A DNA stretch of 64,000 nt from Candidatus Hermodarchaeum yapensis. GTDB lineage: Archaea; Asgardarchaeota; Hermodarchaeia; Hermodarchaeales; Hermodarchaeaceae. Positions 1 to 64,000 of the stretch are shown here, in pieces. A program made the position numbers and the translations under genes. Where the stretch lies: positions 1 through 64,000 of the forward strand of contig JAEOSK010000012.1 in assembly GCA_016840405.1 (NCBI GenBank), in the 5' to 3' direction. The notes under the pieces are model-generated. The model worked only from the letters and a program-made list of their open reading frames with translations, did no database searches and had not been told where the DNA came from. The stretch's first letter is position 1. Every line of letters begins with the position of its first letter.

Positions 1-82
1 CGGCTGGCGAAATAGCGGCATAAGTCTTTATCGTGTGTGTCTGCTCTAGATACAAATCCCAATGAGTGTACTCAATAGGTTG

Positions 83-472
83 TCATTTTTTGCGTGGGCG
101 TGAAAAGCGTTCTCGAATCATTTTTTCTAAAGGCAAGGGGTCAACATCACCCCCACCCAGTATTACTTCCATAATGTTTTCGAAGAGTTCTCCATTTAGT
201 CTTTCATAAAGGGCAACTATTGCTGCAAAGGCATCGCAATCCTGAAGACATTCGTGCAGTTTGTCTTTTTCCTCAGGTCTCGAATAGAGAGCATAGCACC
301 CAGCCTTACAGGGACTAATTGGTGGTGGAGAAATCCTAGTAAGCGGCGTGAATTGTACAGCTGAAATGAATCGTTCTGCGGTGGTGCGATGAAGCATTGT
401 ATGGCAATGTTTACATTTTATAGCTTCGACTTTGATTTCTTCTTTACAATATGGACATGAATTATTACCCAT
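83..472 (-). CDS. Small zinc-ribbon protein; likely starts at internal Met (MGNNSCPYC)
   Basis: N-terminal CPYC...CKHC zinc-ribbon pattern; start trimmed from the ORF-track start at 517. Confidence 0.6.
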   Translation of the reverse strand: MGNNSCPYCKEEIKVEAIKCKHCHTMLHRTTAERFISAVQFTPLTRISPPPISPCKAGCYALYSRPEEKDKLHECLQDCDAFAAIVALYERLNGELFENIMEVILGGGDVDPLPLEKMIRERFSRPRKK

Positions 473-840
473 TGCAATCCCTCCTTTGTATCCACCATAT
501 GGCAGAAATTGAATCACTTAGGTCCAAGCCATTATATATTTGTTTTTTAGGGAAGCAATATAACCACAACGACCACAACCAGAGTTGTCAAGGATTCATG
601 CCAAGTTGATGTTGAACTCAAGGCGAAGTTAGTTGGAGGAAAAGAAGCCCTTGAAGTTGAATCTTAGCATTTTTCTTTTTATTGATAGTGGATAAGGATT
701 ATAACCAGAAATGTAGATGGTATTTTTCAAGGCTAGCTTCACCTTAAATAAGAAAGTGACAAAATCGTTATGTGTCAAGGTCTTAAAGGGAAGAAAAGAA
801 AGCCAGCTCCTCTCTAAATAGCGAAAAAGGATGGATCTTA

Positions 841-2046
841 GTGGACCAAAAAAACACAACTTTACTCATCACTGGCGCTTCTCATGGTTTGGTTCACTTG
901 TTAATGCTTGCGCTTCCTTTTATCACTGCTAAACTCTTACTAATCACACCAGTACCTCCTGGGACGGAAGGGCTCGTGGTAATATTGCTGAATACTCCTG
1001 CCTATTTCATATTCGGCTTTGGTGCTCTTCCAGCTGGAGTAATGAGCGACCGCATTGGTCCCCGTCTAACAATTGCACTCGGATTACTCCTTTCCATCGG
1101 TTCCGGAATTGCCCTCTTTTTCCTCTGGCCATTCGGAATTGGGATGATTGCCTTACTCTTCGTAGTTTATGCCTTTGGGGCAGGACTCTATCATCCTGCC
1201 GGAACAGCCTGGGTTTCAAATACTTTTGAAAAGGATCGGGGGAAAGCTTTGGGGCGTCATGGTATTGGGGGCAGTTTCGGACAACTGGCAGCTCCTCTCA
1301 TCTCAGCATTTATTCTGAGTACCGTGTTCTGGCCGGTTATCTTTCTCTTTTTAGCCGGTGTTGGATTTGTATTAGCCTTTGTGTTACTTCGAGTGCATAT
1401 TGAACCCCATACAGTTCAAGTTGAACCCGAAAAAGATACGAACTCGTCAAGAGGCTTTTTCAGCCGAATGACACCTGTCGTCATGATAATTGTTACACTG
1501 GTTTTCGCTGGAAGAGGAATGCTTTATCGGGGAGCAGTTACCGCTCTTCCAATTTATATCACCGATGAGATTGGAGCACTGCTCTTGCTAGCAGGATTCC
1601 TTGGTACTCTTGTCTATGTAGGAGGGATATTTGGTCAGGAATTGGGTGGACGGCTCACTGATAATTTTGGTTGGAAAAATACGCTCGTCTACATGTCCTT
1701 GTTAACTAGTATCTCCTTGTTACTCCTCTCAATCCCATACGCGCCAACACTGTTCAATGATGCTCTGCTCATCTTTGCCATCTTACTTTTTGGATTCTCC
1801 TTTTTCTCAGCTCAAGCAGCAAGTAACACCATGGTAGCTGACCTTTCAGATCCCCAAAGCCGAGGTCTAGTATTTGGTTGGAGCTTCTTTGCACGGTTTG
1901 GGCTTGGTGCATTCGGTATAGTCATAATTGGTCTAAGCCAGGTCTACCTTGGTAGTTGGATTTACGGTTTCTATGCCATGGCTCTGCTAGGGATACTCTC
2001 AGCCGTTTTAGTTCCCCTTGTTTATCAACGACAGACAAGGGAGTAA
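841..2046 (+). CDS. Major facilitator superfamily transporter
   Basis: About 12 hydrophobic segments, MFS-like GxxxDRxGxR loop (GVMSDRIGPR), GTG start. Confidence 0.8.
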   Translation: MDQKNTTLLITGASHGLVHLLMLALPFITAKLLLITPVPPGTEGLVVILLNTPAYFIFGFGALPAGVMSDRIGPRLTIALGLLLSIGSGIALFFLWPFGIGMIALLFVVYAFGAGLYHPAGTAWVSNTFEKDRGKALGRHGIGGSFGQLAAPLISAFILSTVFWPVIFLFLAGVGFVLAFVLLRVHIEPHTVQVEPEKDTNSSRGFFSRMTPVVMIIVTLVFAGRGMLYRGAVTALPIYITDEIGALLLLAGFLGTLVYVGGIFGQELGGRLTDNFGWKNTLVYMSLLTSISLLLLSIPYAPTLFNDALLIFAILLFGFSFFSAQAASNTMVADLSDPQSRGLVFGWSFFARFGLGAFGIVIIGLSQVYLGSWIYGFYAMALLGILSAVLVPLVYQRQTRE

Positions 2047-2111
2047 AGAAAGTTTACGGCATCCGAAGTTTTTTAGCCATCAATTCTTTTGGTAAACATA
2101 GGAGACAAACT

Positions 2112-2924
2112 ATGACTGAACACATCATGGGAAATGGCGTTCCAATTGTGGCAACCCAGTTAGTGCGAAATTTTGGTGAAACTGTTGCCGTGAACCAACT
2201 TTCATTCAAAGTTCACGCTGGGGAAATCTATGGGCTTCTTGGACCCAATGGTGCCGGCAAAACTACCACGGTGAGAATGGTCAGCGGGTTGCTTCCACCT
2301 ATTGAAGGTGAGGTCCAAGTGTTTGGATTTAATCCTATGACCCAGCCTATTGAGGTGAAAAAACGGATTGGACTTGTTCCTGAAGATCACATTCTTTACG
2401 AGTCATTGACTCCTCGAGAGTTTTTTAATTTCGTTGCCTCTGTACGCCGTTTAAATCAATCTGAAGTTGAAAATCGGATGCTCTCCCTCATTGATGCCTT
2501 CGAGTTCGCTGAATATTATGACAAACCTATTGCCACCTTGAGCCATGGTAACCGACAGAAGGCCAGTATCATGTCAGCACTGATTCATGATCCTCCATTA
2601 CTTGTCTTGGACGAACCTTTTAGTGGGCTAGATGCACGAACGGTCCGTGTCTTGAAAGATATTTTGAATATCCATTTAGAAAATGGCGGTGGCATACTAT
2701 TTAGTAGTCATATTCTCGAAGTGGCTGAAAGCCTCTGTGATCGTATTGGTATCATTGATGAGGGAAGAATGGTCGCTGAAGGAACGGTGAGCGAACTCCG
2801 AGAAATGGTGAAATCGCATGGTTCTTTGGAAGAGATCTTTCTTCGTGCTGTCCAACAAGACGAAGAAGTTGCTGAAACTGTAAAGGCGCTGCGTAAAGCA
2901 CTGGCGAAAAATACTAGTCTCTAA
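2112..2924 (+). CDS. ABC transporter ATP-binding protein (start trimmed to MTEHIMGNGV)
   Basis: Walker A GPNGAGKTT, signature-like LSHGNRQKA, Walker B LLVLDEPFSGLD, switch His SSH. Confidence 0.9.
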   Translation: MTEHIMGNGVPIVATQLVRNFGETVAVNQLSFKVHAGEIYGLLGPNGAGKTTTVRMVSGLLPPIEGEVQVFGFNPMTQPIEVKKRIGLVPEDHILYESLTPREFFNFVASVRRLNQSEVENRMLSLIDAFEFAEYYDKPIATLSHGNRQKASIMSALIHDPPLLVLDEPFSGLDARTVRVLKDILNIHLENGGGILFSSHILEVAESLCDRIGIIDEGRMVAEGTVSELREMVKSHGSLEEIFLRAVQQDEEVAETVKALRKALAKNTSL

Positions 2925-2946
2925 TTTCTTGGGCGGTTGACAAGAC

Positions 2947-4641
2947 GTGGTTGAAGACTCAGAGCTGAAACATAACATTAGTTGGGGCGAAGCCTGGAGA
3001 ATTGCAGGCAAAATTGCCTTTGAAGTTCAGTTTCGATCTGCGATGTCTATGAGTCAAGGGGCGGTGACTCAAACTATCGAAAAGCAGATTGAAAAAGCTC
3101 GTAGCAATGCTCGGTTCAATAAACTTATGGTAACCCTTTTCATTGGAATGCTAGCTGCTGTGTTTGGATTTACAATCTGGGGCGCTGTGACTGGTGCCTT
3201 TGGTATACAAATCGAATACCAATGGGTTACGGTTGCCTTAACAGTTTCAGTATTTTGCCTAGTGGGTTTCGCCTTCCTGGTATTTTGGGGAATTATGGTA
3301 TCTACTTCGTTCATTTCCACTAATGCACCTGCAATTGGTCAATACTTACCAGTTTCCCAGTCCGATACTGGCAAGCTCGCCTTACTATCCTACATTCGCT
3401 TGTTCGATGCCCAAATGTTCACCGTCTTATTGGCGTTTCCTATCGCATATGGGGTCGCTACTCAATCCATCCTAGGAACATTAGCCTGTTTTGGTGCGTT
3501 TCTCATCACAGTTGGAATCGCAATCACTGCCATGCTTATTCTCGCCCTTTATTTCTATACGCGGATTCAAAGCGCTGGGGGATCACGACTCAGCTCAATA
3601 ATACGGCTTCTTTTCATCTTTTTATGGGTCATTGCTATTCTCGGCTTTTCTCTCTCCTTCCAACTCATCAGCATGCTAATTCCCCTACTGGAAGGTCTAG
3701 CAATCAGCCTAGCGCCCATCTGGTCTGTTCTTTACTTTTGCTATCCCTTTTCACTGGGCACCTTTGTTGTTCTAGCTTCAGGGATTCCTAGTACACCACT
3801 ATTCTGGTTGGATTTTCTTGTGGTTCCCCTATATGGATTCTTGGCTTTTTGGGGAGTCCGATGGGCTCGCAGATTCCTCGTTCAAGTCGGTACGGAAGGA
3901 ATTATTCAAACCGGTCCTAGTATTATCCAACCTGCTACAGTCAAGGTCAAAAGACTAAGCATGGCATTATTTCGGAAAGACTTACGCATTGCAACACGTA
4001 CACCTGGGCAAGCAATCATGTTTTTCCTTCCACTAGTAATGATGATTCCAATCTTCTTACAATTTATAGGGGACGTGGGAGTCATCAGCTTAACAGATGT
4101 CGTCATCTCCATTGCCATTCCTACCATCATGATGGGCTTCTTCTCCATCTTCTTCCTTGGTGTCGAAGCTCGAGGAATGTCTTACACCTTGACTCTTCCC
4201 TTGAAAACCAAGAACATCCTCAAATCCAAAGCACAACTCATTGCCATCATGAGCATATCCATCCCCATCTTTCTCATCATTGTCTCTTTGTTCAAACCCT
4301 TAAACAATCCCGTTTCCTATTTTCTGGCGATGTCTCAGATAGTAGTTGTCTATGTTACCGCGTATCTTTCACTTATTATATTCACTCGAATTATCGGGGG
4401 AGGACGGTTAATTGGGTTTCAAATCGGACAACACGTATCACAAATGATATTGGTAGGCATCGTTACATTTTTCCTCGCGGTTATTCCCATCGGCTTGTTC
4501 GGAATCACTTATCTTGTTACACGAATTCTAACCGAGTCTATTCCAATAGCTTCTATAGTTGGGTTAGCGGGTCTTTGGTCCGGAATCCTCATCACCTATC
4601 TCATTGCCAAATTATTTGAAACGAAGCTTCTTAAAGACTAA
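2947..4641 (+). CDS. ABC transporter permease
   Basis: Many TM segments, directly downstream of the ATPase gene on the same strand. Confidence 0.75.
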   Translation: MVEDSELKHNISWGEAWRIAGKIAFEVQFRSAMSMSQGAVTQTIEKQIEKARSNARFNKLMVTLFIGMLAAVFGFTIWGAVTGAFGIQIEYQWVTVALTVSVFCLVGFAFLVFWGIMVSTSFISTNAPAIGQYLPVSQSDTGKLALLSYIRLFDAQMFTVLLAFPIAYGVATQSILGTLACFGAFLITVGIAITAMLILALYFYTRIQSAGGSRLSSIIRLLFIFLWVIAILGFSLSFQLISMLIPLLEGLAISLAPIWSVLYFCYPFSLGTFVVLASGIPSTPLFWLDFLVVPLYGFLAFWGVRWARRFLVQVGTEGIIQTGPSIIQPATVKVKRLSMALFRKDLRIATRTPGQAIMFFLPLVMMIPIFLQFIGDVGVISLTDVVISIAIPTIMMGFFSIFFLGVEARGMSYTLTLPLKTKNILKSKAQLIAIMSISIPIFLIIVSLFKPLNNPVSYFLAMSQIVVVYVTAYLSLIIFTRIIGGGRLIGFQIGQHVSQMILVGIVTFFLAVIPIGLFGITYLVTRILTESIPIASIVGLAGLWSGILITYLIAKLFETKLLKD

Positions 4642-4687
4642 TGTTGGTTTCGAAAAACACCAGCAAAGCAACTCAGAGGATTTGTTG

Positions 4688-5308
4688 TTATCCTCGGAGT
4701 TTGTTTGAAACGGAAATAAGACGATCGACGGTTTTATGGAGTGTTTTTAATCCTTGTTTATCAGCCTCTGCTCCCGCGGCTTTCTTATCCTTTGACCAAA
4801 TGGTAGCTCCGAGATTAGCTCCAAAGGCTCCACCTCCAATTGAAAAAATGAGATTAATCATGTAAAAGTCATGAATTGAGCGTAATGTGGGTTCTTGGCC
4901 GCCAACGCGATCTCCACCTATTGCTGCCGCTGCACCAATTTTTCCTTCAAACACCGTTGGGTTCTTTGCTACCATCGCACGTGTGCGATCTAAGAGGGTT
5001 TTGAGTTGTCCACTAATATTGCCTTGATACACGGGACTTCCAAGAATGTAAGCATCAGCCCATTCTAAGAGCTCATAAACTTCTTCCATGTCATCCTTGA
5101 AGACACAACCTTCTCGGGTTCGAATGCAGTGGTCACAATGAATGCAAAAGTTGAGCTTCTTATCCATAACGGAAAAGTATTGGGTGTCTGCGTTATACTT
5201 CTCTTTGGCATGTCGTAGGGCTTCTTGAATTACGAATTCTGTGGCAGCTTTTCGTGGGCTTCCGGACACTCCCAACACTCGAAGGGGTCTATTACTCATA
5301 GAATCCAC
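4688..5308 (-). CDS. Flavodoxin-like NAD(P)H-dependent FMN oxidoreductase with CxxC...C cluster-like motif
   Basis: VLGVSGSPRK N-terminus, FCIHCDHCIRTREGC, LGSPVYQGNISGQLKTLLDR. Confidence 0.85.
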   Translation of the reverse strand: MDSMSNRPLRVLGVSGSPRKAATEFVIQEALRHAKEKYNADTQYFSVMDKKLNFCIHCDHCIRTREGCVFKDDMEEVYELLEWADAYILGSPVYQGNISGQLKTLLDRTRAMVAKNPTVFEGKIGAAAAIGGDRVGGQEPTLRSIHDFYMINLIFSIGGGAFGANLGATIWSKDKKAAGAEADKQGLKTLHKTVDRLISVSNKLRG

Positions 5309-5428
5309 CAGCGTATACCTTGTGGTTCTGATTTTTCTACCTTATCGATTCTCTACTCTCAGGGGAAAAGTTCTCTAGGACAAGAAGCAATGAAAATAAG
5401 CACTTATACTCAATGAAATTGTAAGGGA

Positions 5429-5983
5429 TTGATGATGACTGTGAAGTTTGCTTGGGCAATAACTGGAGCTGGGGATTATATGACTGACTCAATTCAAGTG
5501 ATGAAAGAAATTGTAACCGAGTACGATGTTAAAGTGCTGGTGTTTCTTTCAAAAGCGGGTATCCAAGTGATTAAATGGTACAAACTTATGGAAGACTTGA
5601 AGACCATTAGTCCAAAGATACGAACCGAAATCGACGCAAATACTCCATTCATTGCTGGGAAGCTCCAAAAGGGCACATACCGGTTCCTTGTAGTAATGCC
5701 CGCAACTGCAAACACTGTGGCAAAAATCGCCTACGGCATCGCAGACACCTTGATTACGAATTCTGTGGCTCAAGCCATGAAGACCGCTGTTCCCATTTAC
5801 ATTTACCCCGTAGATCAAACACCGGGTAGTGTTACAACCGTGTTACCAAGCGGAGAGAAAATGGAGCTAACCACTCGGAAAGTTGATCTTGAAAATGTTG
5901 AGCGGCTCCGCTCAATGACGAGTATGACCGTTCTTGCCCACCCCTCCGAGATGAAAACCCATCTTCAAAAATATCTTGAATAA
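5429..5983 (+). CDS. Archaeoflavoprotein AfpA / dihydromethanopterin reductase-like flavoprotein
   Basis: AWAITGAGDYM N-terminus and MPATANTVAKIAYGIADTLITN typical of the flavoprotein (HFCD-like) family. Confidence 0.75.
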   Translation: MMMTVKFAWAITGAGDYMTDSIQVMKEIVTEYDVKVLVFLSKAGIQVIKWYKLMEDLKTISPKIRTEIDANTPFIAGKLQKGTYRFLVVMPATANTVAKIAYGIADTLITNSVAQAMKTAVPIYIYPVDQTPGSVTTVLPSGEKMELTTRKVDLENVERLRSMTSMTVLAHPSEMKTHLQKYLE

Positions 5984-5990
5984 AGTGCAT

Positions 5991-6437
5991 TCATAATTTG
6001 GGAAGTAATCCTGCCTCCGTTAGCAGTCTCTGTGTATCTTCATGGATTTCATTACGAATTTTCGTAAGATCCTCTTTTGCGAACCAAGCGCCTTCTCCGA
6101 CATCAGAGGCTGGTTCAAAATCCCCCTGTGTAACCTTGGCAACAACATCCAGATAGACAATATGGTCGAGAAGGGAACCATCAGAATCCCGAATTATTCG
6201 CTCCATGGGACGCACCCAGTGGAGAATGCGAATTTCTAATCCGGTCTCTTCTCGAACCTCTCGTCGGACCCCATCCTCCAATGATTCACCGGGATCAAGA
6301 CGACCTCCAGGACAAATGAATTTTCCCGCCCAGAACCCTTTCTTTTCAGGACCATGTTTGACTAGCAACACTCTATCTTGCTTGTCGAGAATCACGGCGC
6401 CGACGCAAGGAACGATTCGTCCAGTCATGAAAATCAA
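5991..6437 (-). CDS. NUDIX hydrolase (MutT-like)
   Basis: Nudix box GGRLDPGESLEDGVRREVREETGLEI. Confidence 0.9.
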   Translation of the reverse strand: MIFMTGRIVPCVGAVILDKQDRVLLVKHGPEKKGFWAGKFICPGGRLDPGESLEDGVRREVREETGLEIRILHWVRPMERIIRDSDGSLLDHIVYLDVVAKVTQGDFEPASDVGEGAWFAKEDLTKIRNEIHEDTQRLLTEAGLLPKL

Positions 6438-6591
6438 CGTGTCTTCCTTATCCTAGTTCTGTTGTTAAATGTCTCCTGTTTCACAACCAATCGGGGTTTT
6501 TGGAAAGAGAAACGCTTAAATTGGTTCAGGGGCAACGCCCTTAATCACCATATTACTTCATGACCATAAAATAATTGTGAGGTCGTCATCG

Positions 6592-7659
6592 ATGGGTACA
6601 ATCAAGATTGCTCTTGTTGGTATTGGTAACTGTGCCAGCAGTCTCGTGCAAGCACTCCATCATTACGGGAATCCAAGTCAAGCAACTGAAAGTGCTGGGC
6701 TCGCTCATCCAATGCTTGGTAACTATGCTGTGAGTGATATCGAAGTTGTTGCAGCTTTTGATGTGAATAAACACAAAGTTGGGAAGCCTCTCAATAAGGC
6801 GATTTTTGCAACACCAAATAATGCTCCAAAATTTGGTGATATTCCAGGAATGAAGATCATTGTGCAACGAGGACCAACCCTTGACGGAATAACCCCCGAA
6901 CTCCAAGAGCTAGTTGAAGAAAGTGACGCCAAACCAGTCGATGTAGCAGCCAAACTCAAAGAAAGTGGAGCCCAGATTTTAGTTGGTCTACTTCCAAGTG
7001 GGGCTAGTGAAGCTACGCACTTCTACGCGGATGCTGCCCTGAAAGCCGGGTGTGGGTATGTCAATGCGTCACCAGTTCTTCTTGCTAGTGACCCTGAATG
7101 GGCTCAACTTTTCAGATCAGCAAATCTTCCCTTGGTCGGTGATGACTTGATGAGCCAATTGGGTGCCACAGCACTTCATCGGGCCCTCTTGGATTTTCTG
7201 GTAAAACGTGGTGTCCGTATTGTAGAAAGTTATCAACTTGATGTTGGTGGCGGAACGGAATCACTCGAGTCTCTTCATCGCGCTCGTGATCAAAAACGTA
7301 GCCTAAAAACACAAAGTGTTTCAGCAGAAGTGCCATATGAAGTGCCTGTCACTGCCGGGTCATCTGATTACGTGTACTTTATGGGTAATCGCCGTGAGAG
7401 CTACTTTTACCTCCGTGGTCGATATATTGGTGATGCGGATTTCAAAATAGATCTCCGGTTAATAAGTCAAGATGCTCCCAATAGCACTTCCATTCTCCTT
7501 GATGTTATCCGAGGAGTGCAAATTGGGTTTGATCGGGGGTTTGTAGGTCCGATTGATGCAGTGTGCTCATATGGGTTCAAAGCGCCGCCTCGTTCATATC
7601 CCCTTTCTCTGAGTGAGGCTATCTTTGAGCATTTCATTCGAAGTACTCGACCCATCTAA
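6592..7659 (+). CDS. Inositol-3-phosphate (myo-inositol-1-phosphate) synthase
   Basis: IALVGIGNCASSLVQ Rossmann start, VGDDLMSQLGATALHRALLDFLVKRGV, SYQLDVGGGTE; archaeal Ino1-like. Confidence 0.85.
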   Translation: MGTIKIALVGIGNCASSLVQALHHYGNPSQATESAGLAHPMLGNYAVSDIEVVAAFDVNKHKVGKPLNKAIFATPNNAPKFGDIPGMKIIVQRGPTLDGITPELQELVEESDAKPVDVAAKLKESGAQILVGLLPSGASEATHFYADAALKAGCGYVNASPVLLASDPEWAQLFRSANLPLVGDDLMSQLGATALHRALLDFLVKRGVRIVESYQLDVGGGTESLESLHRARDQKRSLKTQSVSAEVPYEVPVTAGSSDYVYFMGNRRESYFYLRGRYIGDADFKIDLRLISQDAPNSTSILLDVIRGVQIGFDRGFVGPIDAVCSYGFKAPPRSYPLSLSEAIFEHFIRSTRPI

Positions 7660-7741
7660 ATAGTCGGTTTCCACCGTTCTTTTATAAGCAATGGAGTGAA
7701 ACGACCCTAGGTCATGTCAATATGAGACCCAAGGGTTGTGA

Positions 7742-8632
7742 ATGATAATGCGAATTGGAATTGCCATGAGTCGGGATCGCCCCAATTGGCCTGTCCGACG
7801 ACTAATTCGTGTGTTAGACTCCCGTTCTTGCGAAGCTGTTACTTTTCGCTTAAAAGACATCTCGGTCCACATGGATTCCGAGAGGATGCAGTTTCTACTA
7901 CCCCGGCGACGTCCTCTTGAAGTTAATGGGTTGATTCTTCGAAGTATTGGAGGCGGTTCCACCGATCAAATTACAAGTCGGATTTCAGTATTGGAGGCGA
8001 TGGAATTCTCCGGAATTCGCGTTTTCAACAGTGCCTATAGTCATAGGCGGGCAAAGGATAAACTCGCTACCCTTGTGTGGTTAGCCCATCATGGCATTCC
8101 GATCCCCCAAACCACTGTCACAGAACGACTCGCTGTAGCCGTGGCGAGCACTAAGCGTTACAAGGATATCGTGTCTAAACCGTTACGTGGGTCTCAAGGA
8201 CAAGGGATTTTCCGACTAGATGATCCTGACCTTGCATTTCGAATTTTCAAGATTCTCCAAACCGCAAATCAGACCATGCTCATCCAAGAATTCATCGAGA
8301 CTCCGGGTCGGGATATTCGGGTCTTCGTTGTAGGAAATCGAGTCATTGGGGCGATGTATCGGTATGCGAAACCTGGGGCTTGGAAAACCAATGTCTCACG
8401 AGGCGGGAAACCAGAAGAATGTCCAATATCAAAGGATCTTGAGAAATTGGCTATAAATGCATCAAAGGCAATGCAAATGGATTTTGCTGGTATTGACATC
8501 CTCGAATCGAAGACAGGGCTCGTGGTGAGTGAGGTCAACTCGGCTCCGAACTGGAGTGGATTACAGAAGGCAATAGGAATTGATGCAGCTGAAGAAATCA
8601 TTGACCACATACTTCGGCAATTGGAGGCGTAA
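7742..8632 (+). CDS. RimK-like ATP-grasp glutamate ligase
   Basis: ATP-grasp motifs VSKPLRGSQGQGIFRL, IQEFIETPGRDIRVFVVGNRVIGAMYR, VSEVNSAPNWSGLQKAIG. Confidence 0.85.
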   Translation: MIMRIGIAMSRDRPNWPVRRLIRVLDSRSCEAVTFRLKDISVHMDSERMQFLLPRRRPLEVNGLILRSIGGGSTDQITSRISVLEAMEFSGIRVFNSAYSHRRAKDKLATLVWLAHHGIPIPQTTVTERLAVAVASTKRYKDIVSKPLRGSQGQGIFRLDDPDLAFRIFKILQTANQTMLIQEFIETPGRDIRVFVVGNRVIGAMYRYAKPGAWKTNVSRGGKPEECPISKDLEKLAINASKAMQMDFAGIDILESKTGLVVSEVNSAPNWSGLQKAIGIDAAEEIIDHILRQLEA

Positions 8633-8652
8633 TCTGGGACAAAAAGAGAAAG

Positions 8653-8700
8653 GAGGGAGAGCGGTGCGGATAGCATCGCACCTCCCTCACTGTGATTTTT
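8653..8700 (+). terminator. GC-rich interrupted hairpin followed by T-rich tract downstream of the RimK-like gene
   Basis: GGTGCG(8663-8668)/CGCACC(8677-8682) stem extended, after a 4-nt bulge, by GAGGGA(8653-8658)/TCCCTC(8683-8688), then ...GATTTTTGTT. Confidence 0.5.
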
Positions 8701-9222
8701 GTTAAAATACTGGACCGCAAGGTCCATCTTGTCCTGGGTTCATTTGTAACGCGCCTCGATTCATTCAATGAGGGTCTGTTGTGTCCACAGATTGGCGGAT
8801 TTTGTTTAGTTTTTAAGCGTTATGGGTTGCAGGCTTAGTTTCTCAATACAGTCAGGACTCAGCGAATTGCTTTTACAGCATCTTCTCACTGGGTTAAACT
8901 CAATGAAGTAGGATTTTGCCAGGGTGTAACTGTAGACTTGTAAAAAATATTCTACCGACTTTTTGGATTTTGAAAAAACTACCAATTTTGAATAGAATAT
9001 CTTTGTCCAATCCTGATGTGAAAATCGCGGGTTTGGAGGCGCATCAGAGAGGTTGTAAGACGCTCTTTGAGTAATGGTTCACGGGCTATCCGATTCTTGT
9101 TATGTTCTCTGTTAACCCCCGTACCGCTTATAAACCGTTGAAATCACCCAAGCCGAATTATTGGGGCGAGATCCTGCGGACAAGGATTCGTCCCACTCGA
9201 AAAAATTGAAGGAGTGAATTGA

Positions 9223-10800
9223 ATGATTTGGTCACTTGTCTCCAAATTATTGCACCGAGTATCGGTAAAGCCTTTCATTCGAAGCCTCGAAGACCCCGTG
9301 GCAGCTCAAGAAAAGGCTCTCAATGTATTACTCAATTATTCCGCAGGTACAACTTACGGAAAACGACACGGGTTTGGTGATATTCGGGGTTATCAAGACT
9401 TTGTCGAAAAGATTCCAGTAAACCAGTACAAAGATTTCGAGCCTTACATTCAGCAAGAGCTCAAGGGTATTCCTAATGTGTTTTATCCCGAACCAGTTGA
9501 AGTGGTTATGGCAACCAGCGGAACTACTGGTGAACCAAAGCTAATTCCCTATACGCGGTTCTGCAATAAATCACTTAACAGTATGCGAATCCGAGTCTTT
9601 GCTGCGGCAGATCAAATTCGGCCTTTTCTCCAAGGCAAAATATTCACAATGGCGGCTCCTGCAGTCTACAAGCAATTCGGAAAATGGACTGTGGGGTATG
9701 TCACCGGGCATGCCGCAAAAACCGGTAATTTTCTCTTGCGTCGCAAAATTGTCCCTAAACCTGATGTGTTTGATATCGAAGACTGGGACCTGAAATTCCG
9801 CGAAGCTATTCGTCAAGGTGTTGAAAATCGAAAAATCACCGCTTGTGGAGGCGTCACCTCGTTCGTACTAGCATTACTACGTAGAACAAAATACCAATCT
9901 TATAATTGGCTCAAAAATGATCCCGCGATTTCACACAAGACTCAGAAAATCCTCAATGAAGCCCTCATCGATGAAAATGAGCTAGACCTCAAGACGATCT
10001 GGCCCGATTTATCGGTAATTTTCAACACAGGCGTGGTTCGTGATTTGTATGCACCATCAATTCGAGATTTTGTAGGCGATGTACATATTCACGATGCATA
10101 TGGTGGAACCGAGGGAATGTATGGGTTCCAGGTGTATGAGGAGATGAAGGGGGTTGCGCCCTTTGTGGATGAAGTGTTCTTCGAATTTGCAGAAGACTAT
10201 CCTGGTTCCCTCCCGCCTGATGCTGAGACACTTCCTCTAAGTGACGTGAAGCCGAAGACGCCCTACCGCCTTGTCGTTAGTTCTCCATCCGGTCTCTGGC
10301 GATATGATGTTCACGATCTAGTGATTTTTGACTCAGTCGATCCCCTCGACATGCGGTGTATCGGCAAAAGTGAGAACATCATTAATCTCAGTGGTGAGAA
10401 AGTGTCTGAATGGGACATTGGAACTGCATTGACGACAGCTTGTGAAGAACAAGGAATCCAGTTACGCGACTTTGTTGTTGCTCCTGAAGTCAAGGCATCG
10501 GGTGCAACGTATCATATCTTCGCCGAATTAACTGAAACACCTGAGAACATGACACGGTTTACTCGAGTGGTTGATGAAACCCTCCGGGAAGTGAACAATT
10601 GTTACCTCGTGATTAGGAATGCTGGAACTCTCAATCCAGTAATCGTACACGCCCTCCCGCAGGGTAGTTTCGACACCTATCAACATCATCGGCTTCAATC
10701 GGGACGATGCACTGTTGGTCAAACGAAGATGCCCCGGATAACTACCTTCGAACATGTTACCCAATACCTCATGAATGGAATTCCTGTTGAAGCTCCATAA
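9223..10800 (+). CDS. GH3-family (auxin-responsive GH3-like) adenylating enzyme
   Basis: ATSGTTGEPKLIPYT ATP-binding motif, DAYGGTEGMYGFQ, overall GH3-like length and order. Confidence 0.85.
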   Translation: MIWSLVSKLLHRVSVKPFIRSLEDPVAAQEKALNVLLNYSAGTTYGKRHGFGDIRGYQDFVEKIPVNQYKDFEPYIQQELKGIPNVFYPEPVEVVMATSGTTGEPKLIPYTRFCNKSLNSMRIRVFAAADQIRPFLQGKIFTMAAPAVYKQFGKWTVGYVTGHAAKTGNFLLRRKIVPKPDVFDIEDWDLKFREAIRQGVENRKITACGGVTSFVLALLRRTKYQSYNWLKNDPAISHKTQKILNEALIDENELDLKTIWPDLSVIFNTGVVRDLYAPSIRDFVGDVHIHDAYGGTEGMYGFQVYEEMKGVAPFVDEVFFEFAEDYPGSLPPDAETLPLSDVKPKTPYRLVVSSPSGLWRYDVHDLVIFDSVDPLDMRCIGKSENIINLSGEKVSEWDIGTALTTACEEQGIQLRDFVVAPEVKASGATYHIFAELTETPENMTRFTRVVDETLREVNNCYLVIRNAGTLNPVIVHALPQGSFDTYQHHRLQSGRCTVGQTKMPRITTFEHVTQYLMNGIPVEAP

Positions 10801-10864
10801 AATTCGCAAGAATGGATTAGTCTCGATTTTCCCCTCAGATCTCAAATAGGGGATTCTTTATCTG

Positions 10865-11566
10865 CTAATCCATGGGCAGTGGGTGAGAGCTGATCTGGGC
10901 TTGTTTTGCCCATCCTGGTTTCACCATAAATCCTACTACAACCACTGCGAAACCTATGAGGTCGAGAACTTCGGCAAACCAGAGCCAGGAATAAAGACCC
11001 AGAATACCACCGATAGCTTTGAACAGTTGACCACTCAGAAGAAAGATGATACCCAAAACGACCAAGCCACTATGAATGTCGGGGAGCCGTTTGAGGAACC
11101 ATGCCCAGGAAAATGTGATGATGAACGGAATAATCACGACGAGGAGAAACAAAACGCCCACAAGTCGCGTGAGGTCGATAGTTGGTAGGCTAGCAAGGAC
11201 TGAGAGACAAAAGATTGCAAAAATTGTCATGAATATCTTTCCAGCTCGCATTTGGTCGGATAACCAGATTAGAACCGTCATGTAGAGCATAGGCAACATA
11301 GCGGTGATCACCAGGCCAACTCGAACCTTATACAACTGGAGTGTGTAGACACCTAGTCCCGAATTGACAAACACATCCGTCAGTTCACCAATGGCGATGA
11401 TAATGACGGATATCGACATGAGAAAGGGAAAGTCCGTGTAGAATCGCCGTGTTGATCGGAACCATTGAGAAAATAGAATACTCCCTATACCGATCAAAAC
11501 AAAGAATTTTATCAGTTCTACTATCCATGTTGGGTCTGAAGAGGGAAATTGCATGCCTATGTTCAC
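10865..11566 (-). CDS. Multi-spanning membrane protein of unknown function (about 7 TM)
   Basis: Hydrophobic segments throughout. Confidence 0.6.
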   Translation of the reverse strand: MNIGMQFPSSDPTWIVELIKFFVLIGIGSILFSQWFRSTRRFYTDFPFLMSISVIIIAIGELTDVFVNSGLGVYTLQLYKVRVGLVITAMLPMLYMTVLIWLSDQMRAGKIFMTIFAIFCLSVLASLPTIDLTRLVGVLFLLVVIIPFIITFSWAWFLKRLPDIHSGLVVLGIIFLLSGQLFKAIGGILGLYSWLWFAEVLDLIGFAVVVVGFMVKPGWAKQAQISSHPLPMD

Positions 11567-11665
11567 CTTAGGGACGTGAGGGTACCTGTCATTCGTGTTG
11601 GTGTTTAGGCTTTTAAACTACTATTTGCTAATTTTTCGCAAATAACGAGACCAAACGTTTTGGAC

Positions 11666-12613
11666 CTAAATGTCAGTCTGGAAGATTCCTACGTTTTCCA
11701 ACAACTCGCAGACAAATTGATTCGTATCTGAGGGGTTTCGCAATTGAGCTGGTTGTAGGGAAGTAAAACACTTGCGAGCAAAATCAAACTTTGATACTAA
11801 GGTTGACTGGGACTTACTTTTCCCACCACGATGGTCAAGATCTTGTAATCGTGATCGCGCTTGGTGAACAAGATTACGCAGACCTGCGACTGTGAGATAA
11901 TTTGATTTGTCTAATGTCATTACGGCTCGCGCTGCATCAATTAGTAGGAAGGAGAGGAGCCAAGGTGAATGAGCAGCATCCGGATACGCTGGAAGAGGAA
12001 GTTCATACAGCATAGTCGTGTGCTGGTAGGTGACGCCTGACGCAAATCCTCGCTTCATTAGCAAGTGATCAGCAATGTACGCACGTAACCGAAGGATTGC
12101 CTCTAGCGTGATTGAATAAATAGTGGGATCACTATCATCGACTTGGTGGGGAACTTTTGGGTTCAAGATGTATGCTGATGATAATCGGATAGGACGGTTC
12201 TCTAAATATTTGGGCCACAACATTTCGGGAGTCGTTCCCGGAAGATAATAGGGGTAGTCTTCAACAGTATGCGAATAGTGTTGAGCAAAGCCTAAGGGAA
12301 TGGAATATTCTTTGTCATGACGACAGGGCAGCTCGAAAGGATCAGCGACAAGCACGCAGGTGTCGCGGTTGGACCACAGTGGCATCCATGCCATATGGGG
12401 CCAGAGTGGGTCTTGATCCTCATCGAGTGGAAGAGCAATAATCCGAAGCCGAGTATCACTGCTGAAGGCTTTTTGGATGTTTTTAATTGCGGGACGATAT
12501 TGCAGAGTTACTTCCCGATAACCTGTCGTCATCAAAAGTTGATTTAAGGCATCATCGCGAAGACCATAGCCCTCGCTGAGCCCATCTAGTGGAAGAAGTG
12601 TAGAAGGTTCCAT
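11666..12613 (-). CDS. Uncharacterised soluble protein
   Basis: Long ORF, codon structure consistent with coding; no family recognised. Confidence 0.6.
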   Translation of the reverse strand: MEPSTLLPLDGLSEGYGLRDDALNQLLMTTGYREVTLQYRPAIKNIQKAFSSDTRLRIIALPLDEDQDPLWPHMAWMPLWSNRDTCVLVADPFELPCRHDKEYSIPLGFAQHYSHTVEDYPYYLPGTTPEMLWPKYLENRPIRLSSAYILNPKVPHQVDDSDPTIYSITLEAILRLRAYIADHLLMKRGFASGVTYQHTTMLYELPLPAYPDAAHSPWLLSFLLIDAARAVMTLDKSNYLTVAGLRNLVHQARSRLQDLDHRGGKSKSQSTLVSKFDFARKCFTSLQPAQLRNPSDTNQFVCELLENVGIFQTDI

Positions 12614-12696
12614 GGTGAATCAATGACGTGCCGATTTTGATTTTTTTAAATAGCTTATGGAGGCAGGTCGAAAAGTGAATTCTTGAAGAATCCATC

Positions 12697-13956
12697 TCAA
12701 GTCCATTCTCGAAAAATGAGTAGGGTTTCCATATCAACTACGCCCGGGGTCTCTTCGATAAGCTTGAGAGTTTTGACTCTGGCACTACTAAGACTGCGAA
12801 TATCGATTCGGATTAGATAATCCCATTTTCCTGAAATCGCCGAGACTCGGCGTACACCATGTATTCGTCGCAAATCCGCCATGATATCGCCCGTACCATA
12901 TCGAAGTTTGACAAGAACATATCCGGGTATTTCACTCATGGACAGGGCGACGATACCCGCTATGACGAAAATCGTGCCTGTTAATTTGAGAAGCCAGGAC
13001 AAAAAGTCGCTTGCAGGTGGATTGAATACACCCGGAAACAGAAATGCTCCCATAAGGGTTAAGGGGATTCCCAGAATGATTGCAATGGACCCAACACTTT
13101 GGACAACGGACATTTTTCCGCGGCCCAAGGCTTGAAGATATGTTATCAAGGATAAAAACGTCAATCCGATTGGGAACAATAACCAGGGGGCAACAATTGG
13201 CAATTGGACGATGAGAAGGACTACGACATCGGGAGTTATGAGCGGCAGCATCAGCAAGGTCATGAACAAGTTCAGGAAGAGAAGTAGCCACAAACGAAGG
13301 TTAAGCGAGTCAACGGTTGTCCCAAGCCGGATTTCTGTGCGTTTAGCTCGACTTTGGAAAAAGACGCTTACAGCAATCGTGCCAGCCCAAATGATAATCA
13401 CAAAGAGTAACAGATATGGATCAAAAATTCCAGGTGTAATCCCGACGAGAACTACTCCAAAGGTAATGGCGAGTATGGAAAGCGCCTCAATAGGGCTAGG
13501 CCAGTCGCGGATAAGAATTAGATCTCCTATCATGAGATAGATCAGTGAAAAACGAGAAAAAGGAATGATGGCTGAGACATCACCACTTATCCCAGCGACG
13601 TAGTAGTATGCAAAGGTGGCCACTCCAGCAAAAACACCTGCAAGGATGATATCTAAGAGGATTTTCTTTGATGGCAGTGCGATGTGGGAAAATGATCGAT
13701 CCAGCTGTGTTCCCAGACTGCGTCTCCTTGCCCGATTGGTCGGTATACTCAGGACAATTAACAAAATTACAGTAAACAGGAGTGCCAACCATTGTTCAGC
13801 TAGCGCGAAGGCTATTGGGTTAGGAAGGAAAATCCGATAAGTGAAGATGTCAGAAAATACGGCAAAAGCGTACAATACGCCTGAGGTTAACGCAAGAAAG
13901 TAAAACACGGTTTTTGCGCGTTGAGACCCCATTCGCCGTTCCATGGCTGCTCGCAA
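12697..13956 (-). CDS. EamA/DMT-like 10-TM transporter fused to C-terminal Lrp/AsnC ligand-binding (RAM) domain
   Basis: About 10 hydrophobic helices, then GTGDIMADLRRIHGVRRVSAISGKWDYLIRIDIRSLSSARVKTLKLIEETPGVVDMETLLI (RAM pattern). Confidence 0.75.
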   Translation of the reverse strand: MRAAMERRMGSQRAKTVFYFLALTSGVLYAFAVFSDIFTYRIFLPNPIAFALAEQWLALLFTVILLIVLSIPTNRARRRSLGTQLDRSFSHIALPSKKILLDIILAGVFAGVATFAYYYVAGISGDVSAIIPFSRFSLIYLMIGDLILIRDWPSPIEALSILAITFGVVLVGITPGIFDPYLLLFVIIIWAGTIAVSVFFQSRAKRTEIRLGTTVDSLNLRLWLLLFLNLFMTLLMLPLITPDVVVLLIVQLPIVAPWLLFPIGLTFLSLITYLQALGRGKMSVVQSVGSIAIILGIPLTLMGAFLFPGVFNPPASDFLSWLLKLTGTIFVIAGIVALSMSEIPGYVLVKLRYGTGDIMADLRRIHGVRRVSAISGKWDYLIRIDIRSLSSARVKTLKLIEETPGVVDMETLLIFREWT

Positions 13957-13991
13957 TGATTTCCCCTCCGTCTCAGCACCTGTTATCCTGC

Positions 13992-14231
13992 TTAGAATTC
14001 CTTTTCCACAACGGCAGTTGTAACGCTTTCCATCCCTTTGATTTTTCCAATGTGATTAACCGTTAGGTCATAAAGTGCTTCAAGATCTGGTAAATCAAAT
14101 CGCACGATGATATCAAACTCGCCCGTTGTCACCGTGATACTCGTTGCGGTTTCGAGTCCACGAAGAGCCTCCACGACATCTTGGATATAACCCATGAATA
14201 CTTTGCACATGAAATACGCAGATACTGCCAT
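13992..14231 (-). CDS. Stand-alone Lrp/AsnC ligand-binding (RAM) domain protein
   Basis: DVVEALRGLETATSITVTTGEFDIIVRFDLPDLEALYDLTVNHIGKIKGMESVTTAVV is a typical RAM fold sequence; no HTH. Confidence 0.85.
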   Translation of the reverse strand: MAVSAYFMCKVFMGYIQDVVEALRGLETATSITVTTGEFDIIVRFDLPDLEALYDLTVNHIGKIKGMESVTTAVVEKEF

Positions 14232-14355
14232 TGCAAACAGCCCTTGTCAAGAAAATCTTGCCTTCCCTTTTCACTCAGCAATTAAAGGTTTTTTCATCAA
14301 AAGCCTTCTCCTGCCTGACAAAAAGTATTTTCTGAGTAAGGGTTCTAGTAACATG

Positions 14356-14664
14356 CTAGACTTTGGCAAGGTGTCCTGTTTTTAATTCCATCTTTATACA
14401 CGTTCTAATGAAATCGTCAAGGGCGTGTCGTTCACTACCAACACAATGGCGTGCACTGAGTTGAGCCGAATGAATCGCTATTAACAAAGATTCTCGGAGC
14501 GCCATTTCAACCGGCATCCCCACGGAAAGGAATTGGGGGATTTGTTCAAGCATCCCCTTAGCAATGGCTATCGCCGGTCCCCTGGCATGCATCGCAACCT
14601 CTCTCATAGTTGATCTGATTAACCAATGTGGTTCGCTCAATCCAAGACCACTTCTACTCGTCAC
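14356..14664 (-). CDS. Hypothetical small helical protein
   Basis: Single ORF with no overlapping competitor; no family recognised. Confidence 0.4.
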   Translation of the reverse strand: MTSRSGLGLSEPHWLIRSTMREVAMHARGPAIAIAKGMLEQIPQFLSVGMPVEMALRESLLIAIHSAQLSARHCVGSERHALDDFIRTCIKMELKTGHLAKV

Positions 14665-15384
14665 TAGAGAAATTGCTACTTAAACCACACAAGATTTCTC
14701 TTCTTATACTTCAAAACCTGTAATCAAACTCAGAGTTTCAGATTTTCTCACACGTTTTTGAAATTCGTATAGTAAAATTCTCAGAAAGATTTCTGCCGAA
14801 ACCCACTCAACACAGATTTCATACTGACCCAAATAGTTCAGAACCTTTTACACAGATCTTTCCCCCTTGGTGGTGATATGCTAGTTTTTTCAGAAAAACA
14901 AACTCTTTACTGAAATTTCTAGCCTTAAGTGAATTATGAGAATTCACCTCCTTCGAATACAAGTGGTTGTTGAAATATCCGGTGAGTTCGATAAGCGGTT
15001 AAAAGGCGGTTCCTGGCTCGATATGCAAGTTGGTGACTGAATCCTTTTAGCACAAGGAGTCGTTGCACCTTCTCAACATTGGGTGGAAGAGCACCATTGG
15101 GCAAATACTGACTTCGAGGAAACGAAGAGTCCTATAGAAAATGCCATGGAGTGGAGCTAGAGGTTCTCCCCACCGGTCTACAAATGCTCGTCCATAGGGT
15201 CGTATCTTCTTCAAGGCTGCAACGATAACATAACTCCCGCCAATAACAACTCGTTGCCTACTCAGCAAATCTAGGTCATGTATTTTGTCTTCAACAAGTT
15301 GACCGAATTTGACACCTATTATAATCCTGTCTTGCCACGAATAGAAATCCTTAAAAATTATTCAAATGCCGCCCGCAGTCGCCA

Positions 15385-16341
15385 ATGTTCAACGGCGAAG
15401 TGACAACTGTGAATGAGGAACAAGCAAGCGATATTCAGGAAGCCTTTCGACGTCATGAGTTCGTATCCTTGCCAACAGGAGTAGATGGCACCCACCGAGC
15501 TTATCGCATCTATGGCATTCAGGGTGTTGTTTATTGTGATTTTCTCCTTTATCGAATAAGTAATGGGAGGGGTGGGGCGCTCCGAAACGAGGCCACCCTT
15601 CTCCTTCAAAATCTTTCTCAATTCCACGCACAGCTCCAAAGTCGCCCTCTTCCCCTTACTCCACCAATATATTGTCATGCCATCACATTTCTTGGTAAAA
15701 AGGCATACGTGCTAGCTAATGAATCAGGTCAACTCGTGTCCGCACGGTTACTACCACTCTTAATCATTGATTCAGAATCCCTCATGAATTTACAAATAGA
15801 TTTAGCCTCAACCTCTCCCACTCACCTCGTCAAAAAGTCAAATCTGAGCCAATATCTTGCGAATAATTTCGACAAAACGAATCAAAGGGTCTTCCAAGTC
15901 AACAATCCCTTTCATCAACTCCGAAAATCCTATCATATGTTTGGGCTAGCTCTGTTACTTCTTCCCCTCTTTCTTGGACTCTCAGGAATATTTTGGGGGC
16001 TCAATCAGAGTCCACTTGCTATCCTGTTCGTTCTCGTAGGCATTTTAGGACCGGTCTTCCTCACACGCAAAGCCTCTAAAGCATTTCATCAATTCCGCCT
16101 CCAACACAACATATCGATTCCACTTAGACTCCCTGAACCTGGTCACATTGAACCCGTCATCGAATCTCAATCCCAAAATGAAGCCGAGTTTAAGTCACTT
16201 GATGAAGTGCTATTTCCACAGACCCCCTGGACTCCCTACACAACGGCTGTATTTTATCAAAACTCAATTGGTCTTACAGAGAAACAGATTCTCGATATGC
16301 TATCTGGCACAGACAACACAGATAATGGTGAAAGAGAGTGA
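15385..16341 (+). CDS. Membrane protein of unknown function, first gene of putative surface operon
   Basis: Two adjacent TM segments in the middle; stop overlaps the start of the next gene. Confidence 0.6.
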   Translation: MFNGEVTTVNEEQASDIQEAFRRHEFVSLPTGVDGTHRAYRIYGIQGVVYCDFLLYRISNGRGGALRNEATLLLQNLSQFHAQLQSRPLPLTPPIYCHAITFLGKKAYVLANESGQLVSARLLPLLIIDSESLMNLQIDLASTSPTHLVKKSNLSQYLANNFDKTNQRVFQVNNPFHQLRKSYHMFGLALLLLPLFLGLSGIFWGLNQSPLAILFVLVGILGPVFLTRKASKAFHQFRLQHNISIPLRLPEPGHIEPVIESQSQNEAEFKSLDEVLFPQTPWTPYTTAVFYQNSIGLTEKQILDMLSGTDNTDNGERE

Positions 16342-17162
16342 AACAGAAAAGCTCACTGCAACACAATCGGAGTTTTTTGAAGGTCATATCAGGACTCGTT
16401 ATCATACTTGGTCTCCTCTTCTTGGCATCAGGCAATCATTCTTTGAGTCAAGGTCTTTTCAATCAACAAGTCGATACGCAAGCCAGGACTTATCAATTGC
16501 AGGTTCACTCTTCCTATGATAACATCACCAGATCCTTTTATGGAACACAGCAACTCACATTAAAAATTTCAAACAGCTCCTCCATTCAGGGTCACTTATT
16601 ATGGAATCTTACCTGGGACAACGGGAAAACTTGGTATGCTGAAAACGCCTCCTATATCTATTTCATAAATCGAACCTACCAATATGCTGGGCTCACCTGC
16701 TATACTGCATGGTGGATACACCCCGCTGTCCAAATCGGAGACCAAATACAAATTGATGGAGATGTACCTGCAACAAACAACTTTCTTCGCTTAGCGCCCT
16801 TCATCGTTACCGACCTCCTCTCACTCGAAGTCAATCAACAACATTACTTATGCTGGCAACTTACCTACAATTCTCCAAATTATCAACACGAAACTTATTA
16901 TTATGAATACCATACTGGCATTCTTCTCAGTGCAACTTCAGTGCAATTCGAAGCACATCAGCCTGTTCATGAAGTTTGGCTCGAACTCCAAACGGCTGAT
17001 CAACTCCCTCCTCCCATTTCTCCTCTTCTTCATTTCTGGACGAATTACAATTCCACCCTAATTGCTTTTATTGGTGCGACCACAGTTACCCTTCTTGGCT
17101 ATTACCTTCTTCAACGAATCCGCCCTCCTCAAGATCCCTTTCCGTTGAATTCTGGTCAGTGA
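16338..17162 (+). CDS. Exported membrane-anchored protein (N-terminal signal, extracellular domain, C-terminal TM)
   Basis: Signal-like N-terminus, multiple N-x-S/T sequons, C-terminal TM LIAFIGATTVTLLGYYLL. Confidence 0.7.
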   Translation: MKQKSSLQHNRSFLKVISGLVIILGLLFLASGNHSLSQGLFNQQVDTQARTYQLQVHSSYDNITRSFYGTQQLTLKISNSSSIQGHLLWNLTWDNGKTWYAENASYIYFINRTYQYAGLTCYTAWWIHPAVQIGDQIQIDGDVPATNNFLRLAPFIVTDLLSLEVNQQHYLCWQLTYNSPNYQHETYYYEYHTGILLSATSVQFEAHQPVHEVWLELQTADQLPPPISPLLHFWTNYNSTLIAFIGATTVTLLGYYLLQRIRPPQDPFPLNSGQ

Positions 17163-17226
17163 ACACAAGGCTTAAAAACAAACTAAATTCCCCCGCCCAA
17201 CGTCCATTCATGGAGGATTACAATTC

Positions 17227-20200
17227 GTGCGGTTACACCGAAAAACGGGCTATAAACTGTTGACGGCTGGGCTCTTCTTCCTACTAGCAATCGGCCTACC
17301 ATTCCTAAATTCTTTACCAACCTTCTTAGTGCAACAGTCATCACTTTCAAAAGAAAAATCGGGGCTAGGAACATTAACATCTAGTTCACCTTATGATGCT
17401 CAAACCCCAGTTCTCCCACCTGATGTAGTTTCTTTACCCTTTTCATTTGGGAAATTACTCGTAGTACATGGGGATTATGTCAACGAATCCAGCCAAGAAT
17501 CCGTTGAAGCTTGGACCAGTCTACTTGAAGGAATGAACTTCAATACAACTGCCATTCATATCACTGATCTAACCATCACCTCTGATTATGATTTGATTGT
17601 AGTGACACCAAGTGTTGGAACAAGCACAGCTAGTTTTGGCATATCAGTTTCCAAAGCACACATTATCACCGCTAGCCAAACTCCTGTTCTTCTTCTTGGT
17701 TATGGGCACGAAGTGTTAGATCAAGTATGGGAGATTAACCTAAACACCGATATTATTCCCTGTATTGAAAGCTATCTGTGGAGTCCTAATGACGCATTTC
17801 AATTCTTTTCGGAACCCCATGTAATCCCAGAAGCTAGTGGTCGGTTTAATATTTACACTGATCACATCGTCTATGATGCTTATCGATTAACCTCGCTTCC
17901 TGAAAAAACCGAAATACTTGGTACAAATGCACTTGGATCCGGAGCACAAATTCTTTGGTTTCGATCCTTACCAATTAATTCTCATCTCTATTATTGGGGA
18001 ATTGATCAAACCGTACATCTCAGTTCACATGGGATTGACTTCTGTGAAAACCTAATCCATTGGTTATTACGCCCACAATACCAAAACCGACTTGGTAATA
18101 CACTTGCAGCCTTTCAATTGATTGCTCCTTCTTTTGATGATTACTGGGCTGTCCAAGGAGCAGGTGGTTTCGGTTATCCCCTTGAACCATCACTGCGTTT
18201 TACTTACTATGTAACAGATATCGTACAAACCTTTGGACTGTCGGTTAATATCTCTACATTCGGATCCTGGCTCATGAGTACGTACAATCCTCTCCAAGGG
18301 GTCTTCGAAGACCTTGCTAGTCCACAACTTCAGGACCGTTGTATCACAACCAGTATGAGTTCTTTGACTTCTGATGCTCTTGGGATACTTAATCAATTTG
18401 ATGCCTCTCAAATTAGTGACTATATAGCAAGCTGTCAGGACCCTATCACTGGAGGATTTTTTATTGAACACGGGGTCTCACAAACTAGCCTCGAGGCAAC
18501 ACGATATTCTGTTGAAGCTTTGCTAATTCTAGGGCAACTATACAAAATTAATGTGGACAATGCGGTCTCTTATGTAAGTACTTGTCAGGAAGCCAATCTC
18601 TCGAGTTCTGATTATGGTGGGTTCTTTTCCTCACCCACAGGTGGAATTACTGCTAGCTTAAAAGATGCCGTCGATGCACTGACAATTCTGAACCATTTTG
18701 CAGCCGTCGACACAATCAATCAAACCGCACTTCTCAATTTCATAATGGCTTGTAAAGAGCCTGGAAAAACGAGTGTGTTTGATACCAAACCAACTTTGGA
18801 CTCCGACGAATGGATATTAGGCACATCTTGTACTCTTCAACTGCTAACTTTCATGGACGCTCTCGAACTCATTGATGTCGAAGCTAGTAGAACGTTTATC
18901 CTGGGCAACCAGTATCCAAATGGTGGATGGGGGCGTGGAGATACACTCCACGATTTCCATAACTCGCCTGATGAAACCTGGTATGCTGTTCAAGCTCTAT
19001 CACTTACCGGTGGATTAGCGTCAGCTAAAGAACCTCTCACCGCGTATCTTGCCCAGTGTTGCACTGGATGGGGTGGAGCTACCGAACCCCTCTTTTTCGG
19101 TGATTTCCTAACTAGCGCCCAACTTCTCTCAGCACTTTACCAAGTCGATGCCATCAATAAGATAAACCAAACTGCCTTTCTTGACTACCTCAATAACTGC
19201 TGGTCTTCTGCTCGTGTCTCTTTCACCGCTCATCAATTACCTCCTGGTGTGGGAATTAACTCGGATACACCTACTCCTGACCGAATTGCCCTCGAATCAG
19301 GAACTTTTGGTCCTCTTTACCACTATTGGTATGCCCAACTAGTCTCGATATTGAATCTCACAGATAATCAATGGATACAACGAAGTGATTTAATCCTACA
19401 GGAAATAGAAGCGAGTCAAACCTTTGCTTCTGGTTTTTCAGGCATGTTCGGACTTCATCATTTGTATGTGGGTCGTGAAGATAATTTCACCTTCCGGTTT
19501 GATAGTACTTGTTGGAGTCTCCTGGCCCATGCAGCCTTGGGAGGTCATTCCACGGATTTGATGAACAATACTGCTGCCTTTTCTTATTTACAGAGTTGTC
19601 TCCAAGACAATGGAACCCACCAATATTTTCATGACTCCTCCCACCCAATCCCATTTCCAAATCCTTGGCGTTTCGCTGAAGGTAACTTAGTTGATACTTG
19701 GTACGGACTGCAAGCCTGGAGTTATCTCGATCCTGGCCTAACCGGATTAAATGGACATAACCTCGCAACATATGCTTCTGACTTCCTCCAAAACAACCCT
19801 ACTCTTGTAACCACATATTATGCCATTGAAATTCTCTACTTTCTAACCGAGAGTGGGTTATATCCTGAGGCTCTAACACTTCTAAACCGAGAAGAGCAAA
19901 TTACTCGCCTACTTACATCTTTTTCATATCACGGGCTAGTCAAAGAACCTTCCATTCCCAATGGTAAATGGACAATTTACCTTCTCGATTTGGCACTTCA
20001 GACCATTAATCGACTGAACCTGCTTCCTATGCTCGATGTTAATCCTGTATTACATTTAACTCAAATTAACTATCTAAACGGAACCTTTTCAATAGGGGAT
20101 CTTGCTGAATTCTCTGCTTCTGTCAGCGAGTCTCGCTGGAATCAACTTCCCGCAAATGTTACCATCTGTATCCAAATCTTCGACACACATTTTAATAACT

Positions 20201-21210
20201 CCACTTACCCAATCAATCCAGGTAACTGGACACTTCAAGAGACCATCCCGGCAAAACTTGGTGCACTTGGCCCTCAGAACCTCACCATTACTGCCATAGC
20301 ACCGGGTGCCATCCCCTATTATGGAGAATATGTCAAAATTTGTGAAGTCTGGGGAAATATCACAACTCGAGCTACCTACATCCCAAGTCTTTCAGTCCCC
20401 CAAAGTATTCCTCTGAATGTATCAGTTCAACTCAACCTTGAAGATTCTACAAACACAGATAGCCAAATCACCAATGGTAATGTTATCCTAGTCATCGAAT
20501 CACTTTACCACTTTTTCACAGCGTCCCATCACGAACTGGGCCTCTATAATACTCAAATCCCAACCCAAGATATGAATCCTGGCGTCTACAGGCTACAAGT
20601 AAATGCGTCAGCACCCTATTGCACAATGGCTTCAACAACAGAAGTCCTTGTCATCATCGTTTTCACAGAACTCACAATAACTATTAATCCAATCGAAGTG
20701 GAGGATTATTTCTTAACACCCACTGTCGAAATTGATGTCCAACTACGCTATTTGAACATGACAGAAACCTATGGGCTGTCAGCAAATCTATTCCTCGAGG
20801 TGATTACTCAAGAATCCAGTCGAGTCTTCCATACTGTGTTAACGACAAATGAGGGTGGACGAGGCAACATATCGATTCCTACACCATCACCAGGCATCTA
20901 TAACATAAGAGTGAAATTTGAAGGACAAGTTGGCTTTTCTTCCTGCTCCCAAATAGAATCGTTTCTTGTCAAATATCCACAGAATCGGATAATGGGAATT
21001 TTTTCATCAATTGTATTATTTTCGCTAGTCATACTGATTCTAGGAGGTATTGGTGGCATACTGTACTTTTTAAAACTCCAAAGTCGTCTGAACCGATTCA
21101 TACGTTTGTTTCCAACAAGTCAAAACTCACAAGCTACACCGGTACATGAATTATTTTCATTGGATGAAGAGTCAGCAAGTAACAGAAATGACGGAGAATA
21201 TGATAGTTGA
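17227..21210 (+). CDS. Giant exported, C-terminally anchored protein with prenyltransferase/squalene-cyclase-like alpha/alpha repeats
   Basis: Repeated units such as ISDYIASCQDPITGGFFI...ATRYSVEALLILGQL and FILGNQYPNGGWGRGDT...TWYAVQALSLTGGL; C-terminal TM IMGIFSSIVLFSLVILILGGIGGILYFL. Confidence 0.8.
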   Translation: MRLHRKTGYKLLTAGLFFLLAIGLPFLNSLPTFLVQQSSLSKEKSGLGTLTSSSPYDAQTPVLPPDVVSLPFSFGKLLVVHGDYVNESSQESVEAWTSLLEGMNFNTTAIHITDLTITSDYDLIVVTPSVGTSTASFGISVSKAHIITASQTPVLLLGYGHEVLDQVWEINLNTDIIPCIESYLWSPNDAFQFFSEPHVIPEASGRFNIYTDHIVYDAYRLTSLPEKTEILGTNALGSGAQILWFRSLPINSHLYYWGIDQTVHLSSHGIDFCENLIHWLLRPQYQNRLGNTLAAFQLIAPSFDDYWAVQGAGGFGYPLEPSLRFTYYVTDIVQTFGLSVNISTFGSWLMSTYNPLQGVFEDLASPQLQDRCITTSMSSLTSDALGILNQFDASQISDYIASCQDPITGGFFIEHGVSQTSLEATRYSVEALLILGQLYKINVDNAVSYVSTCQEANLSSSDYGGFFSSPTGGITASLKDAVDALTILNHFAAVDTINQTALLNFIMACKEPGKTSVFDTKPTLDSDEWILGTSCTLQLLTFMDALELIDVEASRTFILGNQYPNGGWGRGDTLHDFHNSPDETWYAVQALSLTGGLASAKEPLTAYLAQCCTGWGGATEPLFFGDFLTSAQLLSALYQVDAINKINQTAFLDYLNNCWSSARVSFTAHQLPPGVGINSDTPTPDRIALESGTFGPLYHYWYAQLVSILNLTDNQWIQRSDLILQEIEASQTFASGFSGMFGLHHLYVGREDNFTFRFDSTCWSLLAHAALGGHSTDLMNNTAAFSYLQSCLQDNGTHQYFHDSSHPIPFPNPWRFAEGNLVDTWYGLQAWSYLDPGLTGLNGHNLATYASDFLQNNPTLVTTYYAIEILYFLTESGLYPEALTLLNREEQITRLLTSFSYHGLVKEPSIPNGKWTIYLLDLALQTINRLNLLPMLDVNPVLHLTQINYLNGTFSIGDLAEFSASVSESRWNQLPANVTICIQIFDTHFNNSTYPINPGNWTLQETIPAKLGALGPQNLTITAIAPGAIPYYGEYVKICEVWGNITTRATYIPSLSVPQSIPLNVSVQLNLEDSTNTDSQITNGNVILVIESLYHFFTASHHELGLYNTQIPTQDMNPGVYRLQVNASAPYCTMASTTEVLVIIVFTELTITINPIEVEDYFLTPTVEIDVQLRYLNMTETYGLSANLFLEVITQESSRVFHTVLTTNEGGRGNISIPTPSPGIYNIRVKFEGQVGFSSCSQIESFLVKYPQNRIMGIFSSIVLFSLVILILGGIGGILYFLKLQSRLNRFIRLFPTSQNSQATPVHELFSLDEESASNRNDGEYDS

Positions 21211-21307
21211 AACTGGCAAGTTAATATAAAATTATCCTACTTGAATGAAAACGAATTTATGACCGGTTATTATAAAGCGCTAAAAAAGGAAAAATGGGGC
21301 GTGGGCT

Positions 21308-21574
21308 CTATTTACGCCCCTCAAAACCGTGCATGCAGAACCAGCCACCACTGATCTTATATTTCTGAAAGACTTCACACCCGAAACAGAAACAACCTTT
21401 ATCTTCAATTTCTTCCGCTGGCTTCTCGGATTGTCCTCGGGCACAGAACAGTGCATTGGGAGGAATTTTGTTTAACTCGTTAGGTTTGAAGGTGGGACAG
21501 GGTCCGCAAAATCGTTTACAGATTTCTAAATTCTCTTGAGTATTAGGGACTTTCGCCATAGTGGGTTCTCTCAC
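21308..21574 (-). CDS. DUF2769-like small cysteine-rich protein
   Basis: ICKRFCGPCPTF...LFCARGQSE...KGCFCFGCEVFQKYKISGGWFCMHG. Confidence 0.7.
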   Translation of the reverse strand: MREPTMAKVPNTQENLEICKRFCGPCPTFKPNELNKIPPNALFCARGQSEKPAEEIEDKGCFCFGCEVFQKYKISGGWFCMHGFEGRK

Positions 21575-21748
21575 TACCCAATTAGTACCCCATTTTCTAT
21601 CTTGTTGTTTTTAAACCATCGTTTTTTCCTACACACTATGTGTCTGAGAAACCAACCATAATGCATATAAACAAACCAAAATTCGCGAGCTTCACGAAGA
21701 ATCTCTAGGGTGCAGATCAATTAAAAACTCAACAGGGCGTATTTCACG

Positions 21749-22255
21749 ATGCAGAACTCGTTTAATTCCTTGGCAATAGTAATTCTCATTATCTTCTTCA
21801 TCGAGCTTCTTATTGCCCGTCGTATCTATCGAAACTCACGAAAAAACAACCAGCTGAGATCCAACTCACAAAACCAAATGTATGTCGTCTTCCAACCCAC
21901 GAATAACTGGCAAGGTACTATTCAACAAAATACAATCAACGGACGACCCATCCCAGCACCTCAACAACCAGTCCCCCAATACATACTCGCCCAACCTCAA
22001 CAACCACCTGTGAAGTCACTTTCTACTCGATTCACCCTTGCTACATTTGTTGGAAGTGTATTCTTAATCGCGTTTTTAACCATCAGTTATCTACTTAGAC
22101 CCTTCACCAATGCATGGGGGATTTATCTCCTTCCAATACTCCTCCCACTTCCATTTCTAGCACTCCCTTCGCTTCTTCAATCCAAGAAATATTCGACGTT
22201 TTTCTTCTTGATAAGCGGTCTTGGTCTCGGGTTTCTCTTCATGCTTCTACTCTAA
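21749..22255 (+). CDS. Membrane protein with Pro/Gln-rich linker
   Basis: N-terminal TM, QNTINGRPIPAPQQPVPQYILAQPQQPP linker, C-terminal TMs. Confidence 0.55.
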   Translation: MQNSFNSLAIVILIIFFIELLIARRIYRNSRKNNQLRSNSQNQMYVVFQPTNNWQGTIQQNTINGRPIPAPQQPVPQYILAQPQQPPVKSLSTRFTLATFVGSVFLIAFLTISYLLRPFTNAWGIYLLPILLPLPFLALPSLLQSKKYSTFFFLISGLGLGFLFMLLL

Positions 22256-22417
22256 AAGTGAAAACGGAAATGTGTGCAAATAAAAGAAACTTGGTGTGAA
22301 ACAACTACCAATCAAACCCATGTTAGAGACAATCAAGAAAAACCACTGTTGCCTAAACCGCTCATTATAAGAATTATGTGAAATACAGAACCACTGAAGA
22401 GGCAGGTTTAAAGAATA

Positions 22418-24865
22418 ATGCCATTCACTAGGGGTTCAAAGATATACAAGAAACATGTCTTTTCAACAATGTTTCTTGGATTTCTACTGATTATACCCTT
22501 TCTCTTTTTTATGGTTCGAATACCACCAGAAGCCTCTAGCCAAAGTAATCACTCACAATCAGCTAGCCTAGAATACTTCCCAATTCAAAATACTACTCAA
22601 AATCAATCATTCAATTATGATTTGTATGATGGTGAATTTGACCAACAATTCATACACTTTTGGCTTCACGAAAGTGATCTTCAATTCGAACAATCAAGAG
22701 ACTTAGAGATGTTAGTTCCTCCTCAGTCACATCCTCAAATAGAAATCAACAGTGACGCAGACTTCGCCTTACAGGGATGGCCGGGCTCTGGAACTCAAAT
22801 TGATCCATTCCGGATAGAAAATCTAACCTTCAATCCATTGCAATTTCATGATGATTGTATAAAGATTCAGAATACAACGGTCCATTTCATAATTCAAAAT
22901 TGCACATTCTGGACTAGTTCGGAGTGGTACTATGCGGGAATCTTTCTTGACAATACAACCAATGCTATAATGAGAAACAATACACTTTCTTCGGGGTACG
23001 GAATTAAACTATTAAATGCAAACTGGAACGAGATTCTGAACAACACACTAGATGGCAACAGAGTTAGTGTCGTTCTCAGTAACTCATCGCATAATACAAT
23101 CCGGTTCAACAATGGTTCAGGAACCCATGGAATCGAGATATCGAATAGGTCAATATCGAATTTAATCCACATGAATTCACTTGAATATGAAGGGGCTGGA
23201 ATAAGCATCGAAGAATTCGAAGGCACGGTGGTTGCCAATAATTCTCTCATAAATGCAGGTTTTTCGATTTTTTCTATTCAAAGGCCATTCCCTGGTTTAA
23301 ATCAGTCACAATTTCAGGGGAATACCCTCAATGGCAAACCCATCATCTTCTTATTAGATCAAGACAGCAGTGCTCTTCCATTGGATGTTGGACAACTCTT
23401 TCTCATTAATTGCAGCAATACTGAAATGTCAGATAATATCTTGACCGCTGGTCCCCAAACGATTTCATTTTGTCTATCGGAAAATATTACCATTCAAAAT
23501 AATGAGTTTTTAGAAACAGAAGGGCAAGTTCCCGGGTTAATAATACTCAACTGTGAGATTATTCAAATCCGTAATAATACCTTCTATAAGACCAATGGAT
23601 TTTACGTAAAAGAATGCAACACTTGTCACATCTATAATAATTCCTTTCTTGGTGAAGACACATATGGAGTAATTAGCATCCGTGATTCACAGTTTTGCAC
23701 CATCTCTGAAAATAATCATATTATAATTTATGTTGAAAGGATTGACACAATTAGCATTACACAAAATTTATGCGAGTCCAAACTTAATCCGGACTATTAC
23801 TTCACAAAAGGTATCTGGGTAAAAGAGAGTACTGTTGTTAGAATCCAAAATAATACCTGCACAAACTGTAGATTTGGAATATATTGCGAATATACGATGA
23901 ACATTATTATCAATAATACCTGTTTCGATAATTGGTTCGGTATTTATGTTCGTGAAGACAACGGGGGACTCGTTGAGAATAACTACTGTAAAGAAAATGG
24001 AATAGGTATTGTACTCTATGAATGTTGGAATAATATCCTACAAAATAATACATGTGTTGACAATGGATCAGGTGGAATTTCAGTAAGGAGAGTGCAGAAC
24101 TTTCAGGTGCGAAATAACTACTGTTCAAATAATGAATATGGAATAAGTCTTCGTCAGATTTCTGCAGGTGAGTTGAATATTGTTGAACACAACAATTGCT
24201 CCAATAATCACGGCGGTACGCTTTATCCTAGTGATGGTATACGACTTGTTGAAGTCAGAGATATCATAATCTCAAATAATACGTGCAACTTCAATGACAA
24301 TGCAGGTATCCAAATTGAAGATGGGGTTTCAATCATTATCAGCGAGAATCAGTGTTCGGAAAATAGCCTTGGACTCTCCATTGTAGGGGACTCGAGATCA
24401 ATCGCAATCACAGGAAACATTTGTTCGGAAAATAGCTATGGGCTCTCTTTTACTGGTGAGGGCAGAACAATCAATGTTACAGAAAACGTCTGTTCTGAAA
24501 ATCAAATTGGGCTTTTTGTCCATAATAGAACGAGACATTGTCATGTTATCAATAACCATTTTCTCTGGAATAGAAACGAGAGCGTGGTAGACGAAGGGTT
24601 TTACGGCGTGTTTGATGGAAACTTCTGGTCCGATTATGTCGGATGGGATCTGAACTTTGATGGATATGGAGATATCCCATACATAATCCCTGGGCGTGCG
24701 GAAAGTCTCGATTTTCGTCCCCGCGGATTTATTCTTACTAGAAGCTTGCAGATTTGGATGCTGATTCTCTTTGTAGTAGGAGTACTAGTGGTTGTAGCTG
24801 TTATTGGGTGGCATTTTTTAGTAACTCCGCAACGGAGGAAACGCTTCTTTTGGATTTCACGATAA
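22418..24865 (+). CDS. NosD-like right-handed parallel beta-helix surface protein with C-terminal TM anchor
   Basis: Repeated NNTC/NNxC beta-helix coils, signal-like N-terminus, terminal TM LQIWMLILFVVGVLVVVAVIGWHFLV plus basic tail. Confidence 0.85.
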   Translation: MPFTRGSKIYKKHVFSTMFLGFLLIIPFLFFMVRIPPEASSQSNHSQSASLEYFPIQNTTQNQSFNYDLYDGEFDQQFIHFWLHESDLQFEQSRDLEMLVPPQSHPQIEINSDADFALQGWPGSGTQIDPFRIENLTFNPLQFHDDCIKIQNTTVHFIIQNCTFWTSSEWYYAGIFLDNTTNAIMRNNTLSSGYGIKLLNANWNEILNNTLDGNRVSVVLSNSSHNTIRFNNGSGTHGIEISNRSISNLIHMNSLEYEGAGISIEEFEGTVVANNSLINAGFSIFSIQRPFPGLNQSQFQGNTLNGKPIIFLLDQDSSALPLDVGQLFLINCSNTEMSDNILTAGPQTISFCLSENITIQNNEFLETEGQVPGLIILNCEIIQIRNNTFYKTNGFYVKECNTCHIYNNSFLGEDTYGVISIRDSQFCTISENNHIIIYVERIDTISITQNLCESKLNPDYYFTKGIWVKESTVVRIQNNTCTNCRFGIYCEYTMNIIINNTCFDNWFGIYVREDNGGLVENNYCKENGIGIVLYECWNNILQNNTCVDNGSGGISVRRVQNFQVRNNYCSNNEYGISLRQISAGELNIVEHNNCSNNHGGTLYPSDGIRLVEVRDIIISNNTCNFNDNAGIQIEDGVSIIISENQCSENSLGLSIVGDSRSIAITGNICSENSYGLSFTGEGRTINVTENVCSENQIGLFVHNRTRHCHVINNHFLWNRNESVVDEGFYGVFDGNFWSDYVGWDLNFDGYGDIPYIIPGRAESLDFRPRGFILTRSLQIWMLILFVVGVLVVVAVIGWHFLVTPQRRKRFFWISR
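24350..24515 (+). repeat. Near-identical tandem repeats (about 70-75 bp period) inside the beta-helix gene
   Basis: TGTTCGGAAAATAGCCTTGGACTC / TGTTCGGAAAATAGCTATGGGCTC / TGTTCTGAAAATCAAATTGGGCT; peptides CSENSLGLS, CSENSYGLS, CSENQIGLF. Confidence 0.7.
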
Positions 24866-24946
24866 AATTGTCAGATTGAAAACTAGTTGAGTAAAACAAA
24901 CTTCTTATGGTAAGATTGGTAAGCTAGGTTTAAGGTTCTCTGAGGT

Positions 24947-25894
24947 TTGATTGTGAATACCACACGGCTTGGTCGCGTTGCAAGGGAAGCATTACTTCTT
25001 ATTCGTAAGTTCATGGGGCAAGGAGATTATTATCGAGCCTCCCAAGCATCGCTGAAAGCTGCGGAAGCCTTCAATGAGATTGCCAAACACTCCTCCGGCT
25101 CAGCACATAAAATTGCCATAAAACGAGCAAGAGTTCTCGTCGAAATAACTAAGGTCCTGCGTCGAGGGGAACCCCTCCCCATGGAACTGGTCGATGCCTT
25201 AGATAGTTTTTATCCAACGCCTGTTCCTTCTCCAACACCCACAACGGATGAATCATCTGTGCCAACTGTAGAATCTGAAGTGGATCCAGAAGAAACGGAA
25301 ACTGCTGTCGAAGAAGATGTTGAACCTCCGGAGAAGATTGAAGTTGGCGATGCACAACACCAACTTCTCAACGGCATAAGGATTGCACATACTATTGTTG
25401 AAATGCTAGACCGTGCTGAACAATCGATTCGAATTATGGTTCAAAACTTCACTAACGTCAAAACAGTAACTGTTGGCAATGAAAGCTGTAACGTAAATCT
25501 TCTCGACCGTCTTATTACCAAAGATAAAGCAGGTGTAAAAATCCGTATCATCATCCGCGATCCCGAAAGTCTAGGTGCAGCAGGGAAGCACTTCCGTGAA
25601 GCCGTGGAAACACTCCTTCACGAAGCGCCCAGCATCGAAATCCTAGTTTGTGCTCAAATGCACATCAAGGCCCTAATCATAGATGAATCTGAAGTTCTGG
25701 AAGGCAGTGCAAACTTCACCACAAAAGGGCTCTCAGGCATCGGCGAACAAGCCACATGGACCAATAACGCTGAGTTTGTATCACAGTTCGTGACGCGGTT
25801 TGATCATTATTGGGTGCATCAAAGCTCCGAATGTACCGAATGCAAGAACCGAACTTGTGAAGTCCACGCACTTACTCGCCGAAACCTAACATAA
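24947..25894 (+). CDS. N-terminal helical (MIT-like?) domain + acidic Pro-rich linker + phospholipase-D-like domain + Cys-rich tail
   Basis: HKD-type motif HIKALIIDESEVLEGSANFTTKG; N-terminal RKFMGQGDYYRASQASLKAAEAFNEIAKH helices; C-terminal CTECKNRTCEVH. Confidence 0.75.
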   Translation: MIVNTTRLGRVAREALLLIRKFMGQGDYYRASQASLKAAEAFNEIAKHSSGSAHKIAIKRARVLVEITKVLRRGEPLPMELVDALDSFYPTPVPSPTPTTDESSVPTVESEVDPEETETAVEEDVEPPEKIEVGDAQHQLLNGIRIAHTIVEMLDRAEQSIRIMVQNFTNVKTVTVGNESCNVNLLDRLITKDKAGVKIRIIIRDPESLGAAGKHFREAVETLLHEAPSIEILVCAQMHIKALIIDESEVLEGSANFTTKGLSGIGEQATWTNNAEFVSQFVTRFDHYWVHQSSECTECKNRTCEVHALTRRNLT

Positions 25895-26096
25895 CATAGG
25901 ATGAATTTGGACAAGCACTCCTGGTATGATAGTAATATTTCTTAAGTTAAAACCTGTAGTGAAAATTTTATCACAGGAGAGGTAAGAAAATAGGCGATTC
26001 AACTCTGTTCTAGGGGTTTTTAAAACCTTTTTTCAAGATTTAGAATCAAAATTTTATTTATACGGATTTTTAGGGTCTTAGAACGTTTTTTTTGTA

Positions 26097-26110
26097 ATTT
26101 AGAATATTCT
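26097..26110. promoter_or_regulatory. Candidate operator: perfect palindrome AGAATATTCT plus ATTTAGAAT repeat upstream of the Lrp-like regulator gene
   Basis: AGAATATTCT at 26101-26110; ATTTAGAAT at 26038-26046 and 26097-26105. Confidence 0.3.
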
Positions 26111-26207
26111 AATCTGTTCTTCTAACTAGCATCGGGGTGCTTAAATATCCTTCAGGGTCTCTTGAGGTTTTTCAAGAACAACCGCCAAGTAGGGGGCGAA
26201 GCTTGGC

Positions 26208-27989
26208 ATGGCGACTACGGTGCGTAATCGAGAAATCGAAAAAGAAGAATTTAGTCCGAATCAGCGTCGACACAATCGACAAATGATAAAGAAACGTCTG
26301 CACACGGTGCAAGCACATATCACCGAATTGACACACCGTACACCTATCCTCCCCTCAAAGATTCAGTTTTTTGACGATCAATCACTTACTACTCCCACCT
26401 TCTGTGGAACATACAACGGAACAGAGTTCCAAATTGCCAAACAACTCCTCAGTCGACTGCTCTTACTCGATGCTGTGTTATATCGAGAAATGTATGGAAA
26501 TCTTCTACCCAAAATCGTACGCGCTGTTCCGGAAAACGGGGATTTGGGGCTTCTGTGTGCCTATCTCCATCTCCCCGAAAACCAGCAAGAAGAGTTCTTA
26601 AGAATCTGGCAAGTCGTCTCGCCTCGCCAATATTACGGAGACATCTATTACAACGCTCCCTCCTCCTTTCCCCTCTTCAATCGCGTTACTCAGGGGACAT
26701 TCCTCCGATACGTTCTCTCCTTTTTCGATGAACTTGAACCAGCCCTAACTCCATTAACCTCCCGCGAATACGTTGAGCTCTTGGATACTTTCATGCTAAA
26801 TTATGCGTCTCCTCTCACTGATCAAGAACTCCATGTCCTTCATTTGATTCAGGAACATCCCACAGCGACACTGAAACAACTACAGGAAAAATCATCGTTC
26901 TCGTTAGGAAGCCTTAGTAACTATCTGAACAGCTTCCGCAAGAAGCTACTTCTCTCAAGATTCTACAGGATTGATTATCCACGAATACGCCTTAATCACG
27001 TGGCTGTGTTAGCTTATCCCGCCCCTGGTAACAGAGTATCTCGCTATCTTGAACAGTGTCCATACCTAAGAAAAATTCACCAATTTGGAGGCGCAGATGC
27101 ATCTATCCTATTGAGCTATACCATACCTCGACAACGGCTTCGTCGATTACACGAATGGCTACAGGAACTTGTCGGGCTGGGTCACCTCCTTCGGTATCGC
27201 GTCTATCCATTATGTGGTGTCTTCAATGGTTACAATCTTCGGAGTTACTTAGCTTACAATTCTGAGGTTCCGGTTGCAGAACGGTTTCGATGGGTAGCAT
27301 GGATACGCTATCTTCGGGACGTTCTCATCCGGGATGGTTATGGTGAAGTCTTAATTCAGCCCTATGTCTATCATTACAGTGAACCTAACATCGAACCCGC
27401 AAAATTAGATTCCATCGACTATCAGCTTCTCAGTCAAATGAACCCCGAGAGTACTGCCGAAACTCTTGCTCAGTTAATAGGACATTCCATCCATGTAGTT
27501 CGACGACGACAAAAAGAACTGTTCACTCAACACGTCATTTTTGAACGCCCCGACCTTGCCATGTTTCACCTTGGATTAAATGAAACAATCTTTATCATCC
27601 TCGAAGGCAGCGAAGAGACCGTCCGCAACTTTCTAGCGGGATGTCGGGAAGCCCCAATGTTTGGTGGATCCATCTTCCAACACCCCACACCGGGATGTAT
27701 TGTAGCATTTGGCCTCCCAACGGGACTAGCGCTCAAAGTAGGACGAGAACTCGGTCGTCTCTTTCTCGAACAGGATGAATTCGATGCTGCAGTTTTCTAT
27801 GGTAATGGATCCAAAGACTTCATGGTCACATCTGTTCTGAGACGCTGTCAATTTAATTTCGAACTTGGCCAATGGACATGGCATCGAGAATATTTCCCCA
27901 CAGCCTTCGACCATGTGGATCCTCAACATCGCATACTAGGTGTGTCACAAGACACACACCTTTCAAGCTCAAAATTAACTAGGAGTTAA
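26208..27989 (+). CDS. Large DNA-binding regulator with two Lrp/AsnC-like HTH + RAM-like modules
   Basis: HVLHLIQEHPTATLKQLQEKSSFSLGSLSNYLNSFRKK and LDSIDYQLLSQMNPESTAETLAQLIGHSIHVVRRRQKEL HTH-like segments. Confidence 0.65.
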   Translation: MATTVRNREIEKEEFSPNQRRHNRQMIKKRLHTVQAHITELTHRTPILPSKIQFFDDQSLTTPTFCGTYNGTEFQIAKQLLSRLLLLDAVLYREMYGNLLPKIVRAVPENGDLGLLCAYLHLPENQQEEFLRIWQVVSPRQYYGDIYYNAPSSFPLFNRVTQGTFLRYVLSFFDELEPALTPLTSREYVELLDTFMLNYASPLTDQELHVLHLIQEHPTATLKQLQEKSSFSLGSLSNYLNSFRKKLLLSRFYRIDYPRIRLNHVAVLAYPAPGNRVSRYLEQCPYLRKIHQFGGADASILLSYTIPRQRLRRLHEWLQELVGLGHLLRYRVYPLCGVFNGYNLRSYLAYNSEVPVAERFRWVAWIRYLRDVLIRDGYGEVLIQPYVYHYSEPNIEPAKLDSIDYQLLSQMNPESTAETLAQLIGHSIHVVRRRQKELFTQHVIFERPDLAMFHLGLNETIFIILEGSEETVRNFLAGCREAPMFGGSIFQHPTPGCIVAFGLPTGLALKVGRELGRLFLEQDEFDAAVFYGNGSKDFMVTSVLRRCQFNFELGQWTWHREYFPTAFDHVDPQHRILGVSQDTHLSSSKLTRS

Positions 27990-27991
27990 AA

Positions 27992-28324
27992 ATGAACGAC
28001 CAGATTAGATCCGAAAAACCCATTTCAAAACTGGGAACAGAGAAATTACCTCTTCCACGAAAACGTCGCGGTCCAGGCAGAGGAATAGGGCAAAAGCGAA
28101 TAGTTCAAGAAAGACTGGAGATTCTTGACACGATTTTTGATAATCTACAGGAAATGTATAACTTCCTCACACAACAAGGTCACATGATCATCAACGAAAG
28201 TGGCTCAATGCTTGCATCCCAATCCCATCAGAACCTCGATCAACTATTGAAACTGTTAGAAGACTTTCTATGGGTAATTAATTGTGCAATTGCTAAAAAC
28301 GGTGGGCAAGCCAAACTCCCCTAA
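27992..28324 (+). CDS. Small protein with basic N-terminal segment, translationally close to the regulator
   Basis: PLPRKRRGPGRGIGQKR basic stretch followed by amphipathic helices; starts 2 nt after the upstream stop. Confidence 0.55.
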   Translation: MNDQIRSEKPISKLGTEKLPLPRKRRGPGRGIGQKRIVQERLEILDTIFDNLQEMYNFLTQQGHMIINESGSMLASQSHQNLDQLLKLLEDFLWVINCAIAKNGGQAKLP

Positions 28325-28944
28325 ATTAACCTCTTTTGGCGACTTGAGCTAGGTTGAACTACACGCATCTCTTCTAACTGCTCTTCAAATCCAAGAAGAA
28401 ATCCATTGAGGTTTGACGCCGGGACAATAGGAGTTCGATCATTAAATTGGATATCCTCATGCATCATCGTCACGAGCATTGGAACAAATAATGGTGCCTG
28501 CCAATCCAAACACCCAAGGTCGGCTTGAAACCGTGCAAAATGGTTCGCCAAGGTTTTTGTCCGAAGCAGTTGTTCCTCAGTTGCTGTGCGAAGAACTGAA
28601 GCTTTTCCTAAACGTACACCGTATTGCTTACAATCAACACAAAAGAGAATGGGCTTCCGTCGGGCGATGATGTCAATTTCGAATCGACGATTGGTTGAAA
28701 ATCGAAAGCGATGGTGCACCTGAAAATCATAATAGGTAAAGACATGAGCAACAAATTCTTCAAACTCTTGCCAAGTCAACGACTGCAATATTTGGCGCTC
28801 AGGTTCTCCAAGTTGTAATGCCCTGATGGCCACTTGAACCTTGGCGTAACCTGGAAATAACCAATAGTTCTCAGCTTCACGTTGTAGGATATTACCTTCT
28901 TCTAATGAAGCAAGCAAGGCAGATCCTTGGACAAGCTCAGACAC
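28321..28944 (-). CDS. Mrr-like restriction endonuclease-fold (PD-(D/E)XK) protein
   Basis: LTWQEFEEFVAHVFTYYDFQVHHRFRFSTNRRFEIDIIARRKPILFCVDCKQYG: D...(D/C)xK core of Mrr-like nucleases. Confidence 0.7.
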   Translation of the reverse strand: MSELVQGSALLASLEEGNILQREAENYWLFPGYAKVQVAIRALQLGEPERQILQSLTWQEFEEFVAHVFTYYDFQVHHRFRFSTNRRFEIDIIARRKPILFCVDCKQYGVRLGKASVLRTATEEQLLRTKTLANHFARFQADLGCLDWQAPLFVPMLVTMMHEDIQFNDRTPIVPASNLNGFLLGFEEQLEEMRVVQPSSSRQKRLI

Positions 28945-29093
28945 TTGATCTTGGTGAATTGAGGAAACACCTTGCGTAACCGCTAGAAGATTCCGCAGCT
29001 GTGTCCCATTCTGAAATGACGCTAGAACTCGCTTCCCTTCATGTAGCCAGTCCAGCTGAACTCACCTCAAAATCACTCTCACTAGTGAAGCAA

Positions 29094-29480
29094 TTAGACG
29101 TCAAGTTCACGCAAGGCTACTTTGATTTCTCTTAGCGCATTGTTGATGCCACGAAGGAAAAACCGCGTATTCCGTGGCACTAACGCGGCTAATATCACGT
29201 ACTTACCATCTTGTAGTTGGGTGGATTTACAGACAAGAATACCATTTTCACACCGGATTGTGATATCGCGGATAGCGCCGAGGGTTAGTTCCTCCCTAGC
29301 GCGGTCTGCCGCATTATGAACAAAACTGCCCATTGCCGCTGCAACCTTTTCATCAACACCTCGGCGAACAGCCGATGCGATGACAAACCCTTCATCTGTG
29401 GCAATGATGCTCGCTTTAACTCGCCCTGAGCTATTCAAATCCTCTAAGATCTTTGTTAGCGCATCAACAGTTGAGGACAT
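29094..29480 (-). CDS. Roadblock/LC7 domain protein
   Basis: LTKILEDLNSSGRVKASIIATDEGFVIASAV...AAMGSFVHNAADRAREELTLGAIRDITIRCENGILVCKSTQ. Confidence 0.9.
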   Translation of the reverse strand: MSSTVDALTKILEDLNSSGRVKASIIATDEGFVIASAVRRGVDEKVAAAMGSFVHNAADRAREELTLGAIRDITIRCENGILVCKSTQLQDGKYVILAALVPRNTRFFLRGINNALREIKVALRELDV

Positions 29481-29642
29481 CTACCAGTTCCTCCAATAAC
29501 CAGTTTCCACCGCTGCACTTCACATCATATTTAGTACAACGGCTTATAAATTCCGCTTGCGTTCATTTTTTCTTCTCTTCGAAGAACAGTTCCCTCGACA
29601 CGTAACTATTTAGAGAACCTCCCCCTTCAAAACCCACTATCT

Positions 29643-30278
29643 TTGGTGGAATTCACGATGAGCTTAGAACTCCGCAATACCTGGATTATCATCACAACGA
29701 TCATCATCACAATTGTATCTCTGGTGTTATTCTTTGCCCGAAACCGTTTAACCTGGGTTCATCGCTACAACGACAACTTTCTCGGTGTGTTTGGCATTGA
29801 AACAAGTCATGTTCCTTGGGTTCGATATCTAGTGAGTTGGATACTAGGAACCTGTATCGCTACTGTGCTACTCACACTTCTAATCAACATTGGCTTCACC
29901 TTGTATTTATTGTCAGGTCTTTCTGGTATTCCTCTTGATGCCGTTGTCATCTCATTAGCCATTGGGGCAATCATTCTCACGGTTATCCTGCTCATCGCAG
30001 CCATTCCGGCGGTTCTTGCTATGCCATTATCCTGTCCTACGGCCCTTGGCGTTTTCATTTTCCTTACTCAGTACGCCTACGAATACGTCCCTGGTTTACC
30101 CTCAACTATCGTCTATAATCTCAGTTATCTCAGCACCTTACTCTACCTTGGAACCATCGCAATCGGGTTCGTCGCCATTTTCCTATCTTTTTACCTCCTC
30201 CTCCGCACCTACCTCCTTACCCCATTAATAAAACGACGACGAACCCAATCTAATGAAGAAACTGCCAACCCTGAATGA
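29643..30278 (+). CDS. Membrane protein of unknown function
   Basis: About 5 hydrophobic segments. Confidence 0.55.
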   Translation: MVEFTMSLELRNTWIIITTIIITIVSLVLFFARNRLTWVHRYNDNFLGVFGIETSHVPWVRYLVSWILGTCIATVLLTLLINIGFTLYLLSGLSGIPLDAVVISLAIGAIILTVILLIAAIPAVLAMPLSCPTALGVFIFLTQYAYEYVPGLPSTIVYNLSYLSTLLYLGTIAIGFVAIFLSFYLLLRTYLLTPLIKRRRTQSNEETANPE

Positions 30279-30403
30279 CACTCTGGTTCAAAATTCAAAG
30301 TCTGATAGAATCGCTGAGAAAATAAAAAGGGGGCTAGGACAATCCCAGAGAAACACACTCGCCGATGAGATTGCCCACAGCCATGTGGGACTTCTATATA
30401 GCT

Positions 30404-30625
30404 CTAGAAGTCATGAGGCATCAAAGTCTTACGCTTGTTTGCCTTAGCTCGATGGGTTGCCTTCGTAATGATTTTTTCGACCATGTCATCGATTGCTTGA
30501 TAAGCTGCAGCAGAAACTTGGAAACCCATTGCGTGAGCTTTCTTGGCAATTGCTTTCTTCACAATTTTATCTACAGCCAATTTTAATTCCTCCAACGGAA
30601 CTACACGGCTTCTCCTCCCATCCAA
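30404..30625 (-). CDS. Archaeal histone-fold protein with atypical N-terminal helix
   Basis: MGFQVSAAAYQAIDDMVEKIITKATHRAKANKRKTLMPHDF matches helix2-loop-helix3 of archaeal histones (RKTxxxxD). Confidence 0.75.
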   Translation of the reverse strand: MDGRRSRVVPLEELKLAVDKIVKKAIAKKAHAMGFQVSAAAYQAIDDMVEKIITKATHRAKANKRKTLMPHDF

Positions 30626-30747
30626 ATGTGAGAAGAAATACCGCTGTAGTGGGGTCTGGCGGCTTCTCCTATTAAAAGGTTTGGGTCGCCCTTATTTATC
30701 GTTCTAAATATATAAATCGCCTTAATTCTCTATAAAACGGCGTCTTC

Positions 30748-31254
30748 TCAGAGTTTGAACTGAATTCCCTGCTGTTTAAGCGCTTTTTCTAAAACTTGCT
30801 GTCGATATTCAAAATTCCGGACGGCCTCTCCAAGCATAGGGAGCAGTTCTAGATCTTCACCTTTGAAACTTTGGTGGAGATTTTCGAATGCCAGTATCAA
30901 ATCAGCACCAACAGCTTGAGCTCCTACCGCAGCCATGAGCAACGTCTTCCGTTCTTCAAAGGAGTCAGTGGTTTCACTCTGTGCAAGTAACCAATAGAAC
31001 ACTGGTTTAATGAGCTTAAACGCCCAAAGAAGACCAAAAAACTGCCACATCTGGGCCCTGGGATCCTTTGGCATCTCAAGAAGTTGACGGATGATAACAG
31101 TGACTTCCCTTCGTGCCTCAGTAAACTCTTTAGCCGCTTGGGCGAAATCACCCTTTTTGGCTAATTCACTTCCGGTATTCATCAGTTCAAAATATCGTTT
31201 AGGGAGATCATGTATAGTGGCAAAAGTGATTAGTTCGTCCTCAAGTTTCTTCAT
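30748..31254 (-). CDS. Helical (TPR-like) protein; start trimmed to MKKLEDELITF
   Basis: NTGSELAKKGDFAQAAKEFTEARREV TPR-like helices; start just after the stop of the upstream gene. Confidence 0.6.
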   Translation of the reverse strand: MKKLEDELITFATIHDLPKRYFELMNTGSELAKKGDFAQAAKEFTEARREVTVIIRQLLEMPKDPRAQMWQFFGLLWAFKLIKPVFYWLLAQSETTDSFEERKTLLMAAVGAQAVGADLILAFENLHQSFKGEDLELLPMLGEAVRNFEYRQQVLEKALKQQGIQFKL

Positions 31255-31258
31255 GTCC

Positions 31259-32425
31259 TTATTCGAGTTTTTTTCGTTCACGGCGAATATAACCTCCTTC
31301 GCTTGCGAGCTCTTTGAAAATCTTGTAATCCTCATCTGATAACCGTAGGAGATTAGCTGCCTCACCATCGGGGATATCTGATGATTGGGCAAGGAGTCGA
31401 GCAACATCTTCGATTCGCTCTCGAACTGTCAGGAAAGCCGTCTCAGAAATTGTACGAAGTTCGGAACCCTTTTCACCCAATGTTTTTTCAGCATGTGCAA
31501 CGGTGTTGGCAATATTCAAGGGTTGTGGATCAAATCCAACGGGTAACACGACGTGTTCTTCAACAAGGAGACAGACATAAGTGAGCCCCATTTTCGAAGA
31601 GTTAGCGAAGGTGGCTTCATAAGCACGATTGGGCAAGCTTAGGATGAAGGACATATTTGGGGGACGATCTCGTAAAACTTGTAGAGCTGCTCCAGCATCT
31701 TCAAAGTACATGACAGGAATCCGACGCCGACGCATGGTTTGGAGCGCACGAATCACCGACTGATTGCGTGTCTTCCGACCTACTGCCAAGATAGGAGCTC
31801 CTCGCAAGAGACCATAAAGAAGAATGTCGAGGCCAGGACCGAATCGACGCCATAGGCGAATTATCGCAGGGCGAAGTTCCATCAATTCTGGAGGTTTTTC
31901 GAAGGTGGGAAGATAATCTTGCACTACTTCCCTGGCAATCGGAATGAAAGATCGAAATGGTGCCACTTCTCCTGTCCATCGCCGTAATTCCTTCTGATAT
32001 CGATCCAAGAACAACGCATTCAACGTTTTCAACACAGCCATTATCGAAACATCATCATCTTCTCGATCAGCTAAGGCTACACTGAGCACTGGATCAGCCA
32101 GATCCCACACAAATTGGTAGTTACCTGTCTCAATGCTGGCGACATCTTCATCAAGGAGGTCTTGACCAAACATCCGTAAGGCTGAAAGAAAACCGGAAAC
32201 CAGTTCAGGGCTTACTCGTTCTTCCTTATCAGTAAAAACAATAGACACTAGAACTAGTCCACTTTTATGAAAATGGTACAACCGATGAATCATCAGCAAG
32301 CCCGTCCTTTTGTTCGTAAGTTCGTATAAATGACTTTCCACTCGAAATTGAAATCCGACTAAAAGTTGAAGAAGCGCTGAAGTACTTTTCTTGAATAAAT
32401 TGTCTAACCAGAGGGGTAAATCCAA
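31259..32425 (-). CDS. Protein with putative N-terminal longin-like domain and a second alpha/beta domain
   Basis: LLMIHRLYHFHKSGLVLVSIVFTD...LVSGFLSALRMFGQDLL...IETGNYQFVWDLADPVLSVALADREDDD...LKTLNALFLDRYQKELRRWTG. Confidence 0.55.
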   Translation of the reverse strand: MDLPLWLDNLFKKSTSALLQLLVGFQFRVESHLYELTNKRTGLLMIHRLYHFHKSGLVLVSIVFTDKEERVSPELVSGFLSALRMFGQDLLDEDVASIETGNYQFVWDLADPVLSVALADREDDDVSIMAVLKTLNALFLDRYQKELRRWTGEVAPFRSFIPIAREVVQDYLPTFEKPPELMELRPAIIRLWRRFGPGLDILLYGLLRGAPILAVGRKTRNQSVIRALQTMRRRRIPVMYFEDAGAALQVLRDRPPNMSFILSLPNRAYEATFANSSKMGLTYVCLLVEEHVVLPVGFDPQPLNIANTVAHAEKTLGEKGSELRTISETAFLTVRERIEDVARLLAQSSDIPDGEAANLLRLSDEDYKIFKELASEGGYIRRERKKLE

Positions 32426-33304
32426 TTATTCCTGACCACGTCGCAGCAAGAGCTTGCGGATTAACAAGAAGATAATAATTGCCAACACGATGACAGCCAC
32501 TCCAATTATAATTAGAATCGGTAAGGGGCTTGGAATCGGTTCTAAGGGGATATTCGTTGCTAGGACTTCATAATAGTAGGTCAATGTTTGTTGGGTAAGG
32601 TCGACTGAAAGGATTCGAGTATCATTGGCTTGGTAGTAAATTCCTACGTCATGATCAATTACAAAGGCGGTTTCTTGAAGTTCTTCGGGGGTTGAGGTAC
32701 TATTGAAAAGTTGATAACAAAGTTGGTCACTTCCCTGGAAGGCAAGGGTTGTATAGTCAATTTGCTGCCAGCGACTGTTACCTACAATCACATCAGTCCC
32801 AGTTGTAAGAGTGGTTAAAGTGGCATCGTCGAGAAAGAAACCAGACACTCCGTTTGTGATGGGGTAAGCAATTAGTCCGTCGGCGACGCCCGTTGGGGCT
32901 GGGGCTGACACTGACCCATCTAAGGATTCTATGGTTTGCCAAGACGAATTCGATACAGTAGCAACGTTACTGAAGATACTCACAGAGAAATTGTAAAGTG
33001 CTTCAAGCACAGGACCCACTTGTGCGATGTTTAAAACGCTGATGGTCAAGTTCACGTATTGCTGCCAATGAAGAGTGTAGTTTCCAAATGAGAGGTTTAG
33101 CCCGGTCCAATGATAAATTTGGGTCGCGGTGAGATTCGGTTGAATACTTACAAATCCGTAGTCGTATTCTGTCAAATTCCCAACATTTGGTGTGTACGCT
33201 GCAACCCTTGGTTGCATTGAGATGAAAGCAGTTCCACTCAAACCAATAAGAAAAACGAAGATCAATCCGATGACAAATGGTTGGCGAAAGGTTTTCACAC
33301 GCAA
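32426..33304 (-). CDS. Exported membrane-anchored protein
   Basis: Signal-like N-terminus; C-terminal TM PILIIIGVAVIVLAIIIFLLIRKLLLRR; immediately upstream of the longin-like gene. Confidence 0.7.
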   Translation of the reverse strand: MRVKTFRQPFVIGLIFVFLIGLSGTAFISMQPRVAAYTPNVGNLTEYDYGFVSIQPNLTATQIYHWTGLNLSFGNYTLHWQQYVNLTISVLNIAQVGPVLEALYNFSVSIFSNVATVSNSSWQTIESLDGSVSAPAPTGVADGLIAYPITNGVSGFFLDDATLTTLTTGTDVIVGNSRWQQIDYTTLAFQGSDQLCYQLFNSTSTPEELQETAFVIDHDVGIYYQANDTRILSVDLTQQTLTYYYEVLATNIPLEPIPSPLPILIIIGVAVIVLAIIIFLLIRKLLLRRGQE

Positions 33305-33477
33305 TCCTCAGTAATCGACTTAGAAAGGACTTTATTAAATCCCTTGTGTTAACACGAACTAATCTACTTCTCAAAATACCCTATTTTGATTCTCTTATTC
33401 CGGAGTCCTCTCTCTTTTTATTGAGCCCCTACTTCACCATCATAGCTATTAACGAGTAGAGAAATGTCTCATCGGCT

Positions 33478-34062
33478 GTGACTGACATGATAGATGAAGA
33501 AAAGCTTCGACGATCAATCGAGGAACACATGGAAAACGCTGAAGAATACATTCGTAAACAGGAGCGCGACAGTGCCCTGATAGAATTTGATATGGCTGCA
33601 GCTAAACTTGACGCGGCTGGGAAAATAAATCAATTGGAACAATTGTGGGCACATGCAGCTGCTGGTTTCACCGCTGCGGAGGCCCCGCGTCAGGCGGCCA
33701 CCAGCTACCTCCACCTTGCGGAACTTGAGGTAAAAGCTGGTCGACAAACTGAGGGTCGCGATAGCTACTTGTCAGCAGCCAATTCACTTTTTGCAGTTCG
33801 CGAGAAAAACCCAGAATTGTGGACAACAATGATTCAGGCTCTTGAGCATGCCATTGACCTCAGCCTAGCCTTGGAGGAAACCTCGCTGGCCATTGAACTC
33901 CTATTCAAGACTGCTATCATTCAATATCGCGAAACAGGATTCACCCTTGATGCCATATATTCACTCGAACGGGCTCAACAACTTCTAGAACAAGTGCCCA
34001 ACCACCCCCTCGCCCAAGATATTAATGAAAAACTCCAAGAGCTTGTCGACTATCAAACTTAA
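33478..34062 (+). CDS. TPR-like / SNAP-like helical solenoid protein; likely start at MTDM or MIDEEK
   Basis: Repeated helix pairs: AEEYIRKQERDSALIEFDMAAAKLDAAG, AAAGFTAAEAPRQAATSYLHLAELEVKAGRQTEGRDSYLSAANSLF. Confidence 0.6.
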   Translation: MTDMIDEEKLRRSIEEHMENAEEYIRKQERDSALIEFDMAAAKLDAAGKINQLEQLWAHAAAGFTAAEAPRQAATSYLHLAELEVKAGRQTEGRDSYLSAANSLFAVREKNPELWTTMIQALEHAIDLSLALEETSLAIELLFKTAIIQYRETGFTLDAIYSLERAQQLLEQVPNHPLAQDINEKLQELVDYQT

Positions 34063-34149
34063 CATCCACACGCTCTCAGAATAGTTCAGACAACCAATCC
34101 CCCGCGTAACTGGACAATCCGTCCCTGGCTCAAAACGGATGTGACTCAG

Positions 34150-35328
34150 TTACGCGAGGGCTTGGAGGCTCTGCTGCACGACCCATGCTCTCTCTTCCTC
34201 AGTGAGTGCGGGGTGAACTGGGAGGGACAACACTTCCTTAGCGGCTTGCTCGGATACCGGCATCGACCCCTCCTTATACTGGAAGAGCCGCCGGTAAATG
34301 GGGGTTAAATGGAGAGGAACCTCATAGTAAATTGCAGCACCGATTTTTGCGGTGTGCAACGTTTTTTGGACGTTATCTCGGTTCCTTGGGGCAAGAATGC
34401 GAATTGTGTACAGATACCAATTATGTGTCGCCCAAGACGCCTCCGTGGGGCGCACAATATTCTTCACATCAGTTAGATGGCTTGTCAGATATTCGGCGTT
34501 CTTTTTTCGTTTCTCTAAAAAGACAGGAAGCCGTTTCATTTGTTCAACGCCAATGGCGGCCTGCAATTCGGGTAACCGATAATTGTGACCCAACTGTACA
34601 TACTCATAGGGGCGAATTTCCCCATGCGTACGAATCTGCTGTAGGGTTTCGGCTAATTCATCATCATTAGTTGTGAGTAATCCCCCTTCGCCCGTGGTTA
34701 TGACCTTACTTGGATACAAACTGAAACAGCCCACATCTCCAATGGTCCCCACATTACGACCCTTATACTTCGAACCGTGTGCTTGTGCTGCATCCTCAAT
34801 TATTCTCACATCATGTTTCTGAGCTAGCTCAACCAGTGGATCCATGTCTGCAGGATGACCATACAAATGAACAGGTAAAATGGCACGAGTTTTGGGTGTG
34901 ATTGCTGCCTCTACTTTAGCAGGGTCTAGGTTGAAATTGTCGGGTGAGATGTCTGCAAAGACTACCTTAGCTCCATTTAGGAGCACCATGTTCGTTGTGG
35001 CAATAAAACTGAAGGGGGGTGCGATGACCTCATCACCCGCCTTTACGTCGAAGGCGAGTAGGGCAGCATGAAGAGCAGCGGTCCCCGAGTTCATTGCGAT
35101 AACGTGTTTGGCACCAACAAACTTCGCAAAGGCTTCTTCGAAGCGACGGACGAACGTACCAGATCCCGACTTGTGAGTTAACATCCCGCTTTCGAGGACT
35201 TCGGTGACCGCTGCTATTTCTTCTGCACCTAGTATGGGGAGGTTGGAAGGAATGAATCGGTTCGGTGGTGAGGTCGGTTTCGGAGGCACTGTCGTAGTCT
35301 CCATATAGTGATGGTGCGGATCCTCCAT
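34150..35328 (-). CDS. DegT/DnrJ/EryC1/StrS-family PLP aminotransferase
   Basis: AMNSGTAALHAALLA, IEDAAQAHGSKYKGRNVGTIGDVGCFSLYPSKVITTGEGG. Confidence 0.92.
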   Translation of the reverse strand: MEDPHHHYMETTTVPPKPTSPPNRFIPSNLPILGAEEIAAVTEVLESGMLTHKSGSGTFVRRFEEAFAKFVGAKHVIAMNSGTAALHAALLAFDVKAGDEVIAPPFSFIATTNMVLLNGAKVVFADISPDNFNLDPAKVEAAITPKTRAILPVHLYGHPADMDPLVELAQKHDVRIIEDAAQAHGSKYKGRNVGTIGDVGCFSLYPSKVITTGEGGLLTTNDDELAETLQQIRTHGEIRPYEYVQLGHNYRLPELQAAIGVEQMKRLPVFLEKRKKNAEYLTSHLTDVKNIVRPTEASWATHNWYLYTIRILAPRNRDNVQKTLHTAKIGAAIYYEVPLHLTPIYRRLFQYKEGSMPVSEQAAKEVLSLPVHPALTEEERAWVVQQSLQALA

Positions 35329-35518
35329 ATAAAATTAACTGTTATTACCTAAAAATGAGTTAAAATTGGGAGTTGCGAAATTTTCTCGTACTAAATCAAC
35401 GTCAAAAAGAGAATTCAAATCTGAAATAGCACACGCTCTTCACATTTTTGGTAAAAGCTAGAAGCAAGGCTCACCTTGGAAACCATAAGTCTATACAAAT
35501 GCAGAAGGTGGATGGGGA

Positions 35519-35956
35519 TTAGAGGCTGCCAATCACTTGCATGAGGATTTTGTGGTGACGTAATTCGTCTTCGTAGATGTGTTTAAATATCGCTTTAATT
35601 GTCGGTTGCTTCACATTCTTGATTTGCTCTTTGAGAAGCTCGATCATTTGGTTTTCGACTTCGATGTGTTGTTTGAGGTCGCGCTTAGCTACTTCTTTAT
35701 CAATCCAACGCTGTTCGTCGAAATCTTTGAAAGAATATGGTGTTTCTTTGAGTACCCGTTCGACCGTTTGGTACATCTTCAAGTGTTTCGCGGAGTCCAT
35801 TCCTAATTCTTCGATGAGAAGCTTTACAGCTGCATTTGTTAAAGTTTTAGCCGTCTTCTCATAGAGTTCAACTGCCTTTGCTTCAATCTTCATGGCACGA
35901 GTAATCATTTCGAGTAATTCTTTATGCGGTGTTTCAGACATTGTACTCAGACCCAT
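35519..35956 (-). CDS. Ferritin-like/rubrerythrin-like four-helix protein
   Basis: AMKIEAKAVELYEKTA, HIEVENQMIELLKEQI, YEDELRHHKIL. Confidence 0.75.
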   Translation of the reverse strand: MGLSTMSETPHKELLEMITRAMKIEAKAVELYEKTAKTLTNAAVKLLIEELGMDSAKHLKMYQTVERVLKETPYSFKDFDEQRWIDKEVAKRDLKQHIEVENQMIELLKEQIKNVKQPTIKAIFKHIYEDELRHHKILMQVIGSL

Positions 35957-36021
35957 AATTGTAATGGCACAAAATGGGATTTACTCTAAGAAAAGACTTC
36001 TCCTCTTGGCAATGAACCGGA

Positions 36022-36432
36022 TTAAAACTTCCACACTTCTTCCTTCAGAATCTTGTGATGGCGTTCTTCATCATTGAGGATATGCTGTAAGAGGGTTTTG
36101 ATAAGTTTATCATCAGTTGCTAGAACCTCATCTTTGATAAGCTCGATCATCTTCTTTTCGCGATCTATATGTGTTTTAATCGCTTCCAATCCTTGATTCC
36201 GTTGTTGCCAAGTACTGACGAACGTCTCTCGAGATAGTTCGCCAGATTTTAAAGATTCGAGCATCATCTGAACGATGGCAGCGTGTTTGGTCGAATCTGC
36301 AGCACAGATCTCAAACAATGCTTTAATCCCTACATGATCGATATCCTTCATTTCCTTTCGTAGGGCTCGGGCCGATTCTTTCTCAAGTGTAAGTTGAGTT
36401 TCTAGTAATTTGATTAATCGTTCATTGGCCAT
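36022..36432 (-). CDS. Ferritin-like four-helix protein, paralogue of 35519..35956
   Basis: LTLEKESARALRKEM, HIDREKKMIELIKDEV, LNDEERHHKIL. Confidence 0.7.
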   Translation of the reverse strand: MANERLIKLLETQLTLEKESARALRKEMKDIDHVGIKALFEICAADSTKHAAIVQMMLESLKSGELSRETFVSTWQQRNQGLEAIKTHIDREKKMIELIKDEVLATDDKLIKTLLQHILNDEERHHKILKEEVWKF

Positions 36433-36438
36433 GATTTT

Positions 36439-36987
36439 TTACTCCTTCATGAGGTTATCAATAATGTCACGGTAATATGAGTGAACGTTAGGACTCACCC
36501 GTGCATCCAATGCCTTAAATTCTTTGGCTAATTTATTCAATTCTTTCTTGGACAACATGTCTGCCGCTGCAGGAAATAGTTCTGTATCTTCCAGCTTGAT
36601 ATGTGGGTCAATTAGTTCAAGATATCCATCTAGACAGCGAATTACTCGTTCTCGGGCTGCACGGTCACCGGTAAACATGGGGCGTGCCCACCGTCGTAAG
36701 TCGGATATGTAGCCAAGGAGATACATGTGTTCTTCAACGAGCTTATCGATAGTAGCATTATACTCCGAAGATACCGACTGTTCAACAATGGCAGGAAACA
36801 GAAGCTGTTCTTCTTTGCCATGGTGAACTATGTCAGCATAGGTGCTCCAAAAATCAACGAGCTTCCAATAACGGCGGGGGCGGATTGGACCACCAGCATT
36901 GATTTCATTGCGAAAGGCTTCGGACGCTGAAACAGCTTTCGCAATTAGTCGGTGCTCCTTAACCAAGTGTTCAAGAGGTTGCATCAA
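36439..36987 (-). CDS. Hemerythrin HHE cation-binding domain protein
   Basis: LVKEHRLIAKAV, YADIVHHGKEEQLLFPAI, LVEEHMYLLGYI, DPHIKLEDTELFPAA. Confidence 0.88.
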   Translation of the reverse strand: MMQPLEHLVKEHRLIAKAVSASEAFRNEINAGGPIRPRRYWKLVDFWSTYADIVHHGKEEQLLFPAIVEQSVSSEYNATIDKLVEEHMYLLGYISDLRRWARPMFTGDRAARERVIRCLDGYLELIDPHIKLEDTELFPAAADMLSKKELNKLAKEFKALDARVSPNVHSYYRDIIDNLMKE

Positions 36988-37064
36988 ATCACTCCTAACG
37001 AAAGATTATGGTGTCCTCTAAACAAACATCTCGGTTAAAAAAACCTTTGATTTACGGGTTCGTG

Positions 37065-37772
37065 TTAAAGCGTAAGTTTAGTTGGTTCAAATAGATCGGG
37101 TATCACTACTTGGATTCCTGGCACAGCATCTTCTGCAAGTTCTTTGTATTTGTTCATTTGACGCGCATTTCCATGCATTGGCACAACTACTTTTGACCTT
37201 AAATCCAGAGTGAATTCTAAAGCAGTTTCAGGGGTGCAGGAGGGTGAAGGTGTACCAGTCGGAAGAAATGCCAGATCTGCAGGGTGGTTCTTCACGGGCA
37301 CATGACCTGAGTCACCTGCATGGAAGATACTGAACTTATCGTACGCCACATGAAAGAGGGTGATTGGTCGGGGATGTACACCGATAAAAGATGTCACTTT
37401 CACATCATTTACGGTGGTGACAGATTTTGGGTCAGCAAAGGTTAGGTGTGATGATGGGATTCTCTTGACAAGATCTTCGGCGACCTGGGGCTCAGCAATA
37501 ATGTGGGCGGAAGTTTTGTTATGAATTCTTCCCACGTAGGGTGCATGATAGTGATCCCAGTGAGTGTGCGTTAAAAACAGAAGGTCAAGTCTAGGGATAT
37601 TATCAACCACTTCTTTCTCCAAAGTTTTTCCCAAATCGAAGGCCAACGACAACTTTGAAGTCCGTAAAAGAATTCCTGCATACCCAATATACAAGAAAGC
37701 TATGTTCGAACCTTCTAAGGGTAGCTCAAAAAATGCTTGGAGTGCTTCTATTGATGTTTTGTCTTCGACCAT
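37065..37772 (-). CDS. Metallo-beta-lactamase fold hydrolase (UlaG-like)
   Basis: DLLFLTHTHWDHYHAPYVG, FHAGDSGHVPV, VVPMHGNARQMNKYKELAED. Confidence 0.85.
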   Translation of the reverse strand: MVEDKTSIEALQAFFELPLEGSNIAFLYIGYAGILLRTSKLSLAFDLGKTLEKEVVDNIPRLDLLFLTHTHWDHYHAPYVGRIHNKTSAHIIAEPQVAEDLVKRIPSSHLTFADPKSVTTVNDVKVTSFIGVHPRPITLFHVAYDKFSIFHAGDSGHVPVKNHPADLAFLPTGTPSPSCTPETALEFTLDLRSKVVVPMHGNARQMNKYKELAEDAVPGIQVVIPDLFEPTKLTL

Positions 37773-37924
37773 GACAGAGGCCTCTCTTGATAGAGCACAT
37801 CTGAAGGTTAGATAACTAATTTTCCATTGCCATCACTGTCTGCCAAAACGATTTTCATCCTTCCATAAATAATAAGAAATGAATCTGTACAGAGTCTGTT
37901 TTCTTCAGATGAGGTTGTGAGATT

Positions 37925-39652
37925 ATGCGTCAACTTCGCCCTCGCTATATTGTCTTTCTCATTGGCATACTCATGATGGTCAGTGGAATTGGCATGGCAT
38001 ATGGGACTCAAACCAACCTAGGAACAGTGCAAACAACGCAATTTTATCTCATCACCAGTGAAGGTGTCCCCATCCACAGCACCTTACAAGTTCCCAATGC
38101 TGCCACGCCTGCCTCCCCATTACCTGGCGTGATTGTCATCCATGGAGTCATGGGAACCAAAGAATGGATTATGGGCTTTGGTATTGAATTGGCACGACGT
38201 GGCTTTGTCGTCTTGACCATCGATGCAGTTGGTCATGGAAATTCCGGTCCTAGCCTTGGTTCAGGAACAGATCGTGGAGGCATCGTCGCGCTCGAATTCT
38301 TGGATAGTCTCCCCTATGTGAGCACTATTGGCATGGTAGGACACAGCATGGGTTCCGGAATTGCCTCTCAAGCCATGAATGTTTCCTCCGTCCAAGTTGA
38401 TAGTTTTGTAATCGTTGGAGGCGGAGGCTTGGTCAATTCCACCTATCCCAATAACGTACTCATCGTTACGGGTTTGTATGATGAATTGTTCAACATTCCT
38501 GGAATGTTGGATGCCTTAGCCACTCCTTTCAATACCACCGCTCCAGTGATTCCCGGGCAACTCTACGGAAGTTTTGTCACAGGGACAGCACGAAAAGTTG
38601 TGATTCCCCAATCAAATCATCTGTTTGAAATCGTCGACCCCTATGCCATTAGTGAATCTGTCGACTGGCTCTTGAACAGTCTCAAAGGCTCTCCCGACGC
38701 TTATTGGATTCCTGCCCAAAACCAAATCTATCCCATATGGATTCTTGGGGGATTACTTGCCTGCATTGGTGCCATACTTTCAGTGTTAGCTCTTTTTACG
38801 ATTCTCATCCGTTTCGGGCCCTTCCGGCAAATCCAACAATCTCCCAACTCCTCGTATTTCGCTAGCACACCTGTATATCTGGGGCTAGGTCTACTCTATG
38901 GAGTCAGTGGCCTTGTTACACTATTTGCCCTATTACTGGTTGATATCCCCCTCTACTTCACTCAAGGGTTGGGATTATCTGTAGCTTTAGGACTCTTGGC
39001 AGGAGGACTGGTTACCCTCTTAATCCTCCTTGGAATCAAATTCTATCAAATCAAAAAATCCAAGAATCCTCCAACTTGGAACGACTACGGTGGATTCAAT
39101 GGCAAACCCAACCACTTAGTGAAAATAATCGGACTCGGATTTCTACTAGGCTTCATCGGCATAGCTTGGCTATACCTCTGGGTGCTTCCCGTTGACCTCC
39201 TTCTCGCCCTTGACTTCCGAGCATTTCTCCCCTTTCTCAAAGCCGTCTCACCAGTACGAGCTACCTACATCCCTGTCTACTTCTTACTGCTTCTGCCCTT
39301 CGTCTTAATCGAAGCATTATGGATCATGGGGTTGTTAAGAACTGCGCCCAGGGATAGATGGTGTACAACGCAAACCGTTTGGACTGTCAAGGCGATCTTC
39401 ATCAAAATCCTACTCTACGCTTCAATCATAATCATCCAAACCCTAGGAAGCATTGCGATTGGTAGTTCGCTCATCTCTGGGTCCATCGGCTTCCAGCTTA
39501 TCTACCTCTACATGTTCATCCCATTTTTCGCAGTGTCTACTACAGTAATCGCTTGGTCTTACCGGATTAGCAACCGCTTCTACATTGCCGTCGTCTTCAA
39601 TGCATTCCTCTTTGCTTGGCTCATGGCATCCATTCTCCCCATCTACATCTAA
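37925..39652 (+). CDS. Alpha/beta hydrolase fused to multi-TM C-terminal domain
   Basis: PGVIVIHGVMGTKEW, MVGHSMGSGIASQA nucleophile elbow, then about 6-7 TM helices. Confidence 0.75.
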   Translation: MRQLRPRYIVFLIGILMMVSGIGMAYGTQTNLGTVQTTQFYLITSEGVPIHSTLQVPNAATPASPLPGVIVIHGVMGTKEWIMGFGIELARRGFVVLTIDAVGHGNSGPSLGSGTDRGGIVALEFLDSLPYVSTIGMVGHSMGSGIASQAMNVSSVQVDSFVIVGGGGLVNSTYPNNVLIVTGLYDELFNIPGMLDALATPFNTTAPVIPGQLYGSFVTGTARKVVIPQSNHLFEIVDPYAISESVDWLLNSLKGSPDAYWIPAQNQIYPIWILGGLLACIGAILSVLALFTILIRFGPFRQIQQSPNSSYFASTPVYLGLGLLYGVSGLVTLFALLLVDIPLYFTQGLGLSVALGLLAGGLVTLLILLGIKFYQIKKSKNPPTWNDYGGFNGKPNHLVKIIGLGFLLGFIGIAWLYLWVLPVDLLLALDFRAFLPFLKAVSPVRATYIPVYFLLLLPFVLIEALWIMGLLRTAPRDRWCTTQTVWTVKAIFIKILLYASIIIIQTLGSIAIGSSLISGSIGFQLIYLYMFIPFFAVSTTVIAWSYRISNRFYIAVVFNAFLFAWLMASILPIYI

Positions 39653-39733
39653 TCCAAAGGTTACAGGGGTTCTATCGCAAGGTTAAAGCAGAAGGATATC
39701 CCTCATTCACAGTGAAGACTTGGAGATCCAGAT

Positions 39734-41704
39734 ATGTCTGATGATCAGTTCTGGTTGCTAGATGCCGCCTACGACGCTGACAATGGACATGTGCAGCTCA
39801 CCTATCTCCAAACCCCTGCCCAAAAGCTGCACACGGTCCTGGCTGACTTTATTCCCTATTTCTATGCTCTTCCACCAAATCTCGGTGAGTCTGTTAAGCG
39901 AAAGGAATTGATGCAAAACGAGTTCATCGAAGTGGCTCGTATCCCACACACTTCTCGTGCACAAACGGAACGCGAATGGGAACGTGACTTGAGCCCGGAA
40001 TTGAGCTTCATCTATGATCAAAACCTCCGATTTGGAAGTCCCCATAAACAAACAGAGCAGGGACTTCAACTTGATGCCCCAATCCCACCTGACCAACTCC
40101 AAGAATTCAACACTCGGTTTGCTCAAATCGCGGAAGAGGACCCACTGAAATTTGATTTTCTCAAGGAGTTTTTTCGATACGCGATCCAACCAGTTCCCGA
40201 CCTTCCACGGGACCTTCTCGACATCAATGAGAACTTCGATGAATCACGAATCCTGTGGGGCATAATGTTAGCGCGCATCGCCAACATTCATTTCTCCCGT
40301 GCTCTCAAAAGCCGTCGTGTCTCCGACTGGATTCGTTCCATGCTGCATACAACCTATCGCCATCTCGATATTCTCATCCCCAGCCCCGAAGAACTCACAC
40401 TAGGTCATACTCCACATCGCGTTGAAGGCGCGCTCACTATTGCACCCAAACCCGGGACCTATTACAACATGACTGTCGTCGATTTCGAATCCCTGTACCC
40501 CAGCCTCATCGACCGATACAATCTCAGCTACGAAACCATGGATTGTCAACACGACGAATGCAAGACACATAGCGTTCCAGATGAACCTCATTACATTTGC
40601 ACCAATCGCCGAGGAATTTTCAGTGCACTTATCGGGGCGCTGAAAGACTTACGCATTCACTGGTTCAAACCCCTCAGCCGACAAACTGACCTACCCAAAG
40701 CAGAACGGGAGCACGCGACAACCATCTCAGATCTTCTCAAATTACTTCTCGTGAGTAGCGGAGGTGTAACAATACGCATTCGTGGACTAGCCTCCCCTCC
40801 TCTAGCTGAATCCATGATGGCCTATGGACGCTGGGCCTTACGATCTAGCTGGGATTTTGCTATTGAACATGGCATGCGCCCCATTTACGGAGATACTGAC
40901 TCGCTCTTCTTAGACCATCCAACAGCCAAACAAGTGAAATGGCTCATCGCAAAAGTGAAGGACGAACTTAAACTTCGTCTAGCTGTGGATGTCGTATACC
41001 CACTATGTGTATTCAGCTCAGCAAAGAAAGCCTACTTTGGAATACTGCCCGATGGAACACCCGACCCTAAAGGCATCACCCTAGGAAAATCGAACACTCC
41101 ACCACGGTTCCGTCAAATCTTCTTGGAAGTCGCAAAACCCCTCGTCGGAGTGGATTCTCCCAAAAAGCTAGCCAACGCTAGACCTGAAATCGTAGAAATC
41201 CTCCAACACCAAATCGCCGCTCTTCGTCATGGTGAATTTACCGTTGAAGATATGGAGTATAAGGTGAAAGTCTGGAAAGCTGAAAAAAATCTCAAAAGAG
41301 GAAGCGGGCTAGCCCAACCCTACCAAGCCATGCAACAGCTCACCGATAAGGGAATCAAAGTGAAAAAACGCGAAGAAATTGGATTCGTCAAAGTCAAGCC
41401 CTTCCGCTACGGTTCTCGCACCTTTAGTGTCAAACCCACACGCATGGCAACTCGTCACGAAATTGATGTCCCAGACTATATCCGCAAACTTGAGATGGCG
41501 TTCGAACAGGTTCTTGCCCCCCTTCAAATCGAATTTCCCAAGAAACGGTCACAAGGACTTGATTCATTTCTTTCAGAAGCTCAGCACGAACCTTTTACTA
41601 CTGATGAAAGCGAATCAGACTCCTCTGGTCGATGGGATTCAAAGGATCAACAGAAACGACTGCAAGATTTTGTAGAGTCTAATGACTTCGACAATACCGG
41701 TTAG
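39734..41704 (+). CDS. Family-B DNA polymerase, short form lacking recognisable 3'-5' exonuclease motifs
   Basis: Motif A VVDFESLYPSLIDRYN, motif C YGDTDSLF, KKxY-like SSAKKAYFGI; motif B degenerate (KLLLVSSGGV). Confidence 0.85.
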   Translation: MSDDQFWLLDAAYDADNGHVQLTYLQTPAQKLHTVLADFIPYFYALPPNLGESVKRKELMQNEFIEVARIPHTSRAQTEREWERDLSPELSFIYDQNLRFGSPHKQTEQGLQLDAPIPPDQLQEFNTRFAQIAEEDPLKFDFLKEFFRYAIQPVPDLPRDLLDINENFDESRILWGIMLARIANIHFSRALKSRRVSDWIRSMLHTTYRHLDILIPSPEELTLGHTPHRVEGALTIAPKPGTYYNMTVVDFESLYPSLIDRYNLSYETMDCQHDECKTHSVPDEPHYICTNRRGIFSALIGALKDLRIHWFKPLSRQTDLPKAEREHATTISDLLKLLLVSSGGVTIRIRGLASPPLAESMMAYGRWALRSSWDFAIEHGMRPIYGDTDSLFLDHPTAKQVKWLIAKVKDELKLRLAVDVVYPLCVFSSAKKAYFGILPDGTPDPKGITLGKSNTPPRFRQIFLEVAKPLVGVDSPKKLANARPEIVEILQHQIAALRHGEFTVEDMEYKVKVWKAEKNLKRGSGLAQPYQAMQQLTDKGIKVKKREEIGFVKVKPFRYGSRTFSVKPTRMATRHEIDVPDYIRKLEMAFEQVLAPLQIEFPKKRSQGLDSFLSEAQHEPFTTDESESDSSGRWDSKDQQKRLQDFVESNDFDNTG

Positions 41705-41792
41705 CTCAAACAGGTTTCTAATCATTACGTTTAAACTAGTTTATACGTAAAAATAGTAAACTTTTATATACAACCACCCGTAAACGAAAAGT

Positions 41793-42581
41793 ATGGTGGA
41801 GATTCGTTTTCTTGGCACCGTCGAAACGGTCCTAAAAAATCGTAGACAACTCTTCGCCAACATCCATGACAAACGCAACCTGAAGAACTATTTCATCGAT
41901 TTTCAGGTGGCCATCTTTCTCTTCTCCTTCATTTATGGCGCTTCCATGGGCTTCTTTTCCGGACTTGGAATCCAAGTCTTATACTCTGCGCTGAAAATCC
42001 CTCTCTTACTCTTTCTCACACTGTACATCTGTGTTCCTACGTTTTATGTTCTCGATAGCTTGTCAGGAGGAGCTTTGTCCTTTCGGCAAATGCTCACCAT
42101 CCTCCTTGCTGGATTCACCATCATGGCCACTATTCTTGTTGCATTTCTTCCAGTGACTGCCTTTTTCCTTCTCACAACATCGGACTATTCCTTCATCGTG
42201 CTGCTCACATTAGCGGTCTTTGCCCTTGGAGGCATAGGTGCTGTCATCTATTTCCTTCAAGGATACTTCACAATTTACCGGCTCGAAACCGAAACTGGTC
42301 CCCAAATCACAGATTCCGGAAAGTGTCCCCAATGCGGACGAAAAATCAAGGAAGACCAAGCCTTCTGCCCCTCATGTGGAACCCGAATCATGTATGATGG
42401 CGACAAAGGGTTCCGCGCATCATCGCTTCCCATTCTCATTGGCGTATTCGTTCTAATCTTCGTTGGCACTCAGCTGGCATGGATTCTTAGACCCTATTTC
42501 CATTTCTATCCCTTCTTCATCCGACCCCTAGGAGGGAACTTCTACCTCGCAATGCTAGAACTAATCTTTCCATGGCTGTAA
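41793..42581 (+). CDS. Membrane protein with internal zinc ribbon
   Basis: TM segments plus CPQCGRKIKEDQAFCPSCGTRI. Confidence 0.75.
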   Translation: MVEIRFLGTVETVLKNRRQLFANIHDKRNLKNYFIDFQVAIFLFSFIYGASMGFFSGLGIQVLYSALKIPLLLFLTLYICVPTFYVLDSLSGGALSFRQMLTILLAGFTIMATILVAFLPVTAFFLLTTSDYSFIVLLTLAVFALGGIGAVIYFLQGYFTIYRLETETGPQITDSGKCPQCGRKIKEDQAFCPSCGTRIMYDGDKGFRASSLPILIGVFVLIFVGTQLAWILRPYFHFYPFFIRPLGGNFYLAMLELIFPWL

Positions 42582-42604
42582 TGCAAACAGGGATCTAAGA
42601 ATTG

Positions 42605-43474
42605 TTAGCTGAGTTCCCCATCTTTTTCCACCGGGTTTCTGAGAATCCCGATGCCGTCAATCTCGGCTTCGACCACATCACCCGGCTGTAGAAACACCGG
42701 CTTGGGTTTCACCTTGAATCCCACACCAGCGGGCGTGCCCGTCGCAATGACATCTCCTGGTTCCAATGTCATGACTTGAGAAATATCTGCAATCAGTTCT
42801 GCTACCGAAAATACCATGTTAGCCGTGGAACTATTTTGACGCGTTTTCCCGTTGAGTCGCAGTTGCATCTGCAAATCTTGGGGATCTTGAATCTGGTCTG
42901 GGAGCGTCAGACATGGACCCATGGGTGCAAAGGTATCGAAGCTCTTGCCCCGGAACCATTGTCCATCCCGGAATTGATAATCGCGAGCCGACACATCGTT
43001 GAAGACTGTATATCCCCCCACATAATCCAAAGCTGTATCAACAGGGATATTGTGTCCGCTTTTGCCAATTACCACGCCTAATTCAACTTCATAATCAATT
43101 TGTGATGCTCCATCCGGAATGATGATGTTCGCTCCATGTCCAATGGTTGCAGTGGGTGGCTTGGAAAACAAGATTGGCGCTTCGGGTAACTGTTGTCCTG
43201 TTTCTTCCGCATGATCCCGATAGTTGAGACCAATCGCAATAATTTTCGTAGGGCGAGGAATCGGGGCTAACAGGGTCATTTCATCGATGGGTTGGGCATC
43301 AATCCGACCTTTCAAAGCGGCCTCAATCGAATTTTCTAACGAATTATCATTGAATAACGAGATAATATCAGGGATACCTGGAGTTGGTACTACCTCTCCA
43401 TCATCAATACAACCAACCCGGGGACCAGCATCTGTCGCGTAGGTGACCAGCTTCACCTGAAGAATTCTCTCCAA
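42605..43474 (-). CDS. Fumarylacetoacetate hydrolase (FAH) family protein
   Basis: KIIAIGLNYRDHAEETG, DYEVELGVVIGKSG, VFNDVSARDYQFRDGQWFRGKSFDTFAPMGP, GDVIATGTPAGVG. Confidence 0.93.
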   Translation of the reverse strand: MERILQVKLVTYATDAGPRVGCIDDGEVVPTPGIPDIISLFNDNSLENSIEAALKGRIDAQPIDEMTLLAPIPRPTKIIAIGLNYRDHAEETGQQLPEAPILFSKPPTATIGHGANIIIPDGASQIDYEVELGVVIGKSGHNIPVDTALDYVGGYTVFNDVSARDYQFRDGQWFRGKSFDTFAPMGPCLTLPDQIQDPQDLQMQLRLNGKTRQNSSTANMVFSVAELIADISQVMTLEPGDVIATGTPAGVGFKVKPKPVFLQPGDVVEAEIDGIGILRNPVEKDGELS

Positions 43475-43577
43475 TTAGAACGTGACTTCAACTAACCTGT
43501 TAAATTCCACACTTCAACCCTAAAAGATTGACTCTATTACAGGATTCATCCGACAAAATTCCTCTCACATTGCTGCT

Positions 43578-44024
43578 TTATTCGCCACACCGGAAGAAAA
43601 GCCACCCATCCTTCACCTTCTGAAATCGGATTAGACAGTACTGTCCTTTCAATCGCTTACCATTAAGAACAACGATGATTTCCTTCTCTTCCCATTTTAC
43701 CGTATCATAAGTTCCCTGATCCCACAGCTCAACCGTTCCTGCTCCGTATTCTCCCTCAGGAATCACTCCCGAAAAGGAAGCATATTCCATGGGGTGGTCC
43801 TCAGTTTGAATTGCTAATCGGCGTACGCCTTTCTTAGTTGGAGGTTCTTTTGGAACTGCCCAGCTTATGAGGACACCGTCACGTTCTAATCGGAAATCCC
43901 AGTGTAGGTTCTGGGCTTCATGGCGCTGGATGACATAAATCTGGTTGCTTCCTGGTTGAATCTTTGGTTCGGGTTCCGTGGTTTTTTTGAAGTCTCGTTT
44001 TTTCCGATATTCGTCAAGGCTCAT
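43578..44024 (-). CDS. LigD-type 3'-phosphoesterase domain protein, stand-alone
   Basis: IYVIQRHEAQNLHWDFRLERDGVLISWAVPKEPP...TEDHPMEYASFSGVIPEGEYGAGTVELWDQGTY. Confidence 0.92.
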   Translation of the reverse strand: MSLDEYRKKRDFKKTTEPEPKIQPGSNQIYVIQRHEAQNLHWDFRLERDGVLISWAVPKEPPTKKGVRRLAIQTEDHPMEYASFSGVIPEGEYGAGTVELWDQGTYDTVKWEEKEIIVVLNGKRLKGQYCLIRFQKVKDGWLFFRCGE

Positions 44025-44034
44025 GTTCTATCTC

Positions 44035-44964
44035 TCACTTTGTTTTGTGGGTGAAGAGCCATTCAGCCAGACCTGTGCCGGTTTGTTCTAACTCTTCGCA
44101 TTCATGAGTAACCATTTCTTCGAAGAGTTCCGTTTCTCCACCCTTAAATGGTCGTGCATATCGGGCAAAAGTTACTGGATGGATGAGCTGAGAGTGAATG
44201 GTGAAGGTTCGACCCTTCTTATCTTTGAGTTGAGTCTGGGCCTTGATTGGTTTTCTTATGGTTCCTTCTTCAAATTCAGTTTCAAGTTGAATTTTGACAA
44301 GTGGGGTAGTTTCGGTTGCTAAACTGACGCATCCTGAGAGATGTCCTTTGCCTTTGACGGTGTCATACCGTAGTCCAATCATGAGGTCATCAAATTGGGC
44401 TTGGAGGGCGAACCATTCATCGATATGCCAGTTTCGGCGTCCCCAGCTTTTGTCCCGTTGTCCATACCCTTTGAAGTGATGGGTGCGGCCATCTGGGTAT
44501 TCGATGTGTCCTGTGATGGTTCCTGATTGTTCGAGGTGCCGTCCCCAACTGGTTCCACTTCCTCTGCCAAAATCATAGGCAGGGAATCGACTACGCCATT
44601 GGATTTCAGCGGATATTCGTGGACTTTGATAATGGATGCGCCAATCCGTGAAGGGGTTGACGAGTTCATAGCTGAGTTGTCCATCGTTCAAAGCCTGGTA
44701 GAAATCCTTAGGGATCGGACCTTCAGGTTCGGTGAGGTAGAACTCGGGAGTATCTTGAACGAACAGGGCGAAGACAAATTCGCGTTTAGGGGCGTTTGGG
44801 ACAATGCCGATTGTGGAAAAACCGCTTACTTGGGCTTGGAGGTCTACCCAGTTGAAGTAGAAGCTCTCCCGCCAATCTTTGTGTTTGGTGGGTTTGTGCA
44901 AATAATCATCGTGGTCGGTAAAGCCCTTCATTTTCACTTTACTCCATGAGGGCACAATATCCAT
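44035..44964 (-). CDS. AttH/lipocalin-like protein
   Basis: FKGYGQRDKSWGRRNWHIDEWFALQAQFDD motif typical of AttH/DUF706x-like lipocalin enzymes. Confidence 0.6.
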   Translation of the reverse strand: MDIVPSWSKVKMKGFTDHDDYLHKPTKHKDWRESFYFNWVDLQAQVSGFSTIGIVPNAPKREFVFALFVQDTPEFYLTEPEGPIPKDFYQALNDGQLSYELVNPFTDWRIHYQSPRISAEIQWRSRFPAYDFGRGSGTSWGRHLEQSGTITGHIEYPDGRTHHFKGYGQRDKSWGRRNWHIDEWFALQAQFDDLMIGLRYDTVKGKGHLSGCVSLATETTPLVKIQLETEFEEGTIRKPIKAQTQLKDKKGRTFTIHSQLIHPVTFARYARPFKGGETELFEEMVTHECEELEQTGTGLAEWLFTHKTK

Positions 44965-44994
44965 AGTGTGTGGACGTTTTCATTTTCTTTACCT

Positions 44995-46155
44995 TCAATG
45001 TTCCGGTAAATAGTAAAACGTTGGGTCCTTGGCTCGTTCGTCGGGTGGACGAAACATTCGGGCGAAGGCGTTGTCTCCATCATGTTCCATGAAGTAGGGG
45101 ACATATTCTTCCATGGAATGTGGCGTGAGATCCCAAGTGATTTGGTTGGTGATGCCAACTTGGTTGGTGAACCGGGCGAACCCTCGCATATAGGCTTTGG
45201 CTCCAGCGATGAGCCGCTGTTGTTTATCCCATTCAGCGAAGCGCATGAATAATTCTTGTTGTGCGGCATCTGCTGCTTCGCCATAAGCTGACAGCTCATC
45301 TAGTCCAATGATTGCGAGTTTTGAGCCTTTTTTGGTGTATGCCATCATGCTTGTTACATGGTCTCCGTATTCTGCTGGATCATGGCTAATGGTTCCCACA
45401 TCGATGGCTTTGGCTTTCATATCTTTGAGTGTCATGGCGATGCCTAAGGTGGACGTGGGGAGTTTTGTTTCGGTTTCGGACCAGGGGAGCCAGAGGTCTT
45501 CGTGGCCATCGTGTAAATGTGTATATTCGGTGATGACTAAGATTTCCTCACTATTGATTGGATAGGGGCCATGTTCGATGATTTTGGCTCGGGCTTCACA
45601 TTCATCCATAAAGGCGTAGAGGTCAACGGCTCCAATGGCCTTACGGAACCCGCTGACTTGTTGAGGTTTGACAGGTTCAAGGTGATCCTGTAACCATGAG
45701 CGGACCTCTTCGCCAAAGGCAAGGTTAACGTATCCTGCTGATTCGACAGTTGGATTTCCAGAGGTAAAATAATGGGTTCCCAAGCGATACCAATTTTCTA
45801 GTATGAATCGCCACTGATCCTGCTTATCTTTCGGTTCTTTATCCGGGTCACTGTCGCATTGGTTGAAAATTACTCCCATCCGACCGAGACCATAGTAGAG
45901 CCACTGATAGGTAATGGATAGGGCGTGGATTTCAGAAAGAAGTGTTTTGCTCTTTGCTGCTAATTCCTCTGGTGTGATGCGGTCCCAGACTTGTTTCATG
46001 ATGTCATATTGGGTTTCATAAGTATTGTAGCAGGCAAGTGAGATATAGGCGTTAACGGGGAACAGTTGAGACTCCAGTAGTCCCCGTTCAAGCAGGATAT
46101 TCGTAAACACGTCAGAGAGATGAGCGATCTGTTTATTGATAGCTTGGAGATCCAA
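44995..46155 (-). CDS. Uncharacterised protein, first gene of the phosphoesterase operon
   Basis: Long ORF, 30-bp gap to lipocalin-like gene, same strand; no family recognised. Confidence 0.65.
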   Translation of the reverse strand: MDLQAINKQIAHLSDVFTNILLERGLLESQLFPVNAYISLACYNTYETQYDIMKQVWDRITPEELAAKSKTLLSEIHALSITYQWLYYGLGRMGVIFNQCDSDPDKEPKDKQDQWRFILENWYRLGTHYFTSGNPTVESAGYVNLAFGEEVRSWLQDHLEPVKPQQVSGFRKAIGAVDLYAFMDECEARAKIIEHGPYPINSEEILVITEYTHLHDGHEDLWLPWSETETKLPTSTLGIAMTLKDMKAKAIDVGTISHDPAEYGDHVTSMMAYTKKGSKLAIIGLDELSAYGEAADAAQQELFMRFAEWDKQQRLIAGAKAYMRGFARFTNQVGITNQITWDLTPHSMEEYVPYFMEHDGDNAFARMFRPPDERAKDPTFYYLPEH

Positions 46156-46242
46156 TGCACGTCACCACTAATGGCTAGTTCTCGTACTGTGTATCCAAGT
46201 TATACAAAAACGCTTTAATCTGTTCAAAATCGGATAAAGGGT

Positions 46243-46749
46243 CTAGGGTTTTTTCTTCCTTTTTGGTCTGTTTTGTTCGCGGAGTTCACGTCGTTTCAGA
46301 TAGATTGGTATGACACATACGAGTCCCCCGATGATGCCAAGAATTGCGCCGAGGAAATGGAATACTCCGGGGAAGAAATACACGCCATACACTAACCAAA
46401 CGCCCACGATAATAACGGGAATTGAAAAGAAGAGGGCAAGATATCCTCCAAGGACGGGGTTATCCCAATATGAAATGATTCCGGAAACAATCATACAAAT
46501 CGCACTAAATATCACGGCCACAATGGCGATGAGTATCATATCAGCCAGTGTCCTGTATAGTGGTTGAAATTCTGGTGGTATGGTGCCAATTAATGTCAGA
46601 AAGTCCAAGACAAAAAGGTAAATGGAAATTTGGGCGATAATTACCATGATTCCGCCTAGAATTTGAAGGAGGCCACCGATCGCTGAAACCAATGAGGTTT
46701 GTTTTCTTTTAAACATGGCAGGGAGTCCTTCCAATGCGTTATTGGTCAC
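46243..46749 (-). CDS. Small membrane protein (4 TM)
   Basis: Hydrophobic segments, basic KRKKKP C-terminus. Confidence 0.55.
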   Translation of the reverse strand: MTNNALEGLPAMFKRKQTSLVSAIGGLLQILGGIMVIIAQISIYLFVLDFLTLIGTIPPEFQPLYRTLADMILIAIVAVIFSAICMIVSGIISYWDNPVLGGYLALFFSIPVIIVGVWLVYGVYFFPGVFHFLGAILGIIGGLVCVIPIYLKRRELREQNRPKRKKKP

Positions 46750-46788
46750 TGTCTCAGTTTATTCCCTTAAATGTCCCGATTGGGTAAC

Positions 46789-48207
46789 TTACTTCGCTTC
46801 AGTGCGATTTTTCATTTTTTGGTGGACTTGTTTCGATCTGAGTAGTCGAAACCCTAGCCAGACCGTTATAATACTTACGAGGAGTGGAAGTACAATCGTC
46901 AGGACAATCCAAGAAATCCTTTGAAGCATGTTTTGATTTACATCACCAGGAATTCGGACGAGCAAAACATCCCAACCCGATTCAGCAGAATAGGTGGCTC
47001 CCGTGATGGCGAATCCCCGGTCACGACATTCTATTAGCGAGTATCCTCTATCATGTTGACTTCCGCCAAAGGTCCAATTCAACAGAACTTCACCTGATGA
47101 ACTAGCCATGATGAATGAAATATCATTGAAGCCTGACCGTAAAATTGCACTACCTGTTAGAGCTAACTGACCTGACCAAGTCTCGGTAATGGATTGAGCC
47201 GACTCGTCATAAGCACCACCAAAACTTGTATTCCAAATCATTGTCCCATAGGGGTTTGTACGTACCAACCAAATGTCATTATCAACATTTCCTATGCTTC
47301 GAATTCCGCCTGCCAGTGCAAAACCTCTGTCCCGACATTCTACTAGTCCACGACAGAAATAAGACCCTGCGCCACCATAAGTCTCGTTCCATAACAAATT
47401 TCCATCTACATCTGTTCGAAGTAACACGGTATCTGCAAGGTTTACGGGATCATTACTGCCTAGAAATGCAAATCCTCCATCCCAGCATTCTACAAGCGTA
47501 TCATCATTATACGGAGGCGAGGTCTCATAAGTCTGATTCCATAAAGGATTTCCATCGTCGTCGAGACGAAGTAGCCAGGCTTGCGTATACTCAATTCTAC
47601 CAATGAGGGCAAATCCACCTACTCGACAGCGAATAATTGTATAACCTACATCATCATAGCCACTATCAAAAGTTTGATTCCAAAGCAAGTTCCCCCGATA
47701 ATCTATCCTGACCAGAAACATATCCATTGACTCTGGTGCCACTGTGTATCCCAGAATAGCAAAACCCCCATCAGGACACTCGACAATATCATACCCTTCA
47801 TCAAAGCTTTCACCACCAAAACTCGAACGCCAAAGGAGATTCCCCGTCTCATCTACACGAAGCACAAATAGGTTGAATAGCAAATCTGATGCATCCAAAC
47901 CCTGTTGAGTTGTACCAGTGATAGCATAACCACCCGTCTGACATTCCACAATAGCACGGCCAAGATCAAATGAAGACTGACTAAAGGTCCGGTTCCAAAT
48001 CTGCTCAGGACGCAAGTTCAGGGCGATTTTCTGAATAGATGGCCTCTCACTCAATGGAAAGGATTGATAGGGTTGTTGGAGTTTGGGGTTTAAGTTTGCA
48101 GGATCGATGTAATGCTTGTAAGGCACTAGGGTCAAGGTTATTAAGAATAGTAAGAAACCGATTGTGATGGGATGGAAAGCATTATCGGACAAGCTAGAGT
48201 CATCCAC
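46789..48207 (-). CDS. Exported beta-propeller-like repeat protein, membrane anchored
   Basis: Repeated units of roughly 45-55 aa (WNRTFSQSSFDLGRAIVECQTGGYAITGTT / WRSSFGGESFDEGYDIVECPDGGFAILGYT / WNTSFGGAYDESAQSITETWSGQLALTGSA); C-terminal TM. Confidence 0.8.
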   Translation of the reverse strand: MDDSSLSDNAFHPITIGFLLFLITLTLVPYKHYIDPANLNPKLQQPYQSFPLSERPSIQKIALNLRPEQIWNRTFSQSSFDLGRAIVECQTGGYAITGTTQQGLDASDLLFNLFVLRVDETGNLLWRSSFGGESFDEGYDIVECPDGGFAILGYTVAPESMDMFLVRIDYRGNLLWNQTFDSGYDDVGYTIIRCRVGGFALIGRIEYTQAWLLRLDDDGNPLWNQTYETSPPYNDDTLVECWDGGFAFLGSNDPVNLADTVLLRTDVDGNLLWNETYGGAGSYFCRGLVECRDRGFALAGGIRSIGNVDNDIWLVRTNPYGTMIWNTSFGGAYDESAQSITETWSGQLALTGSAILRSGFNDISFIMASSSGEVLLNWTFGGSQHDRGYSLIECRDRGFAITGATYSAESGWDVLLVRIPGDVNQNMLQRISWIVLTIVLPLLVSIITVWLGFRLLRSKQVHQKMKNRTEAK

Positions 48208-48382
48208 TGAAAATTATGTTTGGAACTCCTTTTGCTCCCATAAGAGAATTCCCATATGGGTAAAATCTGAACCACATGTATTGTAATTATTCTTCTTCGA
48301 TTCGCACTTTGCATTTTCCCGAACCCCACGGTTCCCATGAATAAATAACAGACCCCGTGAGGGGGTACCATAGGAAAACGAA

Positions 48383-48808
48383 ATGACAATTGACCAGCTA
48401 TTGGAGAAATTCCAGAAGATTATCTCTACTCCTGCCGAATCCCCTTCTCCTCCCTTTAATGAATCAGGGGAGACAGTGGAAATTCTCCTTCAAACTAATT
48501 CAATGCGAATCCTTGTAATCCGGGAATCCGTGAATCCTCAGACGGTGAACTTGGAAGTTGAAGTCTGGTTGCCAAATCGTAATCCCAACACTTTTGATAC
48601 AGAATCACAAACTGCAGAAACTGAACGGGATGATGAGGATCTTAGTACATCGCTTTCCAGAATGATTGATCATTTACAATACTTGCTTAAGCTGCAGCAA
48701 TCTGGATTCACTTTGGACGTGATAAAGCATGACTGTCTATGGACAGCATCGAAGTCCTTTACAGAGACGCCTTCGCGAGATCTCTTTGAACTCCTAGTTC
48801 CTCCTTGA
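48383..48808 (+). CDS. Hypothetical protein
   Basis: ORF with plausible start; no family recognised. Confidence 0.5.
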   Translation: MTIDQLLEKFQKIISTPAESPSPPFNESGETVEILLQTNSMRILVIRESVNPQTVNLEVEVWLPNRNPNTFDTESQTAETERDDEDLSTSLSRMIDHLQYLLKLQQSGFTLDVIKHDCLWTASKSFTETPSRDLFELLVPP

Positions 48809-48953
48809 TTTTTTAGAATGCAGCTATGATTTACTTTAAATGAGAGAACTTTCTCACAGAATATGTTCTTCGAGTAGAGCTCTAGCTGATCATTCCTCTG
48901 GTGTCAGCGGGCTAGCTTCCCCTACTCGCTTGGACGGTATCCACTGATTCCGG

Positions 48954-49928
48954 GTGTCTGCTGTGGACCAAATTGACAAGGGCATTTTTTACGCCTTGGA
49001 TGCCAATTGTCGTATTTCTTATGAGGACCTTGCACGTCGTTTTAACCTGAGTGCCAATGCAATTAAAAAGCGGGTTATGAAGCTCCAGGAATTGGGGGTC
49101 ATAAAACGATTTACCGTGTGGCTTAGTCTCGCTATGATTAACGCTGAAATGTTCGTCGCTATTGCTTCCACTGATAGTAATCAGAATGATGAAGCACTTA
49201 TCAACGCCATCGGGAATAGCCCCATGGTTCATCGTGTGGCTCCTCTAGCTAATGAGGATATCATGGTTTTTGGAGAATATGTTGGGGCAAAGGGACTTTC
49301 TCAACTTTGCCGATTTATTCGCGGCTTGGATGGCATTTCTGATATTGAAATTCATACATTACTCACTGATAAAGGGAGTCAAGTTCAACTAACGAAATTA
49401 CAATTACGTGTACTCCATCACCTCCGAGATGATGCCCGAATTTCAATTGTGGATCTCGCCAATCGAAGTGGATTAACCGCCCGAACCATTCGCCGCGTTC
49501 TTCATCAATTGGGTGCAGATAAAGGATCATATCGCGCTTTTGTATTAGATGATCGAATTAACCCAGAATATCGGGCATCACGAGAACCAGTTCATTTTCG
49601 AACAATCTGGAACTGGACAGCTGGAGCAAGTTTTTACTGTACAGCCCAGATGGTCTACAAAGAAACGAAAGGGAACCCTCAAACCTTATTTGTGTGGCTC
49701 CAAAAACAATTTCCTTTAGAGCATTGGTATGCCTATGCCTCGGCTTCTGAACCGATTTTATTCAGCAGATTTTTCCTCAATCGCATTGGAGATTTTGAAC
49801 CGATCGTACGAAAAATAAAACGCAATCCATCAGTAGAGAACCTGAAAACCCTGATATCTTATCCTCAACGCCATTTTCCAAGCCTCCGCGAACTCCGATT
49901 GGATGAAATGCTACAAGAATCTGGATAA
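48954..49928 (+). CDS. Lrp/AsnC-like transcriptional regulator with two HTH domains
   Basis: QIDKGIFYALDANCRISYEDLARRFNLSANAIKKRVMKLQELGVIKRF and TKLQLRVLHHLRDDARISIVDLANRSGLTARTIRRVLHQL. Confidence 0.8.
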   Translation: MSAVDQIDKGIFYALDANCRISYEDLARRFNLSANAIKKRVMKLQELGVIKRFTVWLSLAMINAEMFVAIASTDSNQNDEALINAIGNSPMVHRVAPLANEDIMVFGEYVGAKGLSQLCRFIRGLDGISDIEIHTLLTDKGSQVQLTKLQLRVLHHLRDDARISIVDLANRSGLTARTIRRVLHQLGADKGSYRAFVLDDRINPEYRASREPVHFRTIWNWTAGASFYCTAQMVYKETKGNPQTLFVWLQKQFPLEHWYAYASASEPILFSRFFLNRIGDFEPIVRKIKRNPSVENLKTLISYPQRHFPSLRELRLDEMLQESG

Positions 49929-49953
49929 AAATTCCAGGTTAGTGAAAATGTGC

Positions 49954-50136
49954 TTAGGGGAGGCTGGGCATATAGGGTATAAACCAGTTCGCGCCTCCAA
50001 GCAATAGAAAGATGATTAAGATGATGATCATAAAGATTGCACAACATCCGAATACTCGGCGTCGAAGAGTTGACGGCTCAGCTTCTTCCCAGGCCTTCAT
50101 TTCCTCCTCATCAAAATCGTCATCGTTGTCAATCAA
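49954..50136 (-). CDS. Small single-TM protein with acidic N-terminus
   Basis: MIDNDDDFDEEEMKAWEEAEP followed by hydrophobic CCAIFMIIILIIFLLLGG. Confidence 0.5.
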   Translation of the reverse strand: MIDNDDDFDEEEMKAWEEAEPSTLRRRVFGCCAIFMIIILIIFLLLGGANWFIPYMPSLP

Positions 50137-50326
50137 TATCTTACCTCACCCTTTCACAATGTAAACCTGTGTTTATGTTTTTTCAAACAGAACTCCTTAG
50201 ACCTCTCAGAACCGGTTTCAATTTTCCTTATGGTCTTCTTTCTAGTTCACCGTAGTATATTCTTTACTGATTTTACTTTGAACCATAATCTCAAAAAACT
50301 AGGAGCCCTGTATACTTTTTGTTTTT

Positions 50327-51067
50327 ATGATTGATTATAACGATTTGGCCCAGAAATATCTGCAACACCGTCGAGTGCATCCTCAAGTACTCAAGGAGCT
50401 TGTAAAGTCAAGTGGAATTACGAACAAGTCACAGGTACTTGAGATAGGATGTGGCACAGGTATTTACAGCATTGCCATTCAACAACAAGTTCCGATGAAA
50501 TGCTGGGCCATCGACCAATCTGAAGAAATGCTCAAAATAGCGGCTAGCCAATCTTCCACCATCACCTTCTTGCAGGGACGAGTTGAGGCGTTGAACTTTG
50601 AAGATAATTACTTCGATTTTGTCTTTTCAGTCGATGTAATCCATCATATAGAGGATATCATTCCTTATTTTGCAGAGGGTTTTCGTGTCCTAAAACCCGG
50701 TGGAAAAATCTGTTCGGTCACCGATTCTGAAGAAATCATTCAAAATCGCCGACCCTTGGCATTCTATTTTCCTGAAACCATTGATGTGGATCTGAAACGA
50801 TATCACTCAATCTACGTTTTACGCGCTCGTATGCAACAGGCTGGTTTTCGCGACATCCAACACACTCAAGTCGAATTTCCTTACGAAATTACAGACATCC
50901 AAGCGTATCGTGACAAAATCTTCTCCTGTCTGCATCTCATCTCACCCGAGTCCTATCAGAACGGCTTGAGCCGTATGGAACAAGACCTCTTAGACGGCCC
51001 GATAAAAGGCAATAGTCGGTATTCACTTCTCTGGGGTACGAAAAAGGCTCGAATTGTTTTTGTCTAG
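50327..51067 (+). CDS. SAM-dependent class I methyltransferase
   Basis: VLEIGCGTGIYSIAI, FSVDVIHHIEDI, FRVLKPGGKICSV. Confidence 0.9.
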   Translation: MIDYNDLAQKYLQHRRVHPQVLKELVKSSGITNKSQVLEIGCGTGIYSIAIQQQVPMKCWAIDQSEEMLKIAASQSSTITFLQGRVEALNFEDNYFDFVFSVDVIHHIEDIIPYFAEGFRVLKPGGKICSVTDSEEIIQNRRPLAFYFPETIDVDLKRYHSIYVLRARMQQAGFRDIQHTQVEFPYEITDIQAYRDKIFSCLHLISPESYQNGLSRMEQDLLDGPIKGNSRYSLLWGTKKARIVFV

Positions 51068-51088
51068 AATCATTTTGCTTCTCATTTC

Positions 51089-51676
51089 TTAGAGACCAAG
51101 TAATTGCAAGAGAAATTGACCTAGATAAATCGCAGACACAAGAATTGAGAGAATTGTTCCAATAATTCCCACCCAACGGAGCGTGGTAGGCCATCCTGTC
51201 GAATAGCCCATCATATAGCCCGAATCTTGAACTGGATCTGGTGGCACTCCTCTCGGAGACATACCTGGGGGGCCAAAGGCATCATAGGCAGGGTAAATCT
51301 GTAAATCAACCACATCGTGCATTATTAACTCTGAGAGCGCCCGTACAAACGCGACGTGTCGTAAACCTACGCTTCGAGCGGCGGATGAAATCCGTGTTGG
51401 CTCCGTGACATGACTGACAATCCCCAGGATGAGTTGGGCACGGTCTTTCTTCTCATACTGACGAGCGGCCATCATCACCGCAATGAACACAAAAATCAGA
51501 ATCAACCCTACGGGGAAGATAAGTGCGGATAATCCGAACTCAAAATAAAGGAGGGGAATAAGGACGCCGCCAAACATGAAGGGCATGAAAAATCCCAACA
51601 CGCTCAAATATATCATCGCTTTGCCATCGAGGCTAGCAGAATAAGATTGCCACTGGTTATCAGATACTTCTGCCAC
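51089..51676 (-). CDS. Membrane protein
   Basis: Hydrophobic segments at both ends, soluble middle segment. Confidence 0.55.
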   Translation of the reverse strand: MAEVSDNQWQSYSASLDGKAMIYLSVLGFFMPFMFGGVLIPLLYFEFGLSALIFPVGLILIFVFIAVMMAARQYEKKDRAQLILGIVSHVTEPTRISSAARSVGLRHVAFVRALSELIMHDVVDLQIYPAYDAFGPPGMSPRGVPPDPVQDSGYMMGYSTGWPTTLRWVGIIGTILSILVSAIYLGQFLLQLLGL

Positions 51677-51918
51677 CTTTCATTAACCCCACAAGAGTAA
51701 TTGAAAAAAAGAACATATACTTTTTGACCGCTTCTCCAAGACTGCTAACGTGTTGCAGTATTCAAAGAATCCAACACTTCAGGTGAGATTTCTTGCCAAT
51801 ATCTGAACTGGGCTTTTCGGAAAACGGTTCATGAACCTTCCAAACAGAGCGATTCAGAACCTTGAGCGTACCCTAACTTTATACTTATCAATTCAGTTGA
51901 AAGTTCCTTGTAGGATGG

Positions 51919-53121
51919 TTGACTATGGCGATTCAAAAGTTAGCTCTATTAGCTCTTCTCTCCTTACTCCTTGTTTCGCTGAGTACCCCGAGTCAGCTCC
52001 AAGCTGTCGCACAGCCTACTGAACCTGATTATTGGCCGACCACTGACTGGCAAACTGCTTCTCCCGAATCACAAGGACTTGATTCTTCATGGCTGTTGCG
52101 TATGGAGAACTACATCAATGAAGCGTTTATCTCTAATCCACTTCGATCCATTCTCGTCGTTCGCCACGGGTATCTTGTCTATGAAAATTACTTCGGTACT
52201 CCGGAAATGGAGAACCAGACAAACAATATCTTCTCTTGTACAAAGAGCGTGACCTCCTCCCTTATTGGCATTGCAGTCTCACAGGGATACTTGAACATCA
52301 ATGAATATCTCGTTGACTTCTTTCCCAACATGACCATCGAAAATTTGGACAGCCGAAAACAGGCCATCACCGTTGAACACCTCCTCACCATGACTTCTGG
52401 TCTGCCTTGGGATGAATGGTCCTATCCTTACGGTAGTCCCCTAAACGACTGGGATCAGATGACAGGAAGTCCTAACTGGGTGGAGTTTGTAATCAACCGT
52501 CCCATGGATTATGCCCCTGGTGAACAGTGGGTCTACAACACTGGTGGATCTCATCTCCTCTCTGCTGTTCTCACCCAAGCAACCAATCTCTCTGCCTTAA
52601 GCTTCGCTGAAACTCATCTTTTCGGACCACTAGGTATCAATGACTATGCCTGGAACGATGATCCACAAGGTATTCACAATGGCGGGTCGGCTCTTCGTCT
52701 GCGAGCACGTGATATGGCAAAATTTGGATTTCTCTATCTTCATAATGGAACCTGGGATGGCGAGGAAATCCTTCCTGCTTCATGGGTAACTGCTTCTTCT
52801 GCACATCACGCTACTGTTGACAGTCAAACACAATATGGCTATCAATGGTGGATTCATCCCTCGATTGACACTTATGCAGCCCACGGACACCAGAATCAGC
52901 ATATCTTTGTCATTCCACACCTCGATATGGTCGTCGTCTTCACCGCACGAAGTACACATCTCGATGTGTTTCTATTCCTTGAAGACTATATCCTCCCTGC
53001 TGCCATTCCACCAATGATGGATCCTCTCCTAATAATGGGCTTGCTGGTTACTGGCAGCCTCGTGGGAGTTGTTGTCATAGTGAGCTTTGTTGTTTATTGG
53101 AGAAAGAAGAACCAACCCTGA
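51919..53121 (+). CDS. Exported serine hydrolase, class C beta-lactamase-like, with C-terminal TM
   Basis: FSCTKSVTSSLIGIAVSQG (SxxK), WVYNTGGSHLLSAVL (YxN), terminal TM. Confidence 0.88.
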   Translation: MTMAIQKLALLALLSLLLVSLSTPSQLQAVAQPTEPDYWPTTDWQTASPESQGLDSSWLLRMENYINEAFISNPLRSILVVRHGYLVYENYFGTPEMENQTNNIFSCTKSVTSSLIGIAVSQGYLNINEYLVDFFPNMTIENLDSRKQAITVEHLLTMTSGLPWDEWSYPYGSPLNDWDQMTGSPNWVEFVINRPMDYAPGEQWVYNTGGSHLLSAVLTQATNLSALSFAETHLFGPLGINDYAWNDDPQGIHNGGSALRLRARDMAKFGFLYLHNGTWDGEEILPASWVTASSAHHATVDSQTQYGYQWWIHPSIDTYAAHGHQNQHIFVIPHLDMVVVFTARSTHLDVFLFLEDYILPAAIPPMMDPLLIMGLLVTGSLVGVVVIVSFVVYWRKKNQP

Positions 53122-53135
53122 ATATCACAAAGTGA

Positions 53136-53888
53136 CTACCAGATAACACTCTTCCCTGTGTTATTGAACTGATGCCAGTCTTTCTCCGCGAACACTAATC
53201 CTTCCAAAATCTTCGAATTGTCAAGAGCTGACAAAGTTTCTACAGGATGCCAATGAAGTTCACGATTAGTCCACTCATCATTTCCTGGAACCGGTTTTGT
53301 GACATCTGGCTGTTCTTCAGCAATAGCGAGGAGAAGCAACACTGAACCAACCGGAGTGTAAAGATCCGCGGTAATTGCTATCAAGAGTGTATCTTCTCGA
53401 AGTGCAATATGTACCTCCTCCGTTATTTCTCGCATACACGCTTGCCAAAATGGTCTTTCAACGTCCTCAACATCCAACATCCCACCGGGTGAACCTAAGA
53501 ATTGTGGACAATGCATATGGTCCTTAGTTCGCTCCCCAAACAGTAAATATCGTTTATCTGGTGACAGAATAATGGCTTGGACGCCCAACACCCCATACGG
53601 CTCTAACCTAATGTTAGTCTCCAACAAGGTTTGGACTCGCGAAAAACGGATACACCCCATTTGTAATTCAAGGCGTTCCTCAATGACGGAGAAATTTTCG
53701 AGTCTTAACAACATCCCATCATATGCTTTCGGGTGCTGTACAATAATTTCCTGCCAGAGCTTCTTCCTCCTTTGCTCCAACTCTTTTGGAAAAGTAGTTT
53801 CAGAATCTGATGTAAGCTGCCAATCCACATTTTCCGTTTTAGTTTGCCCCTGCCAATAGATGACTAACACAAAAACCATTTCCCCCAC
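53136..53888 (-). CDS. NUDIX hydrolase-like protein
   Basis: GSPGGMLDVEDVERPFWQACMREITEEVHI nudix-like box. Confidence 0.75.
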   Translation of the reverse strand: MGEMVFVLVIYWQGQTKTENVDWQLTSDSETTFPKELEQRRKKLWQEIIVQHPKAYDGMLLRLENFSVIEERLELQMGCIRFSRVQTLLETNIRLEPYGVLGVQAIILSPDKRYLLFGERTKDHMHCPQFLGSPGGMLDVEDVERPFWQACMREITEEVHIALREDTLLIAITADLYTPVGSVLLLLAIAEEQPDVTKPVPGNDEWTNRELHWHPVETLSALDNSKILEGLVFAEKDWHQFNNTGKSVIW

Positions 53889-54161
53889 ATATTAACACGA
53901 TATGCAATTATCTCATTCAAAGTAAGAACATCCGGCTATTGGAAATCATTACCATCCAAATGGGGCAACCTTGAATGATTTCTCGTCGTCCTTATATTTT
54001 GCCTCCACTTCATGGCACCTTCACAAAATTGTTATAAATGCGGTGTAGCCTTGAAACCACCATAATACATCACAGTCGTGATACTGTATGGCTCCAAAGC
54101 TCCTCCTCTTGAAATCCCTGCGGTGCCAACATGAGAGACACCGGAAGAGGTCGAAAGAATA

Positions 54162-54557
54162 ATGAAATTTGAAACAGGAGAATTAACACATTCTGTTATT
54201 GAAGGAATTTTCAATAGTCTGCCTGTTGACATCACCTTTGTCGACACCGAGGATACCGTTCGCTTTTACAGCGAATCCGGTGGACGCATCTTCCCACGCA
54301 GCAAAGCCGTCATTGGACGAAGTGTCCAAGCCTGCCACCCCAAACAAAGCGTCCATAAAGTCCAACAAATCCTCGACGATTTCCGAGCTGGTAAACGGAA
54401 CACCGCAGAATTCTGGATCAATCTCAAAGGACGAATGATCTACATTCGCTATTTTGCTGTCCGGAACCAAAGCGGCGAGTACCAAGGCTGCCTGGAAGTC
54501 ACACAAGACATCACAGACATCCAAGCCCTCACTGGTGAAAAACGACTTCTAGATTAA
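54162..54557 (+). CDS. Stand-alone PAS domain protein (DUF438-type PAS)
   Basis: IFNSLPVDITFVDTEDTVRFYSESGGRIFPRSKAVIGRSVQACHPKQSVHKVQQILDDFRAGKRNTAEFWI. Confidence 0.85.
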   Translation: MKFETGELTHSVIEGIFNSLPVDITFVDTEDTVRFYSESGGRIFPRSKAVIGRSVQACHPKQSVHKVQQILDDFRAGKRNTAEFWINLKGRMIYIRYFAVRNQSGEYQGCLEVTQDITDIQALTGEKRLLD

Positions 54558-54598
54558 CTAAAACAGAAATAATACCATTAATCCTTATTTGCTTTTAT

Positions 54599-54706
54599 TT
54601 ACAGATGTCTGCAACATTTGTGCTTTCCCGAATAGCAAAAAATGGCAACAAGTACGAGAATGCCAACAACAAGCAGAAGCCCTATTATCAACTCTTCTAC
54701 AAGCAT
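54599..54706 (-). CDS. Putative 35-aa single-TM micropeptide MLVEELIIGLLLVVGILVLVAIFCYSGKHKCCRHL (not in ORF track)
   Basis: Read directly from the reverse complement; GAGGTG ribosome-binding-like sequence 3 nt upstream of the ATG; TM helix plus Cys/basic tail. Confidence 0.4.
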   Translation of the reverse strand: MLVEELIIGLLLVVGILVLVAIFCYSGKHKCCRHL

Positions 54707-54804
54707 AACCACCTCAACCCTCTGAAGTGTTTCTAGATGCTGTTAATTTCAACATGGGATTTCTTTATTTTTACTCGTTGCACATAGACTGGTAGAATTT
54801 AGGA

Positions 54805-55938
54805 GTGGGATCGATGAAGCCGCTGTCTCTTCAGGATGTAAATCATTATATTATTGGTGCAAAGGTTCTAGCGTGTGGTGGCGGGGGAAGCGAAAGAACC
54901 GCACAGAAACGAATCAAGGAAATCTATGAAAGAGATGACTGTTTCCAAATGGTGACACTAGATGAGGCACCTGATGATGAACTCTTTTTCATTGTAGGTA
55001 GTGTAGGGGGCGGAGTCAGTGTAACCGCTCAGAAGGCAGTAGCCAAGCTTCCACGGATCAAGACTGATCTCTATGTTGAAGCCGCCCAGCGACTGGCAGA
55101 ACATCTTGGGCGTGAACCCTTTGGCTTTATTGCCACCGAGATTGGACCAGGAAATGGAGTAGTCCCCATGTATGTAGCAGCAAAGATGGGAAAGGTGTTC
55201 ATGGATGGGGATTGTTGTGGTCGAGCGAAACCTGAAATCGCAATCTCGACAACGAACCTTGCTGGATTGCCAATAACTCCGCTAAGCATGGTTTCACCAT
55301 TTGGGGACTTACTCATTTTAAAGACCGCTGTGGATGATGCTCGAGCTGAAGTAATTGCTAGACATGTAGCAATTGCCTCGGGTGGCACTGTAGGAGTGGC
55401 CCGGTGTCCGGCGACTGGTCGAGATTACCGCCAGGCTGCTATTGCTGGTACTGCCACACGGTGTATTCAGCTAGGTCAAGCAATGAATGAAACTCGTGAA
55501 GAAGATGGCAATGTGGTTGAGCGAATATTATCTGAAACTGGGGGAATCAATCTTTTTTCAGGTAAGATAACACAAGCTCAGATTACTGATGCCGGTGGTT
55601 TTACGACTGGTTCAGTTGAGATAAGTGGTCGTGTTCAAGAAGGAAAATGGCAAGGGCGGGATGGAACTGTCCGTGTATGGTGTAAAAATGAGTATCTTGC
55701 GATGTGGTTTAATGACACACCTATGGCTTCTTCTCCTGATTCAATTTGTGTCGTCGATACAACAACCGGAGAGGGAATCGCCATCAATAATGTTGAATTG
55801 AAAACTGGTCGTCATGTTACAGTGATTGGTATCCCAGCAGCACCACAATGGCAAACTGCAGAGGGTATCAAACTGTTTGGCCCATCACACTTCCAATTGC
55901 AAATGGAGTATACACCAATTGAGAAACATCAGTCTTAG
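54805..55938 (+). CDS. DUF917 family protein; likely start at MKPLSL
   Basis: ACGGGGS near N-terminus, TEIGPGNGVVPMYVAAKMGKVFMDGDCCGRAKPE. Confidence 0.85.
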   Translation: MGSMKPLSLQDVNHYIIGAKVLACGGGGSERTAQKRIKEIYERDDCFQMVTLDEAPDDELFFIVGSVGGGVSVTAQKAVAKLPRIKTDLYVEAAQRLAEHLGREPFGFIATEIGPGNGVVPMYVAAKMGKVFMDGDCCGRAKPEIAISTTNLAGLPITPLSMVSPFGDLLILKTAVDDARAEVIARHVAIASGGTVGVARCPATGRDYRQAAIAGTATRCIQLGQAMNETREEDGNVVERILSETGGINLFSGKITQAQITDAGGFTTGSVEISGRVQEGKWQGRDGTVRVWCKNEYLAMWFNDTPMASSPDSICVVDTTTGEGIAINNVELKTGRHVTVIGIPAAPQWQTAEGIKLFGPSHFQLQMEYTPIEKHQS

Positions 55939-56042
55939 TTTCTTAGAGATTCATGCACTTGGTTTCTCGTAATTTTCTAGATGAAGGGAAAGGATAAGTT
56001 AGAGCAGGTTCAAAACATGGTAAATTTTGCTAGAGGTCGAAT

Positions 56043-56636
56043 ATGAAAATGAAAGTCTCGTTAGGTCCAGGTACTCTGGCATATCCAACACCTGTCTTCG
56101 TAGTCGGCACATATGATAAGACTGGAAAACCCAATCTGATGACTGCCGCATGGGGTGGCATCTGCTGTTCCAAACCACCCTGTGTAGCTATTGCCCTGCG
56201 AGAAGCCACCTACTCTTATAGTAACATCATGGAGCAGAAGGCTTTCACCATTAACATTCCCTCCGAGGATATGGTCAAAGAAGCCGATTACGTCGGTATA
56301 GTTTCGGGTAAAACAGAAAACAAGTTTGAAACCTTGGGACTCACACCTGTGAAAAGCGAACTGGTCAATGCCCCCTACGTTGACGAATTTCCTTTCGTGT
56401 TAGAATGTAAACTTTTACATATCCTCGAAATCGGACGTCACACCCAATTTGTCGGTGAAATCCTCGATGCCAAAGTCGAACCAGCAGTGCAAGCGTCAAA
56501 CAATAACCCTGATCCCCTCAAAATGAAACCCTTCTACTTCGATCCCGGAACGCGTGGCTACTACTCAACCGGTAAACGCATTGGTGACGCATTCGGAATC
56601 GGAAAAGAACTGAAGAAAGAATCTACTTTTACGTAA
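56043..56636 (+). CDS. Flavin reductase-like (FMN-binding split-barrel) protein
   Basis: [48 protein letters not shown]. Confidence 0.88.
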
Positions 56637-56679
56637 CCGCTGCTAACAATTTTCAGGTCAAATTCTGCCAGTCGATTGT

Positions 56680-57645
56680 TTATGCATCTGCAATACCTTG
56701 GGGTACAATCGTAAACAATGCTTCACCCTCAGGAAGATACGGCGAGTCAATTAAAGTTGCAATCCGTCGCTCTGCCTTACTCTTGCGTAGATAAATCCGC
56801 GTCTGAGCCGCATGCGCCACAATATGCCCTCCAGTCGGTCTATCCGGCGCACCGAAAAAAACGTCAGGCTGGGAGTGGACTTGATTAGTTGTCACGACAC
56901 AGACGTTGCAGACTTCGGCGAGTCGGAGGAGGTCGTGGAGGTGTTTGTTGAGTTTTTGTTGGCGTTCGGCGAGCATGCCGCGGCCGAGGTATTCGGCGCG
57001 GAAGTGGCCGATGAGGCTGTCGACGATGAGGAGTCGGACTTTTTCGAATTGGGGGTTGTCTTGGATTTGTTGGACGAGGAGCATTTGGTGGTCGCTGTTG
57101 TAGGCGCGGCCGACGATGATGTTTTTGAGGGCTTGGTTGGGGGGGACGTTTTTGTCTTGGGCCATGTTGATGATGCGTTCGGGACGGAAGGTGCCTTCGG
57201 TGTCGATGTAGGCGGCTTTGGCGGCGCATCCGCCTTGATCGGGGGGCAGTTGGACGCTGACGCAGATTTGGTGGCAGATTTGGGTTTTTCCTGAGCGGAA
57301 GGCTCCGGCGAATTCGGTCATGGAACCAGTTTCAAGACCACCGCCAAGGAGTGCATCGAGTTCACGGCTGTTGGTAGTGATGCGTTCAATGGTTTGGCGT
57401 TTTTTCCAGAGTTGATCCGCGGTTTCTAGCCCGATGCTGGCGAGACGTTGGGCGGATTCGATAATCTTTTGGGCTGTGTTAGCGCCGATGCCTGCGAGGC
57501 TAGTGAGTTCTTTGACGGAGGCTGCGGCGATGCCTTCGATGGTGCGGAAGCCGCATTCTTCGAGTTTTTGGGCGACGGTGGGTCCGACGCCATCGATTTT
57601 TTCGAGTTCTGAGGGCATGGTTCTTCCATCCGATGATTGGTGCAT
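56680..57645 (-). CDS. radA: DNA repair and recombination protein RadA
   Basis: N-terminal HhH (KIDGVGPTVAQKLEECGFRTIEGIA), Walker A GAFRSGKTQICHQ, VQLPPDQGGCAAKAAYIDTEGTFRPERI, VVTTNQVHSQPD. Confidence 0.95.
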   Translation of the reverse strand: MHQSSDGRTMPSELEKIDGVGPTVAQKLEECGFRTIEGIAAASVKELTSLAGIGANTAQKIIESAQRLASIGLETADQLWKKRQTIERITTNSRELDALLGGGLETGSMTEFAGAFRSGKTQICHQICVSVQLPPDQGGCAAKAAYIDTEGTFRPERIINMAQDKNVPPNQALKNIIVGRAYNSDHQMLLVQQIQDNPQFEKVRLLIVDSLIGHFRAEYLGRGMLAERQQKLNKHLHDLLRLAEVCNVCVVTTNQVHSQPDVFFGAPDRPTGGHIVAHAAQTRIYLRKSKAERRIATLIDSPYLPEGEALFTIVPQGIADA

Positions 57646-57868
57646 GATGGGATTCAGACAGAGTGAGTGGGGAGACCTTGCCGAAAGTATTCAGACACGA
57701 GGCAAGGGGAATCACACACCGGTGATTGTGTACTGTGTCCCCTATTATACGTACTGGTCTTTTAGCGAGAGGTGTCCAACCCACGTGTTTATTCTTTCCT
57801 CATCAGAATCGGGGCTTTATAATCCTTAGACACCCCGCAATGAAAGTGAAAATAATAAATCCTATCTT

Positions 57869-59725
57869 CTAGATCGAAGACATCATCTTGGCGAGTCCAA
57901 GATTTTGAATAGTTATCTTGGTTGGACGCCCATCAGTGTCACAGCCTCGTCGCTTGTAAAATTCAGTCAAGGACTCCTCGAAATCTTTGTGACTGATAAA
58001 CGCTGTGTAGCCTTTGGTGGGTCCATCTGGGATAGGCTCGTTCATGAACCGGTGTGGAAGAACATCATACCTTCGGGGTGCATCATCGTATTCACGGTTA
58101 TTGAACATCCGGGCTAGGAGCCAGATACGATTAGCTGCTTCGTTCACTGATTCTTTGGTTGCCTTAGCTCCTGTTACAGTTTCAAGTATTTCCGCACAGC
58201 CCTTAATCCCTAGCCGGGGTGAAATTGAGTGAGTGAAGTGACAAATTATCAGCGAATCTTTGAGCACTTTCAGATTTTGTTGCTCGAGAAGTGAATCTAA
58301 GACTGTAGTGGCACTAGCGTTGGGGGGTTCCGTAGTTGAAGGCCACCCACGAAGATGGCTTGGTCCAGCTGCAGCAGTTGCGTAACTAAGACCCAAACCG
58401 AGTTTACCTCGCGGATCCCAGGCAGGATACTCCAAACCCTTTGTATGGACGGCCACTTGATGGGCTTCACCATCCAATTCCGAAGCGAATTGTCGAGTAC
58501 CCTGGGCGAGTCGGTCACCGATACCTTCACGATTGGCTATCTTTGGAAGGAGCTCCAAGACACTGTTAGCATCACCAAATTCAATCTTAGCGCCTTTGAG
58601 CTCATCGGGCAACAGTCCCTTTTGTGAGAGCTCCATGAGGAATCCGATCACGTTCCCTATGCTGATGGTATCGAGCCCCAATGCGTTACACAAGTGGTTT
58701 GCATGAATTATTGCGTGTGTGTCAGCTATCCCTAAATTTCCACCCATTAAGCCCAAGGTTTCATACTCGGGAATAGCAATTTTGCCAGTTTGTCCAGCAG
58801 GAGCCCACTTGAAGTCAGGCTTTTTGAACGTCCAAGCACAACTGATCACACAACCCTCACAGGGCGTCCGTCGCTTATCATCATGATACTTTTTCTCAAT
58901 GCTTTCATCAGATATTTCCTTATGCCCCTCAAAATGGGTTGCTTGAAAATTCCGGGTCGGGAACATACCGATACTGTTTGCGTAATCTACAAGCCATGGT
59001 GTTCCGTGGTAGTGGAGGGAGTGCCCTCGTCTTTTTGCTTTTCTTGACCGTTGAACAAGTTTCTTGAGGAGGGATAATTCTTTCTCAGAATCCGGTGTGG
59101 GAATCCACACTTTTTCTGTTTGGATGGCAATGGCTTTCAACTGCTTTGCTCCAAAGACAGCACCTAATCCGCCGCGACCAAAATTCCGGAAATAATTATG
59201 TGTTAGACAAGCAAACCGAACTAAATGTTCTCCTGCTGGACCAGTGGAAAGAACTTGGGTATTGGGGTCTGCTTTTCGTAGCGCCAATTCGGTTTCATGT
59301 GTAGTTTTGCCCCAAAGATCTGTTGCATCGTTAACTGCGTGACCGTTGGGACTAATTTGAATCCAGGCCGGTTTTTCAGATTTCCCTTGAATGATGAGTA
59401 AATCATAGCCCGCTCTCTTCAATTGAGGACCAAGATTACCACCCATCTGACTATCGATGTACAGATTCGTTAGCGGGCTTTTTGAAACCGCAGCAATTCT
59501 TCCGGTAATGGGAATACGAGTGCCTTGGGCAGGACCTGCTGCCAAGTAAAACCGATTCATAGGGTCGAGAGGGTTAATCCGTGGTGGAACTTCTTGATAC
59601 AGATAGTAGGTTCCCAAGCCCTTGCCTCCAATGAATTGATGCAAGACTTCTTGGGGAATCGCCTCTTCACGAATTTGTTGAGTGGTCAAATCAACGCGAA
59701 GAAGTTTACCTTGCCATCCAAACAT
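57869..59725 (-). CDS. Aldehyde:ferredoxin oxidoreductase (tungsten-type)
   Basis: MFGWQGKLLRVDLTTQQ, FIGGKGLGTYYLY, GRGGLGAVFGAKQLKAIAI, CEGCVISC, LGLDTISIGNVIGFLMEL. Confidence 0.95.
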   Translation of the reverse strand: MFGWQGKLLRVDLTTQQIREEAIPQEVLHQFIGGKGLGTYYLYQEVPPRINPLDPMNRFYLAAGPAQGTRIPITGRIAAVSKSPLTNLYIDSQMGGNLGPQLKRAGYDLLIIQGKSEKPAWIQISPNGHAVNDATDLWGKTTHETELALRKADPNTQVLSTGPAGEHLVRFACLTHNYFRNFGRGGLGAVFGAKQLKAIAIQTEKVWIPTPDSEKELSLLKKLVQRSRKAKRRGHSLHYHGTPWLVDYANSIGMFPTRNFQATHFEGHKEISDESIEKKYHDDKRRTPCEGCVISCAWTFKKPDFKWAPAGQTGKIAIPEYETLGLMGGNLGIADTHAIIHANHLCNALGLDTISIGNVIGFLMELSQKGLLPDELKGAKIEFGDANSVLELLPKIANREGIGDRLAQGTRQFASELDGEAHQVAVHTKGLEYPAWDPRGKLGLGLSYATAAAGPSHLRGWPSTTEPPNASATTVLDSLLEQQNLKVLKDSLIICHFTHSISPRLGIKGCAEILETVTGAKATKESVNEAANRIWLLARMFNNREYDDAPRRYDVLPHRFMNEPIPDGPTKGYTAFISHKDFEESLTEFYKRRGCDTDGRPTKITIQNLGLAKMMSSI

Positions 59726-59916
59726 CTAGTTAACATCCCGTTACTCTGGACTTTGGCATTGAGGATGATAAAACCTTAGCGTATCTCTCAAACCAGAAAT
59801 AGATTGGGGCACCGGGGTCTTCCGGTATAATAATTCATTTAAGGCGCCATCTGACCCGACACTATAATACTGCTCAATTTCGTTTTGAGCAAGACGCCAA
59901 GGGGCTCGAACGTGCA

Positions 59917-61821
59917 GTGGAACACAAATACTCCACCCAGATGCTTGCAATCATAGTACTCGTTACGCTTATTCCATTCTTCCTAACCTCTTCAGAGCAA
60001 GAGCTAATTCCAAACGTTCTAGCAACTTCCGTCGAGTGGGATCCAACAGGACCTTTCGCTGACCGGGCAGTATTCCATGTAATTTCAAGTCAGGACCAAC
60101 AAATCGCTGCTTTAATCGATGGAAGTCTTGATCATTTAGCCGATAGTGTCAAAGCCACTTATGTTGAAACCCTTGAAGCCAACCCGAATATCGAAGTAAC
60201 CCGTACGAAAGGACTCAAAGTTGGCATCATGGCTATTAATTGTGAACGTTATCCCTACTCAATTCCAGGATTTCGCCAAGCTCTTGCCTTAGCGGTGGAT
60301 AAACATGAAGCCTTATCGATAATGTGGGAGGGGCTAGGGTTTGTTCTCGACTCACTCATTCCCCCAGCAACCGGTGTGTGGCATAACAATCAAACCACAC
60401 CGAGTTACAAGGAATCACAAGTTGAAGTTGCACGAATTGTCCTCAACCAAGCCGGGTTCATCGATATCGACAGTGATGATTTCGTTGAGGCACCGGATGG
60501 GTCAGACTTTGTTTTTCGCCCTCTCTATCCCTCTGAAAGTTCAGGATGGGGTGCGGTAATGGCTGCCATGCAAGGTTATTGGACTGATGCCGGTATTCCA
60601 GTAGCCCCTCAAGCAGTCCCAGATATCACATTAAAAGCCCTCATAGAGACCTATCCACGTGATTATGATGCTGCAAATATCGAAATTGATTTCCTTCAAC
60701 ATAACCCACTACTCTTAGAGAACTTCGTTAGTGACCAGATTCCGAATTCTGGATGGAACTTCATGAACTGGTCTAACAGCACCTATGACAACTTGATTGA
60801 TCTCATGTTAACCTCATCTGATAAAGATACAGTCCTCGATGCAGCTCATGATGCACAGCAAATCCTCGTAGGCGATATGCCCATGCTTGTGTGGTATACC
60901 AATTTAGAAGTCAATGCCCACCGAACAGACACTTGGCAAAATTTTGTAGTTGTACCAGGTTACGGGACAGGACCTATGAATCGTTGGACTCCACGAACAG
61001 TCCGCTTAAGATTTGGAGACCCATACCGCCATCCAACAAGTGGAACCGGTGGAGTCTTCGACACACTCATTAGCGAACCAATGGATTCGCAAAATCCATT
61101 AACTGCGAAAAAAGCATCAAGTCGGTACATCTTAGATCAGATATACCTCACTCTTACAGGATTAGACGATCCATTGAACCTTTCAAGTACCCTTAATGGA
61201 GGCGGTCTTGCTTTCGAGTGGTCCAAAAGAGAACTCCCCGAAGGCTACCAATTCGACTTTATCTTATACGGAAATACAACCGATATTCCTCCGGCTTTAC
61301 AAACGTCTGAAATTGATGGATACTATCAATCTTCCCCTGCATATTGGCATGACATGGGTGGTGATTTTGGAGGAAAAGTTACCGCCCATGATGTTGAATT
61401 TAGTTACAATTTGATTGTCGATAATGCAATTCCAGAGTACATCAAACAAATTCCCTATTTGAATTCCTGTGAGGCGATTGATGATTACCATGTACGCATT
61501 ACGACGAACGGAAAGAGTTACTGGGCCTTTGATTATATCCGAAACTGGGTAATCCTCCCCAAGCACATCTGGCAGGGAATCCTCAGTCCACTCCTTTTCA
61601 CGAATTCGAAACCCATCGGCTGTGGCCCCTACCAATGGTATAGACGAATTGAGGGTGAATATGTCGAACTCGTATTCTGGGAGCATTACCATGATGGTGT
61701 TCCCGGACACACGTTCGGAGCAATTCCTCCTGTAAATTATCTACTCGCCTATCTTTCCGTGGGTATTCTAATAATCGCAATTATTATTCTCGGAAGTTAC
61801 TTGTACCTCCGATCAAGGTAA
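59917..61821 (+). CDS. Exported peptide-type (SBP_bac_5-like) substrate-binding protein with C-terminal TM anchor; halves apparently permuted
   Basis: Signal-like N-terminus; C-half-type motifs (PGFRQALALAVDKHEAL) precede N-half-type motifs (KVTAHDVEFSYNLI...WVILPKHIW...GCGPYQWYR); terminal TM. Confidence 0.8.
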   Translation: MEHKYSTQMLAIIVLVTLIPFFLTSSEQELIPNVLATSVEWDPTGPFADRAVFHVISSQDQQIAALIDGSLDHLADSVKATYVETLEANPNIEVTRTKGLKVGIMAINCERYPYSIPGFRQALALAVDKHEALSIMWEGLGFVLDSLIPPATGVWHNNQTTPSYKESQVEVARIVLNQAGFIDIDSDDFVEAPDGSDFVFRPLYPSESSGWGAVMAAMQGYWTDAGIPVAPQAVPDITLKALIETYPRDYDAANIEIDFLQHNPLLLENFVSDQIPNSGWNFMNWSNSTYDNLIDLMLTSSDKDTVLDAAHDAQQILVGDMPMLVWYTNLEVNAHRTDTWQNFVVVPGYGTGPMNRWTPRTVRLRFGDPYRHPTSGTGGVFDTLISEPMDSQNPLTAKKASSRYILDQIYLTLTGLDDPLNLSSTLNGGGLAFEWSKRELPEGYQFDFILYGNTTDIPPALQTSEIDGYYQSSPAYWHDMGGDFGGKVTAHDVEFSYNLIVDNAIPEYIKQIPYLNSCEAIDDYHVRITTNGKSYWAFDYIRNWVILPKHIWQGILSPLLFTNSKPIGCGPYQWYRRIEGEYVELVFWEHYHDGVPGHTFGAIPPVNYLLAYLSVGILIIAIIILGSYLYLRSR

Positions 61822-61995
61822 CCATCAAATTACTCAAAAAAGCTGATTTGCTATCCTTTGATAATTTGAATTTTTTTGCTTAGAATATGAAGATATGCCT
61901 TGTTTTTCCCATTTTTTGTAAAAAATATCATTTTTTATACGAAACCTTTTTGCACTATCTTACGCTGTACGCCTTAGGGTACTACCTGGGAAAGG

Positions 61996-62589
61996 GTGAA
62001 AGTGTCAAGCAAGTTAGCACCCTCTGACATACATGAAAGAGTCACAGATCGCCCAACAGATTTTGGTATTAAAGTAGTCATGATGGGCGATGGCGCAGTG
62101 GGTAAAACGTCACTTGTACTCCGATACACCCAAAATACATTCTCACCCGAGTACAAACAGTCTTTAGGGGCAAGTTTTGCGGTCAGAGATTTAGAAATCC
62201 AAGACCAGAATGTCAAACTGGTTATTTGGGATGTCGCAGGTCAACCCTCATTTCGCCAAGTCCGCCGCCATTACTATAGCGGAGCTCATGGGGCCCTCCT
62301 ACTATTTGATGTCACAGAACCACGAACCTTTATGACCCTCCAAAACTGGTACAACGACTTTCGGAATGTAGTTCCTGACGGAGCAATAATTCTCATCGGT
62401 AATAAAGTAGATCTTGAGGAAAGTCGACAAGTCCCACCGGAAGCAGCTCAAATGCTGCAAAACTGGTGGAACATCCCTTACATCGAAACCTCCGCTGCAA
62501 ACGCCACTGGTGTCACTGATGCGTTCATCCTTGTTGCAGAAAATGCTCTAGAACGGGCAAAATCTCAAATGCGACCAAAAGAAGACTAA
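61996..62589 (+). CDS. Rab/Ras-like small GTPase; start may be downstream (VKVSSKL...)
   Basis: G1 GDGAVGKTS, G3 WDVAGQ, G4 NKVD, G5 ETSA. Confidence 0.93.
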   Translation: MKVSSKLAPSDIHERVTDRPTDFGIKVVMMGDGAVGKTSLVLRYTQNTFSPEYKQSLGASFAVRDLEIQDQNVKLVIWDVAGQPSFRQVRRHYYSGAHGALLLFDVTEPRTFMTLQNWYNDFRNVVPDGAIILIGNKVDLEESRQVPPEAAQMLQNWWNIPYIETSAANATGVTDAFILVAENALERAKSQMRPKED

Positions 62590-62634
62590 TCCACTTTTTT
62601 GGAATTTTTCACGTTTCGTCTCATTCAATTCATT

Positions 62635-63057
62635 CTACAGGTTGTTTCTTTCTATCAAAGTTACTTTCAGTGTGAGCCCGTCGACTCCTTCAACCAAGAT
62701 GGGCGAATTTTGGCGAATCTGATTTTGTGATTGGGCATTCCAAACTTCACCACGGACTCGAACTCTGCCAACCCAAACATCCGACTTGATTTCCCGAAAA
62801 TCGCTCAATGCCACGCCTTCTTGACCAATTAATGGATCATAAACGGGAATGTAGGCACTGGTCCAATAGGAGTAAATTTTCACAAGCGTAAAGATGACGA
62901 GTCCAAATACAACCACAATCATCCCTGGGAGTATAAGCCACGGAACAAAAACACTGAGAACCACAAAGGCGATAGTGGCAATTATGGCCTCTTCGATGAC
63001 ATTAATGATGATGAAACCATACAACCGCCTTCGAGATCTTTTCTCTTCTTGACTCAT
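62635..63057 (-). CDS. NfeD-like membrane protein with C-terminal OB-like domain
   Basis: Two TM segments followed by YDPLIGQEGVALSDF...GRVRVRGEVWNAQS. Confidence 0.75.
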   Translation of the reverse strand: MSQEEKRSRRRLYGFIIINVIEEAIIATIAFVVLSVFVPWLILPGMIVVVFGLVIFTLVKIYSYWTSAYIPVYDPLIGQEGVALSDFREIKSDVWVGRVRVRGEVWNAQSQNQIRQNSPILVEGVDGLTLKVTLIERNNL

Positions 63058-63191
63058 ATCCTAACTCCTTTCTTGATTCCCATAAGAGCTCATATGTCAT
63101 GTAAACTTCTAGATTCATAGAAAAAAGACTATCCTTTCGGTAGCCTTTTACCCCAAAGTGTCATGCACTTACATTTGGAGGCAAGTAGGTT

Positions 63192-64000
63192 ATGATTGAA
63201 GAAGCTTTAGCAAACGAGCTCAATCTCCTTCGAAAACTCGTCGAAATCAACACCACCGTCACCAGCGATAGTCGAACGGGCTACGCTGAATGCTCTGAAA
63301 TGATCCGCCTTGAAGCCCAACGAATGGGTCTAGGCACAGAAGTGTTAGACGGACGAGATGTAACTATCGATGGCGATTCACGACCAAATGTGGTGGTTTC
63401 ACTTGAAGGAACATCCGATGTGAATCTCATCTATGTAACTCACCTCGATGTCGTCCCCGCTGATCCTGAGAAATGGAAAACGCCACCATTCCAACTCCGA
63501 GTAACAAAGGATCGAGCATATGGTCGCGGTGCTGCGGACGATAAAAGCAATATCGTTGCAGCCATGTCAGCAATGGCTGAATTAGCCCAAGGCGAGCCCG
63601 AGGTTAACATCAATCTCCTTGTCACTGTTGATGAAGAAATTGGCGGGAGAGCCGGGATTGAGTACTTATTCAAGGATTTGAAGATGCGTGGCCATGCGGG
63701 AGTTGTCATTGACAGTGCCCCTAACTATGTCAGTATAGGGGCTAGTGGAGCCCTTTGGGGTCGAGTAACCATCAAAGGTGAAGGAGGGCACAGTGGATAT
63801 CCCCACAAGGCAGATAATGCCATTTATCGTGCTACAAGATATATCGACAAACTCCGGGAATATCATTCAAAGGTATCCAAGGTTCGAAGCAAGATCCCCG
63901 CTCCTCCACAAGCTCCGTATCCTAAGGTTCATGGTCGATTCACAATCACTATGATCCATGCAGGGGAGAAAGAAAATGTAATTCCTGGTGACTGTGAAAT
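63192..64000 (+). CDS. M20 family peptidase (ArgE/DapE-like), truncated at window end
   Basis: Frame from ATG at 63192 translates MIEEALANELNLLRKLVEINT..., VTHLDVVPADPEKWKTPPF, GRGAADDKSNIVAAM, VDEEIGG. Confidence 0.88.
   Translation, partial: MIEEALANELNLLRKLVEINTTVTSDSRTGYAECSEMIRLEAQRMGLGTEVLDGRDVTIDGDSRPNVVVSLEGTSDVNLIYVTHLDVVPADPEKWKTPPFQLRVTKDRAYGRGAADDKSNIVAAMSAMAELAQGEPEVNINLLVTVDEEIGGRAGIEYLFKDLKMRGHAGVVIDSAPNYVSIGASGALWGRVTIKGEGGHSGYPHKADNAIYRATRYIDKLREYHSKVSKVRSKIPAPPQAPYPKVHGRFTITMIHAGEKENVIPGDCE

Follow-up and report, generated by a model that had tools for sequence, protein, structure and literature searches.

Circularly permuted SBP_bac_5 genes in an Asgard archaeon and its relatives encode putative OppA/DppA-like solute receptors

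Most studies of circular permutation treat it as an engineering trick. Natural cases among transport receptors are rare in the open-licence literature searched, which holds one example from cluster B of the substrate-binding proteins (SBPs). This is Tp0684 (TpMglB-2) of Treponema pallidum, a 'Type Ic / Cluster Bc' SBP, the natural permutation of which was proven crystallographically; it binds ligand and closes, its permease is operon-linked, and tethering was raised by its authors as a cause of the permutation (PMC4990184). For the SBP_bac_5 receptors of cluster C (OppA/DppA), no report of permuted members was found among open-licence papers; a permuted receptor is already known for cluster B, and by that search permutation in cluster C is apparently new.

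The window analysed here, a stretch of 64,000 nt, covers positions 1-64000 of the 66110-nt contig C33 in a 2.7-Mb draft genome of 77 contigs. An intact open reading frame at 59917-61821 on the plus strand, with a GTG start and its stop codon at 61819-61821, was identified as a type-1 permuted SBP_bac_5 gene by the ORF call, Pfam and a canonical-order HMM, and encodes a polypeptide of 634 amino acids. Its nearest named relatives were proteins of Candidatus Hermodarchaeota, an Asgard lineage (46-53% identity). An hmmscan of the window protein against Pfam-A returned SBP_bac_5 (PF00496) alone, in two stretches (total E 4.2e-40), with a score of 138.4 bits against a gathering cut-off of 32.4. The whole-genome Pfam search placed profile positions 141-328 first in the chain (60037-60648, E 1.4e-26) and positions 28-144 second (61342-61698, E 2.0e-12), the reverse of the canonical N-to-C order; this is the pair of inverted matches by which the initial annotation, a reading of the sequence alone, had suggested that its idea of a permuted SBP be checked. 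The canonical-order HMM, made from 40 unpermuted homologues and independent of the permuted profile A1, likewise aligned its positions 198-489 with residues 44-343 and only then 78-200 with residues 475-596. Between these main pieces a sub-significant match of HMM positions 9-53 fell on residues 378-422, resulting in a single cut in canonical register, 198-489 followed by 9-200. In the A1 alignment no substantial segment is missing from the window protein and the old C-terminus directly abuts the old N-terminus. Type 1 is defined by a single-piece, full-length match to A1 and a cut near canonical position 198; the window protein, itself one of the 24 permuted sequences from which A1 was built, matched it in one piece over positions 5-615 of 616 (E 4.2e-229), and its cut was put at 198/200 by the canonical HMM.

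The chain begins with a hydrophobic, signal-peptide-like helix (residues 1-23, 59917-59985), which the initial annotation had described and which is seen in the AlphaFold model. The former C-terminal part follows (residues 44-359, 60046-60993; canonical 198-489 plus the old C-terminus), then the former N-terminal part (residues 360-599, 60994-61713), ending at a motif equivalent to the canonical NPxYWgGkP; both were delimited by Pfam, A1 and the canonical HMM. The joint between the old termini was placed at residues 344-377 (60946-61047) by A1, AlphaFold and the canonical HMM, and a transmembrane (TM) helix at residues 608-633 (61738-61815), located by A1 and AlphaFold, precedes the end of the chain; all these parts lie on the plus strand. 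Domain and synteny comparison identified two conserved neighbours that are separate from the receptor, an aldehyde ferredoxin oxidoreductase upstream (57869-59725, minus strand) and a Ras-like small GTPase downstream (61996-62589, plus strand).

In native order, the window protein matched cluster-C receptors of the PDB either in two reversed stretches or over one half only. After in-silico rotation (residues 360-605 followed by 38-359) the best PDB matches became contiguous, residues 126-549 of the rotated sequence aligning with 81-502 of 7ebm, a Vibrio chitin-oligosaccharide receptor. AlphaFold, run on a 32-row alignment, gave one compact domain (pLDDT 85, pTM 0.77), with low confidence in the linker after the signal-like helix (residues 23-38), part of the joint (348-353), an insertion (463-471) and the linker to the TM helix (601-607). 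A Foldseek search with this model ranked cluster-C SBPs at the top of the matches listed; their coverage of only about 300-340 columns is expected because a sequential aligner meets a permuted chain, and the whole fold is not thereby proved. The model nevertheless suggests the bilobed fold of cluster C. Among the ligands of the nearest solved structures are chito- or manno-oligosaccharides in addition to peptides, and none of the PDB matches listed was a solved structure of a permuted SBP_bac_5 member. An AlphaFold model of a type-2 protein (11 rows) was of low confidence (pLDDT 57) and was left out of the evidence. As judged from its sequence, the window protein is a descendant of the SBP_bac_5 family in permuted form, and its working mode is probably that of an ordinary SBP_bac_5 receptor. 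The permutation proposed in the initial annotation was thus borne out by profile order, the rotation, the confident fold model and the many orthologues described below. Both outcomes that the annotation had named as fatal to its idea, a profile in normal order and a misassembly, were checked for, and neither applied.

Searches with A1 gave full-length, single-piece matches in seven of the eight genomes of the window's family (f1); in family f3 of the same phylum nearly every genome sampled held such a match, and families f21 and f22 had them as well (those of f22 judged by E-value alone). Full-length matches were also obtained in at least about 25 of 300 genomes of the archaeal phylum holding a Bathyarchaeota MAG, and matches in over 20 of the 300 genomes from the bacterial phylum holding a Halanaerobiaceae MAG; four to five candidates were scored per genome, so that genome counts are lower bounds and absences provisional. 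With that number of candidates per genome, no type-1 match was found in 247 genomes of the haloarchaeal phylum (E 1e-30), in 243 from the phylum to which a Thermoplasmata MAG belongs (E 1e-50) or in the phyla represented by a Streptomyces and by a Frischella genome (about 300 genomes apiece, E 1e-50). A second permuted form, type 2, is cut at canonical position ~342, after the LLxxAGY helix, as aligned in Asgard and Natrinema proteins. In a set of complete archaeal proteins biased through the manner of locus choice, the C-part of type 1 began at canonical 198 and the last piece stopped at 197 (medians, n=70), and that of type 2 began at 344 with the last piece stopping at 340 (medians, n=17); complete bacterial type-1 proteins (n=18) were cut at the same place as archaeal type 1. 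The permuted order is a real, exact, conserved and widespread rearrangement. Type-2 genes, often adjacent to opp genes, occurred in Asgard, Thermoproteota and haloarchaeal genomes (Natrinema L097/L107) and in one bacterial genome (L207); the loci are L040:13177-15090 (contig C64 of the window's own genome), L010, L021, L024/L073, L026, L027/L074, L097, L107, L158-L161, L178 and L207. Bacterial type-1 proteins formed one clade (SH-aLRT 99) within a Thermoproteota type-1 group (SH-aLRT 96), and this nesting of a bacterial clade inside an archaeal group points to a transfer of the type-1 receptor between archaea and bacteria.

No opp permease genes were found within the window, as the initial annotation had remarked; the sole ABC ATPase-type ORF, at 1956-2918 (+) near the opposite window end, is a stand-alone gene lacking the oligo_HPY tail of OppD/OppF. 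Permease and ATPase genes do accompany other members of the family. On contig C64 of the same genome a type-1 gene adjoins OppB, OppC, OppD and OppF; some 3 kb farther along lies a type-2 gene, divergent from a second OppBCDF set. Type-1 genes also lie next to opp genes in three other genomes (G001, G009 and G032) and at eight Thermoproteota loci (L167, L168, L169, L170, L171, L173, L180 and L181), and OppB adjoins the type-1 gene at 16 of 17 bacterial loci; the usual order, with domains checked, is SBP-OppB-OppC-OppD-OppF. Loci L197-L206 and L208-L214 are standard bacterial operons of this kind, with TM-free receptors. Since both permuted types often occur in OppBCDF operons, the permuted family most likely functions in the uptake of peptides or oligosaccharides by ABC importers. 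These receptors appear to have escaped annotation, and both their number and their link to opp genes are probably under-recorded because sequential domain searches return partial or double hits.

The window gene itself is an orphan; a tandem pair on C39 and a single copy on C49 of the same genome are orphans too. Escherichia coli MppA is an orphan cluster-C receptor that shares a permease, and such sharing is established for cluster C; by analogy, the window, C39 and C49 copies probably share a permease encoded elsewhere. On the evidence as a whole we consider it probable that the window protein is a naturally permuted cluster-C (OppA/DppA-like) solute receptor feeding an OppBCDF-type ABC importer, transport by this particular copy being an assumption because it is an orphan. 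Its chain is opened in a loop that follows the canonical NPxYW motif, a short linker connects the old termini, and the new C-terminus bears the TM anchor. The N-terminal signal would direct secretion and the secreted chain would be expected to fold into an ordinary bilobed receptor, which would bind a peptide or oligosaccharide in its cleft, close in clam-shell fashion and hand the ligand to the importer, most likely a shared one encoded elsewhere in the case of the window copy. As for substrate class, peptides seem favoured and oligosaccharides possible. Type-1 receptors fused to a subtilisin protease were found at L054:3873-11414, L183:1795-9531, L185:2181-9080 and L186:1-4944 (genomes G025, G192, G186 and G187), with the receptor N-terminal in proteins of 1650-2580 amino acids, some carrying Ig/PKD repeats; this fusion favours peptides as substrate, at least for that subgroup.

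Other permuted proteins carry different additions. That at L190:4899-7814 has C-terminal dockerin and FIMAH domains, and those at L049:4126-6138, L051:1414-3426 and L051:3647-5638 extend past the C-terminal TM into a zinc-ribbon-like segment that is predicted to be cytoplasmic (the Pfam match was tested for L049). The orphan copies, the window gene included, could accordingly be read as membrane-anchored sensors or surface scavengers that kept ligand binding and lost transport, a reading with which their lack of an adjacent permease is consistent, as is the zinc ribbon beyond the TM in some orphan relatives (L049, L051); the fusions to subtilase with Ig/PKD repeats, or to dockerin and FIMAH, suggest non-transport roles for some members. 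We regard it as unlikely for the orphans, however, given close paralogues within complete opp operons of the same genome and the precedent of MppA.

The OppC proteins encoded in type-1 operons are mostly 440-555 amino acids long, an insert of about 200 residues separating TM1 from the core, against about 330 amino acids for OppC of canonical operons in the same bacterial genomes. Inserts from bacterial and from Thermoproteota type-1 operons are homologous to each other, with pairwise E-values of ~1e-4 to 1e-25 between the two domains, and a profile of seven inserts picked up OppC of further type-1 operons; among the loci examined, none of the OppC proteins from canonical or type-2 operons matched it. 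OppC genes with the homologous insert were recorded at L167-L171, L180, L181, L197, L199-L206 and L209-L214. There are exceptions, short OppC proteins occurring in type-1 operons of G368 (309 aa) and G481 (337 aa) and other long ones accompanying canonical or type-2 receptors, and the Asgard inserts compared with the bacterial/Thermoproteota insert gave hhalign probabilities of 1 and 47%, values that do not tie them to this domain. No Pfam or PDB relative of the insert was found; from the order of TM helices it is plausibly placed extracellularly. We put forward tentatively, with confidence just short of even, that the OppA/DppA family has been permuted in at least two registers and that type 1 represents an archaeal and bacterial 'permuted Opp' importer subclass, paired with an OppC bearing a homologous insert of about 200 residues, plausibly on the receptor side. 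If so, receptor and permease docking would have been remodelled together.

When the tree was computed from rotated sequences, its three labels (canonical, type 1, type 2) proved strongly clustered (7 changes against 33 in shuffles). One clade for the 35 archaeal type-1 proteins was not rejected (AU p 0.21), the exceptions being the canonical L023, on a long branch inside it, and the type-1 L029 outside. In the first tree, type-1 L029/L066 (G015) grouped near the canonical L037 (G028), which makes it a candidate for an independent permutation event. Type 2 was scattered over several positions of the tree (4-5 changes) and possibly arose repeatedly. As to how the order was reversed, the initial annotation had suggested tandem duplication of an SBP gene followed by loss of the outer halves. 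This fits the clean joint and the tandem arrays that exist today, but the ORFs examined yielded no NCNC intermediate of such a duplication, and the duplication origin therefore stays a conjecture. At L038:8317-12160, L051:3-5638, L053:4382-17208 and L050:7678-11715, type-1 genes stood in tandem, in some cases with overlaps of tens of bases. Apparent leftover duplicated segments at the joint were discarded as a trace of duplication, over-extension of the Pfam match (for example 2-185 in L187) being spurious because the canonical HMM stops at 197-200 and the extension enters an Ig-like linker. The want of an NCNC intermediate would also suit a fusion of two half-genes from different SBP paralogues rather than descent from one duplicated gene, and arrays of several SBP genes do exist (L053, L051); half-gene intermediates were not seen either, and we think such a fusion improbable.

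The C-terminal TM described as a tether in the initial annotation is present in the window protein, and a strongly hydrophobic C-terminal stretch was found in 69 of 71 complete archaeal type-1 proteins (a hydrophobic N-terminal stretch in 70 of 71), but the tether is not inherent to the permutation: the 18 complete bacterial proteins of type 1 all lack a TM, their chains stopping no more than a few residues from NPxYW. Absence of the helix from bacterial type 1 means that tethering does not explain the permutation, and the nesting of these TM-free forms within archaeal type 1 makes permutation and anchor separable. The view that the permutation evolved for the sake of membrane anchoring, an anchor moved to a loop relieving strain at the old N-terminus as proposed for Tp0684, can draw on the archaeal TM counts, on several Asgard type-2 proteins that end in a TM and several haloarchaeal ones with a lipobox-like motif, and on the Tp0684 authors having raised tethering as a cause (PMC4990184). 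Its strict version, that the permutation exists to allow anchoring, is weakened by the TM-free bacterial members, and canonical Asgard receptors (L023, L037) have a C-terminal TM with no permutation; overall we hold it to be improbable.

Syntenic permuted orthologues were found in five related Hermodarchaeota genomes (G001, G002, G004, G005 and G006), the shared neighbours being RadA-like, aldehyde ferredoxin oxidoreductase, Ras-like GTPase, NfeD-like, M20 peptidase and Top6B genes, of which each locus displays only the portion that lies within its contig or stretch. An artefact, that is, two adjacent or overlapping canonical SBP genes merged through misassembly or frameshift, might be suspected in a 77-contig draft when tandem SBP genes do exist, but it is refuted by these orthologues with conserved neighbours and by permuted genes in the single-contig genomes G083 and G190, and is practically out of the question given also that 70 complete archaeal proteins and 18 from bacteria are cut at the identical place, and the one open frame that spans signal, joint and TM.

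Two registers of permutation thus occur in a major receptor family, and one genome carries canonical, type-1 and type-2 genes together. These coexisting orders make it possible to ask, in a natural setting, if folding, secretion, anchoring and permease docking depend on the order of the chain; in Asgard archaea the finding bears on peptide uptake. Among known systems, Tp0684 is alike in being a naturally permuted ABC receptor with an operon-linked permease, but it is an MglB-like sugar receptor of cluster B, from another fold family, with another cut point, and its type is found in spirochaetes and Gram-positives; the window protein showed no MglB homology that would place it in Cluster Bc, matching PF00496 only, and the PDB matches listed belonged to cluster C. 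Cluster-C SBPs of PF00496 (OppA, DppA, AppA, NikA, the Vibrio chitin-oligosaccharide-binding protein and Thermotoga TM1223) have their whole family sequence and motifs represented in the permuted protein, and resemble it further in predicted fold and in the opp gene adjacency of many permuted relatives; they differ in that the permuted receptors reverse the N- and C-parts with an exact cut after NPxYW, and in that archaeal members add a C-terminal TM. Canonical TM-anchored SBP_bac_5 proteins of the same phylum (L023, L037) share the N-terminal signal, the SBP_bac_5 domain and the C-terminal TM with the window protein, but keep their halves in canonical order. Type-2 proteins (such as L040 13177-15090, L097/L107 and L207) are permuted like type 1 and often lie beside opp genes, and differ from it in a cut about 145 positions further on.
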